DNA of 64,000 nucleotides from Candidatus Obscuribacterales bacterium (GTDB lineage: Bacteria > Cyanobacteriota > Vampirovibrionia > Obscuribacterales > Obscuribacteraceae): positions 1 through 64,000 of the forward strand of contig JAGVKG010000038.1 in assembly GCA_020050685.1 (NCBI GenBank), in the 5' to 3' direction. The notes below the pieces were generated by a model. It worked only from the letters and a program-made list of their open reading frames with translations, was not told the origin of the DNA and did not search any database. How positions within the stretch are numbered: position 1 is the stretch's first letter; every line of letters begins with the position of its first letter. A program made the position numbers and the translations under genes. Below are positions 1-64,000 of this stretch, piece by piece.

Positions 1-62
1 AGCTGTAGCTGTTTGCTCACGCACAGTATCTCTTAACCTGCGCTATGCACTGCCCTTCTTTC

Positions 63-205
63 GCTGCCGCCCATCAAGCGCTGCGCATACATACCATCTC
101 CACTTCGCACCGCTCCTCGCGGCACTGCGTTTCGCTGGTGCTTGTCGATGCTTCGCGAAAGCTATTTTGTCATCCTGAGCGCTATGCGCGACGAAGGATC
201 TCTCG
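63..205. repeat. Composite intergenic repeat region (GAGGA-loop hairpin copy A plus GTCATCCTGA element)
   Basis: No gene is visible in the first 212 bases. Positions 69-80 carry a 12-mer, gcccatcaagcg, that recurs at 31272 and 31969. Positions 100-137 are, on the minus strand, a copy of the hairpin repeat seen again near 31291, 31987, 48769 and 51791: a constant GAGGA loop (114-118 on the other strand) closed by GC pairs. Positions 169-205 hold a GTCATCCTGA...CGAAGGATC element that recurs near 13561 and 28741. All lie downstream of the minus-strand gene ending at 213. Confidence 0.6.
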
Positions 206-212
206 TGCTGTT

Positions 213-1310
213 TTAGTGCTCCCCGACGTGCCGCAATTCCAGGATGGATTTGACCCAGGTCTCGGGGTTTTTAGAATTTACGGGTTTGCCTGGTTTCATG
301 GTGATTTCGCAGACGCCTTCTTTGGAAGTGCGGGCAAACATGGTTGTTGATGCACCACCATCCAAATTAAGGGCTTTTGTGCAACCAAGTGCGTCCATCA
401 AAAGTGCCAGCTGTTTGATTGTCACGCCTGGAGATCGTTTATCGTGAGACTTATCGGCAACGGAGACCATCAGCGCATGGCCGTCTTCGGTGATACCAAT
501 GGCGGTGCGTGCTGCAGGTGTTGATGAACGGATTACATAAAGGTCGTTGCCCTTATCGTCCTTTCGAATGAAGGCTTCGCGCCTCAATGCCGCCTCGTCA
601 AATACTCCTTCCTTAAGCAAATTTGGTCCGGCTTGCAGAGAGTGGAGAATTTTATATCCCTCAGGTATTGGTGCGTTGTGCGGGGTTATATCAACTTCCG
701 TAATACCTGCCTCATTAATCAGGACGCGTAATTCGGCGCGATTCAGAATTTGTGAGCGATATTTTTCAGGGAAGCCTTTGTATGTGCTGGGATTTGCCAC
801 CACTTTGCCGTCAATCACTACATGACTGACACTTTGTCCATTGGGAGCAAAGTAGCCACCATTAATTGCTGCTGTTACTTTGTCCTTTTCTGCTTTTTCG
901 GAAGTCGGGTGTAATTTTTCGTTGATTGCTGGATGCAACTGCCACGACCCGGATTTTAAATCTGCAACTACTAGGTTAACTCTTGAGCCGTTGCCTGTGT
1001 GGAATTCATAAAGCACGGCTGGTGATGCATCACATGGCCATAGTGGAGTCTTTGATTTTAATTCCCGCCAATTAGGAATGTCTGCTACTTTGGCCAGAGC
1101 CTCATGCCTTGTGACTTTCGACAAATGCGAAAGCGGTGGAATCTCTAATACTCCACCTTTGGCAATTTGGTCTTCCGGGCTTTTGCTTGGGGTTGCATAA
1201 TTGCGCACGTGTTTGTTCCAATCGCCGGATATTGGCCGGTTATTGGAGCTTTCATCTGTGGAGTCTTGGATGGTGCTGCTAGTGGACTCTAGCTTACCTA
1301 CATCGGCCAT
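213..1310 (-). CDS. Phosphodiester glycosidase (NAGPA-domain) family protein, copy 1
   Basis: This 365-residue protein carries a phosphodiester glycosidase domain (the family of the mammalian uncovering enzyme NAGPA, formerly DUF2233) from about residue 90 to the end. Visible family signatures are AAINGGYFAPNG, PAARTAIGIT and LNLDGGASTTMF, which form the conserved core of the active-site region. A paralogue lies at 13714-14691 and shares all three blocks. Unlike that copy, no signal peptide is evident: the first 80 residues are polar and Ser/Asn-rich, so this copy may be cytoplasmic or its N-terminus may be misassigned. The start ATG at 1310 lacks a strong Shine-Dalgarno sequence. Known family members cleave glycosyl phosphodiester bonds; the substrate here is unknown. 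Confidence 0.8.
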   Translation of the reverse strand: MADVGKLESTSSTIQDSTDESSNNRPISGDWNKHVRNYATPSKSPEDQIAKGGVLEIPPLSHLSKVTRHEALAKVADIPNWRELKSKTPLWPCDASPAVLYEFHTGNGSRVNLVVADLKSGSWQLHPAINEKLHPTSEKAEKDKVTAAINGGYFAPNGQSVSHVVIDGKVVANPSTYKGFPEKYRSQILNRAELRVLINEAGITEVDITPHNAPIPEGYKILHSLQAGPNLLKEGVFDEAALRREAFIRKDDKGNDLYVIRSSTPAARTAIGITEDGHALMVSVADKSHDKRSPGVTIKQLALLMDALGCTKALNLDGGASTTMFARTSKEGVCEITMKPGKPVNSKNPETWVKSILELRHVGEH

Positions 1311-1403
1311 TTAATCTGCCCTATGCAACTCTCGACAGAATGAAATTTAGCCGATTAATCTTTCTTTGTAGATGGGGAAATTACCACCACAATCTTGATT
1401 GTC

Positions 1404-2354
1404 TTATTGATTGTGGGAACTTTCCGGTGGGTGTGAGATGTTGCCCCAGATGCGTGATATTTGTTCGCAAATAGTCTTGAGCTTGGCGTCATTGGGCTTG
1501 CTTCCGTCCAGACCCTGTCCTGCGTATTGAAGATCCTCGGAGATTTTTTGCAAGGCATCTCTCGCGGCTGTCGGATTTGTGTTATTGGGATTCGATAGGT
1601 TCTTTAGGGCGGTAGCGCCCGCCATGCCGAGCATGCCAATTCGCTGATTCCAGTCGACGTAGTCCGAGTTGGCTAATTCACGCATTTTGTTAAAGTCACC
1701 ATGGCGGAAGGCCTGGGCATACGGTACAGATGGATCGTTCTCGACTGTTACTGGAGGGGAGCCGTGACGACTGAGTTGATCTAGGGCGGAAGTAACATCA
1801 GACGGAAGCACACCAAAGAATTCTTCAATGGCATTTTCGGTAATCAGATCCGAGCCTAAACTACCATCTGTAAGTAATGAATATGTGGGAGAGGAGTAGC
1901 TAGAAGCGCTGCGTCCAGAGGATCCAGAGGATCCGGAAGAAGGCCGAGATGATGACGAACCGGAAGATGATGATGCTGCTCGCTGTAGCGCCCTCTGTCT
2001 TTGAAGTTGCCGCAAGGGTGCTAAATCTGAAGCTTGGTTGACAAATCCTGATGTGTCCGGATCTCCAAATGGCATATCGGCATTCGTTTCACCAAGCACT
2101 GAGCGAAGCATAATTGACCTTGATCGATAACTTTCCTCTTCGGGAGACATTGTTGGCCCTGGAGGTTGGTTTGTTGCTGTCATAGGTGTTGATGGTGGCT
2201 GCTGTGTTGGTTCAACGCTGGCACGCAAGTTGTAGGCACCAGGACCTCTGCCAGTTATTTGTACCGTTGTGCGAAATGGCTCACCATAGGCGGCAGTAAC
2301 TTGGCTGAGAAGAAATATTGATTGAATAATTGTGCCCGCTATCCGCATTTTCAT
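1404..2354 (-). CDS. Secreted protein of tandem 'ITG.EPGPY' family, copy 1
   Basis: No known family is recognised. The 316-residue product starts with a signal peptide (hydrophobic segment near residues 5-23, ending around AAYG) followed by VQITGRGPGAYNLRASVEP, a short motif shared by the next three upstream genes. The middle (about residues 120-155) is Ser/Gly/Pro low-complexity. The C-terminal about 140 residues form a conserved helical-looking domain shared with the genes at 2420-3424 and 3429-4355, with blocks such as MLGMAGATALKNLSNPNN and LQYAGQGLDGSKPNDAKLK. Four genes in a row on one strand with short gaps indicate tandem duplication and probably joint expression. An envelope or extracellular role is inferred from the signal peptide only. 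Confidence 0.75.
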   Translation of the reverse strand: MKMRIAGTIIQSIFLLSQVTAAYGEPFRTTVQITGRGPGAYNLRASVEPTQQPPSTPMTATNQPPGPTMSPEEESYRSRSIMLRSVLGETNADMPFGDPDTSGFVNQASDLAPLRQLQRQRALQRAASSSSGSSSSRPSSGSSGSSGRSASSYSSPTYSLLTDGSLGSDLITENAIEEFFGVLPSDVTSALDQLSRHGSPPVTVENDPSVPYAQAFRHGDFNKMRELANSDYVDWNQRIGMLGMAGATALKNLSNPNNTNPTAARDALQKISEDLQYAGQGLDGSKPNDAKLKTICEQISRIWGNISHPPESSHNQ

Positions 2355-2400
2355 TGTTTGATCCTATGATTGTCACTTCCTTAACTGTATACTCAATTGT

Positions 2401-2420
2401 ACGTATGTTTGGTCATACGT
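2401..2420. repeat. Inverted repeat at a stop codon
   Basis: ACGTATG and CATACGT form a perfect 7-bp inverted repeat with a 6-nt spacer, abutting the stop codon of the gene that ends at 2420. There is no U-tract on either side, so it is not a typical intrinsic terminator. It could be an operator for the gene at 1404-2354 or a 3' hairpin. Confidence 0.4.
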
Positions 2421-3424
2421 CATTGGGCAGGAGGCTTCTGACCTTGATTTGTCATATTGCCCCATATGCGTGAAATATCGTCGCAAGTTGCTTTTAGTTT
2501 TGCATCGTTGGGGGTATCAGGACTTAAGCCTTGTCCTGCATAGTGAAGATCCTCGGCAATTTTTCTGAGAGCATCTTTGGCAGCAAATGAATTGGGGTTG
2601 TTTGGATTGGACAGATTTCTCAATGCTGTTGCACCGGCTAGACCAAGCATTGATATTCTTTCATTCCAATCACTAATTGCGTCGGAATTGGCCAGATCGC
2701 GCATTCGTGAGAAGTCGCCTCGCTGTAATGCCATTGCGTAGGGGGCATACGGGTCTCCTGCACCATGGACGGTTGCCATTGGATTGATTCCTAGACCAGC
2801 TAATCTGTCCGTTATGTCAGGTGGTAATCCACCGTAAAAAGTTTCAATCGCTTGGGTGGTGATTGCTTCGGAATTTGGACTACCATCTGTGGGTAAATGA
2901 TGATGAGATTCTGGACCGCTGCCTGGTGAGGTCTGATGATGCGATTCATTATTTGCCATTTGATTTCGTTGTTGTCTTGGTGGCTTAGAGTCCGGAGGAT
3001 CTCCACGATTGACATCATTTTGCATTGTGCCAAGGTCAATTGCTTGATTGACAAGTTGAGTAGAAAACGGATCTCCGACTGGCACATCATTTTCTGCTTC
3101 ACCTGTCAGCCAACGTTCCAAAAAGTCATTAAATACTTGCTGTCTCTCCTTCTCACTAAGCCTCTTTCTTTTTTGGGCTAAACCAGATTGTTGGGCTTGC
3201 GGTACTTGATTCATCAAAGCAGTGGTTGATGATTGAGTTGGTTCGACCGAGGCGCGAATATTGTAAGGACCTGGTTCCTTGCCAGTGATTTGCAAAGTGT
3301 GCTCGTATGGCTTGCCACTGCCTTGAGCCAACGCTGCTTGAGCTAAAGTTGTAGAATTCGCGATTGCGGAAATAGAAATGCAAATTAGAACTAGCTCTGC
3401 TTTATGAGTCTTCATATGCTGCAC
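2420..3424 (-). CDS. Secreted protein of tandem 'ITG.EPGPY' family, copy 2
   Basis: The 334-residue protein has a signal peptide ending near residue 34 (ALAQG region) and then LQITGKEPGPYNIRASVEP, the family motif. A polar linker rich in Gln, Asn, His and Pro (about residues 75-175) separates it from the C-terminal domain shared with copies 1 and 3: YGGLPPDITDRLAGLG, MLGLAGATALRNLSNPNN, and AEDLHYAGQGLSPDTPNDAK, ending in ISRIWGNM. The linker varies strongly between paralogues while both ends are conserved, which suggests a flexible spacer between two structured parts. Only 4 bases separate its start from the stop of the next gene upstream, which supports an operon. Function unknown; not matched to any named family. 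Confidence 0.75.
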   Translation of the reverse strand: MQHMKTHKAELVLICISISAIANSTTLAQAALAQGSGKPYEHTLQITGKEPGPYNIRASVEPTQSSTTALMNQVPQAQQSGLAQKRKRLSEKERQQVFNDFLERWLTGEAENDVPVGDPFSTQLVNQAIDLGTMQNDVNRGDPPDSKPPRQQRNQMANNESHHQTSPGSGPESHHHLPTDGSPNSEAITTQAIETFYGGLPPDITDRLAGLGINPMATVHGAGDPYAPYAMALQRGDFSRMRDLANSDAISDWNERISMLGLAGATALRNLSNPNNPNSFAAKDALRKIAEDLHYAGQGLSPDTPNDAKLKATCDDISRIWGNMTNQGQKPPAQ

Positions 3425-3428
3425 CTTT

Positions 3429-4355
3429 TTATTGACTAGAAGGATTTTGTCTTTGCTGTGCCATGTTTCCCCAGACGCGCGAAATGTCTTCGCAGATCAT
3501 TTTTAGTTTTGCATCGCTTGGATCGCTCGTATCTAATCCCTCTCCCGCGTAATGTAAATCTTCCGCTAACTTGCCTAATGTATCTCTGGCTGGAAATGTA
3601 TTGTGCGATGGATCTTCGTTGCTGTCCATAATGTTACGCAGTGCGGCTGCACCGGCTAGAACTAACATAGCCATTCTCTGTTCAAAGTCGGCTTGGTTAC
3701 TGGCATTTGCTAAGTCTCGAGCGCGGATAAAATCTCCCGCTTTTATAGCAGAAGAATAATCAGCATAAGGATCACTTGAGCCGGAGGATTCTGAAGGTGA
3801 TCCATATGGGCTCAATCGATCAATTACTTGGTTGGGAAGATATTCATAGAATTCATCAAAGGCTCTCCTGGTAATTTGTTGCGAGCCGGAACTGCCGTCC
3901 GTTGGATAAATAAAGCCTCCACTGCTACCTTGATTGCTTTGTGTCAAAGAACTGTCGGTTAGATAAGGAGGTCTTTGAGAGCTTGGTGGTTGGGATGTGG
4001 ATTCGCTTGGCGTTGATGGAGTGGAGGCTGATGTGCTTGGTTTTTCTCCTCCTTCAGAGCTAGGACCCATTATGCGAAGAAATTCGTTCATTCCCAGTAC
4101 GGAATCAATAGTGGTGCGATATTGGGGTCTTCGATTCCCCTGCGCAGAATTGTCAGCCGGTCTCATCGGTAAATTTTGTGCCGGCGCAGATGATTGAACT
4201 GTGGCGCCAATTTTATAGGGGCCCGGTTCTCTGCCGGTGATTGTCACTGTCACTTGGCTGGGAGTTTGCCCATCAGCGCCTAGGGCAAGGGATATGGTGG
4301 CATCCTGCATGATAAAGCAGGTTAGTGCCACCATAGTCAATTTGCGAGTTTTCAT
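3429..4355 (-). CDS. Secreted protein of tandem 'ITG.EPGPY' family, copy 3
   Basis: The 308-residue product has a signal peptide (ends near ALG, residue 26) followed by VTITGREPGPYKIGATVQ. A Ser/Thr/Pro-rich linker covers about residues 95-155. The C-terminal domain matches copies 1 and 2 (FYEYLPNQVIDRLSPYG, RDLANASNQADFEQRM, EDLHYAGEGLDTSDPSDAK, ending ISRVWGNM). It sits between copy 2 and the Gln-rich fourth member with gaps of 4 and 8 bases, so the four genes are probably transcribed together from upstream of 5821. Function unknown. The conserved C-terminal domain has no recognised catalytic residues by eye and looks all-helical. Confidence 0.75.
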   Translation of the reverse strand: MKTRKLTMVALTCFIMQDATISLALGADGQTPSQVTVTITGREPGPYKIGATVQSSAPAQNLPMRPADNSAQGNRRPQYRTTIDSVLGMNEFLRIMGPSSEGGEKPSTSASTPSTPSESTSQPPSSQRPPYLTDSSLTQSNQGSSGGFIYPTDGSSGSQQITRRAFDEFYEYLPNQVIDRLSPYGSPSESSGSSDPYADYSSAIKAGDFIRARDLANASNQADFEQRMAMLVLAGAAALRNIMDSNEDPSHNTFPARDTLGKLAEDLHYAGEGLDTSDPSDAKLKMICEDISRVWGNMAQQRQNPSSQ

Positions 4356-4363
4356 ACCAATTG

Positions 4364-5821
4364 CTAAGCCATCTCGTTATTTATTCGCATGCATTTATCA
4401 ATGTCGAATTCCAAGACTGAGCGCATACTGCGTTCAGATGCGCTGCCTGAACCAACTTGATCTTTCAACTCGCGGAAGCGAGTGACAAGCTTCAAAGCAA
4501 ATTCTCGTGCCTTTTTCTTGTCGTCTTGGGAATATGAATCGCCTGAAGCAACTCTGCCTGTAGCATCGAGCGACATTTCCAGAAATTGTTTGGTGATTTG
4601 TTTATCGCCGCGGCCTAATTTGTCAGCAAGTTCTGCTAGTTTTTCGTAGTCATCCGGGCCAAAATTCATATCATCAGCATCTTTGCTAGCCGCTGCTTCT
4701 GGTTTCATTAGAGAAGCAAAACGGCTCATATCTTCCTTCATAGCCATTGCACTCGGTGCAGCGGTACTTTGTTTCAATGTTTCCAAAACCTTTTGGGCCG
4801 CGTCTTCTGATAGTTTCTGACCAAGCATTTGTTGTAATTTCGCTGCTAATTCATCAAGAGATGGTTGTTGTGCAACAGCTGGTTGCTGCTGTCCTTGCCC
4901 TTGTCCCTGCCCTTGACGATTTCCCATCTGGCTAGCAGCTTGAATTAATTGTTGGACTAAACCCAGAACACCATTCATGCCACCTTGACCAAGTTGGTTT
5001 TGCAACATAGGATTACCGAGCATGGCTCGTTCAAAATCTCTGTTCATTTGGTCACGTCTTGCTTGAGCAAAGAGACGCCCTAAGGCTTGTTGTTGTCTAG
5101 CCATTTGAGCTCGCGCCAATTGTGCTTGTTGGGCCAGTGCTTGTGCTTGTTGAGCTTGTGCTTGGGCAAGATTGTTCAGACCAGCGTTTATTTGTTGGGC
5201 GTTTTGGGCTTGCTGGTTTGCTAATTGTTGGTTAGCTTGTCGCTGCTGGTTGGCCAATTGCTGATTAGCCTGCTGCTGTTGCTGTGCTAATTGTTGGTTC
5301 GCTTGTTGCTGTTGTTGGGCTAACTGCTGAGCCGATTGCTGTTGCTGTTGCGTAAGTTGTTTAACCAATTCTTCTTGTTGCTTTTGAAGTTGCTGAGTAA
5401 GTTCTTGCTGTTGTTTCTGCAACTGTTCGGCAATTTTTTTGTTGATTTCCTCAATTTGCTGGGCCGTAACTGGTTGTTGTTGCCCAGGCTGTTGTTGCGC
5501 CGTCTGTTGCTCTCCAGGCTTCTGCTCTCCCGGTTGCTGATTTGCCGTTTGATCATCAGGTGGTAGCTTCTTGCCAGCTTGATCTGGATCGCCGGTAGCA
5601 GTTTTAGGAATAGCCGTAGGAATGATCGAAAGAGGCATGGCTTGGACATCTTGTTTTTGGGGTTTCACTGTTGCCGTAATGGAATACCCTCCACCTTCTT
5701 TTCCTGTGATATTGAAGGTTTGGGTATATGGCTGACCTTGCGCATAGGCAAGTAAGCCAGTTTGTCCGACGGTCACCAGTGATACCAAGATTGAAAGCGA
5801 AATACGTCTAGTAGTCTTCAT
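4364..5821 (-). CDS. Secreted Gln-rich coiled-coil protein with 'ITG.EGG' motif
   Basis: The 485-residue product begins with a signal peptide and FNITGKEGGGYSITATVKP, the N-terminal motif of the three downstream paralogues, but lacks their C-terminal domain. Residues about 115-260 are extraordinarily rich in Gln (runs of QQQQ, repeats such as QANQQLAQQQQ) and are predicted by eye to form a long coiled coil; the DNA here is CAA/CAG-rich. A helical C-terminal part (about residues 375-485) includes FGPDDYEKLAELADKLGRG. A GAGGA Shine-Dalgarno lies about 9 bases before the ATG. It is the first gene of the presumed four-gene operon. It could be a fibrous envelope or linker protein; that is inference. 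Confidence 0.75.
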   Translation of the reverse strand: MKTTRRISLSILVSLVTVGQTGLLAYAQGQPYTQTFNITGKEGGGYSITATVKPQKQDVQAMPLSIIPTAIPKTATGDPDQAGKKLPPDDQTANQQPGEQKPGEQQTAQQQPGQQQPVTAQQIEEINKKIAEQLQKQQQELTQQLQKQQEELVKQLTQQQQQSAQQLAQQQQQANQQLAQQQQQANQQLANQQRQANQQLANQQAQNAQQINAGLNNLAQAQAQQAQALAQQAQLARAQMARQQQALGRLFAQARRDQMNRDFERAMLGNPMLQNQLGQGGMNGVLGLVQQLIQAASQMGNRQGQGQGQGQQQPAVAQQPSLDELAAKLQQMLGQKLSEDAAQKVLETLKQSTAAPSAMAMKEDMSRFASLMKPEAAASKDADDMNFGPDDYEKLAELADKLGRGDKQITKQFLEMSLDATGRVASGDSYSQDDKKKAREFALKLVTRFRELKDQVGSGSASERSMRSVLEFDIDKCMRINNEMA

Positions 5822-5917
5822 AAATATAGTCCTCAGGATTTAGTCCTCGGGTTTCATCACTAGTACTTACGTACAAGTTGTTCCATTACAAGATGTCCAA
5901 ACCAGATATTGTTATAC

Positions 5918-7234
5918 TCAGAGTCGCCTGCTGATGAAATTCTTCATCGGAACCCAGGTTGATCTTTGTGACGGCTGAATTGTAATCACCTGCACGTTAC
6001 CGCCTTCCATGTCGATAACATTTGCGGATTTGTTTTCGATACGCAACTCTACTGGACCTGTCAATCCTTCTGTTCCATAAACTGTTACGGTGACAGTAGC
6101 GGATTCACCTTTCTTTAGCACCGTCTTTCCTGCGCTCAATTTAACTTTGAGGTTACAGAATTTGCCTGTGGCAGTTTTATTTCCCTCATTGAATGTGATG
6201 TTGGTTGGTCCAACTACGTTATTGGGGCTCTTACAAACAGTACCGCGTGGACCTTCTGCAAGTGGTGTGCATGGTTTGCCACCACAAGTCACCTTGGTGT
6301 TGCCGAAGCGACCATCGCACGGTCCCTTAATATTGATCGGCTTTCCGCACTGTCCAACATTTGGAATCGAGCAATCGCCTGGTGGGAGGCCATTTGGTTT
6401 TGGCCTAGATGAAAAACTAACTGGTTTTTGGGATACCGGTTGTCCATTTTTGTTGACCAAAACAACATCAATTGGTTCTTTGCCTAATCCGATGGTAAAG
6501 TTTGGTGGTGTTGAAGTGCCAGTCGGCTTTAATCCAACACGCATCGGGCCTTTTCGAGTTCGCCATTGACCAGGTGACGGTTTGTAGTCTGGACCCTTCG
6601 AGCTTCTCCACTGACCTGGCTCATGAGGAGGCTTCGAGCTTGTCATCGGTTTCTCGTCCGGGCATTTACCCTTGGGAGGTTTGTGCGTAGTTGGTGGATA
6701 ATGTTTTGGTGGCTTAGTTTCGCCAGGGGGATAGCCTTCCGGGTGATAATCATCCGTGGGTGGCTTGTCCGTAATTGGCGGATAATACTTTGGTGGCTTA
6801 GGGTCTTCCGGCGGACATGGCTCATCCACTGGTGGATTATACTGCGGAGTTTGTGGGTAATTTGGCGTTTGTGGTGCCTGGGCTAGTTGCTCCGGTGGTT
6901 CTTCCGGTGCTGGTTCCGCTGCTTTACGAATTTCAATTACATAGCCATTCAATTCATCTTCGTTTTGATCTTTTTCTTCCGGTGTCTGACCGGCGGCATC
7001 CGCAATAACGGTACCTGTTAATGTATCACCGGCAGCCATGTCCTCAGGAAGGTTGACGCTAATTTTGCCATTCGGTGTATCAAAGACTGTTGTATTAAGA
7101 CCATCACCAATTTTTGGTGTTGCCGAAAATTGACCCTGACCAATTACTTTTGAAATCAACCCTGGACTAAAGGAAAGCATCGTTGATAATGCAAAAGTAC
7201 TCAGCGCCACCAAACCTACTTTTCGCTTGTTCAT
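5918..7234 (-). CDS. Secreted Pro-rich protein of 'GD.I.GTV' family, copy 1 (possible C-terminal frameshift)
   Basis: The 438-residue product has a signal peptide, then ISVNLPEDMAAGDTLTGTV followed by an acidic stretch and ELNGYVIEI, matching the gene at 7508-8527. Residues about 105-235 are Pro/Lys/Tyr low complexity with PPKYYPP- and PPTHKPP-type repeats. The C-terminal 200 residues include Cys-rich blocks (CGGKPCTPLAEGPRGTVC) and an Ig-like segment (ESATVTVTVYGTEGLTGPVE). The end is shorter than in the paralogue. In the neighbouring frame just before the stop the sequence continues as DEEFHQQATLSITISGLDIL, which resembles the expected final beta-strand, so a frameshift near 5945-5965 is possible. 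A GAGGA Shine-Dalgarno precedes the ATG. Confidence 0.7.
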   Translation of the reverse strand: MNKRKVGLVALSTFALSTMLSFSPGLISKVIGQGQFSATPKIGDGLNTTVFDTPNGKISVNLPEDMAAGDTLTGTVIADAAGQTPEEKDQNEDELNGYVIEIRKAAEPAPEEPPEQLAQAPQTPNYPQTPQYNPPVDEPCPPEDPKPPKYYPPITDKPPTDDYHPEGYPPGETKPPKHYPPTTHKPPKGKCPDEKPMTSSKPPHEPGQWRSSKGPDYKPSPGQWRTRKGPMRVGLKPTGTSTPPNFTIGLGKEPIDVVLVNKNGQPVSQKPVSFSSRPKPNGLPPGDCSIPNVGQCGKPINIKGPCDGRFGNTKVTCGGKPCTPLAEGPRGTVCKSPNNVVGPTNITFNEGNKTATGKFCNLKVKLSAGKTVLKKGESATVTVTVYGTEGLTGPVELRIENKSANVIDMEGGNVQVITIQPSQRSTWVPMKNFISRRL

Positions 7235-7507
7235 TTTTCCGTCCTCTTTTTACGCAGCTCATCTGGTCTGAAAAATTGGCAAGCCAAATGAACCCTATAC
7301 ATGACCGGACCCCTGTGAATTGGATTATCAGAAGATTTACAGACAACTTATCAATCTGCTAACCAACATAATCCAACAAACTATTGAACTAGTAATATTC
7401 TTTGTAACCCCATGCGCCAGAGCTTTTATACCCGTGGACTTAAACATAAAACCCTAGTAATTTGATTTGTAACCAATTCGTAATCGAATTGTCCTTTCGC
7501 TTAGAGC

Positions 7508-8527
7508 CTAAGTTCTGCCGGTTCTGGCTCGAAAGGGCGTGACTTTTATTGAGGGCGGGTCTAGTATCCAGGCAACAAAACTAAAAGATCCGCTCCTGAT
7601 TGCATTTACCGCCCTGGTTTGCTGCCAGGTTCCGGATTGTTTTTCTAGTGTCAATTCTTGTTGATCGCCTCCTTCCAGTCTAACGATATTTGGTGACCGG
7701 TTATTAATTTGCAGTTTTACTGGTTGAGCAAGATTGTCCAAACCGGTGACTGTCACGGTCAAGGTTGTACTCTTGCCGCGCTCTATATCACTCACTGCAC
7801 AATTTAATTGCACAGAGAGAATTGAACAAGGAGCAGTAGCTACAACATCTCCTTCTTCCATTTCAATTGTGGTTGAACCCGTAACGTCAGTTGGACATTC
7901 GGCAATAATTTTGCGCGGAGATTCTGCCAACCTCATTGCCGGTTTATCACCAACTTTTATTGATGAAGTATTGAAATCGCCGTCGCAAGGACCACGGCAC
8001 TGTATTGGCCATCCCGCTTGCGCATATGGCGGCAACATGCAAGTGTTGGGATATTTATCTAGCGGGTTTGCTGGTGGCTGCGCTTGAATTGGTACTTTTG
8101 TGGAACAGATCTTTGTTCCTCGCTTGTCCTTGAGAATCAGAGTGATTTCAGAAACGCCAGTGGGCATCGAACACTTAAATTCGCCCAGACGGGCTGGAGC
8201 CTTTTGTTCAGCAACTTCGACTACATAACCATTCAGCTCGTCCTCATTTCGTCCTTGCTCGCTTTCGCTTTTGCCTTTTGGATCAAGCACCACTGTGCCG
8301 GAAATGGTATCACCACCGGCTGCATCATCAGGCAAATTGACTCGCAGTGAACCATTTTTCGTTTGAAACTGCACAGCACTTAGTCCGCCGCCATTCATTG
8401 GAATGGCAGTGGCTGTTTGAGCAAAGGCTGGCTCAATCAAAGAAAAATCAATCAAAGAACTGTCTAAAGGAATTACCGAAATGATTTGCACTAATAATGC
8501 GACAAAGGCAATATGTCTTGGTTTCAT
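7508..8527 (-). CDS. Secreted protein of 'GD.I.GTV' family, copy 2
   Basis: Paralogue of the gene at 5918-7234 without its Pro-rich insert. After a signal peptide (ending near PAFA) comes LRVNLPDDAAGGDTISGTVV and ELNGYVVEV, then an Ig-like region, a Cys-containing segment with IQCRGPCDGDFN (CRGPCDG equivalent to KGPCDGRFG in copy 1), and a second Ig-like domain (TTLTVTVTGLDNLAQPVKLQ) ending in beta-strand-like sequence. The ATG at 8527 is preferred over a GTG six bases upstream because GGGTG then sits at a suitable distance. About 272 bases without a gene separate it from copy 1; that gap is AT-rich and shows no feature beyond likely promoter sequence. Function unknown; extracellular location inferred. 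Confidence 0.75.
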   Translation of the reverse strand: MKPRHIAFVALLVQIISVIPLDSSLIDFSLIEPAFAQTATAIPMNGGGLSAVQFQTKNGSLRVNLPDDAAGGDTISGTVVLDPKGKSESEQGRNEDELNGYVVEVAEQKAPARLGEFKCSMPTGVSEITLILKDKRGTKICSTKVPIQAQPPANPLDKYPNTCMLPPYAQAGWPIQCRGPCDGDFNTSSIKVGDKPAMRLAESPRKIIAECPTDVTGSTTIEMEEGDVVATAPCSILSVQLNCAVSDIERGKSTTLTVTVTGLDNLAQPVKLQINNRSPNIVRLEGGDQQELTLEKQSGTWQQTRAVNAIRSGSFSFVAWILDPPSIKVTPFRARTGRT

Positions 8528-8624
8528 ATGCACCCAGCTTCCAAACGACTTGCGTTTCTATATTTTGTCAATCAATTTATCCATCGGTGATCCATCGGAT
8601 GATTCAGGAGATCAGAGCTAAGTA

Positions 8625-9077
8625 TTAGTGTCCGCTGCAGCTGCTACCGCTGCTATAGCCACCGCCACTGCTGTAACCTCCTCCGCTTGATCCTCCGCTG
8701 CTATAGCCACCACTGCTTCCGCCATAGCCCCCATATGAATTAACGATGCCCATGACTGAGTTGAAAATGCTCAAGCCAGTATTGATCGAATTCATAGTGT
8801 CTTGGGCGGTCCACGGCTCATGCACGGTGCCTGATATGAGATCCATATGTTTTGTAAATCGACGGTAGGGATTTTTTGTCACAATTACAGTGCCGGTAAT
8901 CACGTCGCCTGCGATAACAGCGTCACCAGTTACGGCGGTTCTGGTAACTCCGCCGCGCAGCATTTGTGATTGACTGTCTTGAGCAAAGGCCGCTTCGAAA
9001 GACAGACCTTGCCCGACTAGGATGGCCACTGCCAGTGAGACGGACAAACCCCAAGTCCGTAAGCTTAAATGTGCCAT
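8625..9077 (-). CDS. Small secreted Gly/Ser-rich protein of 'GD.I.GTV' family
   Basis: From the ATG at 9077 this encodes about 150 residues: a signal peptide (ending AAFAQ), a short segment AGDVITGTVIVTKNPYRR that matches the GD.I.GTV block of the two preceding genes, and a C-terminal tail dominated by Gly, Ser and Tyr (repeats of SSGGGYSSGG type, ending in SCSGH). Such tails are common in flexible, surface-exposed or aggregating proteins. A longer reading from 9137 adds 20 polar residues before the signal peptide and is less likely. It lies 97 bases beyond the start of the gene ending at 8527, on the same strand. Function unknown. Confidence 0.65.
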   Translation of the reverse strand: MAHLSLRTWGLSVSLAVAILVGQGLSFEAAFAQDSQSQMLRGGVTRTAVTGDAVIAGDVITGTVIVTKNPYRRFTKHMDLISGTVHEPWTAQDTMNSINTGLSIFNSVMGIVNSYGGYGGSSGGYSSGGSSGGGYSSGGGYSSGSSCSGH

Positions 9078-9250
9078 AGTAATAAATGTCCTCGATCCCT
9101 CGCCAAGATCGCTGTGCCCCTGAATCGCATTCCTCAAACTATATGTAAAGTATTATTGTGGAGCGGGCTTGTGGTCAGAGAAAGATTAATTGCCCGGGTA
9201 GAAAGACTATGCCAAAACTCAAACCAATGCTTAACCTAGGAGTCTAATTT

Positions 9251-10015
9251 ATGGCTGATCGAACGGGCAATCCGGCGCTGAACAAAGAGACTTTTTCCGA
9301 CTTTCAACGAGAGGAGCAATCAAGTCCGATTGCGCAAGACAATGTGATGACCTTGGACGGGACGGCAGCTAAAACCGCCTTTCTCCTCCTGTTGCTTATT
9401 GCCAGTGCCGCCTTTACTTGGGCTCAATATTTCGCGGCCAATTTGGCCTTGGTGGGAATCTTGTTTTGGGTTGGCTGCATCGGCGGATTGCTGGTCGCCA
9501 TGATTTGTGTGTTCAACAAAAAAGACGCGCAGTTTCTTGCCCCGGTTTATGCTGGACTGGAAGGGCTAGCTTTAGGTGGTATCTCTGGTATCTATGAGGG
9601 TGAATACCAAGGCATCGTCATGCAAGCAATTGCAGTCACGATTGCCGTCTTAGTCATGCTCTTAGTTGCATATGTTACGCGTTTGGCCAGACCAAGTGAA
9701 AATTTCAAATTGGGCGTCATAGCTGCAACTGGTGGCATCTGCGCTGTTTATGTCATAGACTTGGTCGGCATGATGTTTCATTGGTGGCGAGTGCCGTTCA
9801 TCAACGATAACGGCCCAGTCGGCATAGCGGTTAGCGCTATCATTGCTGTTGTAGCCGCTCTAAATCTTGTCCTCGATTTCGATTTCATCGAACAGGGCGT
9901 AAACGCCAAAGCCCCCAAGTACATGGAATGGTACGGCGCCTTCGGACTGATCGTCACACTCGTCTGGCTCTACCTGGAAATCCTGCGCCTCCTCGCAAAG
10001 CTGCGAAAGCGCTAA
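9251..10015 (+). CDS. Bax inhibitor-1/YccA family membrane protein
   Basis: The 254-residue protein matches the YccA/BI-1 family. It has a polar N-terminus of about 45 residues (NPALNKETFSDF is typical), then seven hydrophobic segments from about residue 40 to 250. The segments include APVYAGLEGLALGGISGIYEG, which holds the family's conserved Gly-rich turn, and NLVLDFDFIEQG near the C-terminus with the conserved acidic pair. Bacterial members are inner-membrane proteins associated with membrane-protein quality control (YccA interacts with FtsH in E. coli) or calcium leak; which applies here is unknown. An AGGAG Shine-Dalgarno lies 8 bases before the ATG. The stop overlaps the stop of the convergent small gene by four bases. 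Confidence 0.9.
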   Translation: MADRTGNPALNKETFSDFQREEQSSPIAQDNVMTLDGTAAKTAFLLLLLIASAAFTWAQYFAANLALVGILFWVGCIGGLLVAMICVFNKKDAQFLAPVYAGLEGLALGGISGIYEGEYQGIVMQAIAVTIAVLVMLLVAYVTRLARPSENFKLGVIAATGGICAVYVIDLVGMMFHWWRVPFINDNGPVGIAVSAIIAVVAALNLVLDFDFIEQGVNAKAPKYMEWYGAFGLIVTLVWLYLEILRLLAKLRKR

Positions 10016-10221
10016 TCGCCGCGGCCATATTGTCCGACTCGTCTTCCTTCAAGGTATTCGCTGAACATGGAATCGAGGAGATCTTCAAAAATATCCCAGG
10101 CGTCTTTTGGGGAGTTAGCAATGCCATGGCAAATATCTAACAATGGTGATTCGACGATATACTCCTGCTCACGTGCATCAAATCGGCAAATTGCTGTTTT
10201 CGTAATTGCTTCTCTATTCAT
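10012..10221 (-). CDS. Small protein, possibly HicB-like
   Basis: A 69-residue protein with ICRFDAREQEYIVESPLLD followed by a helix-like acidic C-terminal half. The pattern (beta-strand, EQEYIVESP, then a glycine and an acidic helix) weakly resembles the partial RNase H fold of HicB antitoxins, but no HicA partner is adjacent. It lies 53 bases downstream of the HTH gene 10275-10622 on the same strand and may be co-transcribed with it. Its stop overlaps that of the Bax-inhibitor-like gene. Identification is uncertain. Confidence 0.5.
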   Translation of the reverse strand: MNREAITKTAICRFDAREQEYIVESPLLDICHGIANSPKDAWDIFEDLLDSMFSEYLEGRRVGQYGRGD

Positions 10222-10274
10222 AGCTACTCTGTCCTCTTTCTGATTCCTGCTAGTACCGTCTGATCGGCCGCTTG

Positions 10275-10622
10275 CTATGCTCGCCGTTTGGAAGGAATTG
10301 ATTTTTCAGATCGTCCGGGTATCAGTTTTACATCTAGTTTGCAATCAAGTGCGTCGGCAATTTTTGCCAGAGTCAAAAGTGAGTATCTGGCATACAGTGG
10401 ATTTTCTAATCGCGAAATTTGAGATTGTTTTGTACCCAAAAGATTTGCTAAATCAATTTGGCTAAGATTCTTGCATTCACGTCGTGTACGTATTTGCTCG
10501 GCGAGAGAATCCGCCAAATCCAGCAATGCATATTCAGCTCTGAACTCTGGATTGCGCATGAGTTCTTTGAAGTGCTCTTCTACATTTGAGCGACTTGATT
10601 TCTTTCTGGTCACTTTTATCAA
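10275..10622 (-). CDS. XRE/Cro-type HTH protein, HigA-like
   Basis: The 115-residue protein has a central helix-turn-helix of the XRE class: CKNLSQIDLANLLGTKQSQ followed by ISRLENP at about residues 49-75. A helical N-terminal extension of about 40 residues resembles HigA-type antitoxins and phage Cro-like regulators. No HigB/RelE toxin gene is visible next to it; the downstream companion is the 69-residue protein. The first codon is TTG at 10622; a GTG three codons in (10613) has a GGA 11 bases upstream and is an alternative. It is transcribed divergently from the MazEF-like pair, with 84 bases between the starts of the two transcription units. Confidence 0.75.
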   Translation of the reverse strand: MIKVTRKKSSRSNVEEHFKELMRNPEFRAEYALLDLADSLAEQIRTRRECKNLSQIDLANLLGTKQSQISRLENPLYARYSLLTLAKIADALDCKLDVKLIPGRSEKSIPSKRRA

Positions 10623-10706
10623 TCCAAAAATTGAGGCATGGCACGAGGAGGTATAACGCGATTATATCAAAATTGTGATGTGCGCTTGAGTGCCTAGGAC
10701 ACGTTA

Positions 10707-10770
10707 TTGCCAAGTGCCAGCTTTTGGGATATTATATGTAGTATGAATAACATACGTATGAATAAAATAC
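10707..10770 (+). promoter_or_regulatory. Promoter and tandem operator of the toxin-antitoxin pair
   Basis: TTGCCA (10707-10712) and TATTAT (10730-10735) are spaced by 17 bases, a good sigma-70-type promoter. Immediately downstream are two abutting 15-bp units, gtatgaataacatac (10741-10755) and gtatgaataaaatac (10756-10770), differing at one base; the first is an inverted repeat GTATG-N5-CATAC. Both candidate ATG codons of the antitoxin lie inside the units, so the mRNA would be leaderless or nearly so, and the antitoxin complex would be expected to bind here and repress its own operon. Confidence 0.6.
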
Positions 10771-11006
10771 GCCAGACGTTTACCTTTCCGGAAGAGGTTT
10801 TCCGCCGCTTTGCGGCTCTTGTGCCGGGAGGACAACGCAGTGCTGTTATTGCCAAACTTTTGGACGAGGAGTGCCGCCGGCGAGAAGAGAACTTAGCCAA
10901 AGCTTGTAATGCGGCCAACCGTGACGCTCAATTGCTTGAGCTGGAACAGGACTTCCAGAAACTTGAGGATACGGTAAGTGAGCCGTTTGATCAAAATGCC
11001 TGGTAA
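10743..11006 (+). CDS. Ribbon-helix-helix antitoxin (MazE/CopG-like)
   Basis: About 87 residues. The N-terminal part IRQTFTFPEEVFRRFAALV followed by PGGQRSAVIAKLLDEE is the ribbon-helix-helix DNA-binding pattern (strand, helix, Gly-x-Arg-Ser, helix) of MazE/PemI and CopG-type antitoxins. The rest is a charged helix that would wrap the toxin, ending in FDQNAW. The ATG at 10743 is used; ATG 10758 gives a protein five residues shorter and keeps the whole fold. A TTG at 10707 is unlikely since it coincides with the -35 box. The next gene overlaps its end, a typical antitoxin-toxin arrangement. Predicted to neutralise the toxin and repress the operon. Confidence 0.8.
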   Translation: MNNIRMNKIRQTFTFPEEVFRRFAALVPGGQRSAVIAKLLDEECRRREENLAKACNAANRDAQLLELEQDFQKLEDTVSEPFDQNAW

Positions 11007-11358
11007 TCCGCAGGCTCCTAAGCGAGGTGAGGTCTGGTTTGCCAATTTGGGAGAGCTGGACCCGAGCCGTGGTGCTGAGATTCAGAAGTCCAGACCGGTT
11101 CTAATTATTGGCAATAACATAATCAATCAACGACGGCGTACTGCGCTTGTGGTGCCATTAGCTACGTCTGGTGGCAAAGCCGAGGCAAATCCACCTATTA
11201 CGGTTGGTGTCATGTGTGGTGGCAAAAGCGGTATCGCGGTAATTGACCAACTGCGAGCATTGGATAAACAACGGCTTGTTAGCCTCATTGATACCATTCA
11301 CGCTGGCGATCTGGAATTGGTTATCCAGGCGCTTTGTCAGGTTCTCGAGATCGTATAA
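10978..11358 (+). CDS. MazF/PemK-type endoribonuclease toxin
   Basis: The 126-residue protein fits the PemK/MazF family: KRGEVWFANLGELDPSRGAE (with the Gly-Glu-Val-Trp strand and following Asp-Pro), IQKSRPVLIIGNN with the conserved Arg-Pro-Val, and ALVVPLATS. These make up the SH3-like barrel; family members cleave mRNA at short single-stranded sites. The GTG start at 10978 has GAGG nine bases upstream and overlaps the antitoxin gene by 29 bases. An in-frame ATG at 10996 is an alternative. The stop lies 4 bases from the stop of the convergent prolyl oligopeptidase gene. Translational coupling through the overlap is likely. Confidence 0.85.
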   Translation: MSRLIKMPGNPQAPKRGEVWFANLGELDPSRGAEIQKSRPVLIIGNNIINQRRRTALVVPLATSGGKAEANPPITVGVMCGGKSGIAVIDQLRALDKQRLVSLIDTIHAGDLELVIQALCQVLEIV

Positions 11359-11362
11359 CGTT

Positions 11363-13519
11363 CTAAAACGCTGGTTTGGGCATGTCTAGGTTTTGCCAGA
11401 GGAAGGCCCATTTGTCGGAGGCTTCTTCGATTTTTTTGCTGGTCGGTTTGCCGAAGCCGTGACCGGCTTTGGTTTCGATGCGAATCAGAACGGGGGCTGG
11501 TCCTGCTTGTGCGGCTTGTAGCGTGGCAGCGAATTTAAAGCTGTGAGCGGGCACGACGCGATCGTCGTGATCGGCAGTGGTGATCAAAGTAGCAGGATAA
11601 CTTGTACCGGCTTTGATGTTATGCAGTGGCGAGTAAGCATAAATTGATTTGAAGAGGCTGGCATCATCTGACGAGCCATACTCTTCTGCCCATGCCCAAC
11701 CAATTGTGTATTTGTGGAAGCGCAGCATGTCCATCACACCGACTGCCGGCAAGGCAGCAGCATATAATTCCGGATGTTGTGTAATTGCTGCACCGACTAA
11801 GAGACCACCATTTGATCCACCGCCAATGGCCAACTTTTCTTTTGCCGTGTACTTATTAGCAATCAACCATTCGGCAGCTGCGATGAAATCATCAAAGACA
11901 GTTTGCTTTTTGGCTTTCATGCCGGCTTGGTGCCATTCTTCTCCATATTCACCGCCACCACGCAAATTGGGCACTGCGTAAATGCCGCCCATTTCCATCC
12001 AAACCAAATTGGATGGTGTGAAGAATGGTGTAATGGAAATGTCGAATCCGCCGTAACCATACAAGTAACAAGGGCTTGTGCCGTTAAGTGCAGTTCCTTT
12101 TTTGTAGGTGATGAACATTGGCACCTTGGTGCCATCTTTGCTTGTGTAAAAGACTTGTTTCGATTCGTAGTCAGCGGGATTGAAAGTGACTTTGGGTTGA
12201 AAGAGAATGCTACTTTTGTTGGTGGCTATGTCGTAGCGATAAATAGTGGCCGGTGTGGCAAATCCTTCAAAAGAATAGAACGTCTCTTTATATGTACGCT
12301 TGCCGCCAAAGCCATGTGCTGTGCCGAGTGTGGCAAATTCGACTTGCCCGACTTGCTTGCCGGAAAGGCTGTAAACCTTGACGTCGGAATGAGCATCCTT
12401 CATGTAGTTTGCAAAAAAGCGATTGCCGACAACATTGATTTCATCAAGTGTAGCGGCCGCTTGAGGAATCAATTCTTGAATCACAGAAGGTTTGCTTATG
12501 TTGATGGCAATTACGCGACCACGTGGTGCATTTAGATCGGAAAGAAACCAAAATGTCTGACCATCGTTGCCAGCAAATGTATACTTTGCATCAAGTTTGT
12601 CTAGCAGTTGGACAACGGGGCTTTGATCGTTGCTCAGATCTTTGTAATAGATGCGCGTTTTTGGATCGGTGCCCTTTGTAATTGTGATGATTAAATAGCG
12701 GCCGTCTTCTGTCACTTCACCTTCGAATTGCCATTCTTTTTGATCTTTACGCTCGTAAATCAGTTTGTCTTCTGACTGATTTTGTCCAAGCTTGTGGTAA
12801 TAAAGTTTTTGGAAATAGTTTGTGTCCTGTAGCGCGCTGTCTTCTTTTGGCTCGTCGTAGCGGCTGTAGAAAAATCCTTTATTGTCTTTTGTCCAGGAAG
12901 CGCCAGAGAACTTTACCCACTTCACGACATCGTTCAAGTCTTTGCCGGTGTTTACATCGCGCACGTGCCATTCTTGCCAATCAGAACCGGCAGAAGCCAG
13001 TCCATAAGCAAGTAGCTTGCCATCATCGGATACGGCTGTGCCGGCAAGGGCAATTGTTCCGTCGCTGGATAATGTATTGGGATCGAGAAGAACGGTTGCT
13101 GGTCCTTGAACGTTCTTCGTTGTGTAAAGAACGTTTTGGTTTTGCAGTCCGCTATTTTTCTCAAAGAAATACTGTCCATCAAATTGTGCTGGTATACCAA
13201 ATTTTTCGAAATCCCAAAGCTTGGTCAAGCGTTCTTTGATTTGGTTGCGCACTGGAATTGATTCGAGATAAGCGAAGGTGACTTTATTCTCAGCCTCAAC
13301 CCATTCTTTGGTTTTAGCGGAATTGGCGTCTTCCAACCAGCGATAAGGATCGGCAACTTTCACACCGTGATAATCATCTACCTGATTTTGCGTTTCGGTT
13401 TTCGGATAAACAAAGAAACTTTTACTTGAGGCAACTGCGAATGCTGCACCGGCTTGTACAAGAGCAGAGATAAGAATCAATGCGGCTGAGCCAAGTCTTT
13501 GTTTCGTTGTTCGGGGCAT
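11363..13519 (-). CDS. Secreted prolyl oligopeptidase (peptidase family S9A)
   Basis: The product (about 718 residues) has a signal peptide (ALILISALVQAGAAFA), an N-terminal seven-bladed beta-propeller (about residues 75-425) and a C-terminal alpha/beta hydrolase. The catalytic triad is visible: Ser in GGSNGGLL (about residue 569), Asp in HDDRVVP (about 653) and His in AGHGFGKP (about 687). PNLRGGGEYGEEWH is the usual S9A signature near the oxyanion region. Family members cleave short peptides after proline; the signal peptide places this one in the periplasm or outside. The ATG at 13519 is chosen because GGAG lies nine bases upstream; the start codons at 13534 and 13540 are less favoured. 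Confidence 0.92.
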   Translation of the reverse strand: MPRTTKQRLGSAALILISALVQAGAAFAVASSKSFFVYPKTETQNQVDDYHGVKVADPYRWLEDANSAKTKEWVEAENKVTFAYLESIPVRNQIKERLTKLWDFEKFGIPAQFDGQYFFEKNSGLQNQNVLYTTKNVQGPATVLLDPNTLSSDGTIALAGTAVSDDGKLLAYGLASAGSDWQEWHVRDVNTGKDLNDVVKWVKFSGASWTKDNKGFFYSRYDEPKEDSALQDTNYFQKLYYHKLGQNQSEDKLIYERKDQKEWQFEGEVTEDGRYLIITITKGTDPKTRIYYKDLSNDQSPVVQLLDKLDAKYTFAGNDGQTFWFLSDLNAPRGRVIAINISKPSVIQELIPQAAATLDEINVVGNRFFANYMKDAHSDVKVYSLSGKQVGQVEFATLGTAHGFGGKRTYKETFYSFEGFATPATIYRYDIATNKSSILFQPKVTFNPADYESKQVFYTSKDGTKVPMFITYKKGTALNGTSPCYLYGYGGFDISITPFFTPSNLVWMEMGGIYAVPNLRGGGEYGEEWHQAGMKAKKQTVFDDFIAAAEWLIANKYTAKEKLAIGGGSNGGLLVGAAITQHPELYAAALPAVGVMDMLRFHKYTIGWAWAEEYGSSDDASLFKSIYAYSPLHNIKAGTSYPATLITTADHDDRVVPAHSFKFAATLQAAQAGPAPVLIRIETKAGHGFGKPTSKKIEEASDKWAFLWQNLDMPKPAF

Positions 13520-13552
13520 TTTGTTGATCTCCATAATCAAGATGACGGATGT

Positions 13553-13650
13553 TTATGAGGGGTCCTTCGTCGCACTATGTGCTCCTCAGGATGACAGTAA
13601 ATGGGCGGAGGGATGCCGTGTTGTTTCTATGAGAGGTCCTTCGTCGTGAT
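13553..13650. repeat. Two GTCATCCTGA/GAAGGACC repeat elements
   Basis: In the 194-base gap between the prolyl oligopeptidase start and the next gene, positions 13561-13595 read on the minus strand as GTCATCCTGA...CGACGAAGGACC, and positions 13635-13650 hold a second partial copy (ggtccttcgtcgtgat). The same element occurs at 169-205 and 28741-28773. The arms are loosely complementary, as in REP-type intergenic repeats. No gene is seen here. Confidence 0.6.
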
Positions 13651-13713
13651 GCGGGCGAGGCGTGCCTCGCCCCTACGGAAGACAGGCGAATGCATCAATT
13701 CTGGACGACGTGA

Positions 13714-14691
13714 TTATTGCGCGGCGTGTTGCAAAAGCAGGACTGACTTCACGCGGGTCTCGGGTGTCTTGCCGCAAATGGCTTTGCCTTGTGGCGCAGC
13801 ACCAGCAGCGGCATCGGAGTTGAGGCGAACAAACATGGAAGAAGACGCGCCGCCATCTAAATTGATCGCGTGCGAGCATCCAAGATGCGCCATCAAATCA
13901 GCCAGTTCTTTGAGCGTAATGCCATGTGATTCCGGATCTTGTCCATTGCCGGCAATGCAGGCAAGAATCGCATAGCCATCGTCAGTGACACCAAAAGCGG
14001 TGCGAGCCGCTGGCTTGTTGCAACCAATTGAATCAGCTTCCTTGCCGTCAGCTTCTTGTCTGATGAAAGCCTCATCCTTTGCCGTCAACAATGGAACAAG
14101 CTGTGGTCCGGCTTGCAAGGAGTGAACTAATTTGAGATCGGCAGCGACAACAGCATTATGCGGCACAATTTGAATTACTGCCTTGCCAAGCTTGTCTTGC
14201 AGAATGCGGATTTCGGATCTGTTGAAAATGGTTTCCAGAAATGGCTGCAATCTTGTGTTCTTAATCAGCGCTTCGTTGGTTCTTGGATTAGCAACTTCTT
14301 TGCCATCTATCACAACGTAGCTGGCGGAAACACCGTCGCTCAAATTGAAGTAGCCACCGTTTATTGCACCATTGGCATTGCTCTTCTGAGCCGTCTCGGA
14401 AGTTGGCAAAGTGGTGTCATTGATGGCTGGCTTAACTGACCAGCGACCAGACTTCATATTTGCCACCATCAAATTTGCCTTGCTGCCGTTAGCCGTTTGG
14501 AAGGTATAGAAGACAGCACCATCGGCTGGCCAGATATAGCTGGGTGAGCCGAGATTGCGCCAATTCAGAATGGCTTGCGTGCTGGGATTCTCCAGAGCGT
14601 GTGCTTTGGTTGTCGAGCCCCAGAGCATAAGCAAAGCCACGAGCCAAAGTGTCAGGCGAAACTGTCTTTTGAGAAAAATTGGTGTGAGCAT
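13714..14691 (-). CDS. Secreted phosphodiester glycosidase (NAGPA-domain) family protein, copy 2
   Basis: The 325-residue protein has a clear signal peptide (hydrophobic segment LWLVALLMLWGS, cleavage near AHA) and the same domain as the protein at 213-1310: GAINGGYFNLSDGVSASYVV, PAARTAFGVTDDG and INLDGGASSSMFVR. These blocks hold the family's conserved Asn/Gly/Asp residues. The domain fills most of the mature protein, the usual size for bacterial members. The signal peptide implies action on an extracytoplasmic glycosyl phosphodiester, for instance in cell-wall or capsule polymers; the substrate is unknown. Upstream (14692-14858) no gene is visible. Confidence 0.85.
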   Translation of the reverse strand: MLTPIFLKRQFRLTLWLVALLMLWGSTTKAHALENPSTQAILNWRNLGSPSYIWPADGAVFYTFQTANGSKANLMVANMKSGRWSVKPAINDTTLPTSETAQKSNANGAINGGYFNLSDGVSASYVVIDGKEVANPRTNEALIKNTRLQPFLETIFNRSEIRILQDKLGKAVIQIVPHNAVVAADLKLVHSLQAGPQLVPLLTAKDEAFIRQEADGKEADSIGCNKPAARTAFGVTDDGYAILACIAGNGQDPESHGITLKELADLMAHLGCSHAINLDGGASSSMFVRLNSDAAAGAAPQGKAICGKTPETRVKSVLLLQHAAQ

Positions 14692-14858
14692 ATATACCGC
14701 CGTTTTAGTCAGCCATTAGTCGTTGTGCGCTTTGCACATCGAGCAAGAATCGCCATATTGTACCAAGTTAACTCTCATAGGTGAATGCTCGTCTCTGATT
14801 GTTTTTTGCTTTGTAGTCAAGGTGCTCCTCGTTTGCGTGCTTATCGCTCTCGGCTGAA

Positions 14859-16661
14859 TCATTTGGGCGGATCTTTTTGCAAGTCTTTGCGCTTAGTCAA
14901 AACAGGCTCGCCAGTTGCTTTTGCTTGTTTGAAGGTTTGCACGGCTTCTTGCAGGCTGCCCAAGATTTGCTCGACAGTTTCATCCGTTGTGTAAACGGAA
15001 GTCGGGTAGAGGAGAAATGCCGGCAAGTCTCCTGGTTCGGTGCCAAAGCTATACTTCCGCACATAACCGATGAAAGGCACATTGGTGTCATTGCAATGTT
15101 TGCCATAAGTAATGAACTGGCGAAACTCCTCGCAGATTTCTCTGTATTGCTCCTTCCTTGCCTCAGAAAGTTGGCAAATTTGCTGATACGAAAGTGTGTC
15201 GCCGAAGAAATTGATCTTGAGTACAAGTTCGAATCCTTGAGTGTGGGGATTGACAATCTCAAAGACTTGACTGAATTTTTCGCTCACTGATTGCCTGAAC
15301 TTTTCCCGAATGTGCAAGAGGTACGAGAGATAGTCCTGAAAACCATGGATGCCAAACCTTTGCAAAACATGGTAGGCAGAAATAATGCCGAGGCAGGCGC
15401 GCGAATTTTCAATCGTGATATCGCAATAACGCGCGTCCCCGAATGAATCATGCTCTGCCAAGGAATTAAGCCTGCCTATATTTGTGCGCGTCGGATCCTC
15501 AAAGGACTTAGCGACAAAGAAGCTTGATACAGCTGGGCAAAGTCCAGTCTTGTGGAAATCAATGCCGAAGGAATCGGCTGCTTCAATTTGGCGAATTGCT
15601 TTGGCTGCTGATTCAATTTTTGCCAGCACGTTTGCATTAGTGACTTGCGTCCGGTAATAACTTGGATCGGCATTGAAAAAGAGCCAAGCCCAGCTAATTA
15701 CCGTATCAAAGTGCAAGTGCGGTTTATAGCTCAAGTTGAAATCGTCAGCGGCTTGGTCAAGAATCTTGCGAATCTCATAAACAGGATCAATTGCCAAATT
15801 GAGGGTGCCACCACCGGAGGCGATAACGCAAGCAATTTGTTTTCCTTGCGAAAGCGCATCCTCAATTTGTGTTTTCAACTTCACCAGATCAATTGTGCCG
15901 TTTGCACCTGTGGGAATGCGTATGCAATTATTCTGCCCAATGCCTAAGTAATTGCAGACGCTCTCGATAGAAAAGTGGCAAGCAGCACTTGTAATCACGA
16001 CATGATTGTTAGTCAGACCCTCGTTAATCACTTGCCGGTCGCTTTTGTTGATGCCGGTTTTGATTGCGTATAACAAAGTGGACTTGCCGCCAGTCGTATA
16101 AAAGCCACCAGCCTTTTCCCAATCCCAACCAGCTAGTTTGGCTAGTGCTTTCACAACCCGTTTTTCAATTAAATTGAATTTGCCTGCGGTGAAGTCATAA
16201 AATGCATTGGGATTATAGAGAGTGGTAAGAGTGGAAAGAGCGACTGTATCCAAAAGTGGTGATGGTACCAAATTGAATAATGCATTCGGATTGTGCCACC
16301 TTATCGTTCCTTCAAATGCCTCCAAACTGCGCGCCGTTGCTTGATTGTAATCAAGCCCCTGCAAGGGAATCTCACTGTCTTTCGTTTCGTTTTTGTAATC
16401 GAAATGAGAGTCGATGGCTCGCCTTCCCTGACGCTTGTGTTTGACGTCGGAAAGTGATGCGGCCAATAGTTCAATCTTAGATACTAAAGTACCAATATTA
16501 CTTTCTTGTGGTGTCAAAAATTCATTGGCGAATTTTGAAGCAAAGTTTGGTATGACTCGCTCTACTTTAGCGACATCAGTTGATGTCGAGACCTGTGCCG
16601 ATGCTGGACTTCGTACATGTTTAGTCCACTTAGAAATACTCTTCTCGATGTTCGTAACCAT
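14859..16661 (-). CDS. Pyridoxal-phosphate group II amino acid decarboxylase
   Basis: The 600-residue protein belongs to the PLP-dependent glutamate/aromatic/diaminobutyrate decarboxylase group (fold type I). The PLP-binding Lys is in FGIDFHKTGLCP (about K371); HFD (about 318-319) supplies the Asp that contacts the pyridine nitrogen, and the His of ACHFS (about 229) would stack on the cofactor. YTTGGKSTLLYAI is the variant of the usual TSGGTEAN block. An N-terminal extension of about 90 residues is polar. The family decarboxylates an amino acid to an amine; the substrate cannot be read from the motifs. GGAG lies about nine bases before the ATG. Its 5' leader contains a terminator hairpin, suggesting attenuation. 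Confidence 0.85.
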   Translation of the reverse strand: MVTNIEKSISKWTKHVRSPASAQVSTSTDVAKVERVIPNFASKFANEFLTPQESNIGTLVSKIELLAASLSDVKHKRQGRRAIDSHFDYKNETKDSEIPLQGLDYNQATARSLEAFEGTIRWHNPNALFNLVPSPLLDTVALSTLTTLYNPNAFYDFTAGKFNLIEKRVVKALAKLAGWDWEKAGGFYTTGGKSTLLYAIKTGINKSDRQVINEGLTNNHVVITSAACHFSIESVCNYLGIGQNNCIRIPTGANGTIDLVKLKTQIEDALSQGKQIACVIASGGGTLNLAIDPVYEIRKILDQAADDFNLSYKPHLHFDTVISWAWLFFNADPSYYRTQVTNANVLAKIESAAKAIRQIEAADSFGIDFHKTGLCPAVSSFFVAKSFEDPTRTNIGRLNSLAEHDSFGDARYCDITIENSRACLGIISAYHVLQRFGIHGFQDYLSYLLHIREKFRQSVSEKFSQVFEIVNPHTQGFELVLKINFFGDTLSYQQICQLSEARKEQYREICEEFRQFITYGKHCNDTNVPFIGYVRKYSFGTEPGDLPAFLLYPTSVYTTDETVEQILGSLQEAVQTFKQAKATGEPVLTKRKDLQKDPPK

Positions 16662-16697
16662 TTTTCATACTCCATATTTAAATAAGAACAAAACAAA

Positions 16698-16725
16698 AAG
16701 CCCCCAGTCATACGAAAGGGGGCTT
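16698..16725 (-). terminator. Terminator hairpin in the decarboxylase leader (candidate attenuator)
   Basis: On the minus strand AAGCCCCC pairs with GGGGGCTT (8 bp, 12-nt loop), followed by TTTGTTTTGTT. It lies about 37 bases upstream of the decarboxylase ATG and about 155 bases beyond a separate terminator for the aldehyde dehydrogenase gene. Its placement inside the 5' leader suggests conditional termination; alternatively it is a backup terminator with the promoter downstream of it. Confidence 0.6.
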
Positions 16726-16748
16726 AGGCAATTTCTATTAATTAGAAC

Positions 16749-16838
16749 CTAGTGCATTCGCACGCGCATACGCAGCCCACCTCTCGGGGTCAGAAACATG
16801 TGGCAGTTGCGCATAAGTCGGTTATTCATGAAATCCAT
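16749..16838 (-). CDS. Possible 29-residue leader peptide upstream of the decarboxylase
   Basis: A short open reading frame ends 24 bases before the terminator hairpin. It is unusually rich in Arg and Met (7 Met and 6 Arg of 29), with FLTPRGGLRMRVRMH at the C-terminus. No good Shine-Dalgarno is seen for either ATG (16838 or 16829). The DNA also contains complementary blocks (CCAC/GTGG and CGCA/TGCG) that could form a stem, so the region might instead be a structured leader RNA. Not a recognised peptide; low confidence. Confidence 0.25.
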   Translation of the reverse strand: MDFMNNRLMRNCHMFLTPRGGLRMRVRMH

Positions 16839-16881
16839 TATGAGTAGGCGATTTGTCTTTGTCAAAGAAATGATTTTAAGA

Positions 16882-16911
16882 AAAGCGCCAAGTGTTTCTA
16901 CTTGGCGCTTT
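16882..16911. terminator. Terminator downstream of aldehyde dehydrogenase
   Basis: AAAGCGCCAAGT and ACTTGGCGCTTT form a perfect 12-bp stem with a 6-nt loop, followed on the minus strand by TTCTTAAAAT. It lies 30 bases beyond the aldehyde dehydrogenase stop and is a good intrinsic terminator for that gene. Confidence 0.8.
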
Positions 16912-16940
16912 CCGAGTTTTTGATTTAGCTCTTGGCTTTT

Positions 16941-18437
16941 TTATTCAGCTAAGTTGACCCAAACAGATTTGATGTTTGTGTACAACTCAATTGAGTGTTT
17001 ACCAAGTTCGCGACCATAGCCGCTCATCTTGTAGCCACCAAACGGAACAGCTGGATCGAATGCGTTGAAGCAATTTACCCAGATTGTGCCAGCCTTGATG
17101 TGTGAAGCCAGCTTGTGAGCCTTCTTAATGTCCTTGGTCCAAACTGCACCGGACAAACCGAAGGTGGTCTTGTTAGCTTGTTCTGCTACTTCTTCCATGG
17201 TCTTGAATGGAATGACGGAAAGAACTGGTCCAAAAATTTCTTCCTGGGCAATTCTCATATCATTGTTTACGCCTTCAAAAATTGTTGGCTTGACGAAGTA
17301 ACCTTTGGCGAGATCGCCACCTGGTTGTTCGCCACCACAAACAATCTTGGCGCCTTCTTTTTGACCGATTGCGATGTAGCTCATGATGCGTTCCACTTGT
17401 TCTTTGGAAACTTGTGGTCCGATCTGAGTCTTCTCATCCAGTCCTGGTCCTTGACGCATATTCTTTGCGCGGTCGATCAACTTGGTCATGAATTCATCAT
17501 GGATTGATTTATCCAAGAACAAGCGCGATCCTGCGCAGCAAACTTGACCTTGATTGAAGAAGATACCGAGCATTGCGCCTTTGACGGCAGCATCAATATC
17601 AGCATCAGCCAGAACGATGTTTGGTGCCTTGCCACCAAGCTCGAGCGATACACGCTTGAGGTTGCCGGCGGAAGCTTTAACAATGGTGCGGCCAGTATTC
17701 TCTTCACCGGTAAAGGCGATCTTATCAACGCCCATGTGATTGACGAGGAATTCACCAGCTGAATCCGGACCGAAACCAGTGACGATGTTCACAACGCCTT
17801 CCGGGAATCCGACTTCGCAAATCAATTCACCCAAGCGCAATGCTGTCAGTGGTGTTTGCTCGGCTGGCTTGAGGATAAGTGTGTTACCGCATGCAAGGGC
17901 CGGACCCAACTTCCAGGCTGCCATCAAAAGTGGGAAGTTCCAAGGAATGATTTGTCCGACTACGCCAATTGGCTCGCGCAATGTGTAGTTGAAAAAATTG
18001 GCATTGGCGTTGATTGTTTCGCCTTCCAATTTGGTTGCCCAACCAGCGTAATAGCGGAAGGTTTCAATTACTTGCGGAAGATCTACGTAACGTGACTCTT
18101 TAATTGGCTTACCATTATCGAGTGTTTCCAATTGAGCAAACTCATCGATGTGGGCTTCAATTGCATCGGCCAACTTGTAGATCAAGCGTGCGCGTTGAGC
18201 CGTGCTCATCGTGCGCCATGGACCGTGTTCGTAGGCCTTGCGTGCAGCTTGAACAGCCTTATCGATGTCAGCCTTGCCACCTTCGGCAATTTTTGCTAAC
18301 ACTTCATCGGTTGCTGGGTTTCTGGTTTCAAAAGTCTTTCCTGATTCTGCATCAACCCAATTGCCGCCAATTAGCAGCTTCTTCGGTTGCGAGAGAAATG
18401 ATTTACAAAGCAATTCTTTTTCTTGGACAACTGCCAC
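16941..18437 (-). CDS. NAD(P)-dependent aldehyde dehydrogenase
   Basis: Class I/II-type aldehyde dehydrogenase, 498 residues from the GTG at 18437. That start is chosen because GGAGGG lies seven bases upstream; reading from 18503 would add 22 unrelated residues. Motifs: PWNFPLLMAAWK (cofactor binding, about 165-176), the general-base Glu in LELGGK (about E266) and the catalytic Cys in NQGQVCCAGSR (about C300). NCFNAFDPAVPFGGYKMSG near the C-terminus is typical of the ALDH1/2 and betaine-aldehyde groups. It oxidises an aldehyde to the acid. It could act on an aldehyde derived from the amine made by the neighbouring decarboxylase, but the two genes are separated by a terminator, so the link is only suggestive. 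Confidence 0.93.
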   Translation of the reverse strand: MAVVQEKELLCKSFLSQPKKLLIGGNWVDAESGKTFETRNPATDEVLAKIAEGGKADIDKAVQAARKAYEHGPWRTMSTAQRARLIYKLADAIEAHIDEFAQLETLDNGKPIKESRYVDLPQVIETFRYYAGWATKLEGETINANANFFNYTLREPIGVVGQIIPWNFPLLMAAWKLGPALACGNTLILKPAEQTPLTALRLGELICEVGFPEGVVNIVTGFGPDSAGEFLVNHMGVDKIAFTGEENTGRTIVKASAGNLKRVSLELGGKAPNIVLADADIDAAVKGAMLGIFFNQGQVCCAGSRLFLDKSIHDEFMTKLIDRAKNMRQGPGLDEKTQIGPQVSKEQVERIMSYIAIGQKEGAKIVCGGEQPGGDLAKGYFVKPTIFEGVNNDMRIAQEEIFGPVLSVIPFKTMEEVAEQANKTTFGLSGAVWTKDIKKAHKLASHIKAGTIWVNCFNAFDPAVPFGGYKMSGYGRELGKHSIELYTNIKSVWVNLAE

Positions 18438-18680
18438 GATTAGACCCTCCAGTAGGTGGTTAACGGCAAAACGTGAAAATAAATGTGGCAGGAAGCCCTG
18501 CACATGTCTGTTTCCATTCTAATTATCAAGCAAATTGAAACCCTTTGCTCTGTTCGGTGTAATAAAGTAAGCAAGGATTAAAGAAATCTGTTGGCAACGA
18601 GGGCAGGCCAAGCGCTGGCTAAGTTTTTCCCTCGTATGTTAAGGTAATTCTGTAAGGTAGGGTCACCTTGGGGGTGTGAA

Positions 18681-19853
18681 ATGAAGTGTGGGATGTTGGC
18701 AAAAAGGCACGGCATTCTCCTGGCTATGGGCTTGCTCCTGACTACCGGCGTCTATTCGCTTGGGCCGCAAGTGTGCTTGGCTAAGGGGACGGCTCAGTCG
18801 AAATTGGAGCTGGCGAACCTGCTTTTGTTTAATGGCAACACAGATGGTGCGATTCGTGCTTTGCAACAAGCAATCGAGCTTGATCCGAACATGATGGAAG
18901 CACATATGGGTCTGCTCAACCTTTATTTCCAAAAGCCAGATGTAGCGGCAGCAATTAAAGAGTGTGAGGCTATCATCAAGATTAAGCCCAATCAGAAGGA
19001 CATCCACATGATTTTGGGCAATTTATTGCGCGCCCAAAATAACTTTGATGAGGCTGCCAAAGAGTTTCAGAAAGCTCTGGAAAGTGGCAGCGATCCTGCC
19101 GTTTGTCACAACGCAGTTGGCGTGGCGCTCCTGCAAAAAGGCGATCTTGATGGTGCACATGAACACCTGAAAGCAGCCCTGGATAAAAAAGAAAAGTTTC
19201 CTGACGCACACTATGCTATGGCGATTGTGCTGCACAAGAAAGGTGATAAAGCCAAAGCTATTGAACATATAGATAAAGCAATTGATCAATCAGATAAGAA
19301 TGCTATGGCGCATCAAACCAAAGGCGATTTGCTCGCTAACGATAATAAATGGAAAGAAGCGTTGGCTGAGTATCAAGAGTCGGTCAAGGATGATGCCAAT
19401 TTTGCTCAGGGATGGGCATCAATTGCCACTGCTTACGTGCAATTGGGTGACATGGATAAAGCAAGGGAAAATTTCGCTAAAGCGCGTAAGTTGAATCCGC
19501 AAGACAAAAATATTCTCTACAACTTGGCGATCTTGTTGGAGAAGAACGGCAAAGTAAATGAGGCTTTGGCTGAATTTCAGAGCGCCTTGCTTTTGGAAAA
19601 CGATCCGATGATGGCAGCCCAAATTCGCATGCACGTTGATGAGCTCAAGCGCTCACAAGGCATGCAACTGGATGTTTCCAATCTCGGCGGTGGCAATCAA
19701 TTTGGTGGCGGCGGACTTTTGAACAGCAAAGTTGGCGGCACGCCTGGGCTTGGCCCATCCGTGGTTGCACCGGCAGGCGATCTTTTGCAATCAATTCAAT
19801 CGCATAATCTCTTTGGTGTTTCGCCGGACAAAAAGCCGGCAACCAAGAAGTAA
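18681..19853 (+). CDS. Secreted TPR-repeat protein
   Basis: The 390-residue protein has a signal peptide (LLAMGLLLTTGVYSLGPQ, cleavage near CLA) and about eight tetratricopeptide repeats between residues 38 and 320, seen as recurring A....G....A...F..A....P patterns (for example GNTDGAIRALQQAIELDPNM and NLAILLEKNGKVNEALAEFQ). The C-terminal 70 residues are Gly-rich and disordered. TPR domains are protein-protein scaffolds, here in the periplasm or at the surface. The 243 bases between this start and the divergent aldehyde dehydrogenase start contain no gene. It is monocistronic; the next gene is convergent ftsH. Confidence 0.88.
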   Translation: MKCGMLAKRHGILLAMGLLLTTGVYSLGPQVCLAKGTAQSKLELANLLLFNGNTDGAIRALQQAIELDPNMMEAHMGLLNLYFQKPDVAAAIKECEAIIKIKPNQKDIHMILGNLLRAQNNFDEAAKEFQKALESGSDPAVCHNAVGVALLQKGDLDGAHEHLKAALDKKEKFPDAHYAMAIVLHKKGDKAKAIEHIDKAIDQSDKNAMAHQTKGDLLANDNKWKEALAEYQESVKDDANFAQGWASIATAYVQLGDMDKARENFAKARKLNPQDKNILYNLAILLEKNGKVNEALAEFQSALLLENDPMMAAQIRMHVDELKRSQGMQLDVSNLGGGNQFGGGGLLNSKVGGTPGLGPSVVAPAGDLLQSIQSHNLFGVSPDKKPATKK

Positions 19854-19927
19854 TTGAAAATCAATTGCGCATGCGAAAACCGATGTGTGCACCACATTCA
19901 ATCCAGCGTGCGAAATTAACTTCGTGA

Positions 19928-21922
19928 TTACGCGAACTTTGGTTTGAACTCTGGCTTTTGTGAATCGCCGCCCGAGCTGGAATTAGATTGTGATTCGGAA
20001 GTTTTGATCGTGGCACCATCTGTAGTATCAGCCTTAGCCGTTGGTCCGGCATTGTCTGGACCTGATGTCGTATCGCCTGATCCGTCAGACGAACCACCGC
20101 CTGCCTGCTTGCGATCAACTTCTGCCATGATTTCTTCGAACTCTTTTAGCTCCAGTGTTTCTTTTTCCAAAAGCACTTTTACAAGAGCATCCATATGTGG
20201 GCGGTGGCCAATCAAAAGATCTTTGACCCGCTTGTATTGTTCGTCGACCAGAGTTTTTACTTCCTCGTCGATGATCGTGGCAACGTTCTCGCCATAGTCT
20301 CTTTCGTGACCAAATTCACGGCCGAGGAAAATATGTTCGTGGCGTTTGCCAAAAGTCATTGGTCCCAATCTGTCGCTCATACCAAACTCAGTCACCATGC
20401 GGCGAGCAAGCTTGGTGCATTTTTCCAAATCATCTTGGGCGCCGGTAGTGATTTCGTTGTAGACAGTTTCTTCTGCTACACGACCACCAAGGCTGACACC
20501 AATTTGATCGATCAATTGCGAACGAGTTTGGGTGTAGATATCTTCTTCCGGCAAGAACATGGTTAAGCCGAGAGCGAAGCCGCGTGGAATGATACTAACC
20601 TTGTGCAAAGGATGTGCATTTTTCAAAAGCTTGCACATCAAGGCATGACCAACCTCGTGATAAGCGGTCATTTCTTTTTCTTTGGCAGAAATGATTCGGG
20701 TTTTCTTTTCTGGACCAGCAACGACTTTATCAATTGCCTTTTCCATATCCATCATTTCAATTTCTTTCTTGTCATCGCGCGCAGCAATCAAAGCTGCTTC
20801 GTTGATCAAGTTGGAAAGATCGGCACCAGTAAATCCTGGTGTGCGGCGAGCCAAGATCTTTAGATCGACTGCCTTAGCTAGTGGCTTGCCCTTAGAGTGA
20901 ACACCAAGAATTTGTTCGCGACCCAGCACGTCCGGTCTGTCGATCACAACTTGGCGATCGAATCTGCCTGGACGCAAGAGAGCGGAATCCAAAATGTCGG
21001 GACGGTTAGTGGCTGCGACAACGATGATGCCAGCGGTTCCTTCGAAGCCATCCATTTCAACCAATAATTGATTGAGTGTTTGCTCGCGCTCATCATGACC
21101 GCCACCAAGACCAGCACCACGCTGTCTGCCGACAGCATCAATTTCGTCGACGAATACAATACATGGAGCATGTTTCTTGGCTTGGTCAAACAAATCGCGC
21201 ACGCGAGATGCACCAACCCCCACAAACATTTCGACAAAGTCTGAACCGGAAATGCTAAAAAATGGCACGCCAGCTTCTCCGGCTACTGCTTTAGCAAGTA
21301 AAGTCTTACCGGTTCCAGGAGCACCAACCAAGAGTACGCCACGGGGAATGCGGGCGCCCAGCGCTTGGAACTTGTCCGGATTTTTGAGGAAATCGACAAT
21401 TTCTTGCAGCTCTTGTTTGGCTTCATCAATGCCGGCAACATCAGCAAAGGTAATTTTGACCTTGCTGTCGACAGCTAATTTTGCGCGACTACGTCCAAAG
21501 CTCATCGCCTGGCTGCCGCCAGATTGAGCTGAGCGGAAGAGGAATAAAAAGCCGACCAAAAGCATAATTGGCAGGAAGAATGAAGAGAACATGCTCAACC
21601 AGAAGCTTGATTTATCCGGCTCACGCACGTCAATTGCGACACCATTTTTATTCAGTTCTCGCAAAAGGTCTTCTTTGGCCTCGGCAGGAACAATCACATT
21701 GCGCTCATGATCCGAACCCGCCATCTTCACCTGAATTATGGCTTCGCCATTGGTGACAATGACCTTTTGAATTTGATTGGCGTCGCCCTTTCTCAAGACT
21801 TGCTGCAATTGCGAATACGTTAATGGCTCCTCTTTCCTCGTCGTTGAGGTGAGAGAGAAGACAAAAACTAGTAAGACAATGAGCAAAAAGAAAACGGCGC
21901 CGGTTGTCCCGTATTTCCTCAT
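19928..21922 (-). CDS. ftsH: ATP-dependent zinc metalloprotease FtsH
   Basis: The 664-residue protein has the complete FtsH layout: transmembrane helices at about 7-24 and 108-130 flanking a periplasmic domain, an AAA+ module with Walker A GAPGTGKT (200-207), Walker [10 protein letters not shown] and the second region of homology (ATNRPDILD...RPGRFDR), and the zinc protease motif HEVGH (422-426). The C-terminal tail is Ser/Gly/Thr-rich. It degrades misfolded membrane proteins and short-lived regulators at the inner membrane, as a hexamer. It lies 109 bases downstream of tilS on the same strand, matching the widespread tilS-(hpt)-ftsH order but without hpt. The stop is 74 bases from the stop of the convergent TPR gene. 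Confidence 0.97.
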
Positions 21923-22031
21923 TTTTTTTGATTCCCCTAACTACTGTCTTCAGATTATAGCATTAAAAGATAGGGGCACCAATTAAGCTAGGGGCAAGCC
22001 TTTTGCCCTCTTGTCATATAGTCGACCCGGC

Positions 22032-23507
22032 TCAGGCAAAGGGCATGGAATCTGGTGCCAAGGGGATTAATGAAAGCCGGTGCGAGGGGCGCCCGCTTAC
22101 GCGTACTTTATTGGAAAGCCCAATTCCCGGTATCCAAATTATTTCGTTTTGGTCAGCCACAACCAGGACTTTGGCGTCCTTGGATTCTTTTGTGGACTTA
22201 TGTGTATGCAAATATTTCTTTAGCTTGACTTGCTGATTCATGCCAAATGGCTGCATTAAATCCCCAGGTTGTCGATATCTGACTACTAAGGGAAGTGAAA
22301 CCTTTGCTAGATCGACTAGTGCCTCGTTGGCATCAGCTTTCGGGAAATTGATTGGCTGAGCGGATGCAAGCAATTCGATTTTTAAGGCTTGGTTGCGCGA
22401 GGCTAGCAAGTTGACACCGGGCACTCTTAATTCTTGCTGCCAACTCGTGTCACCATTTTGATCTCTCTTCGGAGTTTGCTTGTCGATCCATCTAATGATC
22501 TTTTGATTGCTCTTTGACTCGTCGGCAAGTCTAATGTCCCAGCGCCCATTTATGCTGAGTGCCCAATTTGCGTTCGGCGAATTCTTCAGTGCGAGAATCT
22601 TTTCTACAAGATCAAAACTTGGTTCAATCCCTCTTTGCTCCATGGCTTGCACGATTAGCCGTCGAGATAAAGCTAAGGGCAATTGGCAGAATTCTGTCAG
22701 TGACCAGATGTTCTGATTGTTTTTGTCTGCAACTTTTTCTCGGGCTTCGTCTGCTAACTGGGAAAGAAATTCATCGTCGACAGCCATAATTTCTCGCAGT
22801 TGATCAACGCGGAATTGAAAGTCACCAAAACGACTTTCTACGAGTGGAATTACTTCCTTGCGCAAATAATTTCGCGTGTAATTTGTTTGGTCGTTAGATG
22901 AATCGTGTCTGGGGACAATGCCTAAGTGCTCAAGATAATCCAAGCACTGCTTGCGTCTTACCTGCAACATTGGTCTAACAAGTAAGAGATCTTCATTTAA
23001 ATTGCGCACAGGCTCCATGCCCAACAGTCCTTGTGGTCCGGTTCCGCGAAACAAACGAAAGAGCATGGTTTCCACTTGATCATCAAGCGTGTGACCTAAG
23101 CAGATCAAATTGGCGCCGCATGCTTGGGCGGATTTTGCTAACAAGGCAAAGCGGCTTGCACGCAAGCTTTCTTCTGAAGTGTTTTCTTCTTTGTTTTTTT
23201 CTGCGTGCTGAATTTGAATTGGCACACCGAGGCTTTGACAGAGCTTTTCGCAAAACGCTTGATCCGCATCTGACTCTTCGCCGCGCAAATGATGATTGAC
23301 GTGACAGGCATTAAGTTGCAAGCGCAACTTCCCGGCAATTGTACATAATGCGGAAAGCAGCGCAGTCGAATCCGGTCCACCGGAATGTGCAATTAAGATT
23401 TTTGTGGTATCACTTTTACTTTCAATTAGACCAAGGCATTGTTGTAGGCCGCTTTCAATTTCGGCTACAAATTGCTCATTTGAATATTCTGCTAGCGGCT
23501 CGGTCAT
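22032..23507 (-). CDS. tilS: tRNA(Ile)-lysidine synthase TilS
   Basis: The 491-residue protein has the PP-loop ATP pyrophosphatase motif HSGGPDSTALL (41-51), then NACHVNHHLRGEESDAD and CLGHTLDDQVETMLFRLFRG, all typical of TilS. The C-terminal part (about 405-491) includes VVRYRQPGDLMQPFGMNQQ, the TilS C-terminal domain. TilS converts C34 of the CAU-anticodon tRNA(Ile2) to lysidine so that it reads AUA codons. The length suits the long form with both central and C-terminal substrate-binding domains. It is upstream of ftsH on the same strand. A CAT-anticodon tRNA gene lies about 1.1 kb away. Confidence 0.96.
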   Translation of the reverse strand: MTEPLAEYSNEQFVAEIESGLQQCLGLIESKSDTTKILIAHSGGPDSTALLSALCTIAGKLRLQLNACHVNHHLRGEESDADQAFCEKLCQSLGVPIQIQHAEKNKEENTSEESLRASRFALLAKSAQACGANLICLGHTLDDQVETMLFRLFRGTGPQGLLGMEPVRNLNEDLLLVRPMLQVRRKQCLDYLEHLGIVPRHDSSNDQTNYTRNYLRKEVIPLVESRFGDFQFRVDQLREIMAVDDEFLSQLADEAREKVADKNNQNIWSLTEFCQLPLALSRRLIVQAMEQRGIEPSFDLVEKILALKNSPNANWALSINGRWDIRLADESKSNQKIIRWIDKQTPKRDQNGDTSWQQELRVPGVNLLASRNQALKIELLASAQPINFPKADANEALVDLAKVSLPLVVRYRQPGDLMQPFGMNQQVKLKKYLHTHKSTKESKDAKVLVVADQNEIIWIPGIGLSNKVRVSGRPSHRLSLIPLAPDSMPFA

Positions 23508-23622
23508 GGCTCGTGCCCAATTAATCTAACTTGTTATCGGAACATCTGGTGTTATCTCAACATCCAGGACTATATACTGTTCATTAGGTATTAATCGTAT
23601 CAGGTTAGGACTGATAATCTGC

Positions 23623-24513
23623 ATGAAGAAATTTGCCCGCTCAAACAATTGTCAAAGACGTTCTCCCTTGGGGCTCAATTTGAGCCTTTTTTGTCTGGCG
23701 GCTTTGATTGCCGGCATTTCTTTTGTTTGCGTCTCCTCTCAAATTGCCATGGCTCAGAATGATCGATCAAGTGAAGTTCAACCAAGTGAAGCTCAACTGA
23801 ATGAAGGGGAGCCAAAGGGCGATGCGGCACCGTTGAAAGGGCGTGTTGAACATCATGGTGAAGGTGAGCCGGAAACAACCGATTCGATGAAGAAACTTAC
23901 GCCCTGGATTGATATGAATCAACCGGAAGGTGACGATAAGTTGAGGGGTAAAGCCGAATCCGATTGGCAAGAAGACAAAGGGCTGAAGCCTGGTCAAGCC
24001 AGACCCGATAGAGATATGTTGAAAGGTTATGCCAGCGAAGAAGGATTAGATGGACATGCTGGTTTAGCATCTGAAGATCCGGATGTCGAAGACAGAGAGT
24101 TGATGATTGAGTGGGACAAGTGGCGCAATCGTTTTTTGCGGGCAGTGCAGCACGGCATGCAATACAATTTGAACAATTCCATGAGCGAGGAGACTTTGCG
24201 CTGGGATCCACAGCGTCATGTCATGATGAGTGGCTTCCCGATTGGCACTGAGGCATGGTTTTATTGTCAAATCACCAGCGATCGCAAAATTGTCCGTGCC
24301 AAGATTGTCCGCTCATCAGGATTCAAGGCTTATGACCGGGCGCTATTATTGGCACTGGATAATCTTCAAGGATCAAGTATCTTGCGTTATCCCAAAGGTT
24401 CAAAACGCGTGGTTGTCGAACAAGCGGCTGGCGTAGTCAGTGCGGCATCAGCACAAGATCGATATTTCCACTTCGGCGATGTCGAGCATCAACGCGTACC
24501 CGGCAATCAATAG
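23623..24513 (+). CDS. Secreted protein with TonB C-terminal-like domain
   Basis: The 296-residue protein has a signal peptide (LFCLAALIAGISFVCVSS, cleavage after AMA), an acidic, Glu/Gly-rich disordered region (about residues 45-145), and a C-terminal domain (about 165-270) resembling the TonB C-terminal fold: GTEAWFYCQITSDRKIVRAK, then IVRSSGFKAYDRALLLAL. That resembles the family pattern of a strand, 'G.V....V..SSG...D.A...A', and a helix. Unlike true TonB it has a cleavable signal and no TM-Pro-rich linker, so it is probably a periplasmic or surface protein using the fold for binding. The ATG directly follows GGACTGATAATCTGC; no strong Shine-Dalgarno is present at the usual distance. Confidence 0.65.
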   Translation: MKKFARSNNCQRRSPLGLNLSLFCLAALIAGISFVCVSSQIAMAQNDRSSEVQPSEAQLNEGEPKGDAAPLKGRVEHHGEGEPETTDSMKKLTPWIDMNQPEGDDKLRGKAESDWQEDKGLKPGQARPDRDMLKGYASEEGLDGHAGLASEDPDVEDRELMIEWDKWRNRFLRAVQHGMQYNLNNSMSEETLRWDPQRHVMMSGFPIGTEAWFYCQITSDRKIVRAKIVRSSGFKAYDRALLLALDNLQGSSILRYPKGSKRVVVEQAAGVVSAASAQDRYFHFGDVEHQRVPGNQ

Positions 24514-24625
24514 TTATCCATCAGTAATTGCTGATCGCGCAGGCCAAAGCTATTTGCTATGCAGTAGCCTTCTGTCTGTCATCTGCGGACTGCAAGACTG
24601 GGGCCACGGTCTGATTGTAAAAATT

Positions 24626-24699
24626 TGGCACAGGGGGGAATCGAACCCCCGACATCGCGGTTATGAGTCGCGTGCTCTAACCATCTGAGCTACCGTGCC
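24626..24699 (-). tRNA. tRNA with CAT anticodon (elongator Met or Ile2)
   Basis: A full cloverleaf reads on the minus strand: acceptor GGCACGG/CTGTGCC, D-arm GCTC/GAGC, anticodon loop CTCATAA and T-arm GGGGG/CCCCC with TTCGATT loop; discriminator A, no encoded CCA. The anticodon is CAT. G1-C72 pairing excludes an initiator. The anticodon stem has an A31-C39 mismatch. Elongator tRNA-Met and lysidine-modified tRNA-Ile2 share this anticodon and loop; the sequence alone does not settle which it is. Confidence 0.9.
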
Positions 24700-24739
24700 A
24701 CGTCTCTATATTTTAATACAGGTGATTATCCCGAACAAA

Positions 24740-24789
24740 ACCTTGAGGTGTCAAGGTAAAGGCAGCAACCTGCTCGCACCTGGGTGCTG
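24740..24789 (-). terminator. Terminator downstream of the sugar epimerase
   Basis: On the minus strand ACCTTGA-CACC-TCAAGGT is followed by TTTGTTC (24740-24757 with tail to 24733): a 7-bp stem with a short U-tract, 42 bases past the epimerase stop. Just before it a second imperfect hairpin occupies 24762-24789 (CAGCAACC against GGTGCTG). I considered a small RNA such as SRP RNA here, but the conserved apical motif is absent. Confidence 0.6.
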
Positions 24790-24798
24790 TTTTGCCCT

Positions 24799-25839
24799 CT
24801 AGTGAATAACTTCTAAGGCGGATGTCAGTGGAATTTCCGACTGAATTTCTTCCTTGTTTTTTAAGAACCAGGCAACAAATTGTTCAACACCGGCCTCAAA
24901 TGAGGTCTCGGGTTTATAGCCAAGCACCTGACGAGCCTTGTCGATGGCGGCATAGGTATAAGGCATGTCCGCCATTTGTACAGGCTTTTGGACGAGCTTT
25001 GCTTTCTTGCCCATGGCCTTTTCAATGGTGGCAATCATCTCTTTGAGAATCACAGGTTCCGAGCGCCCAAGATTGATAACGTCAAATCCGGGACTTTCAT
25101 AAGACATCGACGAGATGATACCAGATACGATATCACCGACAAATGTGTAATCGCGTTTGCTTGTCCCGTCGCCATAGACATCAATTGATTTGCCTTGATC
25201 AATCAAATTGGCGAATTTACGAATTGCCAAGTCGGGTCTTTGACGTGGGCCGAAGACTGTGAAGAAACGCAAGCAGACCACAGGCATTTTAGTTGTGTGG
25301 TGGTACGCATAACAAATAGCTTCACCCGCCACTTTTGAAGCAGCATATGGTGAGAGTGGTTGATCGATAGCATCCGTTTCGCGGAAACATTCTCCCGAGC
25401 GTGCACCATAAACAGAACTCGATGAGCCAAAGATCAAACGAGTAGTTTTGCTTGATGCGGCTATTTGATTGAGAAGTTTTTGTGCGCCCGTGACATTGAT
25501 GTCCATATAGAGCGTGGGGTCTGCCAGTGAAGGTAATACGCCGGCCATGGCTGCAAGGTGGACAACGACATCAAAAGGTCCATGAGCAAATGCGCGTGCA
25601 AGCGCATGCTCATCACGTAAGTCGCCACGCACCAAAGTGAAGTTGGGGTGCTTCAAATGTTCTTGCACGTTTCTGGCTTTGGCCTTGGGATCGTAAAAAT
25701 CGTTGAAGCTATCAAAGGAAACAACTTTGTTTCCTAGTGCAAGTAACTTGTCTACGAGGTTTGAGCCAATGAATCCGGCACCGCCTGTGACAAGTACGGT
25801 TTGCTCTGGGTTGAAGTTCAAAATATTCGACATCGACAA
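24799..25839 (-). CDS. NAD-dependent sugar-nucleotide epimerase/dehydratase (UDP-glucuronate 4-epimerase-like)
   Basis: The 346-residue protein is an extended-SDR enzyme: NAD-binding GGAGFIG (19-25), the Ser-rich strand FGSSSSVYG (about 138-145), and catalytic Tyr/Lys in YAASK (165-169). LRFFTVFGPRQRPDLAI and VYGDGTSKRDYTFVGD are typical of UDP-glucuronate/UDP-glucose 4-epimerases, and the FNDFYDPKAKARN segment after the first strand is characteristic of UDP-glucuronate 4-epimerases. It would supply sugar nucleotides for capsule, LPS or exopolysaccharide. Substrate assignment is from motif resemblance only. No partner glycosyltransferase is adjacent. Confidence 0.88.
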   Translation of the reverse strand: MSMSNILNFNPEQTVLVTGGAGFIGSNLVDKLLALGNKVVSFDSFNDFYDPKAKARNVQEHLKHPNFTLVRGDLRDEHALARAFAHGPFDVVVHLAAMAGVLPSLADPTLYMDINVTGAQKLLNQIAASSKTTRLIFGSSSSVYGARSGECFRETDAIDQPLSPYAASKVAGEAICYAYHHTTKMPVVCLRFFTVFGPRQRPDLAIRKFANLIDQGKSIDVYGDGTSKRDYTFVGDIVSGIISSMSYESPGFDVINLGRSEPVILKEMIATIEKAMGKKAKLVQKPVQMADMPYTYAAIDKARQVLGYKPETSFEAGVEQFVAWFLKNKEEIQSEIPLTSALEVIH

Positions 25840-25924
25840 ATTTCTCCGGATGGGTGGAGACGACTTGTCAATATACCATCTTGAGATCTAGGTTCGGGGC
25901 TCGCCTGAGATCTAAATAGTCTTA

Positions 25925-26683
25925 TCAAACTTTGGCAGAGACCGTGCGGGCAAACTCAATAAAGGTTTCAAAGAGGGCCTTGTTGCCTTGATAGTCGCGC
26001 TCCGGATGCCATTGCACACCAATGGTGAATGGACGATCTTGATGCTCGATAGCCTCAATAATTCCATCTTCAGCATAAGCAGTCGGCTTAAGCCCGTCTC
26101 CTAAAGTTTTCACCGCTTGATGGTGCGAAGTGGGCACATCGAGACTATCCGTTTTGTAGATCTTGGCTAATTCCGATTCTGCCTCAAGTTTGACTATGTG
26201 CTTGGTGCGTTGCGGAGACGAATCTAATGGTGCTGCTTGCCCAAGAGCTTGAGGCGGTGCTTTCGGCCTTGTATGCGTAACCTGCGAGTCAGGCAGCGCC
26301 GAGGGAATGTCTTGAATCAGTGTGCCACCGCGGGCAATATTCAGAAGTTGGCAGCCGCCGCAAATTCCCAAAATCGGCAAGCGCGTTTGAATGAAAGCAT
26401 GGCGGATTAAACTCAAATCAAAAACCTCTCGGCGCGGATCTATCAATTGCGCCAATGGTGATTGAGGATCGCCATAACAACCAGCGGAATAATCATCCCC
26501 ACCAATAAAGCAAAGTCCATCAACTCTTTGCAGGAGATATATGATGTCGCTATCCGGTATTGGTGGCAAAAGAATGGGAATGCCACCAGCGTGCTCGATG
26601 GCATCAAGGTAATTTGTTCTGATAGTCGCCTTGGAAGGCGGGCCGGCATGCAAATCCAAATTTAAACCGATGATGGGTTTCAT
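25925..26683 (-). CDS. Gamma-glutamyl-GABA hydrolase-like class I glutamine amidotransferase (peptidase C26)
   Basis: The 252-residue protein has the class I amidotransferase nucleophile elbow GICGGCQLLNIARGG, with the catalytic Cys at the second C, then a conserved HHQAVKTLGDGL, and the His/Glu of VQWHPERD near the C-terminus. This matches PuuD-like gamma-glutamyl-gamma-aminobutyrate hydrolases. PuuD acts in putrescine catabolism, but no other Puu gene is nearby, so another gamma-glutamyl amide may be the substrate. The ATG at 26683 is preferred over a TTG five codons upstream because family members begin with MKPIIGL. It is divergent from pyrE, with 97 bases between the starts. Confidence 0.88.
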   Translation of the reverse strand: MKPIIGLNLDLHAGPPSKATIRTNYLDAIEHAGGIPILLPPIPDSDIIYLLQRVDGLCFIGGDDYSAGCYGDPQSPLAQLIDPRREVFDLSLIRHAFIQTRLPILGICGGCQLLNIARGGTLIQDIPSALPDSQVTHTRPKAPPQALGQAAPLDSSPQRTKHIVKLEAESELAKIYKTDSLDVPTSHHQAVKTLGDGLKPTAYAEDGIIEAIEHQDRPFTIGVQWHPERDYQGNKALFETFIEFARTVSAKV

Positions 26684-26780
26684 ATCACAAGCATACAATA
26701 ATTTTTCTTTTCACCAATTCATGGTTAAGCACAATGTTATATTGAAGGGGCAAAAGATTCTCGGAGATGCAAGAAGCTAA

Positions 26781-27419
26781 ATGAAAACTATTACATTACC
26801 TGATACCAAAAAAATAGAAACATTGTTGTCCGAGGTTGGCGCAATGCAGCAAGGGCATTTCCTTCTGTCATCTGGATTGCATAGCAACAAATATATTCAG
26901 TGCCAAAAGATTTTGCAGTACCCGCGCTATGGTGCCTTGCTTGCCGACGAATTGGTCAAGATGATTTTGTCTCATGGGCTCAAGCCACAAACTGTGGTCG
27001 GACCGGCATTGGGTGCTGTACATTGGGAATTGCTGGTGGCACAAGCCTTGGATAAAGCCTTAGCGAATAATGGCGCTGGACATGCGCCAATCAGAGCAAT
27101 TTTTGCTGAGAGACCTGATGCCACTGGTGCGTTCGAGATCCGTCGCGGCATCGAAATAAATCCAGACGAAGAAGTGTTAGTTGTAGAAGATGTCACCACC
27201 ACTGGTGGCTCGGCAAAAAAGGTCGTAGAGCTGATCGAAAAACTTGGCGCTAAGCCAATTGCGGTTGGCACAATTGTTGATCGCTCTGGCAAAGATGGAT
27301 TATTTCCGCAGCCGTTTTTCTCTTTGCTGAAAGTTGATTTGGGTACGTTCGATCCTGGACAGTGCCCAATGTGCAACGCAGGAGAACCAGTGGTAAAGCC
27401 TGGTTCAAGCAAGAAGTAA
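26781..27419 (+). CDS. pyrE: Orotate phosphoribosyltransferase
   Basis: The 212-residue protein has the PRPP-binding signature VLVVEDVTTTGGSAKK (about 129-144) and GHFLLSSGLHSNKYIQCQ near the N-terminus, the pattern of the OPRT subfamily rather than other phosphoribosyltransferases. It joins orotate to PRPP to give OMP in pyrimidine synthesis. A C-terminal Cys pair (CPMCNAG) is seen in many PyrE proteins of this type. A GGAG-like sequence precedes the ATG at about 13 bases. It is monocistronic; the next gene is convergent with an 8-base gap. Confidence 0.94.
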   Translation: MKTITLPDTKKIETLLSEVGAMQQGHFLLSSGLHSNKYIQCQKILQYPRYGALLADELVKMILSHGLKPQTVVGPALGAVHWELLVAQALDKALANNGAGHAPIRAIFAERPDATGAFEIRRGIEINPDEEVLVVEDVTTTGGSAKKVVELIEKLGAKPIAVGTIVDRSGKDGLFPQPFFSLLKVDLGTFDPGQCPMCNAGEPVVKPGSSKK

Positions 27420-27427
27420 ATCTCTGG

Positions 27428-28642
27428 TTACTTGGTTTTTGTTTTTGTACTGATCAGCGAATGCAGTGTCAACTTTGCTTCGTAATCTTTCGGACGCATT
27501 TGTGTTGTCGTGTAGTATTCAGCAATTGCACCGTTCACATCACCAGTTTGATTTAAAGCGGAAGCTAAAGCTCGGTGATAACGAGGACTTTTCGGTGATA
27601 ACTTGAGAGCCAGCCTGTAATGTGTAACGGCTGATTGATTGTCACCCTTTTTCTGATACAACCATCCCAGCGTGTAATGAGTCTCTGCTTCATTTGGTGC
27701 TTGAGCTAATGCGGCTCGTGCTTCCTTGATGCCTTCGGCCAACTTGTCCGTGCTGCCGAGCGCCCAAGCTAATCCCATATGTGCTTCCGAAGAAGTCGGT
27801 GCGATTGCGATTGCCTCTTTGAACTGAGCAATTGCCTCATCCCATTTTTCCATTTTGCCTAAGCCATAGGCAAAACGAATGTGAACCGTCGGGTCTTTGG
27901 GATTTAGATCAATTGCCGTCTGATATTCGAGAAGGGCAAGTTCAGCCAAGCGGGAAGCCTGATAGCACTGCGCCAGGATCAAATGTGGTATCACTAAATT
28001 TGGATCTAAGCGTGTTGCCCGTTTGCATTCGTACATTGCTGCGCCAAGCGAATTGAGTTGGCGCCAACATTCGCCCAAATAAGCATGCGCCAAGGCATTT
28101 TTGTGATCGTATTTGGTGGCGCGGCGGTATTCTCTTGCCGCTTCCTTGAACTTGCCTTGCAACCTTAAGCAGTCCGCCAGCATTTGATGCACTTCGGAAT
28201 TGCGTGGGCAAAGTGGCACCATGGCCAAAAATTCCTTTTGTGCCTCTTCGTAATCACACAATGCCAACAAAACTTTTCCCAGCATCCAATGGGCCTTGAG
28301 ATTGTCAGGGTCGGATTTCAAGACAGCCTCATATTCAATCAGGGCATTTGTGTAATCCTTGCGCACATAAAATCCATCGCCAAGCTTCATGTGCTTTTCC
28401 AGGACTTTTAGTTCGCTTGGAGACAAATTGGGTTGCTTGCGAAAAGCTGCTGCAGATTGATCGGATTCTTCGCTATCAGCCGAATCAGTATCGTTTTTGG
28501 CAATGTCGGATTGAGATTTGCTCTGAGCACCTTGGGCGTATGCCGGCAACTGCCCTGTGAGAGAGGTTAGCACCAGATTTGGTGCCATCATTGGTATCAA
28601 AGTCAGAAAGACGATGAAGCGGAGATGCGAGTTGAATTTCAT
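27428..28642 (-). CDS. Secreted TPR-repeat protein
   Basis: From the ATG at 28642 the product has 404 residues: a signal peptide (hydrophobic FIVFLTLIPMMAPNLVL, cleavage near AYAQ), a short acidic linker, and about nine tandem tetratricopeptide repeats from about residue 75 to 390 (for example KAHWMLGKVLLALCDYEEAQ and HYTLGWLYQKKGDNQSAVTH). The first TPR is preceded by LSPSELKVLEKHMKLGDGFY. It is similar in layout to the TPR proteins at 18681 and 41629. Probably a periplasmic or outer-membrane-associated scaffold; the partner is unknown. A TTG five codons upstream is a less likely start. Confidence 0.88.
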   Translation of the reverse strand: MKFNSHLRFIVFLTLIPMMAPNLVLTSLTGQLPAYAQGAQSKSQSDIAKNDTDSADSEESDQSAAAFRKQPNLSPSELKVLEKHMKLGDGFYVRKDYTNALIEYEAVLKSDPDNLKAHWMLGKVLLALCDYEEAQKEFLAMVPLCPRNSEVHQMLADCLRLQGKFKEAAREYRRATKYDHKNALAHAYLGECWRQLNSLGAAMYECKRATRLDPNLVIPHLILAQCYQASRLAELALLEYQTAIDLNPKDPTVHIRFAYGLGKMEKWDEAIAQFKEAIAIAPTSSEAHMGLAWALGSTDKLAEGIKEARAALAQAPNEAETHYTLGWLYQKKGDNQSAVTHYRLALKLSPKSPRYHRALASALNQTGDVNGAIAEYYTTTQMRPKDYEAKLTLHSLISTKTKTK

Positions 28643-28740
28643 TGGTGTGCAAAACAAGATACTGATGTTGATAATAATCTAACACCCATTCTGACCAATT
28701 GTCTAAACATTTAATTCGCTTGTCATCTGGGTCGCACGTT

Positions 28741-28773
28741 GTCATCCTGACGAGCGCGACGAAGGATCTCTCG
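28741..28773. repeat. GTCATCCTGA/GAAGGATC repeat element
   Basis: GTCATCCTGA, then cgagcgcgac, then GAAGGATCTCTCG, adjacent to the stop of the exonuclease gene. It matches the copies at 169-205 and 13561-13595 and lies in the 139-base gap before the TPR gene. Dispersed intergenic repeat with loosely complementary arms. Confidence 0.6.
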
Positions 28774-28781
28774 GGCAACTT

Positions 28782-29609
28782 CTACGACAGAATCTTCAAT
28801 TCGACTATTTTGTCCACACGGAAGGTGCGGTCTTCTTTGCTTCGATGACAGAAGCCATTGAGATAAAAGTTACCCCGCCAACTATGGACTGATTGCGGCG
28901 TTACTACACGCGAGGTAATCTGTATGCTCTTGTAGGTAATGTTGATTGACTTGCGCTCTTCGATGGCTTGATGAATTGGTTTCAAGCGCTCGGGCAAGTC
29001 AGCCTCTGAGATCTCATCTTGACCGTTTTCAAAGCCCAGTACATCACAATATTCGCAGAGGTCGGCAAATGTGGTGGCGTTTTCGATCAAGGAAACTAGT
29101 TTGATCAGCAGATCTTTTACGTGATAACTGTCGGCCAACGCCCGGTGATAGCCACCGGATTCCAGTCCGAGATGTTCGGTCAACGATTTCAATTGATGGT
29201 TGGGTGCGTCATCAACCAAGCGGCGTGATAAGCCAAGCGTGTCAAGAATGGGATTGGTTGGTTGCGCCATGCCCAATTTGGCAAATGCCACGGAAAGAAA
29301 ACCGCAGTCAAACGGTGCATTGTGAGCCACCAAAATTGTTTCTTGACCATCAAGCCATTGCACAAATTCGGCAATCACGCTGTCAACGAGCGGCATGCCT
29401 TTCACCATTTCGTTGGTGATGCCGTGAATTGCCGTTACTTCCGGCGGGATAGTCATTTGTGGATCTATGAGAGTTGAGAATGTGGAAATTATTGTGCCGT
29501 CAATTTTGAATTTGACGCCAGAAAGCTCAACCAGCCTTCCTACCACGGGATTGAGACCTGTTGTTTCCGTGTCGAAAGCAACAAATGTCAAATCGCTCAG
29601 TTTGCTCAT
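28782..29609 (-). CDS. DnaQ-like 3'-5' exonuclease fused to a C-terminal WYL domain
   Basis: From the ATG at 29609 (GGAGAG nine bases upstream) the product has 275 residues. The N-terminal domain has all DEDDh exonuclease motifs: FDTETTG (12-18), VAHNAPFDCGFL, and YHRALADSYHV supplying His and Asp. The C-terminal about 75 residues (SINITYKSIQITSRVVTPQS, then WRGNFYLNGFC and DRTFRVDKIVELKIL) match the WYL domain pattern, a ligand- or nucleic-acid-sensing module usually found in transcription factors and defence-linked proteins. It lies 28 bases downstream of the ThiF-like gene, so the two are probably one operon. Role may be in DNA repair or nucleic-acid surveillance. Confidence 0.82.
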   Translation of the reverse strand: MSKLSDLTFVAFDTETTGLNPVVGRLVELSGVKFKIDGTIISTFSTLIDPQMTIPPEVTAIHGITNEMVKGMPLVDSVIAEFVQWLDGQETILVAHNAPFDCGFLSVAFAKLGMAQPTNPILDTLGLSRRLVDDAPNHQLKSLTEHLGLESGGYHRALADSYHVKDLLIKLVSLIENATTFADLCEYCDVLGFENGQDEISEADLPERLKPIHQAIEERKSINITYKSIQITSRVVTPQSVHSWRGNFYLNGFCHRSKEDRTFRVDKIVELKILS

Positions 29610-29637
29610 CTCTATTGCCTCTCCGAGACTTACCCGC

Positions 29638-30423
29638 CTAGCTGTCCAAATTCGGACGCCCGCAATCGGGACAATCATGCTCTGGATCCAGTCCATGCAA
29701 ATTGTAGAACTCGGATTTGAGAATATCAAAGCAGATGAGCGTATTTTGATGTGTCAGACCTAAATGACAAATTAACTTAATTGCTTCGGCTGCTTGCAAA
29801 GAGCCGGCCAGACCGGAAGCCGGTCCAAAACTAGTTTTTGACGCAGTGCTATGAGGCAAGTCTTCCAAACCCATTTTTGCCAGCATGCAACGCAGACAGG
29901 CAGATGATCCCGGTATGCACGTAAATGCATGCACGCGCATACCAAGCAGAGCATGATGCACCAATGGTTTTCCCAGATGCATGCAAATATCCGAGGCCAA
30001 AAGTTTTTCTTGCCAGTCGGAAAGTCCGTCAATCACTAAGTTGTAACGCGCGAGTACGCTTTCAGTGGAATGCGAATCAAACTTTTGTAAGTGCGTAATG
30101 ATTTCCGTACCAGTACCAAGGGCTGAGAATTGTTGATTGGCAAAGGCTGCTTTTCTTTGACCAATGTCCTTAAGCGAAAAAAGATTGCTGCTTGCTAGAT
30201 CCGATTTGCTAATGCCACCATCGTCCAAGAGCCCAAGTTTGCCAATTCCAACTCGCACCAAATAATTTGCGCAAGTCAGTCCAGCTTCATTCAGTCCAAC
30301 AATAATTACCGATGATGCCTTCAGACGCAAGAGTGCCTCTTGTCCGAGAAGGGGCAAGGTTGGCTCAAAATTTGTTTGCGTTTCGTCTTCCAAAGTTTTG
30401 CCACCCCGAACCGTTGCCACCAT
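29638..30423 (-). CDS. ThiF/MoeB/HesA-family E1-like protein, degenerate
   Basis: The 261-residue protein aligns with E1-like adenylyltransferases: LPLLGQEALLRLKASSVIIV at the start, DDGGISKSDLASSNLFSLKD in place of the usual D.D.V..SNL.RQ block, and GPASGLAGSLQAAEAIKLI toward the end. Zinc-ligand Cys pairs are present (CLRC about 181-184 and CPDC about 252-255). However, the glycine motif GxGGxG reads GLNEAG and the ATP-contacting Arg-Gln after SNL is missing, so adenylating activity is doubtful. It is first in a presumed operon with the DnaQ-WYL gene. No ThiS/MoaD-like ubiquitin-fold partner is adjacent. Confidence 0.75.
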   Translation of the reverse strand: MVATVRGGKTLEDETQTNFEPTLPLLGQEALLRLKASSVIIVGLNEAGLTCANYLVRVGIGKLGLLDDGGISKSDLASSNLFSLKDIGQRKAAFANQQFSALGTGTEIITHLQKFDSHSTESVLARYNLVIDGLSDWQEKLLASDICMHLGKPLVHHALLGMRVHAFTCIPGSSACLRCMLAKMGLEDLPHSTASKTSFGPASGLAGSLQAAEAIKLICHLGLTHQNTLICFDILKSEFYNLHGLDPEHDCPDCGRPNLDS

Positions 30424-30446
30424 TATCGCTCAAATACCAAGAAACC

Positions 30447-30468
30447 AAAAACCCTCCGTAAGGAGGGC
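30447..30468 (-). terminator. Terminator after the first VirB2-like gene
   Basis: On the minus strand CCCTCC-TTAC-GGAGGG is followed by TTTTTGGTTTC: a 6-bp GC-rich stem with a U-tract, between the small secreted gene ending at 30547 and the ThiF-like gene. Confidence 0.75.
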
Positions 30469-30546
30469 CTTTGGCTGGCGTTGGCGGGGGGGAAATCTAG
30501 AATAGAGTCTTTCGCGCCAAGCGAATTTTTGTGTACGCCTAAGTGC

Positions 30547-30996
30547 TTAGGTGAACAAGTTAGCATCACGGCATGATGCAACGAGCCAGTTGATAGCACC
30601 AGGTGTTGCCAGACCACCGGTTACACCGGCACCGCCCCACAATACACGTTTCATAGCGTCTTGTGTTCCGGCAGCCATGCGCATAAAGCCGTTGATCATG
30701 GTAGGTCCGCCCCAGGCAATACCGAGGATTTCCATACCGTTAGCAATGATATTAAGCAGAGCTTCCAAGTTAGCCAGGTTGTTCACACGAACTGTACCGG
30801 CTGTGTTGACACCTTGGACAACAGTGGCGTCACCGCCTTGTGGTCCGATGGTACCATTTGAGGATTGCATGAGCATTGGAGCGTCACTGCCGCCACCATC
30901 ATATTGAGCGAATGCTGGTTGTACCAGCGCTAGTCCAACGAATAAAGCCCACGCCAAACTGAGTTTTGTAAACATAGAAATATATGATGTGCGCAT
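30547..30996 (-). CDS. Small secreted two-helix protein, VirB2/TrbC-pilin-like, copy 1
   Basis: A 149-residue protein with a signal peptide (ALFVGLALVQPAFA) and an Ala/Gly-rich C-terminal half with two hydrophobic helices separated by a short polar turn: ALLNIIANGMEILGIAWGG, then DAMKRVLWGGAGVTGGLATP. This is the shape of VirB2/TrbC conjugative pilins. The block TIGPQGGDATVVQGVNTAGT before the helices is almost identical in two tandem paralogues (31365-31805, 32083-32571). GGAGG lies six bases before the ATG. No other type IV secretion gene is visible here. The resemblance is by topology and composition only, so a different membrane or fibre-forming role is possible. Confidence 0.65.
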   Translation of the reverse strand: MRTSYISMFTKLSLAWALFVGLALVQPAFAQYDGGGSDAPMLMQSSNGTIGPQGGDATVVQGVNTAGTVRVNNLANLEALLNIIANGMEILGIAWGGPTMINGFMRMAAGTQDAMKRVLWGGAGVTGGLATPGAINWLVASCRDANLFT

Positions 30997-31364
30997 AAAA
31001 AACCTCCGGCGCCTACGACGTAAATTTTTAGAACGAGTAATGAGTTAGTAAGGGAGAACCGTTTGGGAAAAATCTGTCTGTTTAGTCAGTTCCCATTCGT
31101 GCAGATAGATTAACGCGGAATCACCACGAAGTCAAGCGCCGAATTGTTAGCCACAATACATTTTCTTGCTAAGTAGTCAAAAGGACGGGGAAAAGCCCGC
31201 CCTTTAATCTTTCTATCTACTTATATCTACAAATATCAGCGAGGCGAAAGGCGAATCCTCTTGGAACGTATGCCCATCAAGCGAGGCGAAAAGCAGCGAG
31301 GAGCTGGTTGTAGCCGAGCGCCTAAGACGCGGAGGAGCCGATGCTTGCATCGGCTCAGGAGCGT
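30997..31364. repeat. Intergenic region with terminator and hairpin-repeat copy B
   Basis: This 368-base gap has no gene. Positions 31180-31205 form a hairpin (one A-C mismatch) followed on the minus strand by TTTTGACT, a plausible terminator for the gene upstream. Positions 31272-31283 carry gcccatcaagcg, 31291-31309 the GAGGA-loop hairpin (four of five variable pairs intact), and 31335-31356 a perfect 10-bp inverted repeat GAGCCGATGC/GCATCGGCTC next to the stop codon at 31365. Confidence 0.6.
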
Positions 31365-31805
31365 TTACGTAAAAAGGTTGGCATCACGGGCAGAGGCAAC
31401 CAGCCAGTTGATAGCACCAGGCGTGGCTAATCCACCGGTTACACCAGCGCCGCCCCACAATACGCGCTTCATTGCGTCTTGGGTGCCGGCAGCCATGTGC
31501 ATGAAGCCGTTAATCATGGTTGGTCCGCCCCAGGCAATGCCGAGGATTTCCATACCATTTGCCACAATGTTGAGCAGGGCTTCTAAGTTGGCTAGGTTAT
31601 TAACGCGCACCGTACCGGCGGTATTAACGCCTTGAACGATGGTGGCATCAGCGCCTTGTGGGCCGATTGTGCCGTTTGTCGAGCCGTTAAGCATAGGCGA
31701 ACCATAGGTTTGCGCTTCTGCGGGACAAGCTAAACAAAGAACGACGAATAAAGCATAGGAAAGACTTAGTACGGATAAAACTTTAGAAAATGGAATGCGC
31801 ATCAT
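31365..31805 (-). CDS. Small secreted two-helix protein, VirB2/TrbC-pilin-like, copy 2
   Basis: From the ATG at 31805 (GGAGG nine bases upstream) the protein has 146 residues: a signal peptide ending near PAEAQ, the block TIGPQGADATIVQGVNTAGT, and two hydrophobic Gly-rich helices as in copy 1 (ALLNIVANGMEILGIAWGG and later GGAGVTGGLATPGAINWLVA). The mature proteins of copies 1 and 2 differ mainly just after the signal peptide. A TTG at 31826 would give seven extra residues ahead of the Shine-Dalgarno and is unlikely. Separate ribosome sites and long gaps with hairpins suggest each copy can be expressed on its own. Confidence 0.65.
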   Translation of the reverse strand: MMRIPFSKVLSVLSLSYALFVVLCLACPAEAQTYGSPMLNGSTNGTIGPQGADATIVQGVNTAGTVRVNNLANLEALLNIVANGMEILGIAWGGPTMINGFMHMAAGTQDAMKRVLWGGAGVTGGLATPGAINWLVASARDANLFT

Positions 31806-31968
31806 ATAAAAGAACCTCCGGCGCAAGACTTGACGGTCTGGCTAGTATGTTGGTGGAACGACGGCAAGCAAAATGCCGGTCAGTGCCGATATTAATTTCC
31901 CATCCAATCAAAGTCCATGGGAATAATACGAAGCCAGCAGAAGCCGCAAGGCTCATATCCCACCCCAT

Positions 31969-32064
31969 GCCCATCAAGCGAGCAAACAACCGCGAGGAGC
32001 GGTTGGCCGCGAGCGCCAAAAAGAGCGGAGGGACTGATGAGAATCATCAGTCCCGGAGCGTTTA
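31969..32064. repeat. Hairpin-repeat copy C with perfect 11-bp inverted repeat
   Basis: Positions 31969-31980 are gcccatcaagcg. The hairpin CAACCGC-GAGGA-GCGGTTG (31987-32005) has all Watson-Crick pairs. Positions 32030-32054 form a perfect 11-bp hairpin GGGACTGATGA-GAA-TCATCAGTCCC, followed by GGAGCGTTTA as in copy B. The region lies downstream of the minus-strand gene ending at 32083 and upstream of the one starting at 31805. Confidence 0.7.
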
Positions 32065-32082
32065 TAAAAAGGACTCAGTTGA

Positions 32083-32571
32083 TTATGTGAACAAGTTGGC
32101 GTCGCGAGCAGATGCAACCAACCAGTTAATGGCACCAGGTGTTGCCAAACCGCCCGTCACACCAGCAGCTCCCCAAAGAACACGTTTCATAGCATCTTGC
32201 GTACCGGCAGCCATGTGCATGAAGCCCATGATCATTGTTGGACCGCCCCAGGCAATGCCGAGGATTTCCATACCGTTAGCAATAATGTTGAGTAATGCTT
32301 CAAGGTTAGCCAAGTTATTAACGCGGACCGTACCCGCTGTGTTTACGCCTTGAACCACTGTAGCGTCTTGCCCTTGTGGTCCGATTGTACCGTTTGCAGC
32401 GCTGTTGAGCATTGGGGCAGACGAGCCTTGACCAGCTTGTGCTTGAGGTCCGGTCTTTTGACTGGAGCCGCCACCAAACGCATCTTGTGCATTGGCTGGT
32501 ATTGAGGCAAACAAGCAAGCAGCAAACGAGAAGCCTACAGCAGCCATAGTAAGTTTAGAAACAACTCTCAT
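32083..32571 (-). CDS. Small secreted two-helix protein, VirB2/TrbC-pilin-like, copy 3
   Basis: From the ATG at 32571 (GGAGG six bases upstream) the protein has 162 residues: a signal peptide ending SIPANAQ, a Gly/Gln/Ser linker longer than in the other copies, TIGPQGQDATVVQGVNTAGT, and the same two hydrophobic helices (ALLNIIANGMEILGIAWGG; AAGVTGGLATPGAINWLVAS), ending RDANLFT. The three copies are nearly identical over the last 100 residues, which indicates recent duplication or gene conversion. An upstream start at 32607 would add a second, unneeded hydrophobic stretch. Function as for copy 1 is unproven. Confidence 0.65.
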   Translation of the reverse strand: MRVVSKLTMAAVGFSFAACLFASIPANAQDAFGGGSSQKTGPQAQAGQGSSAPMLNSAANGTIGPQGQDATVVQGVNTAGTVRVNNLANLEALLNIIANGMEILGIAWGGPTMIMGFMHMAAGTQDAMKRVLWGAAGVTGGLATPGAINWLVASARDANLFT

Positions 32572-32786
32572 TAGTAACCTCCTACAAAAAATGTAGTCGT
32601 AGATCAATTCATTAGTAAGATGCGCTTCCGTCGCGGTTTGCTAAAGTGCTCCCCTTGAAATCGCAGAGCCAGCTTACTGTAAGGGACTTGGCATGTCAAT
32701 ACAAAAACTGTAAGGCCCAATACAATTATAGCGGGAAAGTCGCTGCCCATGAGGATTAAATGAGCTTGTATATTACGTTGATATTG

Positions 32787-34007
32787 TTATGAATTGAGCA
32801 ATATACGCTTAATTCTTGCTGGGCTATACATTAAAAGTTCCCAGAGTGCTGCAGCGTAACCATTCAACGTCGTCTCACCAAAACGTTTTTCCAATTGCCG
32901 CACAGCTTGCACCAAATCTAATAATGCCACTTTTGGTGCGCCGCGATTTATGGCTTGCGCCTTTGCTTCCAGCTTTAAAAGTGCGTAAGTAAGAATCAAG
33001 TGATGAAACCCAGCAATCAAACTTAACTGACCAAAGCCACCACCGAAATAAAATTTGCCGAAGAGGCGAGAAAAATAGTAGCGGAACAAAAGATCTTCAA
33101 AATCAGGATCGTCTGCCGGCCAAGGAAACTCATGCAGTTCCTCGATCTTAAAGGAACGTGCTTGCGTGGCAATTTTGCTTGATTGATAGAAGTATTGATA
33201 AATGAAGCGCGCCACGCCAAAGTCTCCCTCGCCTTTACCTAAAGGTTTGATCGGGAAGTAGAGTTTTTGCAGTGCCACCAATAGATGTCTGTCGATTTTA
33301 TTGAGCGAGATACCTTGCGAAGGTTTGTCACTTCTTTCAGTATTTTGGACATTTGTCTGATTTGGTAAAGCCGAAATCAAATAGTCCGAACCGGCTAAGA
33401 ACCTTTCTTCCAGGGGCTTTGATTTGTCCGCTAAGAGCCCCATCAATTTTGCTTCGTGAATCAGGTAATCATCCCAGTTCATCGGCTGACCGACCGCCAG
33501 TTTTAACTGGGACCAATCCGGTTTGATTCCGGGAAAGAGGAGACTGTATTGTTCGTATTTTTCGGTCAGCCAATCCCTTTGATCAACTAGCGCGCGTCCG
33601 GAGTTGTAGCAAACACCAACTGAGACAAAGCTAACTGTGGCAAATACACCGGAAGGTGTATTGATGAAGCTATATGGAAACAATTGGCACATTGCTGGTT
33701 TGAATTGGGCATCAAAAGACGAATGGATGAAGCAAAGATTGTCGACCAAAAATGGACAATGACCATCTTCACCAGGTTTGATTGCATGAGTGTATTTTGT
33801 GTGGAGCTTTTCGTAATCTTTCAGGGGGCGAAACAAATTCTTGCCGGCAAATTTTGGCAAGCGTGCGCCCCAATCAACTTTCGAAATGCGAGCATAGTCA
33901 TCTCCAGTCATCGGCACTGCCCAGCCGCCGCAGCATTTGCCGCAGCCAGTGCAGTCATAGTTGATGCCTGGTGGAATGTGTAAATTGATTTCTATTTTTG
34001 TTTGCAT
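32787..34007 (-). CDS. YkgJ-family cysteine-cluster protein
   Basis: The 406-residue protein begins with INYDCTGCGKCCGG, four cysteines at about 19, 22, 25 and 26. Further Cys residues follow in GHCPFLVDNLCFIH and AMCQLFPYSF, together matching the YkgJ (CxxCxxCC) family of putative metal or Fe-S cluster binders. The remaining 250 residues are helical with no recognised domain and are longer than in the short YkgJ proteins. Function in the family is unknown. It lies 21 bases downstream of anmK on the same strand, so the two are likely co-transcribed. Confidence 0.8.
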   Translation of the reverse strand: MQTKIEINLHIPPGINYDCTGCGKCCGGWAVPMTGDDYARISKVDWGARLPKFAGKNLFRPLKDYEKLHTKYTHAIKPGEDGHCPFLVDNLCFIHSSFDAQFKPAMCQLFPYSFINTPSGVFATVSFVSVGVCYNSGRALVDQRDWLTEKYEQYSLLFPGIKPDWSQLKLAVGQPMNWDDYLIHEAKLMGLLADKSKPLEERFLAGSDYLISALPNQTNVQNTERSDKPSQGISLNKIDRHLLVALQKLYFPIKPLGKGEGDFGVARFIYQYFYQSSKIATQARSFKIEELHEFPWPADDPDFEDLLFRYYFSRLFGKFYFGGGFGQLSLIAGFHHLILTYALLKLEAKAQAINRGAPKVALLDLVQAVRQLEKRFGETTLNGYAAALWELLMYSPARIKRILLNS

Positions 34008-34028
34008 TACTTAAGTATAGTACGGTGC

Positions 34029-35210
34029 TTAGGGCTTGGTGATTTTCCCCAAACAGACTTGACGGGAAGCTCCTGTGCAGTTTGGTACGTTGTTTGGAAT
34101 ATCAAAGTAAGTGGTGTAGGCAAGCAGGGCAAACAAAAGTGCTTCCTTGAATTTGGTTGAGATGCCAAAATCTTCGTGGCGGTGAATTTGGATTTTGTCT
34201 GGCCAATATTGCAAAATCATTTTCTGCAATGTGTGATTTTCTGCGCCACCGCCACCAAGCACAAGTCGCTCGATGGTTGATTTTGGTTTGACGAAATTTT
34301 GGTAGGCGTCGGCAATTGACGAAGCAGTAAAAGCTGTGAGCGTTGCCAGACAATCTTCTTTGGCTAAATCTTGGGAGATTGCTTTTTTGATTATTTGATC
34401 GGCAAATGTAAAACCAAAGTCCTCTCGCCCGGTCGTCTTGGGTGGAGTCTTATGTAAATATGGATTACTTCGCAGCTCTTCCAAAAGCGGTTCAAAGACT
34501 TTGCCGGCGGCTGCCAGTTTGCCACCATCATCATATTCGCGTCCGAAAAGAGTTTGTGCGGCTCTATCAATTAACATATTGCCTGGACCGGTATCAAAGG
34601 CCATCAGGGCTGTGCCCTTTGAATCAATGATGGTGATATTGGCAATGCCACCAATATTCAGTACGCCAGTTGGAACGTGCTCTTGGCCGAAAAGAATTTG
34701 ATCGGCAAATGCTACAAGTGGTGCTCCTTGGCCTCCGACAGCGATGTCGTTTACGCGGAAGTCTGCTACCACTGGAATTTTAGTTTGGGCGGCAATTACG
34801 GCCGGCTCCGCCATTTGCAAACTGGCCGATGTCTCGATGCCCCAAAAGCTTTCTTTGTTTGGTGCATGCCAAAGTGTTTGTCCATGCGAACCAATTAAAT
34901 TTACATCTTCGCGATTAATGCCGGATTGCTTGATCAGGGCTAAAGCCGCATCGGCAAAAATTTGACCCAGGGCAAAATTCAATCGGGCGAGTTGTTCGAG
35001 AGTGGTTTGCCCCGAGGCTACCAGGCTTGTCAAACGCTTATGAAATCCGGGCTCAAATGGATAAACCAATGACGATATTAGCGAGGTGGAAAGCTGCAAA
35101 TGTCCATTGTCAATGCCTTTGCCGCCAACTGGTTCGATGCGATACAAAGCCGCATCAATGCCGTCCATTGAAGTGCCACTATTCAAGCCAAGAACATTAA
35201 GAGGTTTCAT
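34029..35210 (-). CDS. anmK: Anhydro-N-acetylmuramic acid kinase
   Basis: The 393-residue protein opens with LGLNSGTSMDGIDAALYRI, the ATP-binding phosphate-1 signature of AnmK. It also has IGSHGQTLWHAP, VADFRVNDIAVGGQGAPLV and FDTGPGNMLID, and GGGGAENHTLQ near the C-terminus, all family hallmarks. AnmK phosphorylates and opens 1,6-anhydro-MurNAc from peptidoglycan turnover to give MurNAc-6-phosphate. Length matches the family (about 370-390). No MurQ gene is next to it. It is divergent from the cytosine deaminase with 208 bases between, in which nothing but promoter sequence is evident. Confidence 0.96.
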   Translation of the reverse strand: MKPLNVLGLNSGTSMDGIDAALYRIEPVGGKGIDNGHLQLSTSLISSLVYPFEPGFHKRLTSLVASGQTTLEQLARLNFALGQIFADAALALIKQSGINREDVNLIGSHGQTLWHAPNKESFWGIETSASLQMAEPAVIAAQTKIPVVADFRVNDIAVGGQGAPLVAFADQILFGQEHVPTGVLNIGGIANITIIDSKGTALMAFDTGPGNMLIDRAAQTLFGREYDDGGKLAAAGKVFEPLLEELRSNPYLHKTPPKTTGREDFGFTFADQIIKKAISQDLAKEDCLATLTAFTASSIADAYQNFVKPKSTIERLVLGGGGAENHTLQKMILQYWPDKIQIHRHEDFGISTKFKEALLFALLAYTTYFDIPNNVPNCTGASRQVCLGKITKP

Positions 35211-35418
35211 CAGTTTTCTCGCCAGCAGATCTAGTCTAAATGATTTGCTGGCAAAGTGATATGCTCGTCAAAGAATTCTTGTCGACGTATTGCAAATGCC
35301 AGTCACTTGAAATGTACCAATCGGGAATTAACTACCGAAATTAACTAATAGAATAGTTTTTGTGGAAGATATACTTTGGCAACTGGGTTTTGCAATATCA
35401 AACGGAGGAGATTAATCG

Positions 35419-35886
35419 ATGATGGCGTTGTCCGATAATCAGATTGCCGAGCATATGAAGTTTATGCAAGAGGCAATTAAAGAAGCCCGAGCCGGTTTAG
35501 AATCCGGAGGAATTCCCATCGGTTCTGTTTTGGTTTCCGATGGCAAAATTATTGGACGTGGACACAACCGCCGCGTTCAACATGGCAATCCCACTCTCCA
35601 TGCAGAAATTGATTGTCTCGGTCAGGCAGGCAGAATTGGCCGTTACCATAATACCGTTTTGTATTCGACTCTTATGCCTTGTGCCATGTGTGCCGGCGCA
35701 GTCGTGCAATTTGGTATTCCTAAAATAATTGCCGGTGAGAACCGAACATTTGCTAGCCATTTTGAATTCATGACAAAAAATGGTGTGGAAGTAATTGATT
35801 TGGATTTGGACGAGTGTTTTCAAATGTTGCAAGAATTTGCTCGTAAGCATCCGGAAATTTGGGCTGAAGATATTGGTGAACTTTAG
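35419..35886 (+). CDS. Yeast-type cytosine deaminase/nucleoside deaminase
   Basis: The 155-residue protein has the zinc deaminase motifs TLHAEIDCLG (His61, Glu63) and PCAMCAGA (Cys88, Cys91). The C-terminal FARKHPEIWAEDIGE closely resembles the tail of yeast cytosine deaminase Fcy1 rather than TadA or CDA, and GENRTFASHFEF fits the same subfamily. That group deaminates free cytosine to uracil for pyrimidine salvage; specificity is inferred from resemblance. GGAGGAG lies nine bases before the ATG. The DnaJ-domain gene starts 25 bases after its stop on the same strand, so they may be co-transcribed. Confidence 0.85.
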   Translation: MMALSDNQIAEHMKFMQEAIKEARAGLESGGIPIGSVLVSDGKIIGRGHNRRVQHGNPTLHAEIDCLGQAGRIGRYHNTVLYSTLMPCAMCAGAVVQFGIPKIIAGENRTFASHFEFMTKNGVEVIDLDLDECFQMLQEFARKHPEIWAEDIGEL

Positions 35887-35911
35887 TCGTTAGCTAGCCG
35901 AGAGTAAGCAA

Positions 35912-36859
35912 ATGTCAATTGACGAAATGGATCTTTGGTATTACGTTTTAGATCTCGAACCTGGTGCTTCTTTTGAAGAGGTAAAAAATCGTTGGCGTGT
36001 GCTTTCTCAGATTTGGCATCCGGATAGACATCCAGCTGGTTCGCAGGCTTACAAGATGGCTTTAGAAAAACAAAAGCAGGTAAACAATGCTTATGATCAT
36101 TTGAAGCGATGGTTTGAAGCGCAATCATCTTCTGTGCCGCCGCCACAATCATCTTCTGCATCGCCACCAAGGTCTTCTTCGGCGAAAGTATCTCCTCTGC
36201 CACCAGCGGATGCCTTTACTCAAGCAAGTGCTGCTCCGGTAGCGTCTGAGCTGCCTGCTTTCTATTTAGCGCTGAAGGAATTTCTCTATAGATTTTATGT
36301 GTTTATGGGAATCGACAAATCGCCTGTGAAAGATGAAGAACCGCTTGTATGGGCATTTCTGATTGGCTTTTGTGTTTTATGGGTCAGGCGTATGACACTG
36401 GCGCTAATCGTTTGGGGATTGTTTGTTATAGCGGCTCCCACTTACATTGGCATTCCCATTGTTCTTTGGTTGATCTGGCATTTCACTTTTGATTTGCGTC
36501 CGGAATTTCAAAGACGTTCAATTATCGAGAGCCCTTACATGTTCAGCTTTCGGCTGACGGAAAAGGAGGCTCTTGATAGTATTGCTGCCACGCTTGCATC
36601 CGAAAGTTCAGCTGGTAATAAGTGGGGGGTGGCAGCCACGAATCCTTCTCAGTTTGAGGCTAAGCTGAAATATGTGGATAGTGGCAAGGTGAGTGAAATT
36701 AAGTTGCTTGCAACGGTATTCGTTGAACCACCCTTTTGTCTAGTCAAACTAGAATTTTGCCTGGAGGGTTGTGGTGCAACTCCCTTAGCAGAAAGCATTG
36801 TTTCGTATTGTGTACCAAAAGTGAGGCGGAATCTTGAATCTGCTCAAGACAAGAGTTAG
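35912..36859 (+). CDS. DnaJ-domain membrane protein
   Basis: The 315-residue protein has an N-terminal J domain (about residues 7-65) with the HPD motif in QIWHPDRHPAG (36-38), so it could stimulate an Hsp70. A Ser/Pro-rich linker follows (about 70-100), then a hydrophobic pair of segments (about 145-190: WAFLIGFCVLWVRRMTLALI and VLWLIWHFTF), indicating membrane anchoring. The C-terminal 110 residues are a soluble domain not recognised. Type III J proteins of this kind recruit Hsp70 to particular sites. It follows the cytosine deaminase gene by 25 bases; its stop meets the convergent stress protein gene within 2 bases. Confidence 0.8.
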   Translation: MSIDEMDLWYYVLDLEPGASFEEVKNRWRVLSQIWHPDRHPAGSQAYKMALEKQKQVNNAYDHLKRWFEAQSSSVPPPQSSSASPPRSSSAKVSPLPPADAFTQASAAPVASELPAFYLALKEFLYRFYVFMGIDKSPVKDEEPLVWAFLIGFCVLWVRRMTLALIVWGLFVIAAPTYIGIPIVLWLIWHFTFDLRPEFQRRSIIESPYMFSFRLTEKEALDSIAATLASESSAGNKWGVAATNPSQFEAKLKYVDSGKVSEIKLLATVFVEPPFCLVKLEFCLEGCGATPLAESIVSYCVPKVRRNLESAQDKS

Positions 36860-36860
36860 G

Positions 36861-37385
36861 CTAGACCGCTACTGTTTCTTTTTCTTGACTGGCTTTTGTC
36901 GAGATTTCGAAGGCCTCGCATTCTTCGAAAATGTCTTCTGCCAAGACACGCAAATCGTGTTGGTCTGTGTGCACAGACACTAATACCTTTCCTTGAGTAA
37001 GATGTGTTTCGTATACGTTAGCATCGTATTCCGGTACATCAAAGTGAATTAGGCCGCCGGCAATTATGCCTAACATGCCACCAGCAGCGGCACCACTAAT
37101 GGCTGCCATTAATGGACCGGCCGCCAAGAATGCACCGACACCAGGTATGGCAAGTGTAGCCAATCCAACCGTGAAGCCGCCTAAGGCGCCAATGATTCCA
37201 CAGGTGGTAACCACACTGTCTGGTCTTTTGCTTTCCAGATCCACCGCAACCATGCGTAATTCATCTGGATCAGCACCTAATACAGAAATGTCCTTTGCCT
37301 CGAATTCTGCTTGGCGCAATAATTCGACGGCGTGGGTGGCTTGCTCGTAGTTATCAAAGATGCCAATGACTATTTTGTCTGACAT
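36861..37385 (-). CDS. Glycine-zipper general stress protein (heat-induced YflT/GspM-like)
   Basis: The 174-residue protein has an N-terminal alpha/beta segment KIVIGIFDNYEQATHAVELL typical of the general stress protein 17M/YflT domain. A long Gly/Ala-rich hydrophobic region follows (about 68-115) with glycine-zipper spacing (GIIGALGGFTVGLATLAIPG, then AAISGAAAGGMLGIIAGGLI). It ends in a second alpha/beta half (KVLVSVHTDQHDLRVL). Such proteins occur in cyanobacteria and Firmicutes as stress-induced, membrane-associated proteins of unknown mechanism. The AT-rich 237 bases between this start and guaB3 hold no convincing gene, though an AT-rich open frame overlaps the guaB3 start. Confidence 0.75.
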   Translation of the reverse strand: MSDKIVIGIFDNYEQATHAVELLRQAEFEAKDISVLGADPDELRMVAVDLESKRPDSVVTTCGIIGALGGFTVGLATLAIPGVGAFLAAGPLMAAISGAAAGGMLGIIAGGLIHFDVPEYDANVYETHLTQGKVLVSVHTDQHDLRVLAEDIFEECEAFEISTKASQEKETVAV

Positions 37386-37622
37386 ATTCTGCCACCTCCT
37401 TAATAATTAAATTGTTGGCAAATGGGGAATATCGCTTCGCTCATTTCCAGGGGACCCACTTTAATATTACTCTTGTTGAAGAAGACGGGCTCTCATTCAG
37501 CCTAAATCTGCCAATTGAATTTCAAGATGGTAGTATTAATAAAACCTCAATCGGTGAGTCGGGTTCTATAACCTTCTCGCCAGTCGCAAATTTAAAACCC
37601 ACACTGCGGACGACAGAGAGCT

Positions 37623-38804
37623 ATGAAAACAGAATTGATAATAAACAAGGGCAAGTCCAAGGTGGATGTTGCCCGGAGAGCCTATGGTTTTGATGAAATT
37701 GCTTTGGTGCCAGGCTCGAGAACTTGCGATTTGGAATTGTGTGACGTTTCATTTCAATTAGCTGAGCACAAATTCGATTTGCCAATACTGGCATCGGCCA
37801 TGGATTCCGTTGTTGACGCTAAAGTTGCTGGAGCCTTGGGCAAATTGGGCGGTCTGGCCGTGATTAACTTGCAAGGATTGCAAACTCGCTACGAAAACGT
37901 CGATGAGGCTTATGAGAAAGTCACGAGCTGTGACGACAAGAGTTTCATTGAAGTGATGCAGAAACTTTATGCCGCGCCGGTTAAGGAAGAACTTGTTGCC
38001 CAACGCATTGCGGAAATTGTGGCAACTGGTGTCAAAGCTGCCGGTTCTGTAACGCCGAACATGGCTGCGAAACTTGGTCCGATTGCTCAAAATGCCGGAT
38101 GCAATATCATTTTTGTCCAATCAACCGTAACCGGAATCGAACATAAATCAGCTGATGGTCATGGACAATTGGACTTGACCAAGTTTTGTCGCGAGAGCAA
38201 GGTGCCAGTAGTTGTAGGCAATTGTGTCGCTTATCAAACTTGTTTGGAGCTGATGGAAACAGGCGTTGCCGGAATCTTAGTTGGCGTTGGACCGGGGGCT
38301 GCGTGCACATCGCGCTCTGTCTTGGGCATTGGGGTGCCGATGGCAACGGCAATCTCAGATTGCAAGGCGGCTGCCGATCTATATAAATCGAAGCATGGTA
38401 AAGCACCAGCCATTATTGCCGATGGTGGCATGGTCGTGGGCGGTGATATTTGCAAAGCCATAGCCTGTGGTGCAGATGCGGTGATGATTGGCAGCCCATT
38501 AGCTAAAGCGCATGAAGCGCCGGGGCGCGGCTATCACTGGGGTATGGCAACGCCGAGTCCGGTTTTGCCAAGGGGCACGAGAATCAAAGTTGGCAGAACT
38601 GGTCCTTTGGCTGAGATTCTCTTCGGTCCTGCTCATACTGACGATGGCAGCATGAACCTGATTGGTGCTTTGAAAACCAGCATGTCAACGCTTGGGGCTA
38701 TGTCTCTGGACGAAATGAAGGAAGTGGAAGTGGTAATTGCGCCTTCGATTTTGACTGAGGGCAAAGTTTTCCAAAAGGCTCAGCACTTAGGAATGGGCCG
38801 CTAA
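37623..38804 (+). CDS. guaB3: GuaB3-type IMP dehydrogenase family protein
   Basis: The 393-residue protein is an IMP dehydrogenase/GMP reductase barrel without CBS domains. The catalytic Cys is in VGPGAACTSRSV (about C228), followed by GVPMATAISDC and IIADGGMVVGGDICKAIACG (phosphate binding). Length, lack of the CBS insert and TPSPVLPRGTRIKV match the GuaB3 subfamily of cyanobacteria and actinobacteria. Cyanobacterial GuaB3 has been reported to act as an IMP dehydrogenase; here it would feed GMP synthesis. The gene's subfamily is one of the clues to a cyanobacteria-related host. A structured but U-poor region (38876-38920) follows before htrA. Confidence 0.88.
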   Translation: MKTELIINKGKSKVDVARRAYGFDEIALVPGSRTCDLELCDVSFQLAEHKFDLPILASAMDSVVDAKVAGALGKLGGLAVINLQGLQTRYENVDEAYEKVTSCDDKSFIEVMQKLYAAPVKEELVAQRIAEIVATGVKAAGSVTPNMAAKLGPIAQNAGCNIIFVQSTVTGIEHKSADGHGQLDLTKFCRESKVPVVVGNCVAYQTCLELMETGVAGILVGVGPGAACTSRSVLGIGVPMATAISDCKAAADLYKSKHGKAPAIIADGGMVVGGDICKAIACGADAVMIGSPLAKAHEAPGRGYHWGMATPSPVLPRGTRIKVGRTGPLAEILFGPAHTDDGSMNLIGALKTSMSTLGAMSLDEMKEVEVVIAPSILTEGKVFQKAQHLGMGR

Positions 38805-38983
38805 TTGAATAATGAAGTTGAAATCCAGTGCCGGGAACAAAAGCATGCGGCCGGCGTCGAGATTGCTTAAGATAGAAAACCCACCGCCCGTTTTGGGCTG
38901 CTTAAGCAGGCTGGCGGTCAATATATAAGGATCAAGGACTGATAATCTGTAGCTCGAATTTCGGGGAATGGGAGAGTTTAAAT

Positions 38984-40240
38984 ATGCAACTGAAGAAGAA
39001 AGTTATCCTGTTAGGATCGCTGGTCGCTTTGGCTTCGGGTTCATTTGTGTTCGGACTGACCGGCATCGTGTCCGGCAATCGGTCGGATCAGGCGCTTGCA
39101 GATCAGCTGACGTCAGAGAAAGTCGCCTCTAATCATGCGGCTGGTTTGTTGAGTTTAGGTGCTAATACAATTGCTGATATGGCTCAGAAGGTAGCACCGG
39201 CAGTCGTGAATATCGAAGTGGACCAAAAGATTGCCTCATCGCCTGCCAATATGCCGCAGTTTAATTTCCCATTTGGTCAACTGCCAGGCAACATGGAATT
39301 TTTCTATAACGGTAAGCGAGTGCAGCCGGGTCCAAACGGCAAAATTGTGCCACCTTCAATTCAAAGGCATAATGCCGGCTCGGGTTTTATCATTCGTCCG
39401 GATGGCTATATCATTACCAACGCACACGTTGTTCGTGGTGCCAGCAAGATCAAAGTTACTTTGACAGACAGACGCAGTTTTGATGGCAAGGTAGTGGGCA
39501 TCGATGGTTTTTCCGATCTAGCTGTCGTAAAAATTGATGCAAATAATTTGCCAACCGTGCCAATGGGTTCTTCGACAACTTTACGCCCCGGAGAATTTGC
39601 TGTGGCAATCGGCAATCCGCTTGGTTTTGATCACACGGTGACACTTGGTATTATTTCTGCAGTCGAGCGGACTGTGACAGACGTTAACGGCAATATCAAC
39701 TTTATTCAAACTGATGCGGCAATCAACCCCGGCAATTCCGGTGGGCCATTGCTCAATCTGGAAGGCGAAGTAATTGGCGTGAACACGGCTATCCAAGCCA
39801 ATGCCCAAAATATTGGCTTTTCTATTCCTGTGGATATTGCTAAGCAGGTGTCCGAGCAACTTATTGCCCACAAGCAAATTGATCGACCATGGCTTGGTGT
39901 TAAGCTGGCCTCGATAGATGACACCATGGCTAAGAGTCTTGGTCTTGCCGCTGGCGGCAAAGGTGTTTTGATTGCTGAGGTTCTCGAAGGCAGTCCGGCT
40001 CAAGCTGCTGGTCTAGAGCGCGGAGATGTAATTCAAAAGATTGATGGCAAAGATATGGCTGGACCAGGTGAGGTACGTGATTGTGTACGTGCTCATAAGG
40101 TAAGCGAAAAGCTCAATCTTTTTGTTTTGAGAAACAATCAGGTGAAGGCCGTGGCTGTAAATATCGGCACATTTCCCAATGAGTCGATAGGGGCTAAGGA
40201 AAATCAAGATCAAACACCGGATGAGCCTAGTAACAACTAG
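38984..40240 (+). CDS. htrA: HtrA/Deg-family trypsin-like serine protease with one PDZ domain
   Basis: The 418-residue protein has an N-terminal hydrophobic anchor or signal (about 7-28) and a trypsin-like domain with His148 (TNAHVV), Asp178 (FSDLAVV) and Ser252 (NPGNSGGPLL). A C-terminal PDZ domain spans about 305-395 (GVLIAEVLEGSPAQAAGLE). This matches the cyanobacterial HhoA/HhoB/HtrA type with a single PDZ. Such proteases degrade misfolded envelope proteins under stress. GGAG lies about ten bases before the ATG. The 179-base leader region contains nested inverted repeats (ACCGCC/GGCGGT around CTGCTTAAGCAG at 38880-38918), which may be regulatory or a weak terminator for guaB3. Confidence 0.93.
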   Translation: MQLKKKVILLGSLVALASGSFVFGLTGIVSGNRSDQALADQLTSEKVASNHAAGLLSLGANTIADMAQKVAPAVVNIEVDQKIASSPANMPQFNFPFGQLPGNMEFFYNGKRVQPGPNGKIVPPSIQRHNAGSGFIIRPDGYIITNAHVVRGASKIKVTLTDRRSFDGKVVGIDGFSDLAVVKIDANNLPTVPMGSSTTLRPGEFAVAIGNPLGFDHTVTLGIISAVERTVTDVNGNINFIQTDAAINPGNSGGPLLNLEGEVIGVNTAIQANAQNIGFSIPVDIAKQVSEQLIAHKQIDRPWLGVKLASIDDTMAKSLGLAAGGKGVLIAEVLEGSPAQAAGLERGDVIQKIDGKDMAGPGEVRDCVRAHKVSEKLNLFVLRNNQVKAVAVNIGTFPNESIGAKENQDQTPDEPSNN

Positions 40241-40260
40241 GTAGCTATCCAGTAATTTCT

Positions 40261-40297
40261 AAAATGCTATGGTGGTAAATTGCCGCCATAGCATTTT
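40261..40297. terminator. Bidirectional terminator between htrA and the lipoprotein operon
   Basis: AAAATGCTATGG and CCATAGCATTTT form a perfect 12-bp stem with inner TGG/CCG pairing, followed on the plus strand by TAG and preceded by an A-run. It sits 20 bases past htrA and 10 bases past the convergent lipoprotein gene, so it can stop both. Confidence 0.85.
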
Positions 40298-40306
40298 TAG
40301 TTATGG

Positions 40307-41083
40307 CTAGATTCTATTTTTTATTTTCGACTTTCTGCGATAAATGAATATTGTCGCGACGATAAGACCGACCGCCGCCACTACCAGCAGTATCACTTTC
40401 CACCAGATAATTACTTCATAAGTGGCTTCCAATTCATTGTGCTGGCCGACATATAAGCGCCAATTGACAGTTTTGCTTGCCTGGTCCAAAGCACCATTGG
40501 TTGCCAGTGCTGGTGTGGGTGTTGTAATAAACAGATTTATGCTCAACTGTTCGCTGCGGGGTAGAGCTAGTGCCTTAATCCAACCAGCAGGCAAGACAAG
40601 TTGCTTGGACAGTGCATTTGGGGAAAGATCTATATCGTAACTAATTTCATAGATCTTCCCAAGCAAACTTTCTCGTTCTTGAACTTGGAAAAATCTTGTC
40701 GTTGCGGGAGCAGTTTTGTTGGTAGCGGCCGTCGCTCCGTAATCCAATGCCAATTGTGTTAGTTGGTAGGTGAGCTCTTGTTCCAGATCCGGCAGCTTTC
40801 CTGGTTCCACATGTCCTGATACCACAAGTTGATTTGCCGCACGTTGTTTGTATTTCCAGCCGCGCGCTTTTGCCATTGTGGCCAAGCGCGCCCAGAAATC
40901 CTCAGATGGAGCTTGCTCAAGACTGAGATAGGATGAAAGCTGTGGATCAAGCACGAACCATTCGACAAAGTCTGCCGAATAATCAGGATTGACGTTGATC
41001 TTTAATTCGATTTCCGAGCAGCCGGTCACGAAAATCATTGCGACAAATGCTGCCAAACAAAGTGAAAGTGAGCGTACTCTCAT
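40307..41083 (-). CDS. LppM/DUF3153-like membrane-anchored lipoprotein
   Basis: The 258-residue protein has a lipoprotein signal with lipobox VTGC (Cys about 22), then IELKINVNPDYSADFVEWFV. That start, followed by an extracytoplasmic beta-rich domain of about 190 residues and a C-terminal transmembrane helix (VILLVVAAVGLIVATIFIY) with a basic tail, is the layout of the LppM (DUF3153) family known in cyanobacteria and mycobacteria. The function of that family is not clear; mycobacterial LppM affects envelope lipids. Its ATG overlaps the stop of the upstream lipoprotein gene by four bases (ATGA), so the genes are translationally coupled. Confidence 0.78.
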   Translation of the reverse strand: MRVRSLSLCLAAFVAMIFVTGCSEIELKINVNPDYSADFVEWFVLDPQLSSYLSLEQAPSEDFWARLATMAKARGWKYKQRAANQLVVSGHVEPGKLPDLEQELTYQLTQLALDYGATAATNKTAPATTRFFQVQERESLLGKIYEISYDIDLSPNALSKQLVLPAGWIKALALPRSEQLSINLFITTPTPALATNGALDQASKTVNWRLYVGQHNELEATYEVIIWWKVILLVVAAVGLIVATIFIYRRKSKIKNRI

Positions 41084-41616
41084 TGCTTGTTACCAGGAAG
41101 ATGGATAGCTTCGAAGCCGGCTTGCTCAAATTTGGTGCCAACCTTTCCTTGTTCGGAAAGATTGACGAGGCGGAAGCCGTTGCCATCGTAATCTTGTCCT
41201 TCCTTGAGGGAAATCCAGGATTTTTTGTCCGCCTGATAGAAGCGAATTTCACTTAAGTGCCAAATCCCAGGACTAAAATCTACGGTGGTTGGGAAACTTA
41301 GCACCATGATGTCATTTTGGATTTGCGGCTTTATTTCCAGCTTTGCAGATGTAATTGGCAAATCCGAAATTGTTGTCGAGACTGATTTGTCTAGTGTCAA
41401 TTCTACCTTTTGGCATGAGAGTAAATGGCTGTCGATTATTCTCAGCGAAAATTTGAGTTCATTGCCGGCATAAGCTTGGCTGATTACGGCCTTGTCTTGC
41501 GCGGTTAGCAAATTGTCCGGCGGTTTCTTTGTGCAACCGGCGATTGGCAAAACAAATAAGAAGCCAATTGCTAGACGAGCTATATTGACAGTACTAAAGA
41601 CTTTATTTGGCGTCAT
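41080..41616 (-). CDS. Lipoprotein of unknown function
   Basis: The 178-residue protein has a lipoprotein signal (LAIGFLFVLPIAGC, Cys about 28). The mature part is beta-rich and not recognised; patterns such as VELTLDKSVSTTISDLPITS and WHLSEIRFYQADKKSW suggest an Ig-like sandwich. It is the middle gene of a three-gene operon: the TPR gene ends 12 bases before it and the LppM-like gene overlaps its stop. The three products, all exported, probably act together at the membrane surface. Confidence 0.7.
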   Translation of the reverse strand: MTPNKVFSTVNIARLAIGFLFVLPIAGCTKKPPDNLLTAQDKAVISQAYAGNELKFSLRIIDSHLLSCQKVELTLDKSVSTTISDLPITSAKLEIKPQIQNDIMVLSFPTTVDFSPGIWHLSEIRFYQADKKSWISLKEGQDYDGNGFRLVNLSEQGKVGTKFEQAGFEAIHLPGNKQ

Positions 41617-41628
41617 GAACTCGTAGTC

Positions 41629-42402
41629 TTATTGCTGCGACGATAATTTTGCTGTGAAGCCTAAAGCAATTTTACACTCATCGTCAGAATTTTGTAGGTC
41701 GGCAATTGACTGCAATATTTCCGGTTCGTGGTATTGCTTGATTTTTGTTGCTTTGTTGTAAACGGAAATTGCGTCAAGTGCATCTGGGACCATAGCGCTG
41801 TAGCGCGTCAAGGCGTTTGATGCCAAATAGTAATTGCCTGATGCTGATAACAATGTACCAATTTCTCTCCAGCCTTGTAATTCGGGTTGCGTGCTGGTTA
41901 CTGATAAACAGAACTCATTGAGAGCGGCCAATTCCATGCCATGTGTGAGCAGCTCCGCTGCTAATTGATAATGGATGTTTCCAGGCAAATCGTCATCTGA
42001 ATCTTCGAAGTTGACTGATGCCGGGTCATGAACATCCTGTTCAAGCCTGAGTGCGAGCAGTCGCGATTTTACTTCCAGCTCAAACGAGCTGGAATGAGCG
42101 GCTCTCTGGTATTCCTTCATTGCTTGATCAATGTTTCCATTGGCTGCTAAGTAGCGAGCCAAATTTTTGCGTGCTTCTTTATCCTGTGGGACCACATCCA
42201 AGAGTTTTTGATAGGCAACGATGGCTTTCAGTGTACGCGTCTTTACTTCCTTGGCACCACAGGTGGTGCCAACCTCTGTGGCATTTTCTGCCCAGGCTGA
42301 AGGAAGCGAGAGCGACGAGGCCAGAATTAAAGACAGCAAAATCCAATGGCGGCGCTTTGCCCCACTGGAAGTCATTTTTGCGCTGTATTTGAAATTCTCC
42401 AT
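41629..42402 (-). CDS. Secreted TPR-like protein
   Basis: The 257-residue protein has a signal peptide (WILLSLILASSLSLPSAWA) and two or three TPR-like repeats (about 55-105: KAIVAYQKLLDVVPQDKEAR, LARYLAANGNIDQAMKEYQR), followed by further helical repeats (QLAAELLTHGMELAALNEFC). It is first in the operon with the two lipoproteins. The DNA for residues 45-50 (GTTCGA) contains the 18-bp palindrome GGCACCACAGGTGGTGCC (42253-42270), a sequence that recurs in two other places in the window. Function unknown. Confidence 0.75.
   Translation of the reverse strand: MENFKYSAKMTSSGAKRRHWILLSLILASSLSLPSAWAENATEVGTTCGAKEVKTRTLKAIVAYQKLLDVVPQDKEARKNLARYLAANGNIDQAMKEYQRAAHSSSFELEVKSRLLALRLEQDVHDPASVNFEDSDDDLPGNIHYQLAAELLTHGMELAALNEFCLSVTSTQPELQGWREIGTLLSASGNYYLASNALTRYSAMVPDALDAISVYNKATKIKQYHEPEILQSIADLQNSDDECKIALGFTAKLSSQQ
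42253..42270. repeat. 18-bp palindrome GGCACC-N3-GGTGGTGCC, copy 1
   Basis: GGCACCACAGGTGGTGCC lies inside the secreted TPR-like gene near the start of the mature protein. Fifteen of 18 bases are shared with copies at 45463 and 47731. Perfect 8-bp arms. Confidence 0.6.
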
Positions 42403-42726
42403 ACGTGCCTATATACAAAGGGATTCCAGGGAATATCCGTTGTCGATCTAAATGGTGCATCCCCCAAAAGAGTTATATATGATCCTTGCCCGAAATTTCG
42501 CTGGATCATGCTTTTTAATCATTAAATTTCAAGTGATACCAAATACGGTGTTATCAGAACCAGCTAAAATCCGCGCGAATTTCTGCTTTCGGGCCAATCT
42601 TATAGCTCTTTGATCATTATGCGCATATATAATTGCCTATAAATATTACAGTTAAATATATATGCCGTTTGTGGTGGCATTGTCTAAAGGAGTAGTCAAG
42701 TCGATCTAGAAAGTTGGCTTAGGTAA
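42403..42726. promoter_or_regulatory. AT-rich divergent intergenic region
   Basis: These 324 bases separate the divergent TPR-like gene and the usher-like gene. The half near the usher-like gene is AT-rich (taaatattacagttaaata at 42642-42660) with several TATA-like boxes. AAGGAG at 42687 is too far from the TTG start to serve it. No gene or clear hairpin is seen; promoters for both directions are expected here. Confidence 0.4.
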
Positions 42727-45423
42727 TTGTCTCGCCAAACTAAATGTTTGCAATCTGCAAGTTTGCAAGCCAATAGTTTCTTCGCAAGAGTTGCAAAATC
42801 GCTGGCAATGGCAGCGGTTCTCTTTGCCTTGGCGGTATTACCAATGGTGCCGGCCTTCGCGCAAGAAGTACCGGATCTTTCTAAACTCAACGATCCTGCA
42901 TTGATTGTGGCCGGAGAAAGAACGCTTACGATAGTTCCGGGTGTGCAGGTCAAACAAGGAACTTTAGTTATTCCAATCAGACCTGTGGCAGAACGGTTAT
43001 TATCTGATCTTGACATTGACTCGTTCAATCAAACAATTACAGTCATTCGTGCCGACGATCGTGCCGAACTAAATTACAACGGCAGGACAACAATTTTGAA
43101 GCTTTCCAGCTTCAATCAGGGACCACAGCCAGATGCTAACTTAATCGATTGGACTCCCGGCCGAGAGGCGGTACCGCAAGCCTTGCTTGAACGCTTGTTC
43201 AATGTATTCGTATCAGTTGATCCAAACAAAAACGAAGTGGCTGTTGTGCCTAATTCCGCTACCTTTGGCGAAGCGCTAACCTCTTATCACGTTGAGAAGG
43301 CAAAGGAACCAGCTAAGGAACCATTTAAGTTGCCGGCGTTCAAACTAAATGCAGTGCAATATGACAGTTTGATCAACCGCAACACTGTATCTTTTCTCGG
43401 ACACACAACATCCGGACGTGTTAACGCCCAAGTTGGGCAAACCATGGTTAATTGCTATGGGCAATATTTGGGTTCGACGTTCGGTCCGGGTTGGCGCTAC
43501 GGCATGGGTGGTGTAAATATCATTCGTCCTTCTTTTGGCCAAATACAAATTGGCGATTATGCCTTACGAACCGGCGGACTATTTGCCTCAGGACTTTTCC
43601 GTGGTGTTTGTACGGAAAGAGCTTGGGGGCGTGCTACTAAAATCGGCTTCCAAATCGGACAATTGCAAAACTCCACGCAATACGTTGGTATTCAAACTCA
43701 ACGCCCGGTGTTTAAACGTAATAATGTGCTGGCATATTTTTCCTGGGACTCGAGAGACTTTCGTCATTCAGCTCAACTCTGGAAGAACCATTGGTTCAAG
43801 ATTGGTGCTGGAACCGGTGGCTATCAAGACTCAAAAGTTTTGCCCAAGCCGTTGAGCCATGCGCCAGGCACTCCCGACACTCCGATTCAGTTTATCCCGG
43901 GCAAAGCCTACATGTCGTATTTCTATGTACGTGATGAATTCGATCGCTTTAAGGGCAATTTGCATGCGACCACGAACTTCGACTTCGGCGGGTCGTCGGC
44001 CAAATTTGATACTCGCAGCATTCTTGAGCGATTCCACACCTCGAGCGTTTTTGTCTTCCGCAACCACACGACATTGTTTAAGCGAATTACTTTCTCTAAC
44101 TTAGTTCAACGCGGCGGACCGCATTGGCGCACTTTGGACATTTCCAATGTTTATCGCAACCAATTCTTGATGAATGAAGGGATAACGCTCAAGCTCCTGC
44201 AAGGAGTTTCCACGTATGCTTCCTACCAGATGACTCATCCGACACAATCAGGACGTACGCGCGACATCACCAAACTCTATACGGCTGGAATCTCTTTCCA
44301 TAAGTGGCCAAACTACCTGCCGGAAGTAAGCTTTAGCACCAACGTCACTCCTGTAAAAGGTGGCGCTTCGCAATTCTTCAATACCTTGATTTTCAATCAA
44401 AAAATCTTGCCTTTGCGAACCACGTTAAATGGACAGTGGTTCTATGCAAATAATGGCGAGAACAATACACCCAACCAAATCATGATGATGACTTCGAGGA
44501 CAGCGCTATGGCGTGGCGTGGCTAGCACGGCCATGATGCAGTGGTCCACACCGTCGACGACTAACTGGTTGATTGGTGCGGAAACAGGTAACTTATTCGG
44601 TACATGGATAAAAGGAACATTCTCAATCGGTGAACTTAAGGCACCGGATCAAATTCAGCACAACGTCAATGCTGGTCTGTCGCTCTTTATTCCTTACATC
44701 AATCAGCGCGCCGATGTGAACTTTTCTCGCTCCAATAACTTCGTTCAAGTATTGGTGAATCTCAGCGGCTTTGTCGGACGTGGTCAAACACCATTGTCTC
44801 AATATGGACAGCCGCAAATTCCCATTAGGCCAATGGGTACAGTCACTGGCCGCTTCTATATCGATAATGATTTGTCCGGCACGTTTGATCCAGCTATCGA
44901 CAAACCTTTGCCCAACATGCGCGTGATTGCATCCGGTGCCGTGGTGGCAAGGACTGATGCAGAAGGGAAATATATAGTCAAGGGATTGCCAAAAGGCTTC
45001 CTCTCTTTCACTACTGATTTGGATGCGATACCAGCCCATTTGGCTTTCTTAAATAACACGTCCCAAGACACATTCATCTTGCCAGGAAAAACAAAGGTGA
45101 TTGATTTCCGCTTTGGAAAATTCGGACATATGGCTGGTCGGGTCAAAGCAGATGGTCCTGTGCCTAAGGGAGCGTTGCGCGATATCCGTATTTATGTGGT
45201 CGGAACAGATCGCGACAGCCTGACTGACGAAGAAGGCAAATTCACTATCAACGACATCAGCCCAGGTAAATATGTTGTGCGCATGGACCCGGACTATGTC
45301 TCACCCAATTTGGAAATTCTTGAGGGTGAAGCACAGGTAACGGTCAAGCCGGGAACCCGAGTAGCTGACATCAGCTTCGTCGTGAGAGAGCGTCCAAAAG
45401 AAATAGAAGAGAAGCGATTCTAA
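42727..45423 (+). CDS. Usher-like outer-membrane beta-barrel protein
   Basis: The 898-residue protein starts at a TTG right after an in-frame stop. It has a signal peptide (cleavage AFA/Q, about 45) and a domain like copper amine oxidase-N/STN folds at about 55-170 (GTLVIPIRPVAERLLSDLDI). A long region of alternating polar and hydrophobic strands follows (about 200-690), consistent with an outer-membrane barrel. IQIGDYALRTGGLFASGLFR (about 273-292) resembles the usher block 'lGD...ts.lF.S..FrG'. The last 190 residues are two small Ig/carboxypeptidase-regulatory-like domains (VTGRFYIDNDLSGTFDPAID; GRVKADGPVPKGALRD), in the position of usher C-terminal domains. It meets the PapD-like gene tail-to-tail, with a 4-base stop overlap. 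Usher assignment is inferred, not certain. Confidence 0.6.
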   Translation: MSRQTKCLQSASLQANSFFARVAKSLAMAAVLFALAVLPMVPAFAQEVPDLSKLNDPALIVAGERTLTIVPGVQVKQGTLVIPIRPVAERLLSDLDIDSFNQTITVIRADDRAELNYNGRTTILKLSSFNQGPQPDANLIDWTPGREAVPQALLERLFNVFVSVDPNKNEVAVVPNSATFGEALTSYHVEKAKEPAKEPFKLPAFKLNAVQYDSLINRNTVSFLGHTTSGRVNAQVGQTMVNCYGQYLGSTFGPGWRYGMGGVNIIRPSFGQIQIGDYALRTGGLFASGLFRGVCTERAWGRATKIGFQIGQLQNSTQYVGIQTQRPVFKRNNVLAYFSWDSRDFRHSAQLWKNHWFKIGAGTGGYQDSKVLPKPLSHAPGTPDTPIQFIPGKAYMSYFYVRDEFDRFKGNLHATTNFDFGGSSAKFDTRSILERFHTSSVFVFRNHTTLFKRITFSNLVQRGGPHWRTLDISNVYRNQFLMNEGITLKLLQGVSTYASYQMTHPTQSGRTRDITKLYTAGISFHKWPNYLPEVSFSTNVTPVKGGASQFFNTLIFNQKILPLRTTLNGQWFYANNGENNTPNQIMMMTSRTALWRGVASTAMMQWSTPSTTNWLIGAETGNLFGTWIKGTFSIGELKAPDQIQHNVNAGLSLFIPYINQRADVNFSRSNNFVQVLVNLSGFVGRGQTPLSQYGQPQIPIRPMGTVTGRFYIDNDLSGTFDPAIDKPLPNMRVIASGAVVARTDAEGKYIVKGLPKGFLSFTTDLDAIPAHLAFLNNTSQDTFILPGKTKVIDFRFGKFGHMAGRVKADGPVPKGALRDIRIYVVGTDRDSLTDEEGKFTINDISPGKYVVRMDPDYVSPNLEILEGEAQVTVKPGTRVADISFVVRERPKEIEEKRF

Positions 45424-46538
45424 TCAGGTTGCTTACCTTTGTCGGCTGATGGCTTCGCTGCTGGCACCGTAGGTGGTGCCTTGTCGGCTGGCTTGCTTTG
45501 AGTCGGAGTCTTTTCTTTGCTTGCTTTGTCTGCCGGTTGTGCAGGCGCTTTGGCCTTTTCTGTCTTTGGACTTGGTTGATTAGCCGGCGCTGGTTTCTGG
45601 GGCGCTACCACCTTGCCTTGGGTTGTCTTTTGCCCAGGCTTGGGCGCGGCTCCTTGAGCCTTGGAAGCAGGTTCTTCTTCTTTGGATTTTGTGGTGGCAA
45701 TTGTTTTTGGTTGCACATAGTCGAATGAAAGCCTGCCTCTTTCCACGCGGCCGAGACTTACGTCTAAATCCGTATTGACTATAGCTTCATACTTGCCTGG
45801 TGGCAGTGGTGCATCAATCGGAAAGTCGCGAATGCCGATGGAATCTCGCAGCACGACAGAAAGATCATTGAGATCCTTCATGTAAACTGTCTGACCGGCG
45901 CTATCCTTAACTTGCAAATTCCCCTTAGGGCGAACGTGAGTATTGCCGTCATTCTTAATGGCAATCTCGATCCTGGCTGGATTTCTGCCGTCCGGTGCTA
46001 CGTAGCGCATGGATTCCAGTGAAGGTTTTTTTTCTGCCGGCGGGACATTTATATATGTGAGAGAACCCATTAGTCCCTGTGGAACAAGCTGACCCATGCT
46101 GCGTTCTTTCACCGGAGGAACGATGATTCGTTGGCGGAATAACAAGCTCGTCAGATAATCGCCAGGCTTGGCGGTCGTTGGTACCTTATAAGTTGCACGA
46201 ACAAGCTGAGTCTGTCGCGGCTTTATAACAAATTCAGATGGACTGGCTTCTACCCAGCTAGAGGCGGAATACTCATAAGTGCCGGGCTTGGGAGTCATTA
46301 GACCACCGCGCGTGCTGACCTTCCAGTCGTAAACCAGAACCTGAATACGCAAATTACTCGTGCTGGAACAATTGGTCACGGCATAGACAACCGTTTTTTC
46401 CGTTCCAGGCAAAAGGGTCTCTTCTACCTTAGCCGGGGACAAGCCCATATCGAAGGCAAAAAGACTTGGGCTGGCATAAAGAAATAAAAGCAGAGCGCAG
46501 ATGACTAATTTAGATGCCTTGATCATTTTGTTTGTCAT
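45420..46538 (-). CDS. PapD-like periplasmic pilus chaperone with extended C-terminal tail
   Basis: From the ATG at 46538 the product has 372 residues. After a signal peptide (ALLLFLYASPSLFA) comes a PapD-like Ig domain: LSPAKVEETLLPGTEKTVVY, VTNCSSTSNLRIQVLVYDW, SSWVEASPSEFVIKPRQTQL and VRATYKVPTTAKPGDYLTSL. This matches the N-terminal domain of archaic-type fimbrial chaperones (proline-glycine turn, SP.eF.l.P, VR, pGdY). A second Ig domain covers about 165-280. The last 100 residues are a Pro/Lys/Ala low-complexity tail unusual for these chaperones. It lies downstream of eight same-strand secreted proteins with pilin-like ends. The DNA near codons for APPTVP carries palindrome copy 2. Confidence 0.72.
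   Translation of the reverse strand: MTNKMIKASKLVICALLLFLYASPSLFAFDMGLSPAKVEETLLPGTEKTVVYAVTNCSSTSNLRIQVLVYDWKVSTRGGLMTPKPGTYEYSASSWVEASPSEFVIKPRQTQLVRATYKVPTTAKPGDYLTSLLFRQRIIVPPVKERSMGQLVPQGLMGSLTYINVPPAEKKPSLESMRYVAPDGRNPARIEIAIKNDGNTHVRPKGNLQVKDSAGQTVYMKDLNDLSVVLRDSIGIRDFPIDAPLPPGKYEAIVNTDLDVSLGRVERGRLSFDYVQPKTIATTKSKEEEPASKAQGAAPKPGQKTTQGKVVAPQKPAPANQPSPKTEKAKAPAQPADKASKEKTPTQSKPADKAPPTVPAAKPSADKGKQPD
45463..45480. repeat. 18-bp palindrome GGCACC-N3-GGTGGTGCC, copy 2
   Basis: GGCACCGTAGGTGGTGCC lies in the low-complexity C-terminal tail of the chaperone gene, in a different reading phase from the copy at 42253 (here it encodes part of APPTVPA). Confidence 0.6.
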
Positions 46539-46725
46539 GCCCCAAACCGGACTCGAATTCAACACATAATTACGATATCACGTCTTGCCTACTGATTTTC
46601 TTGTCAATTTTAGGCACTCTTACTTAATGGATCGCCTATAGTCCTGCAAAAATTTTTCTGCACACGACAGCACCTTTTGATCCTCCTTGCGGACCAGCAA
46701 GAACGTCGGCTCAAATTTAGTTAGT

Positions 46726-46754
46726 CTGTCCTATAACCTTGTTGTCAAGGACAG
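46726..46754. repeat. 3' hairpin after pilin-like gene 1
   Basis: CTGTCCT and AGGACAG form a 7-bp stem around a 15-nt loop; CCTTG/CAAGG is an alternative inner stem. It lies 34 bases past the stop of the gene ending at 46789, between it and the chaperone gene. No U-tract. Confidence 0.4.
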
Positions 46755-46788
46755 TATACAACTCGGCAACAAATTTTGCTTACTTGAA

Positions 46789-47535
46789 CTAAGGACCGGT
46801 ATAGATTTCAAATTGCACGGCAATTGTAAAGTTGCCGGTGCCGGTGTCGTTAGTTGGTGCCCAGATGAATCCTGTCGGAACGGCAAAAGTCACTGTGTCT
46901 TGCACGTAATTATCAGTACTGGCCAGACTGCCTGAATTAGAGGGTTTGACGCTATAAGAATCAAATTGATCGGCAGAATCTGATACGGCGGCAATCGTGC
47001 CACTGTTCAGTTCGGCGAGTGTGTGCGTGCCATCAAACATGGTGCCGTAGCTGTGACCGGAAGAGTTTCCATTGCTACCAGCTGTCACAGTACCGTTGCC
47101 TAAAGTGACAAATGTCAATTCAGCACCATCGCCGCCGGCCAAATCTGTTCCGTCATAACTAATATTTGTCGCTGTGTAGGAAGAAACAGAAGCAGAAACG
47201 TGACATTTGACATTGCCGCGTTCGCGCAAGGAAAACGAAGCAATAGAAGAGGCGCCATTGCCGGAAGCTAATGCGCCATAGTTGACGGAGCCGGCAAAGT
47301 TTCCTGCTGGCACTGCTGGAGAATCACCATCCAAAGCAATTGAAGTTCCGGTTTGTCCTGGCGCTGTAGTCAAACTTTTGGTTGGTGAACCAAACAAGCC
47401 AACTGCACCAGATGCGCTGCCTGACAGAGTTAAGGTACCTATTGAAGTTACCGGTGCTGACGTTGAGAAGAACGCCACCGCCAAACTTGCGGCAACGCTC
47501 ACCAGCGAAAGAAATTTGCGACTTGTCAACAGCAT
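46789..47535 (-). CDS. Pilin-like secreted protein, subfamily I, copy 1
   Basis: From the ATG at 47535 (GGAG ten bases upstream) the product has 248 residues, the same as its neighbours. After the signal peptide comes IGTLTLSGSASGAVGLFGSP, then a beta-rich domain with one Cys in RERGNVKCHVSASVSSY, a block NISYDGTDLAGGDGAELTFV, and a C-terminal strand NFTIAVQFEIYTGP. Mature N-terminal and C-terminal strands of alternating residues are what a donor-strand-exchanged fibre subunit needs, and the gene adjoins a PapD-like chaperone. Four near-identical paralogues and four more distant ones follow. No known pilin family is recognised by sequence, so this is inference from context and pattern. Confidence 0.65.
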   Translation of the reverse strand: MLLTSRKFLSLVSVAASLAVAFFSTSAPVTSIGTLTLSGSASGAVGLFGSPTKSLTTAPGQTGTSIALDGDSPAVPAGNFAGSVNYGALASGNGASSIASFSLRERGNVKCHVSASVSSYTATNISYDGTDLAGGDGAELTFVTLGNGTVTAGSNGNSSGHSYGTMFDGTHTLAELNSGTIAAVSDSADQFDSYSVKPSNSGSLASTDNYVQDTVTFAVPTGFIWAPTNDTGTGNFTIAVQFEIYTGP

Positions 47536-47730
47536 GATCTTAGGTCTCCATCGGCGAACAGCTTGTCTGATAAAGCTGACACCTAAATTTTTCTGCCACA
47601 CAGGATCAACCTGGGATAGCAAGTGTATATCTGCTTGTAAGAATTGTCTAGGCGATTTTGAAAAAAATCAGCCGTTATCGGTCGCTAAATGCATATAACT
47701 TCTTTTCATCTTCAATCGAGTTCATCATCA

Positions 47731-47809
47731 GGCACCGCCGGTGGTGCCCTTGTTCCGCTTGGCAACCAAATGAAGATGATAAAGTACGTTAGCGTTTGCC
47801 AACGCTAGC
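47731..47809. repeat. Palindrome copy 3 and 3' hairpin after pilin-like gene 2
   Basis: Positions 47731-47748 read GGCACCGCCGGTGGTGCC, the third copy of the 18-bp palindrome and the only intergenic one. Positions 47788-47809 form a nearly perfect 9-bp hairpin GTTAGCGTT-TGCC-AACGCTAGC, 24 bases past the stop of the next gene upstream. Confidence 0.55.
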
Positions 47810-47832
47810 AACAATTGAGAGACTGCAACTTC

Positions 47833-48579
47833 CTATGGACCGGTATAAATCTCAAATTGCACAGCAATAGAAAATGTACCGGTGCCCGTGTCATCAGTTG
47901 GAGACCAGACAAATCCTGTTGGTATAGCAAAAGTTACTGTGTCTTGCACATAATTGTCCGCACTTGCCAGACTGCCGCTATTTGACGGCTTGGTGCTATA
48001 AGAATCAAATTGATCCTCAGAATCTGAGACGGGGGCAATTGTGCCACTGTTCAATTCACTGAGTGTGTGAGTGCCATCAAACATGGAACCATAGCTGTGA
48101 CCAGAAGAGTTTCCATTGCCACCAGCTGTAACAGCGCCGTTGCCCAAAGTGATAAATGTCAATTCCCCACCATCGCCTCCGGCTAGAGCCGTGCCGTCGT
48201 AACTAATATTGGTTGCGGTATAAGCGGAAACAGAAGCAGAAACGTGGCACTTGACATTGCCTCTTTCACGTAAGGCAAACGAGGCAACCGAGGGTGTGCC
48301 ATCACCAGAAGCTAACTGTCCGAAATTAACTGAGCCAGTAAAGTTTGCTGCTGGTGCTGCCGGTGCGTCACCATCCAAAGAGATAGATGTACCTGTTTGT
48401 CCTGGCGCTGTTGTCAAGCTTTTGGTTGGTGAACCAAACAAACCAACTGCACCAGATGCACTTCCGGAAAGGGTCAACGTACCCATGGAAGTAACTGGAG
48501 TTGAAGTGTAGAAAAACAACGCTGCTAGCAGTGTGCCCACTGCCGCCATCATATATAAGTTGCGTCGCGCTGCCATCAT
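47833..48579 (-). CDS. Pilin-like secreted protein, subfamily I, copy 2
   Basis: The 248-residue product has GAGGA eleven bases before its ATG, a signal peptide (LLAALFFYTSTPVTS), then MGTLTLSGSASGAVGLFGSP, the single Cys in RERGNVKCHVSASVSAY, NISYDGTALAGGDGGELTFI, and C-terminal FSIAVQFEIYTGP. It is very close to copy 1 over its whole length, at DNA level too. The strongest variation lies in short loops (for example GTLASGDG versus QLASGDG regions). Tandem near-identical copies favour recombination between them, which could vary a surface subunit. Role as a fibre subunit is inferred. Confidence 0.65.
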   Translation of the reverse strand: MMAARRNLYMMAAVGTLLAALFFYTSTPVTSMGTLTLSGSASGAVGLFGSPTKSLTTAPGQTGTSISLDGDAPAAPAANFTGSVNFGQLASGDGTPSVASFALRERGNVKCHVSASVSAYTATNISYDGTALAGGDGGELTFITLGNGAVTAGGNGNSSGHSYGSMFDGTHTLSELNSGTIAPVSDSEDQFDSYSTKPSNSGSLASADNYVQDTVTFAIPTGFVWSPTDDTGTGTFSIAVQFEIYTGP

Positions 48580-48700
48580 CGGGATTCCTCTTTGCTTCCT
48601 GGTGCCCTTGCGAGCTGATACCTGTCATTTCTCCTATACCAACCGTTTTAAAAGCACAAACTCCTTGGCAACAAAACTTCTGCCAAAAGTTTTTGCTGTT

Positions 48701-48845
48701 GCGGAGAAGTTGCCTAACGGGCAACTTCGGAGCGTTTAGCTTAAACGGCGAAGACTCAGCGCAACGCAGCGCCGCGAGGAGCGGTGCGGAGTGAAGCGCG
48801 TCCACGCGCGGAGAAGTTGCCTAACGGGCAACTTCTCCGCGCTTA
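48701..48845. repeat. Hairpin-repeat copy D flanked by 28-bp direct repeats, with a 16-bp perfect stem
   Basis: A 28-bp sequence beginning gcggagaagttgcctaacgg occurs at 48701-48728 and again at 48808-48835. Between them is the GAGGA-loop hairpin GCGCCGC-GAGGA-GCGGTGC (48769-48787; one G-T wobble). The second repeat is part of a perfect 16-bp stem, GCGCGGAGAAGTTGCC (48806-48821) with GGCAACTTCTCCGCGC (48827-48842), which ends 5 bases from the stop codon of the pilin-like gene at 48847. Confidence 0.75.
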
Positions 48846-48846
48846 C

Positions 48847-49596
48847 TTAAGGATCCCGATAAATCTCAAATTGCACGGCAATAGTAAATGTACCAGTGCC
48901 GGAATCATCCGTTGGTGACCAGACAAATCCCGTTGGTACAGTAAATGTGACAGTGTCCTCCACGTAATCATTGGCTGTCACCAAGGTGCCTGAAAGTGAC
49001 GGTTTGGAGCTATAAGAATCAAACTCGTCCTTGCCGGTGGCGACTGGTGCTATCGTGCCCGAATTTAGCTCGGCTAAAGTATGTGTGCCGTCAAACATTG
49101 CCCCATAGCTATGCGCAGCAGGATTGCCTTGAGCACCGGCAGTCACCGGACCATTTCCGAGCGTGACAAAAGTCAGTTCCGCTGCATCGCCACCGGCAAG
49201 TGCGGTTCCGTCATAACTAATATTGGTCGCAGTATAAGAAGAAACGGAAGCGGAGACGTGGCATTTAGTATTGCCTCGCTCTCTCATAGAAAATGAGGCA
49301 ATTGAGTTGCCACCATTGCCGCCGCCGAGTGTACCGAAATTCACTGACCCGACGAAATTCTGTGCCGGACTTGACGGTGTATCGCTATCTAGAGAAATAG
49401 ATGTGCCGGTCTGACCGGGCACTGTAATCAAACTCTTATTGGGAGAACCAAAAAAACCAACCGAGCCTGTGGCACTGCCAGTCAATGTTATTGTACCCAT
49501 GGAAGTGACCGGTGTTGATGTTGAAAATAATAGTAGCGTCAAGCCAGCAAGGATGACAGCAAGCCTCAAAAAATCTTGTTGCAAAGACTTCATCAC
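48847..49596 (-). CDS. Pilin-like secreted protein, subfamily I, copy 3
   Basis: A 249-residue protein with AAGGGG just before the ATG. The mature part starts MGTITLTGSATGSVGFFGSP, has the Cys in RERGNTKCHVSASVSSY, and ends FTIAVQFEIYRDP. It diverges more from copies 1, 2 and 4 in the loop regions (LGGGNGGNSIASFSMRERGN; NGPVTAGAQGNPAAHSYGA), while the framework is kept. A 16-bp perfect hairpin lies right after its stop. Interpreted as another fibre subunit variant. Confidence 0.65.
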   Translation of the reverse strand: MMKSLQQDFLRLAVILAGLTLLLFSTSTPVTSMGTITLTGSATGSVGFFGSPNKSLITVPGQTGTSISLDSDTPSSPAQNFVGSVNFGTLGGGNGGNSIASFSMRERGNTKCHVSASVSSYTATNISYDGTALAGGDAAELTFVTLGNGPVTAGAQGNPAAHSYGAMFDGTHTLAELNSGTIAPVATGKDEFDSYSSKPSLSGTLVTANDYVEDTVTFTVPTGFVWSPTDDSGTGTFTIAVQFEIYRDP

Positions 49597-49678
49597 CCCT
49601 TATCCCCGTTGGCAATTGCTTTGGTTAGCAAAAAGCAGACAAAGCCCCAAGACCATATCGAAAGATGGTTCGAAAATT

Positions 49679-49714
49679 AACAGGCCAACGCGGCTTACGG
49701 AGCGTTGGCCTGTT
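49679..49714. repeat. 13-bp perfect hairpin after pilin-like gene 4
   Basis: AACAGGCCAACGC (49679-49691) and GCGTTGGCCTGTT (49702-49714) pair perfectly around a 10-nt loop, 30 bases past the stop of the gene at 49745. The loop holds CTTACGGA, similar to the sequence flanking other hairpins of this region. Confidence 0.65.
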
Positions 49715-49744
49715 GAAACATGCTGAAAGTAATAACCGGCTACG

Positions 49745-50491
49745 CTACGCTCCTACATAAATTTCAAATTGGATAGCAATCGTGAATGTACCGGTGCCGG
49801 TGTCATCCGTTGGTGCCCATACGAATCCTGTGGGTACAGCAAACGTTACAGTGTCTTGTACATAATTGGTCGCGCTCGATAGGCTACCTGAATTGGAAGG
49901 CTTAACACTATAAGAATCAAAATCGTCCTTGCCGGTAGCAACTGGTGCTATCGTTCCGGTATTTAGTTCGTCTAAGGTATGCGTGCCATCAAACAGCGTG
50001 CCATAGCTGTGACCGGAAGAGTTGCCTTGAGCGCCGGCTGTAACTGCACCGTTACCCAAGGTAACGAATGTCAATTCTGCGCCATCGCCGCCGGCTAACG
50101 CTGTACCGTCGTAGCTTAGATTTGTTGCCGTGTAGGAAGATACAGAAGCCGAAACGTGGCACTTAACATTGCCGCGTTCACGTAAAGAAAACGATGCCAC
50201 CGAGTCTGTGCCATCGCCTGATGCTAATGTACCGAAGTTAACTGAGCCGACAAAGTTTGCGGCTGGGGTGGCTGGTGTGTCACCATCTAGGGCGATGGAC
50301 GTACCAGTCTGCCCGGGGGCTGTCGTTAAGCTCTTAGTTGGGGAGCCGAACAAGCCAACCGCGCCAGATGCACTGCCGGACAAAGTCAATGTGCCCATAG
50401 ACGTTACTGGTGTTGAGGTATAGAAAAATACTCCAACTAGGCAAAGGGCCGTTGCCAATACCGAAAGATACCTGCGCTTTGTTCTATTCAT
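49745..50491 (-). CDS. Pilin-like secreted protein, subfamily I, copy 4
   Basis: From the ATG at 50491 the protein has 248 residues; an upstream start at 50533 would add residues before the signal peptide. The mature protein starts MGTLTLSGSASGAVGLFGSP, with Cys in RERGNVKCHVSASVSSY and the end FTIAIQFEIYVGA. It matches copies 1 and 2 closely and shares the NAQGNSSGH-type loop (AGAQGNSSGHSYGT) and the ATGKD block (VATGKDDFDSYSVKPSNS) with copy 3, as if segments had been exchanged between copies. Confidence 0.65.
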   Translation of the reverse strand: MNRTKRRYLSVLATALCLVGVFFYTSTPVTSMGTLTLSGSASGAVGLFGSPTKSLTTAPGQTGTSIALDGDTPATPAANFVGSVNFGTLASGDGTDSVASFSLRERGNVKCHVSASVSSYTATNLSYDGTALAGGDGAELTFVTLGNGAVTAGAQGNSSGHSYGTLFDGTHTLDELNTGTIAPVATGKDDFDSYSVKPSNSGSLSSATNYVQDTVTFAVPTGFVWAPTDDTGTGTFTIAIQFEIYVGA

Positions 50492-50842
50492 ATCTCCTAA
50501 TCCTCTAACCCCCAATGTGATCCCTTGTGCCAATAAGAACGAAACTATAAAACAAGAGTGGTTGCGTAAGCCGGTTGCTTGCCACCTACAATTCAGGTCG
50601 GTAAAAAGTTCCCCTTAATAACCCAAACCAACCCCGAAGTACCGCCACTACTTGCTACTTGACATATTCCCGGATTACCGTTTTCTAAAACTGACTTTAT
50701 TGGACTGATTTCTTATATTCGTCTAATTAAGTCAAGTGGTATTCGGAAAGCTGCACTAGCTTGTGCTTCCTTGGTTTGTGGATTTGCGAAGATTGTAAAG
50801 TGGTGAGGTTTAGTCGGTAAAAAAACGCCGTTTTTGGCAGGT
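50492..50842. other. Intergenic region without a gene
   Basis: This 351-base gap between pilin-like genes 4 and 5 shows no convincing gene. A weak A/T-rich inverted repeat (aaaaacgccgttttt, 50821-50835) lies just past the stop of gene 5 and could act as a poor terminator. The rest is likely the promoter of gene 4. Confidence 0.4.
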
Positions 50843-51586
50843 TTAGGCGCCGGGCAAAAGCTCAAACTGAATGGAAATAGAAAAGTTTCCCGAGGCCGCA
50901 CCATTAATGGGCTCCCAAAGCAATCCGGTGGGAATCGTAAAGGTGGCAGTGTCTTCCACATAATTGTTGGAGCAACCTAAATTGGCCGCGCGGGAGGGCT
51001 TTTTGGAAAATGAGGCAAAGCTATCAGATCCTTCGCATACGGGCCCAATCCTGGCATTGTTTAGATCTGCCAAAGTCTCAGTGCCAGAATCAAATTTTGG
51101 TCCATAGCAATGTCCGGATGAATCACCATTCGAGCCAGCTGTGACCGTTCCGCAACCAATGCCAATAAAACTAAGGTCGGTGGCCAGACCTGATGTTAAT
51201 GGTTTGCCGTTAAAAGCTAAATTGGTGGCTGAATAAGAAGTAACCGATGCAGCTATGTGGCAACGGGTATTGGCGCGGGACTTAAATGATAAGGAAAGAA
51301 CACATGGTCCGTCCGTCCTCATCAGTTCGCCGACATTAATCGTGCCGACAAAATTACCAGATTGATCTGAATCAGTTGTGATTGTTGTCCCGGGCGGAGC
51401 ATTAATTACCGATGCTGTCGGGCTGCCAAATAATCCCACCTCGCTAACCACCAAGCCGGAAAGCGAAATTGCGCCCATACAGGTACTGGGACTTGCCGAA
51501 TAGAAAAACAGAGCCATCAGGCAGACCAAATTCAAATGATACTTGTTATTCAATATATATAGGATTGAATGACCGGTTCTTATCAT
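50843..51586 (-). CDS. Pilin-like secreted protein, subfamily I, divergent copy 5
   Basis: About 247 residues from the ATG at 51586 (no strong Shine-Dalgarno; the start is less certain). The signal peptide ends ASPSTC and the mature part starts MGAISLSGLVVSEVGLFGSP. It keeps the family framework with Cys in SRANTRCHIAASVTSY, NLAFNGKPLTSGLATDLSFI, SSGHCYGPKFDSGTETLADL and a C-terminal strand FSISIQFELLPGA, but has several extra cysteines (VLSLSF preceded by PCV, GIGCGTV, GHCYG, GPVCEG, LGCSNN). These could form disulphides absent from copies 1-4. It links the near-identical copies to the distant subfamily II. Confidence 0.62.
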   Translation of the reverse strand: MIRTGHSILYILNNKYHLNLVCLMALFFYSASPSTCMGAISLSGLVVSEVGLFGSPTASVINAPPGTTITTDSDQSGNFVGTINVGELMRTDGPCVLSLSFKSRANTRCHIAASVTSYSATNLAFNGKPLTSGLATDLSFIGIGCGTVTAGSNGDSSGHCYGPKFDSGTETLADLNNARIGPVCEGSDSFASFSKKPSRAANLGCSNNYVEDTATFTIPTGLLWEPINGAASGNFSISIQFELLPGA

Positions 51587-51906
51587 TAAAGGCAACCAGG
51601 GGATCTGTAGGAGGCAATGGCTGCCAAGGTCTTGAGTTCTGGCACAAACCGTTAATAGCCGGGGTTTGTCGAACAAGTCTCTTGGCAAGTAGCCGATAAT
51701 TATGCCTCAATCGAGCCTGCGGGTTGTGAAGTGGCGATAAGCTTCCGCGAAAATTTCTTTCATGTTGATCTAAAGGCCCAGCGAAACGCAGAACTGCGAG
51801 GAGCAGTTCGGAGTGAAGCGGGAGTACGTGCGGAGGAGCCGATAGGCGACGGAGCACATATATCAGGACCTTAAAGCGCGAACACGCGCTTTAAGGTCCT
51901 GTATAG
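51587..51906. repeat. Hairpin-repeat copy E and 16-bp perfect stem overlapping a stop codon
   Basis: No gene. Positions 51778-51820 match copy A closely; the hairpin GAACTGC-GAGGA-GCAGTTC (51791-51809) is fully Watson-Crick. Positions 51865-51880 and 51885-51900 form a perfect 16-bp stem (AGGACCTTAAAGCGCG / CGCGCTTTAAGGTCCT) with an AACA loop; the right arm contains the TAA stop codon and last codons of the gene ending at 51891. Confidence 0.75.
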
Positions 51907-52646
51907 GTCCCAAATTGAACGGTGAAGGAAAATGTCCCAGAAGCCGTGCCCGGTGCTGGACCGAGTTCCATGCCGGTTGGCACAGATACATAGATGGGCA
52001 GCTCGAGTGCATTATCCGGACTGTTGCTTGTGCCACCAATCGAAGCGGCTGGTGCTGCACAAATCAAAGTTGAAGATGCTGTACATCCACCGCGGGCTAA
52101 AGTGGCTAATGTGGTGCCACCAGTAAATGAGGAGTTGACTGAGACAGATGATGGGCTGGCGGCATTTGCTCCAGTAGTGGACAATGCTCCTGCCCAGACA
52201 TGAACAAATGTCCCGCCATCTTGATCGGTAACATCTTTGCCTTGGAAGCGCAAGCCGCGGCAACGGAAGGAAGACATTGATGCCACAAGTCTAAAGGCAC
52301 TGTTGGAACGCAATCTAATGCCAATCGTGGCAGGACATTCTTCGCCATCGCCTTTGGATAAGTCACCGAAATCTATAGAGGAGCCGAAGGCTTGATTGTT
52401 TGGTTGTGAACCAGAGGCAACACAACCAGTTCCTTTGTCCGCAACGGAAACGGTTCTGCCACCAGCGGCTGGCGGCGTGCCGGCAGAAAGTTGCACGAAC
52501 GTACCATACTGTCCTGTAATGCTGACGCTGGCACTTTGACCTTCAGCTTCCGGACAAATTCCCGGATAAACAATGGAATAGGCAAAGACAAGCGAGAGTA
52601 GAAGGCTTGATTGTAAAAACTTTCGTGCGTATCGTTTGTAGTACAT
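51891..52646 (-). CDS. Pilin-like secreted protein, subfamily II, copy 1
   Basis: The 251-residue protein has a signal peptide (SLLLSLVFAYSIVYPG) then SVSITGQYGTFVQLSAGTPP, a mature start different from subfamily I. The framework blocks are recognisable: SSIDFGDLSKGDGEECPATI, LRSNSAFRLVASMSSFRCRG, VTDQDGGTFVHVWAG, and the C-terminal FSFTVQFGTYTGP. Even-spaced cysteines (GTGCVAS, EECPA, FRCRG, GGCTAS, LICAAP) may form disulphides. Its last codons lie within a 16-bp perfect hairpin. Only two bases separate its start from the stop of the next gene upstream, so subfamily II genes are probably one operon. Confidence 0.6.
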   Translation of the reverse strand: MYYKRYARKFLQSSLLLSLVFAYSIVYPGICPEAEGQSASVSITGQYGTFVQLSAGTPPAAGGRTVSVADKGTGCVASGSQPNNQAFGSSIDFGDLSKGDGEECPATIGIRLRSNSAFRLVASMSSFRCRGLRFQGKDVTDQDGGTFVHVWAGALSTTGANAASPSSVSVNSSFTGGTTLATLARGGCTASSTLICAAPAASIGGTSNSPDNALELPIYVSVPTGMELGPAPGTASGTFSFTVQFGTYTGP

Positions 52647-52648
52647 AA

Positions 52649-53365
52649 CTAACCGCCCGGGAAAATTCCAACTTGCAATGTAATTTGAAAAATGCCTTTT
52701 GCTGCGTCTGACGTCGGTCCGATTGCCAATCCGGTCGGCACTGAAATTCTCAAAGGCACGAGCACGGCATTGTCCGTACTGTTAATTGTACCGCCAAGCG
52801 AAGGCGAGTCTCCTGAGGTAATGGCAGTGGACTGAGCATCAACTTGACCCTGGGTGATTTCGTCCAAAAAGACTCCAGCTTGGAAAAGGCCGGACACAGT
52901 TGAGCCTTGTGGATTGGAGCGCACACCGGTTGGCGTAGGAGAACCTGCTTGTATCGTAATGAAACTGCCTTTGTCGCCGCTTGGTCCAACATCAATATCC
53001 TTATATTGCAAATTGGTGGCAATGAAGTTGAAATTTGCTGCATTCAATTTATAAGTTGAGTTTCCCCGCATCATCAAACCAATGTTGACGACAATTGGTT
53101 CACCTGTGCCTAGCGAAAGCTCACCAAAGTCCACTATTTCTGCAAAATCCGAAGTGCCACCACCGGTAGACGTTACTCTTGCGCCAATGCTTGGTCCGGT
53201 GATTGTGATACCGGACTGGCCTCCGGCAGAACTTAAAGAGACAATAGCCGATACGCGTCCCGTATATGTAGCTTGGCTCAGACTGATTGCTTCTTGCAGA
53301 TCAGCAAAAAGCCAGAGTGAGGCTGCGGCTATTAAGGCGATTGGTAATTTGATTTGTGTTTTCAT
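52649..53365 (-). CDS. Pilin-like secreted protein, subfamily II, copy 2
   Basis: From the ATG at 53365 the product has 238 residues: signal peptide (ALIAAASLWLFADLQEAIS), then ATYTGRVSAIVSLSSAGGQS, VDFGELSLGTGEPIVVNIGL, MMRGNSTYKLNAANFNFIAT, and the C-terminal strand FQITLQVGIFPGG. Unlike copy 1 it lacks cysteines. The MMRGNSTYKL block corresponds to the RERGNVKCHV strand of subfamily I, which ties the two subfamilies together. An upstream start (53422) is less likely as it precedes the signal peptide. Inferred fibre subunit. Confidence 0.6.
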   Translation of the reverse strand: MKTQIKLPIALIAAASLWLFADLQEAISLSQATYTGRVSAIVSLSSAGGQSGITITGPSIGARVTSTGGGTSDFAEIVDFGELSLGTGEPIVVNIGLMMRGNSTYKLNAANFNFIATNLQYKDIDVGPSGDKGSFITIQAGSPTPTGVRSNPQGSTVSGLFQAGVFLDEITQGQVDAQSTAITSGDSPSLGGTINSTDNAVLVPLRISVPTGLAIGPTSDAAKGIFQITLQVGIFPGG

Positions 53366-53399
53366 TTTGGATTTATTGTCAATTGAAGCTCTGAATGAA

Positions 53400-54119
53400 T
53401 TAGGGTAGGGGAAAAACACCAAATTGTAGAATGGATGAAAATGTTCCAGGTGAGCCAGCTACAGTTGGCCCGAGCGCCAGACCGGTTGGTGCCACAATAA
53501 TCACAGCAAACTCAATGGCATTATTAGCAGAATTCATTGAGCCTCCCATTGATGGACTGGAACCGGCAATAACTTGTGTTGATGAGGCGTTCACCGAGCC
53601 TTGGGCTATTTGGTTAAATCCTAAACCGTCGCCATAAAGAACGGCGTTGATGTTTGATCCGGTTGGATTGGCTTGGTTGCCTGTACCAACAACCGTGCCT
53701 GCACCCAGTCGCAAGAAAGATCCGCGATCAGATGAGCCTTGCAGATCGACACCGCGAAACTGCAAGTTGGTGACGATCATGGAAATTTGCGAGACGGTGA
53801 CGACATAATTTTGGTCGCCACGTAAACGCAGTCCAATGGCTGCTTCCGCTGGTGCACCGTTAGTCACTTGGGCTAAGTCTCCGAAACCGATGGAGGCGGA
53901 AAAACCTGGCATGTCTGGCGGTTGTCCCGCTGCTGATGCACCAGCGCCACCATTTTTGATCATGACATTTGTGCCAGCCAAGGGCGGTGGTGTTCCGGAT
54001 GAGAGCACCAAAAAATTCTTTTCTGCATAGCAGGCATTAAGACTAAGGAAATAACAAGCGGCTGTTGATCCTAGGGCTATTAACAACTTGGTGCATTTCT
54101 GAGCAATCTTTGGCAGCAT
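53400..54119 (-). CDS. Pilin-like secreted protein, subfamily II, copy 3
   Basis: A 239-residue protein and the first gene of the array in transcription order. It has a signal peptide (LIALGSTAACYFLSLNACYA) and a short mature start (EKNFLVLSSGTPPPLAGTNV). The subfamily II framework follows: ASIGFGDLAQVTNGAPAEAA, LRLRGDQNYVVTVSQISMIV, DRGSFLRLGAGTVVGTGNQA and the C-terminal FSSILQFGVFPLP. It is the most distant from subfamily I and may be a tip or base subunit, but nothing in the sequence shows that directly. The gap to the next gene upstream is 289 bases. Confidence 0.58.
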   Translation of the reverse strand: MLPKIAQKCTKLLIALGSTAACYFLSLNACYAEKNFLVLSSGTPPPLAGTNVMIKNGGAGASAAGQPPDMPGFSASIGFGDLAQVTNGAPAEAAIGLRLRGDQNYVVTVSQISMIVTNLQFRGVDLQGSSDRGSFLRLGAGTVVGTGNQANPTGSNINAVLYGDGLGFNQIAQGSVNASSTQVIAGSSPSMGGSMNSANNAIEFAVIIVAPTGLALGPTVAGSPGTFSSILQFGVFPLP

Positions 54120-54154
54120 TACCGTTCACTCTTTGCCTATCGGTCACCGGAATC

Positions 54155-54378
54155 ATGTTAACCGATTATCTTCATTTAGTAACCTGTGCGGGGGATTTGA
54201 CGGCAAGAAATTTCCAACCTCTTGGGGATGCGCAATCGGCTGGCTTGATGGACAATGATAGTAATCCTCTTGGTATTCCCCAATCCAAGTTGACTTCTAC
54301 CAATCGAAACCCGAACGATTCACGCAAGTGAATCATGTGAATAGCGACAAAGGGCAGCTCCCGGGCGGGCTGCCTTTT
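54155..54378 (+). ncRNA. Candidate structured RNA with 3' terminator, or a 58-codon gene
   Basis: Plus-strand 54189-54313 folds by eye into a rod: TTGGGGA (54222-54228) pairs with TCCCCAA (54277-54283), CAAC (54215-54218) with GTTG, AGAA with TTCT, GATT with AATC, and CGGG with CCCG, in nested order. A perfect GATTCAC-GCAA-GTGAATC hairpin (54317-54334) with a GNRA-type loop follows. A GGCAGC/GCTGCC terminator with TTTTGTTT is at 54353-54378. An open frame of 58 codons (ATG 54155) covers the same DNA. The terminator may also serve the minus-strand gene ending at 54409. Confidence 0.35.
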
Positions 54379-54408
54379 GTTTGGATCCAAAAATCAATGG
54401 TTGGGAAT

Positions 54409-56322
54409 TTACTCTGGCTTCGATTTTTGCAAAGCATCTGTGACCAAGAGGGTCCCGCCAATCATTTCATTGAGCATCGAACGAACTGTTTCTTCTTTAT
54501 CTTCTTTGGCAGCTTCAAATAAGACGTTGAGATTTCTCACCAACAACTTATTGTCATATGGTTGGGGTTTACCGACAAAAATCTTCTTGTAAATAGTTTT
54601 GCTCAAGCCTTCTTCGGCAGTTAGAAGCTCTTCGAATAACTTTTCGCCGGGGCGCAGACCGACAATTTCAATTTGGATATCCTCGCCTGGGCGTAGGCCG
54701 GAAAGCTTAATTAGGTCATTGGCCAAGTCGAGCATCTTAACTGGTTCGCCCATATCGAGGACGAAAATCTCACCGCTTGATCCGAGTGCTCCCGCTTGTA
54801 TAACAAGCTGTACGGCTTCCGGAATCAACATGAAGTAACGAATCACTTCCGGGTGAGTCACCGTCACTGGTCCACCACTGGCAATTTGTGAGCGCCAGAA
54901 CGGCAAGACAGAACCACGGCTGTCGAGCACATTGCCAAATCGAACTGCAGCGTATTTTGTTTGTGAACGGCTGGAAAGATCTTGAACGATCAGTTCTGCC
55001 ACACGCTTGGTGGCACCCATTACCGATGTGGGGTTAACAGCTTTATCAGTCGAAACCAAAACAAAGGTCTCCACCTTGTAAGCATTGGCCAGTTCAGCCA
55101 AGTTTTGCGTGCCGGAAATATTGTTGGAAATTGCTTCTGGCACATTTTCTTCCATCAGGGGAACATGTTTGTGTGCAGCTGCGTGAAATACGACTTGCGG
55201 GCGGTGTTTTTCAAAAATGTTGACCATGCGCTGGTAATCACGGACATCAGCAATTATTGATGTGAGCTTGACTGGTTCAGGCAGGCGCTTCAGTTCATGG
55301 TAAATGGAAAAGATGCTGTTTTCGCCCTTGCCGAGCAAGAGCAATTCTTCTGGTTGGAATTTGATGATTTGACGACAAAGTTCCGAGCCGATTGAACCAC
55401 CGGCACCGGTAATTAGAATCCGGCGGCCTTCAATGTAACCAGCAATGGCCTTGGTATTCAATTCAACAGGTTCGCGTCCAAGCAAATCCTCAAGTGATAC
55501 TTCTCTTAATTGGTTGACGGACACTCTGCCATCAATTAATTCATAAAGCCCAGGAAGAATGCGAGTTTGTACTTCCGCATTGCGGCAAATCTCAACAATG
55601 CGGCGCACCTCCTGTGGTGGCGCCGAAGGAATGGCGATGATTACTTGATCAATAAACAGATTCTCTAAAAGTGCCGGCAGATCATCTGTCGTACCATAAA
55701 CTGTATGGTGACCAATGCGTGTGCGAATCTTGTGCGGATCGTCATCAATCAAACCGATAACATCAACACCAACATCCGGACGCTGTGACATTTCTCTTGC
55801 CACCATTTGTCCGGCTTCACCGGCGCCGACTACTAATGCTCTTTGACGAACCGGTTGACGCCAGTGGCGGCGTTGTCTATGTTCCGTTTCTAGGCGGCGC
55901 ATAACGCGCGGGCTGACCAAGAGTAAAAACGACAAACCTGATTCAATAAATATGATTCCGTACGATAGATGATGTGCTTCTAGCTTGAGAATTCCTAAAG
56001 CCCGTGCCAGCAAAACAATCGTTGTCACCGTCAGAACTGAAATTCCCAGCTCAGTGACTTCCGTCAATCCTGTATAGCGCCAAAGCCGTCGGTAGACACC
56101 GAAAAACCAATTAGCCGCCAAATGCAGGCAAACAAACAGTGGTGCCAAAACAACGAGCTGATCTAAATAAGTTTGTCCGATTGCACCATCAAAACGAATG
56201 GCAAAGGCACAAGCAATGGCGCAAAGCGCAAGTAATGCATCAAGAATAACTTGCAAAATGCGTCTTACGGGAATTTGCGTCCAGAGTTCGAGCATGAAAA
56301 CTTTTGCCTGCATTTTTAGCAT
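54409..56322 (-). CDS. CapD/FlaA1-type nucleoside-diphosphate sugar 4,6-dehydratase/epimerase
   Basis: The 637-residue protein has four N-terminal transmembrane helices (about 15-140), a CoA-binding-like Rossmann domain (ALVVGAGEAGQMVAREMS), and an extended SDR domain with ILITGAGGSIGSELCRQIIK. The active-site block KAVNPTSVMGATKRVAE has Met in place of Tyr, as in PglF/FlaA1/CapD. These inner-membrane enzymes make 4-keto-6-deoxy sugar nucleotides, for instance for bacillosamine-type or capsule sugars. It could supply sugars for surface glycans or glycosylation of the neighbouring fibre proteins, but that link is only positional. The ATG at 56322 follows a TTG; both are possible starts. Confidence 0.92.
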   Translation of the reverse strand: MLKMQAKVFMLELWTQIPVRRILQVILDALLALCAIACAFAIRFDGAIGQTYLDQLVVLAPLFVCLHLAANWFFGVYRRLWRYTGLTEVTELGISVLTVTTIVLLARALGILKLEAHHLSYGIIFIESGLSFLLLVSPRVMRRLETEHRQRRHWRQPVRQRALVVGAGEAGQMVAREMSQRPDVGVDVIGLIDDDPHKIRTRIGHHTVYGTTDDLPALLENLFIDQVIIAIPSAPPQEVRRIVEICRNAEVQTRILPGLYELIDGRVSVNQLREVSLEDLLGREPVELNTKAIAGYIEGRRILITGAGGSIGSELCRQIIKFQPEELLLLGKGENSIFSIYHELKRLPEPVKLTSIIADVRDYQRMVNIFEKHRPQVVFHAAAHKHVPLMEENVPEAISNNISGTQNLAELANAYKVETFVLVSTDKAVNPTSVMGATKRVAELIVQDLSSRSQTKYAAVRFGNVLDSRGSVLPFWRSQIASGGPVTVTHPEVIRYFMLIPEAVQLVIQAGALGSSGEIFVLDMGEPVKMLDLANDLIKLSGLRPGEDIQIEIVGLRPGEKLFEELLTAEEGLSKTIYKKIFVGKPQPYDNKLLVRNLNVLFEAAKEDKEETVRSMLNEMIGGTLLVTDALQKSKPE

Positions 56323-56440
56323 CAAGCCTGAAGATAACAGGGCTGATTGCCAGGGACATAAGAGGCATTATCTTAACATGTTTACAAGTGCCGATTGCCG
56401 CTCAACGAGACCGTCACAGCCGAGAAAGCTTAGGTGATTC

Positions 56441-57364
56441 TTATTGTTTGTCTTCGGGCGGACCGCCCAGGCCTGAGCCAATCCAGTCTCTAGCCTGCTC
56501 TTCTGGAATTGCCAGAAGTCGGGCGGCTCCTTTGACTGCTTGGTCGTGGGACATGTCCAACTTCCTCAGTTGGCGATATTTCATCCAGGCCAGGCTCTTG
56601 AGGGGATTGCCCTCGACTGTCTTGGTGGCACCAACTACTACTGTGAGCGAAACAGCAAAGCCAACTAAAAAGGCTCCCATGGCAGCCAATGGACGCATCA
56701 AATCAAAATTTGTCCAAGCACCTTTAAGATCAAGTTCCAGAAGGGAAATTCCGTGCATGTAAATTTGCATGCCAATTTGGAAAGCAACAAATGCTCCGAG
56801 CACTAACCAGGGATTGATACCATAAAGCTCGCGGGGATCTTGCGAAGCTTCTTGTTTGAAAATCCGGTACGTGTACTTATGCATCGGTACAGCCGCTTGC
56901 ATTTTCTTCTCTGGGAAAAAGATCAAATAGCCACCGATCAGTCCGGCGGTTAACAATGAAGGGCTAATAAAAAGTGTTTCGCGGCTAACGCCGGAATCAA
57001 AGGAAAGAAATACCCAACCGGCGAGCCAACACAAAAAGACAATCAGGAAGAAGCGCATTGATCCTAGTCGTTCTTCTGTGGTTGAACCAAATACCCACAA
57101 GAAGTAGGCACCAATGAGCAATTGCCAAACGCTAAGCGGAGTAAAAGTTGCCCAAAACATCATTTGACCGAGGCTAAAAAAGTCGCCCTGGTTGAAATAC
57201 GAATCAAACCGAGCAATGGAAAATGCTTGCTTAGTGAGCCACGATGCGGGCTGACCAATGGACATGGTAAAGCCAACAAAGCACAATACCAATAGTAAAA
57301 TGGTTACTATTGGTGTAATTGGCTCCAGGCTAGCCTTTGCTCTTTTGATTTCGTAATGCTGCAT
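56441..57364 (-). CDS. Rhomboid-like membrane protein lacking the catalytic His
   Basis: The 307-residue protein has six or more hydrophobic segments and rhomboid features: AYFLWVFGSTTEERLGSMRF corresponds to the L1/TM2 'lW.fG..vE..lG..rf' block, and ISPSLLTAGLIGGYLIFFP aligns with GASGAifGLlGAy.v. The nucleophile position is Ser but its flanking Gly residues are Pro and Leu. The TM6 block reads AAMGAFLVGFA where active proteases have a His before GG, so the dyad is incomplete and it is probably a pseudoprotease. The C-terminal 50 residues are cytoplasmic and charged. An inverted repeat ACAAGGT-N6-ACCTTGT (57382-57401) lies just upstream of the ATG and may be an operator. Confidence 0.7.
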   Translation of the reverse strand: MQHYEIKRAKASLEPITPIVTILLLVLCFVGFTMSIGQPASWLTKQAFSIARFDSYFNQGDFFSLGQMMFWATFTPLSVWQLLIGAYFLWVFGSTTEERLGSMRFFLIVFLCWLAGWVFLSFDSGVSRETLFISPSLLTAGLIGGYLIFFPEKKMQAAVPMHKYTYRIFKQEASQDPRELYGINPWLVLGAFVAFQIGMQIYMHGISLLELDLKGAWTNFDLMRPLAAMGAFLVGFAVSLTVVVGATKTVEGNPLKSLAWMKYRQLRKLDMSHDQAVKGAARLLAIPEEQARDWIGSGLGGPPEDKQ

Positions 57365-57381
57365 ATTTTTCCATAAAATTT

Positions 57382-57471
57382 GACAAGGTTAATATACCTT
57401 GTTTTGATTTTTGGCAAACCTGATTTACATTTTTGCTAATGCCAAACCATTTTTACGGCAAAAATTTGCCA
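57382..57471. promoter_or_regulatory. Inverted repeats upstream of the rhomboid-like gene
   Basis: ACAAGGT-taatat-ACCTTGT (57382-57401) is a 7-bp inverted repeat 17 bases before the ATG. GGCAAA-AA-TTTGCC (57457-57470) is a second, in a 220-base AT-rich gap where TTGGCAA also recurs. They look like operator sites; the XRE gene upstream is a candidate regulator. Confidence 0.4.
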
Positions 57472-57584
57472 AGAACTGACAAAAGCCAGACAAACTTGAC
57501 TGATAATAATCGGTTGGCAAGAAATCATAGCCAAAGCCGGCAACCAGTTACTGTTGCCGCTCGTGGATGAAATTGACCGAGCTC

Positions 57585-57845
57585 TTAGCGACCGGCTTTG
57601 CCCATGCCTGCTTCTGCTTCTCTAAACAAAGTTGAAAGCGGTGCTTTCAAAGCGTTAGAAATGCGGATCATTGTCGTAATGGTGAGATTCCGCTGCCCGC
57701 GCTCTATATCACTGATATATGGACGGTGGACTTCGGATAAATCAGCCAGCTCTTGTTGAGACATGCGAGCGCGAGTGCGTCGCTTGAGAATTACTTGCCC
57801 CAACGCCAATAACAAACTTTCTTCTTGTGAAATTGATTTTTTCAT
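57585..57845 (-). CDS. XRE-family transcriptional regulator
   Basis: From the ATG at 57845 the product has 86 residues and is little more than an HTH_3 domain: LALGQVILKRRTRARMSQQE, LADLSEVHRPYISDIERGQR, NLTITTMIRISNALKAPLST. This form (single Cro/CI-type HTH with LG..I...R...SQ..LA) is typical of small autoregulators. Upstream are two direct copies of GTCGTACAA (57846-57854 and 57858-57866), 12 bases apart, likely binding sites; no Shine-Dalgarno is seen, so the mRNA may be leaderless. A longer reading from 57953 adds 36 residues with no family match. Confidence 0.8.
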   Translation of the reverse strand: MKKSISQEESLLLALGQVILKRRTRARMSQQELADLSEVHRPYISDIERGQRNLTITTMIRISNALKAPLSTLFREAEAGMGKAGR

Positions 57846-58061
57846 TGTACGACCACTTGTACGACTACCTATTCTAGAGTTTAGAACGTTTAGCTTGAAC
57901 TGTATAGGAACACAACAAAATTGACGCGGAAATTTACAGTAAGTTTCAATCATGTTGTGACCAAGGCATGATTTTGTCAGAAAAATTTCCGAATTTTGCC
58001 GGCCAGTACCTTGTTCTTTGCATCAAGATGTCAGCAAAACAGTGTCCGATAGTACATACGT

Positions 58062-58817
58062 TTATTGAACCGTATATCCGCCATCAATTAATAAAGTTTG
58101 CCCGGTCACAAAAGATGCGGATGGTGAGCAAAGCCAGATTACTGCACCGGCTACTTCCTCTGGTTCGCCGGCTCGTCCAATTGGATGCAAGGCGGCAAAT
58201 TGTGCGCGTGCTTTTTCATCTTTGGCAAAGCCGTGATACATATCCGTTTCAATTGCTGCTGGTGCCACGGCATTGACTCGAATGCCTTGCTTGGCAAATT
58301 TTAGGGCAGTTGCTTTGGTTAACCCGATTACAGCGTGTTTGCTGGCAACATAAATTGGTGCGCCAGGAGCTCCGATTGTGCCAAGAATGCTTGATGTGTT
58401 GACGATGGCGCCTCCGGTTTTGAGCAGCTCGGGTATTTCATATTGCATGGAAAGCCAAACACCTTTAACGTTGATGTCCATTATTTGGTCAAAAATTTCC
58501 TCATTGCCATTTTGATTTGTCTCTTGTCCTTCTAAAAGTACACCAGCATTGTTGAATGCAAAATCGAGCCGGCCATATTTGTCTATGGTTTTTTCGACCA
58601 TAGTCTTAACGTCTTTGGATTTGGACACGTCAGTTTGAACGAATAATCCTTCCGATCCGGCTTGGCGCACCAGATCTAATGTTTCTTCGGATTCTTTCTG
58701 GCGGCGCGATGCCACCACGACTTTGGCACCTTCACGAGCAAAAGCAACTGCTGCTGCTCGGCCAATACCGGCAGAGCCGCCGGTAATTAATGCTACCTTC
58801 CCTTTGAATTGCGACAT
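58062..58817 (-). CDS. Short-chain dehydrogenase/reductase (SDR)
   Basis: The 251-residue protein is a classical SDR: ITGGSAGIGRAAA (about 11-23, NAD(P) binding), DFAFNNAGV, the catalytic Ser in NTSSILG, and Tyr/Lys in YVASKHAVIG. The SRR (about 42-44) after the second strand suggests NADP preference. The end SASFVTGQTLLIDGGYTVQ is standard. The substrate cannot be read from the sequence. The gene follows the TetR gene by 16 bases on the same strand, so expression is probably under that repressor. Confidence 0.92.
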   Translation of the reverse strand: MSQFKGKVALITGGSAGIGRAAAVAFAREGAKVVVASRRQKESEETLDLVRQAGSEGLFVQTDVSKSKDVKTMVEKTIDKYGRLDFAFNNAGVLLEGQETNQNGNEEIFDQIMDINVKGVWLSMQYEIPELLKTGGAIVNTSSILGTIGAPGAPIYVASKHAVIGLTKATALKFAKQGIRVNAVAPAAIETDMYHGFAKDEKARAQFAALHPIGRAGEPEEVAGAVIWLCSPSASFVTGQTLLIDGGYTVQ

Positions 58818-58833
58818 TGTTTTCTCCTTTAAG

Positions 58834-59439
58834 CTACGGCACGAAAAGTTTTTCGAAAACCATTTTGATAAATGTATCGATTGGTTTGGTGCTTTTAGTT
58901 ACCTTGCTGCGCATGACCGCACCTTCCCAGCCGCTGAGGAAAAATTCAGCCAACGCCTTTGCGTCATAACGGGCGGGAATTTCATTTTGCTTTTGCGCTT
59001 CCTTCAAACAATCAGCAAAACGATCGCGCCAGCCATTCATTACTTCTTCCAAGCGGACGCGCATTATTTCGCTTTGGTCCGACATTTCTTGACTAAGATT
59101 GCCAATCAAGCAACCCTTGCGACACTCTTGTGCTTCGAATTTTTTTCGTCCGTCTTCACAATATTTGCGCAATCTATTTAAAGGACTCAAGCTCGTATCT
59201 TTAAAATATTCGTCCAAAGTTTGGCTGTACGCCTCGGCAAAATCATCGATGATGCGCAAACCAAAATCTTCTTTGCTTGCAAAATAATAGTAAAAGGATC
59301 CTTTTGGCACGCCGGTCTCTTGCAAGATTTCCAAGATGCCTGTGTGGTTGTAGCCTTTTTCCGTCATGATTCGTGCGCCGGCTTCTAAAAGTTGCGCTTT
59401 GGTGCCTTCTTTGGCTTTGATTGTTGAGGCTTTCGGCAT
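58834..59439 (-). CDS. TetR-family transcriptional regulator
   Basis: From the ATG at 59439 the protein has 201 residues with an N-terminal TetR helix-turn-helix (QLLEAGARIMTEKGYNHTGI, LEILQETGVPKGSFYYYFAS, KEDFG; about 17-62). The ligand domain includes CRKGCLIGNLSQEMSDQ, which matches the TetR_C subfamily of NemR/AcuR-type regulators; the Cys residues there could sense electrophiles. A TAGAC-N5-GTCTA inverted repeat (59499-59513), close to the NemR-type box, lies upstream. It probably represses itself and the SDR gene. An upstream start at 59523 is unlikely as it passes through the operator. Confidence 0.88.
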   Translation of the reverse strand: MPKASTIKAKEGTKAQLLEAGARIMTEKGYNHTGILEILQETGVPKGSFYYYFASKEDFGLRIIDDFAEAYSQTLDEYFKDTSLSPLNRLRKYCEDGRKKFEAQECRKGCLIGNLSQEMSDQSEIMRVRLEEVMNGWRDRFADCLKEAQKQNEIPARYDAKALAEFFLSGWEGAVMRSKVTKSTKPIDTFIKMVFEKLFVP

Positions 59440-59498
59440 AAAGAGGTTTTCTTGGAGGCTTGTGATTTTGCCCGGTGGGCTGGCGTTTGGTAACACAT

Positions 59499-59513
59499 TA
59501 GACCGGTCGTCTA
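59499..59513. promoter_or_regulatory. Candidate TetR operator
   Basis: TAGAC-cggtc-GTCTA, a perfect 5-bp inverted repeat with a 5-nt spacer 60 bases upstream of the TetR ATG, similar in half-site to the box of NemR-type regulators. Confidence 0.5.
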
Positions 59514-59597
59514 GAAATGTCAAATTGGGCTTATTTAATGCTGCAATTCATGTAAGTTTCCATGGTTGGATGGTTCTTTTCCGCAGGTTCTAGAATA

Positions 59598-59612
59598 GTT
59601 AGTAATGCTAAC
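59598..59612. promoter_or_regulatory. Candidate MarR operator
   Basis: GTTAG-taatg-CTAAC inverted repeat, followed by another GTTAG at 59614-59618, about 60 bases upstream of the MarR ATG. The position suits autorepression of the efflux operon. Confidence 0.5.
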
Positions 59613-59671
59613 TGTTAGGCTGTGATACAGTGGTAATTAGTGCCTTATGGTGACTTTATAAGGATCAACGC

Positions 59672-60172
59672 ATGGCCACAACGCAAATTAGGGGCAAACT
59701 GAAAAGCAAGCTCACTGCTAAGCAAGGTGCTACCGCGTTGATGGAGACGATGCCGCTTGTCATGCGTCATATAAGACGTCTGATTCGTACACAAAAGCCC
59801 GGGCAGAAAAGCAATGTTTCGCTGGCTCAAGTGCGTTTGTTTGCCTTGTTGAAAGACTCGCCTGGAGCCTCACTTTCTGATGTGGCAGAGTTTCTTGGCG
59901 TGAGCAAACCGACTGCCAGCGCTTTAGTTGAGCGCATGGTGCAACGCGGGCTTGTCTTGCGCGCTGACGATCCCAATGAGCGCCGTTGTGTGGTCTTAAG
60001 TCTTACCGCCTCTGGTGAAGCCTATTTGCAGGAAATCAGACAGTTTGCCATTGGCGAAATTGGCAAATTATTTGAAGCCATACCAGAGGAGGAAATGTTC
60101 AAGTTGATTGAGGGCTTGAGCTTGTTGAAGTCGGCGTTTGCGCCGTCTGCAACTGTCGATCTCAAAGGTTAA
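59672..60172 (+). CDS. MarR-family transcriptional regulator
   Basis: The 166-residue protein has the winged-helix MarR core: VRLFALLKDSPGASLSDVAE, FLGVSKPTASALVERMVQRG and LVLRADDPNERRCVVLSLT, the wing with conserved D.R. An Arg/Lys-rich N-terminal 35 residues is an extension beyond the usual start. It lies 34 bases before the adaptor gene of an RND pump on the same strand and probably represses the operon, being released by a substrate. AAGGA lies nine bases before the ATG. Confidence 0.92.
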   Translation: MATTQIRGKLKSKLTAKQGATALMETMPLVMRHIRRLIRTQKPGQKSNVSLAQVRLFALLKDSPGASLSDVAEFLGVSKPTASALVERMVQRGLVLRADDPNERRCVVLSLTASGEAYLQEIRQFAIGEIGKLFEAIPEEEMFKLIEGLSLLKSAFAPSATVDLKG

Positions 60173-60206
60173 TTAGGGGCACCGGCAGCTGGGAAAATGA
60201 GGATAG

Positions 60207-61556
60207 ATGGCAATTTCAGATAAGACACGAGAATTGAACGAAGTGCAGGCAAAAATTTTGCCTGTTTATCAGCGTCACAAAGTCTGGATAATTTCCGCAG
60301 TTGTGATTGTGCTTGGCTATGTTGGTTTCAATTTCTGGACCGCCAATCAAAAGCAAGCCGAAAAGCAGGCTCAAGAGAAGGCTGGCAAAATAAAGCCGGT
60401 AACGGTGGCCCAAGTGGTGGCACGCGATGTGCCGGTGCAAATAAAAGCAATTGGTAATGTCGAGGCACTGTCGACCGTGCAAATCAAATCGCAAGTCACA
60501 GGACAATTGCAGGAGATACACTTTAAAGAAGGGGAATTTGTCAAAAAGGGCGACCTCTTATTTGTTATCGATCCACGTCAATATCAAGCGCAAGTGGCGC
60601 AAGCCCAAGCAAATTTAGCCAAAGATGCAGCCCTGATTCGGCAGGCGAAGGCGACAGTCGATCGGGACACTGCCACACTTGGTCAAATTGAAGCCAATTA
60701 CCAAAAAGATATGGCGCAATACAAGTTTGCTGAAACTGAATCCAGTCGTTATGGTGAACTGGTGACACAAGGTGCGGTGTCTCACGAACAATTTGATCAG
60801 ATGACGACAAACCAAAAATCGCAAAGTGCAATTTTGCAAGCAGATTTAGCAGCAATTAAAAATGCCAAAGCTACCATAGAAGTTGATCGATCGTTAGTAG
60901 AAAATGCCCAGGCCTCCCTGAAAGGCAATCAAGCGCTTTTGCAAAATGCTCAGGTCTGGCTTGGTTATTGCTATATTTATTCGCCGATTGATGGGCGTAC
61001 TGGCAGTCTGATCAGCCACCTTGGTGACATGATCAAGGCAAATGATATTGGCTCGTTGGTGACTATCAATCAAGTGGTGCCAATTTATGTCAGCTTCTCC
61101 GTGCCGGAACAGGATCTGGCTCGCATCCGGCAATATCAAGCAGAAAATAAGCTCGCTGTGCGTGCACATTTGGATGGACGGACAGAACCACTTGCCGGCA
61201 AGTTGAGCTTTTTTGATAATGCTGTTGATGCCACCACTGGTACGATTCGACTCAAAGGAACCTTTGCCAATCTCGATCACAAACTTTGGCCTGGGCAATT
61301 TGTCAATGTCACGCTTGATTTGGCTGAACAGAAAGCAGCAATTATGGTGCCATCACAAGCTGTACAAGTCGGGCAAAAGGGACAATACGTATTTGTCGTC
61401 AAACCGGATTCGACTATAGACATGCGCACGATCAAAGTGGACCGCAACCACGAAGGCTTTGCCGTGGTATCAGAAGGATTGAACGTTGGTGAAACAGTGG
61501 TAACCGATGGTCAACTGCAACTAATTCCCGGCACACAAGTGCGCATAAATCAATGA
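60207..61556 (+). CDS. RND efflux periplasmic adaptor (membrane fusion protein)
   Basis: The 449-residue protein has an N-terminal transmembrane anchor (VWIISAVVIVLGYVGFNFW, about 27-45), a split lipoyl domain (VEALSTVQIKSQVTGQLQEI; YIYSPIDGRTGSL), a long alpha-helical hairpin (about 125-240), then beta-barrel and membrane-proximal domains (QVGQKGQYVFVVKPDSTIDM). It fits the MdtA/AcrA family. It bridges the inner-membrane pump and an outer-membrane TolC-like channel. GAGGA lies six bases upstream of the ATG. Its stop overlaps the pump start by ATGA, so translation is coupled. Confidence 0.93.
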   Translation: MAISDKTRELNEVQAKILPVYQRHKVWIISAVVIVLGYVGFNFWTANQKQAEKQAQEKAGKIKPVTVAQVVARDVPVQIKAIGNVEALSTVQIKSQVTGQLQEIHFKEGEFVKKGDLLFVIDPRQYQAQVAQAQANLAKDAALIRQAKATVDRDTATLGQIEANYQKDMAQYKFAETESSRYGELVTQGAVSHEQFDQMTTNQKSQSAILQADLAAIKNAKATIEVDRSLVENAQASLKGNQALLQNAQVWLGYCYIYSPIDGRTGSLISHLGDMIKANDIGSLVTINQVVPIYVSFSVPEQDLARIRQYQAENKLAVRAHLDGRTEPLAGKLSFFDNAVDATTGTIRLKGTFANLDHKLWPGQFVNVTLDLAEQKAAIMVPSQAVQVGQKGQYVFVVKPDSTIDMRTIKVDRNHEGFAVVSEGLNVGETVVTDGQLQLIPGTQVRINQ

Positions 61557-64000
61557 CCTCCATCGCTGAATTTTTTATTCGTCGACCGGTTACCACAACG
61601 TTGCTGATGGCAGCGATTTTGATTTTCGGCATAATTAGTTTTCAGTCTCTGCCAGTCAACAATTTGCCGAATGTTGATTTCCCAACCATATTAGTAACGG
61701 CAAATTTGCCTGGTGCAACACCGGAAACAATGGCATCTGCAGTTGCTACGCCTTTGGAACGACAGTTCACGACAATTGCTGGATTGGAGTCGATGAGCTC
61801 AAGCTCGGCACTTGGTTATACGCAGATTACTCTGCAATTTAAATTGACCCGCAATATTGATGCGGCAGGGCAAGATGTGCAGGCGGCAATTGCCTCGGCT
61901 TATAATCTTTTGCCACCAGGAATGCCATCACCGCCAACTTATAAAAAGGTTAATCCCGCCAGCATGCCTGTCATGTATCTGGCTCTCAGTTCTCCGACCT
62001 TGCCAATTTATCAAGTTGATGAATATGCGCAGACTTTGGTCGCTCAAAGATTGTCCATGATATCCGGAGTGGCGCAAGTACAAGTTTTGGCGCCGCAGCA
62101 ATTTGCCGTGCGAGTGCAACTTAATCCGGACAAAATGGCAGGCCTCGGCATTGGTATTGATCAAGTGCAAACAGCTGTTCAGTCGGGCAATGTCAATTTG
62201 CCTACCGGTACTTTGTACGGTCGATATCAATCATCAACGGTACAAGCCAATGGACAGCTTTACGATGCATCGGCCTATCGCCAATTGGTTGTGAATTATC
62301 GCAATGGTTCGCCCATTCGCTTGAGTGACATTGGCGAAGTGATTGATAGCTCGCTTACGGACAAATGTATTAGTTGGCTTGGTAATAAACAAGCGATTCT
62401 TTTGGCAGTGCAAAGGCAGCCTGGGTCTAATACGATTCAAGTGACGGATGAAGTGAAGAAAGTTCTGCCCATGCTGCAAGAACAGATGCCGGCAGCTGTG
62501 GACATGGAAATACTTTACGATCGCTCGCAGACCATTCGCGATTCGGCACGCGATGTGGAAATTACATTGGCGCTCACGGTTGTCCTGGTTGTCTTTGTGA
62601 TTTTTCTTTTCTTGCGCAACGCATCTGCCACAATCATTCCCAGTTTGACATTGCCATTTTCAATCATTGGTACGTTTGCTGTTATGCACTTGCTCAAGTT
62701 CAGTATTGACAATATTTCTTTGATGGCATTGACATTATCTGTTGGCTTTGTTGTTGATGATGCGATTGTGGTAATTGAAAACATTGTCCGTCACATTGAA
62801 GCCGGGCAGTCCAGAATTGAGGCAGCGATAAAAGGCTCCAAGGAAATTGTTTTTACAATCGTTTCCATGACGATATCTCTCGTTGCTGTCTTCATTCCAA
62901 TTTTCTTCATGAGTGGAATTGTCGGTCGCTTGTTCAATGAATTTGCTGTCACCATGGCTTGTGCAATTTTAATTTCCGGGTTTGTCTCACTGTCGCTGAC
63001 GCCAATGCTTTGCAGTCGCTTCTTGCGCACCGAATCACACAAACGCACGAATCCTTTTTCTCAGATGTGCGAAAGAGGCTTCGACTTGCTTGCTGCCAGC
63101 TACGATAGAACTTTGAAAGTGGTATTGGATCACCCGAATCAGACATTTGTTGTTTTTGTGATCATGACACTTTTCACTGGCTGGCTTTTTGTCGTCATAC
63201 CAAAAGGCTTTATGCCCAGTGAAGATACGGATCAAATCTTTGCCATCACGGAAGCTGACCAAGATACTTCCTTCCGCGACATGGTGCGCCATCAGAAGCA
63301 AGTCAATGAAATCATTGCCCACGATCCCAATGTCGATGCATTTATGAGTTCGGCAGGCGCCGGTGGCACTGGTGGATCGGTTACCAGTTTGACTGGCAAT
63401 AGTGGGCAGCTATTTATCCGGCTAAAGCCGCGGGCACAAAGAAAACTTTCTGCTGATGAAATTATTGAAGAGTTGCATGCCAAATTAATTGCTATTCCGG
63501 GCATTCGAGTTTACTTGCAAAATCCCCCTTCCATACAAATTGGTGGGCAACAAACAAAAAGTATGTATCAAGTGACTTTGCAAAGTCCGGATACCCAGAA
63601 GTTGCTGGCGGCTGGTGAGGAGATTAAGGATAGGATGCAGAAAATGCCGGAGTTGCAAGATGTGACTACCGATCTGCAAGTTTCCGGTCCGCAAGTTAAT
63701 ATCGATATTGATCGCGATAAAGCCTCTTCTTTGGGCGTGACTGTGCAGCAAATCGAAATGGCGCTTAGCGGTGCTTATGGCAGCACTTATATTTCGACGA
63801 TTTACGCTACTACTAACGAGTATCGAGTCGTCTTAGAAGTTGAACCACGTTTCCAAAGAGATCCGCAACTTCTTTCCAAACTCTATGTCACTTCATCATT
63901 TGGCAAATTAGTTCCGCTCAATACAGTGGCAAAAATTACGCCTTCGGTTGGTCCTTTGGTAATCAATCACGTTGGGCAACTGCCATCTGCCACCATCTCC
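61553..64000 (+). CDS. RND multidrug efflux permease, 3' end cut by the window
   Basis: The gene starts at the ATG overlapping the adaptor stop and continues to the window end: 816 codons of an expected about 1,030. The protein opens with SIAEFFIRRPVTTTLLMAAI and PNVDFPTILVTANLPGATPE, the standard HAE1/MdtB-C N-terminus. The TM4 proton-relay block VGFVVDDAIVVIENIVRHIE has the conserved Asp pair. Porter-domain signatures such as PAAVDMEILYDRS follow. The last visible part is in the second porter domain. It would export drugs or other amphiphiles using the proton gradient; substrate specificity is unknown. An outer-membrane channel gene may follow beyond the edge. Confidence 0.95.
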   Translation, partial: MTSIAEFFIRRPVTTTLLMAAILIFGIISFQSLPVNNLPNVDFPTILVTANLPGATPETMASAVATPLERQFTTIAGLESMSSSSALGYTQITLQFKLTRNIDAAGQDVQAAIASAYNLLPPGMPSPPTYKKVNPASMPVMYLALSSPTLPIYQVDEYAQTLVAQRLSMISGVAQVQVLAPQQFAVRVQLNPDKMAGLGIGIDQVQTAVQSGNVNLPTGTLYGRYQSSTVQANGQLYDASAYRQLVVNYRNGSPIRLSDIGEVIDSSLTDKCISWLGNKQAILLAVQRQPGSNTIQVTDEVKKVLPMLQEQMPAAVDMEILYDRSQTIRDSARDVEITLALTVVLVVFVIFLFLRNASATIIPSLTLPFSIIGTFAVMHLLKFSIDNISLMALTLSVGFVVDDAIVVIENIVRHIEAGQSRIEAAIKGSKEIVFTIVSMTISLVAVFIPIFFMSGIVGRLFNEFAVTMACAILISGFVSLSLTPMLCSRFLRTESHKRTNPFSQMCERGFDLLAASYDRTLKVVLDHPNQTFVVFVIMTLFTGWLFVVIPKGFMPSEDTDQIFAITEADQDTSFRDMVRHQKQVNEIIAHDPNVDAFMSSAGAGGTGGSVTSLTGNSGQLFIRLKPRAQRKLSADEIIEELHAKLIAIPGIRVYLQNPPSIQIGGQQTKSMYQVTLQSPDTQKLLAAGEEIKDRMQKMPELQDVTTDLQVSGPQVNIDIDRDKASSLGVTVQQIEMALSGAYGSTYISTIYATTNEYRVVLEVEPRFQRDPQLLSKLYVTSSFGKLVPLNTVAKITPSVGPLVINHVGQLPSATIS

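Follow-up and report, generated by a model that had tools for sequence, protein, structure and literature searches.

A chaperone-usher-like locus with a plug-less usher-like protein and eight subunit genes in an Obscuribacterales bacterium

Can a cluster of secreted-protein genes that no usher, chaperone or pilin family model recognizes encode a complete fibre-assembly system, and can such a system work with an usher that lacks a plug? This question is raised by a 64,000-nucleotide stretch of contig JAGVKG010000038.1 (hereafter the window) from Candidatus Obscuribacterales bacterium, a non-photosynthetic relative of cyanobacteria in the Obscuribacter family. An initial annotation, made from the sequence alone, had proposed a divergent chaperone-usher-like system of a cyanobacteria-related lineage at positions 42727-54119. 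All open reading frames claimed for this region were found at the claimed positions, and fold searches, profile comparisons and gene-set conservation bear the proposal out. The locus very probably encodes a complete fibre-assembly system that works in a chaperone-usher-like manner and belongs to an unannotated branch with a plug-less usher. Its features are listed below.

40307..42402, minus strand: three genes divergent from the usher gene, possible accessories, in the same order beside the usher in the related locus L036
42727..45423, plus strand: usher-like outer-membrane assembly platform, 898 aa, TTG start (usher chains at Foldseek ranks 1-13; chaperone and subunit genes as neighbours in most related loci)
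42874..43284, plus strand: Cu-amine-oxidase-N-like N-terminal domain, residues 50-186, at the usher NTD position (PF07833, E 1e-4; AlphaFold2 pLDDT ~80-90 over residues 71-170)
43339..44778, plus strand: beta-barrel, residues 205-684, ~26 strands by DSSP, without Ig-like plug insertion (AlphaFold2 model)
43552..43605, plus strand: usher-like block GDYALRTGGLFASGLFRG, residues 276-293, with invariant G276 and G293
44836..45390, plus strand: two C-terminal Ig/carboxypeptidase-regulatory-like domains, residues 704-888, replacing usher CTD1 and CTD2 (PF13620, E 1e-8; AlphaFold2 pLDDT ~73-94)
45420..46565, minus strand: periplasmic PapD-like chaperone with a low-complexity C-terminal tail (hhalign against canonical cyanobacterial chaperones)
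46239..46241, minus strand: codon of chaperone Pro109, aligned with the superfamily-invariant proline and conserved in nearly every aligned chaperone
46789..47622, minus strand: subunit 1, major-type paralogue, donor-like N-terminus LTLSGSA, C-terminus GNFTIAVQFEIYTGP
47833..48579, minus strand: subunit 2, major-type paralogue, 80% identity with subunit 1
48847..49596, minus strand: subunit 3, major-type paralogue, 70% identity with subunit 1
49745..50533, minus strand: subunit 4, major-type paralogue, 77% identity with subunit 1
50843..51688, minus strand: subunit 5, minor type, 44% identity with subunit 1, donor-like ISLSGLV
51891..52646, minus strand: subunit 6, minor type, 26% identity with subunit 1, donor-like VSITGQY, counterpart in L036
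52649..53422, minus strand: subunit 7, minor type, 26% identity with subunit 1, donor-like ATYTGRV, counterpart in L036
53400..54119, minus strand: subunit 8, tip candidate, without donor-like N-terminal motif, ~9-residue alignment gap relative to the 51891 subunit

The usher and chaperone genes lie tail-to-tail, as first described, with a 4-base overlap; the chaperone measures 381 aa from a GTG codon or 372 aa from the ATG at 46538. The eight subunit ORFs (239-281 aa as longest ORFs) occupy 46789-54119 on the minus strand and are read from 54119 towards 46789, separated by intergenic gaps of 2-309 bases apart from one 23-base overlap, and the chaperone gene follows downstream on the same strand. 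Usher, chaperone and all eight subunits are single-copy, being found nowhere else in the host genome (4.2 Mb, 70 contigs), which contains no PF00577 usher. The genes at 40307-42402 encode probable lipoproteins of 258 and 178 aa and a 257-aa TPR protein resembling Tgl/PilW; the 178-aa and 258-aa proteins are confined to the host and L036 genomes, two of the 53 examined in the order, and the cassette may supply accessory lipoproteins. By eye, a gene coding for a CapD-like nucleoside-diphosphate-sugar epimerase/dehydratase (54409-56325) lies directly upstream of the subunit array.

Scans of the window proteins against Pfam and NCBIfam returned no match to usher, PapD or pilin families, none of 19 related ushers matches PF00577, and a profile search of PDB sequences with the usher retrieved Ig/carboxypeptidase-regulatory-like domains only. 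The AlphaFold2 model of the 898-aa protein, built on an alignment of 33 sequences (mean pLDDT 67, pTM 0.40), contains the usher domain set, namely a compact N-terminal domain (NTD), a barrel and, predicted with confidence, two Ig-like domains at the C-terminus (CTDs). When it was compared with the PDB using Foldseek, FimD/PapC chains filled ranks 1-13 (E 7.2e-20 to 1.5e-8), the best alignment spanning ~945 columns. These ushers of type 1 and P pili share the NTD, the barrel and two CTDs with the window protein, but theirs is a barrel of 24 strands closed by an Ig plug, and their sequence identity to it is ~10-12%. TM-scores were low (0.31), in keeping with uncertain domain placement, and barrel pLDDT ranges over ~37-81; the Foldseek result therefore backs the usher fold and not its detailed geometry. 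The strand number of ~26, against 24 in canonical ushers, was counted by hand from the DSSP assignment of a barrel with modest pLDDT. The usher-like GD...RG block pointed out in the initial annotation holds up well, as its two glycines do not vary in 33 relatives that represent at least eight families.

The protein could instead be some other outer-membrane barrel, such as a TonB-like receptor or a transporter with Ig domains, located by chance near Ig-like secreted proteins. The moderate confidence of the barrel, the missing plug and the presence of TonB receptors among the Foldseek matches (the first non-usher barrel is TonB-type, E 2.2e-6) would agree with this, but ushers lead by ~13 orders of magnitude, the window protein has the order NTD-barrel-CTD-CTD, and chaperone and subunit genes recur alongside the usher in many families. 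We consider this explanation scarcely credible. The preferred reading, that of an usher, also agrees with hhalign comparisons, in which window-clade ushers aligned with those of a second Obscuribacter-family clade (O2) at 99.7% over 757 columns and with those of groundwater Melainabacteria (f3) at 99.4% over the C-terminal 277 columns, while reversed and column-shuffled control profiles all remained below 1%. The plugged ushers of photosynthetic cyanobacteria (cyB, described below) in turn matched sigma ushers at 95.6% over 484 columns, plug and barrel included. What speaks against an usher is the absence of family-model matches, the low TM-scores and barrel pLDDT, and the weak hhalign match (43%, confined to the C-terminal domains) of window-clade ushers compared directly with sigma ushers.

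The Cu-amine-oxidase-N-like domain had been described as an extra N-terminal domain. Its match to the Cu_amine_oxidN1 model is below the cut-off in the window protein, and 12 of 19 related ushers match the same model. As its location is that of the usher NTD and related ushers share it, we rejected its being an addition; it is probably the usher NTD itself.

Profiles of the window-clade chaperones are homologous to those of canonical cyanobacterial (sigma) PapD-type chaperones (hhalign 96.3%, E 1.8e-9, 178 columns; controls <1%). A single proline is invariant throughout the chaperone superfamily (PMC4654587), with which Pro109 aligns. Family models reach little further: PapD_N matched 4 of 22 related chaperones (best E 7.6e-6), and a profile search of PDB sequences with the chaperone gave no match. 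The long low-complexity tail attributed to this protein is real and restricted to the window clade (A2). A two-Ig chaperone fold was modelled in the relative L046, as a subunit-chaperone read-through with one TAG read as Gly. The Foldseek matches of this model, among other Ig-domain proteins, included CfaA, CupB2, CsuC, PapD, FimC and Caf1M; in this single-chain proxy (pTM 0.41) the donor loop was disordered and strand complementation was not visible. At the position of the Arg conserved in archaic and alternative chaperones (CsuC Arg89, strand F1), the window chaperone has Leu (GDYL), while the plugged relatives mostly have Arg at or near this site (GESR, GEHR or GEYR), with a register uncertain by 1-2 residues. 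As to the paired basic anchors of classical chaperones (Caf1M Arg20 and Lys139), the window protein has a Lys in strand A1 (SPAK) and no clear G1 Lys.

The chaperone of L046 (12632-13606) deserves a separate remark. The top Foldseek matches of the model containing it are WxLIP proteins of Gram-positive bacteria (9i25, 9i1y). Among 22 relatives, 7 also gave a weak PF06030 match, and together these observations may point to a connection of usher chaperones with WxL proteins. WxLIP, however, is a Gram-positive surface protein without an usher.

In seven of the eight window subunits, a phi-x-phi-x-G-x-phi motif (e.g., LTLSGSA, VSITGQY) directly follows the signal peptide; this motif, its glycine included, is the donor-strand pattern of classical pilins. 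Residue alternation is a hallmark of donor strands (PMC4654587). The alternating C-terminal strand previously noted is well founded: seven of eight subunits score 7/7, with a mean of 6.75 against a mean of 4.8 and a maximum of 5.9 in 2000 shuffles. By these sequence patterns, seven of eight subunits would combine an N-terminal donor strand with a C-terminal beta-zipper. The conserved mature N-terminus (S.GT.TLSG) attributed to all of them is present in four or five subunits and differs in those at 51891, 52649 and 53400. Extension-less subunits recur in relatives: the chaperone-adjacent subunit lacks the 12-13-residue extension in all seven groundwater (f3) clusters, and in the second Obscuribacter-family clade three of three clusters have one such subunit each. 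A tip subunit would require just this, a single subunit per system that has no donor strand, which makes the 53400-54119 product a tip candidate; the exception is L036, where its counterpart has a weakly hydrophobic extension. Profiles of the window minor subunits matched those of groundwater subunits (82%, E 1e-5; subunit-chaperone control comparisons <5%). The profile search of PDB sequences gave one weak, irrelevant match (ThreeFoil) for the subunits.

Among the genomes sampled, usher-protein and profile searches detected usher relatives in 40 of 386 from the phylum. Within the class, 59 of 382 contain them, spread over at least seven families, and within the order 4 of 53 (6 of 53 by profile, two of these weak). 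The gene set is conserved: most related loci encode a barrel protein of 850-1100 aa, a chaperone of 270-350 aa and 2-5 secreted subunits with an alternating strand at the C-terminus. Some f45 loci (L131-L134) have an usher without a recognisable chaperone nearby, and in L132, L133 and L134 recognisable subunit genes are lacking as well. A related set also occurs in two photosynthetic cyanobacteria (L049, 5767-9912; L051, 10714-14244), representing there a second usher family, invisible to Pfam, which we call cyB. These ushers have in common with the window usher the CTD type, the adjoining chaperone and two subunit genes and the lack of a PF00577 match, but retain a plug and a long N-terminal extension (1176-1381 aa in total). 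In genome G091, a match of cyB type stands alongside a sigma usher.

Archaic (sigma) chaperone-usher operons have been reviewed in cyanobacteria (subunit CccS with its SCPU domain, chaperone CccP, usher slr0019; PMC4390875), and the window locus might be an ordinary operon of this kind, merely diverged. The phylum and the gene set are the same, and the chaperone profiles resemble each other. Against this, PF00577, PF00345 and PF05229 are all unmatched, and a branch with 100/100 support splits sigma ushers from the window usher, which moreover is plug-less and has carboxypeptidase-regulatory-like CTDs. The subunits also differ: the spore-coat-U domain (PF05229) is absent from the six scanned (those at 48847 and 49745, left out, are 70-77% identical to a scanned one), and profile comparison of the window subunits gave no match to sigma subunits. 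Finally, the chaperone has Leu in place of the non-classical Arg. On the separate usher branch, the subunit mismatch and this substitution, we rejected sigma-type membership, and a merely diverged sigma operon is highly improbable. The evidence continues to favour a distinct chaperone-usher-like branch.

To our knowledge, an internal plug seals every well-studied usher. In canonical ushers the barrel has 24 strands, the sixth and seventh of which flank an inserted Ig plug (PMC4356140); the plug closes the PapC channel (PMC8410936), and its deletion leads to very large pore openings (PMC10418385). In the window usher, both the AlphaFold2 model and the alignment are devoid of an Ig-like plug insertion, which is present in relatives of the same tree. 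Between the RG of the conserved block and a conserved glycine (G362 column), plugged relatives have 94-124 residues, a stretch in which an Ig-like plug can be made out by eye (e.g., YVKPTSLVRVTVNDNEPVTLSTYAGYYTL in L047), against 55-68 in window, O2 and f3 ushers and 32-34 in one gut group, the shortest plug-less one. The window usher is also ~100 residues shorter than plugged relatives; the plug domain has therefore not been relocated elsewhere in the protein. The initial annotation had held that a barrel without a plug domain would speak against an usher. The plug is indeed absent, but with plugged relatives in the same tree and ushers as the best fold match, its absence is a variant and does not refute usher identity.

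On the tree of 43 ushers, the plug state must change three times; branches with good support impose each change, and a single change suffices for none of the bootstrap trees. Since the plugged sigma and cyB ushers lie outside, this is most simply explained by three losses, and the plug appears to have been lost three times independently in this group, with the root and long branches leaving some doubt. Our search of the open-access literature found no natural plug-less usher. We would give an even chance to a functional chaperone-usher pathway whose ushers have three times dispensed with the plug and whose outer membrane is sealed in another way, for example by an occluding hairpin in a barrel of 26 strands or by periplasmic NTD/CTD gating. 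As a refinement, the plug may have been replaced, the stretch after RG being either a plug reduced in size or one more hairpin of a 26-strand barrel, with the role of gating the pore. The 55-68 residues retained by window-type ushers, against 32-34 in the shortest plug-less group, and the ~2 strands that DSSP gives beyond 24 are consistent with this; the pLDDT of ~35-65 in this stretch and the overall shortness of the protein, by which no whole domain has moved, are not in its favour, and we regard the refinement as tentative.

Donor-strand complementation followed by exchange at a plug-less usher is the most likely mechanism. Subunits would cross the inner membrane via Sec, and the chaperone would complete the unfinished Ig-like fold of every subunit with one of its own strands. 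The NTD of the usher, of Cu-amine-oxidase-N type, would then take up the chaperone-subunit complex, and the N-terminal extension of each subunit would displace the chaperone strand in the preceding one. The fibre is predicted to exit via the barrel with the motif-less subunit at its tip and the four near-identical subunits forming the shaft. The resting pore would be closed otherwise than by a plug, whether by a hairpin at the plug site, the periplasmic NTD/CTDs or a fibre that stays in the channel. The assembled fibre probably serves adhesion or biofilm formation.

These loci form a new chaperone-usher branch in Vampirovibrionia-type lineages (groundwater, gut, Obscuribacter). Among the open-access papers listed by our literature search, none joins an usher with Vampirovibrio, Obscuribacter or Gastranaerophilales. 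As the branch is missing from Pfam, NCBIfam and the searchable literature, the surface fibres of these bacteria have escaped notice; the host considered here has a complete fibre gene set that was previously unannotated. The usher plug is taken to gate the channel, and ushers that lack it but have plugged sisters pose the question of gating anew. Such natural sister pairs make the role of the plug and its possible substitutes directly testable. In the gut lineage, a second conserved protein of ~300 aa adjoins the chaperone (L048, 636-1547, and relatives); it is possibly an adhesin or a second chaperone.
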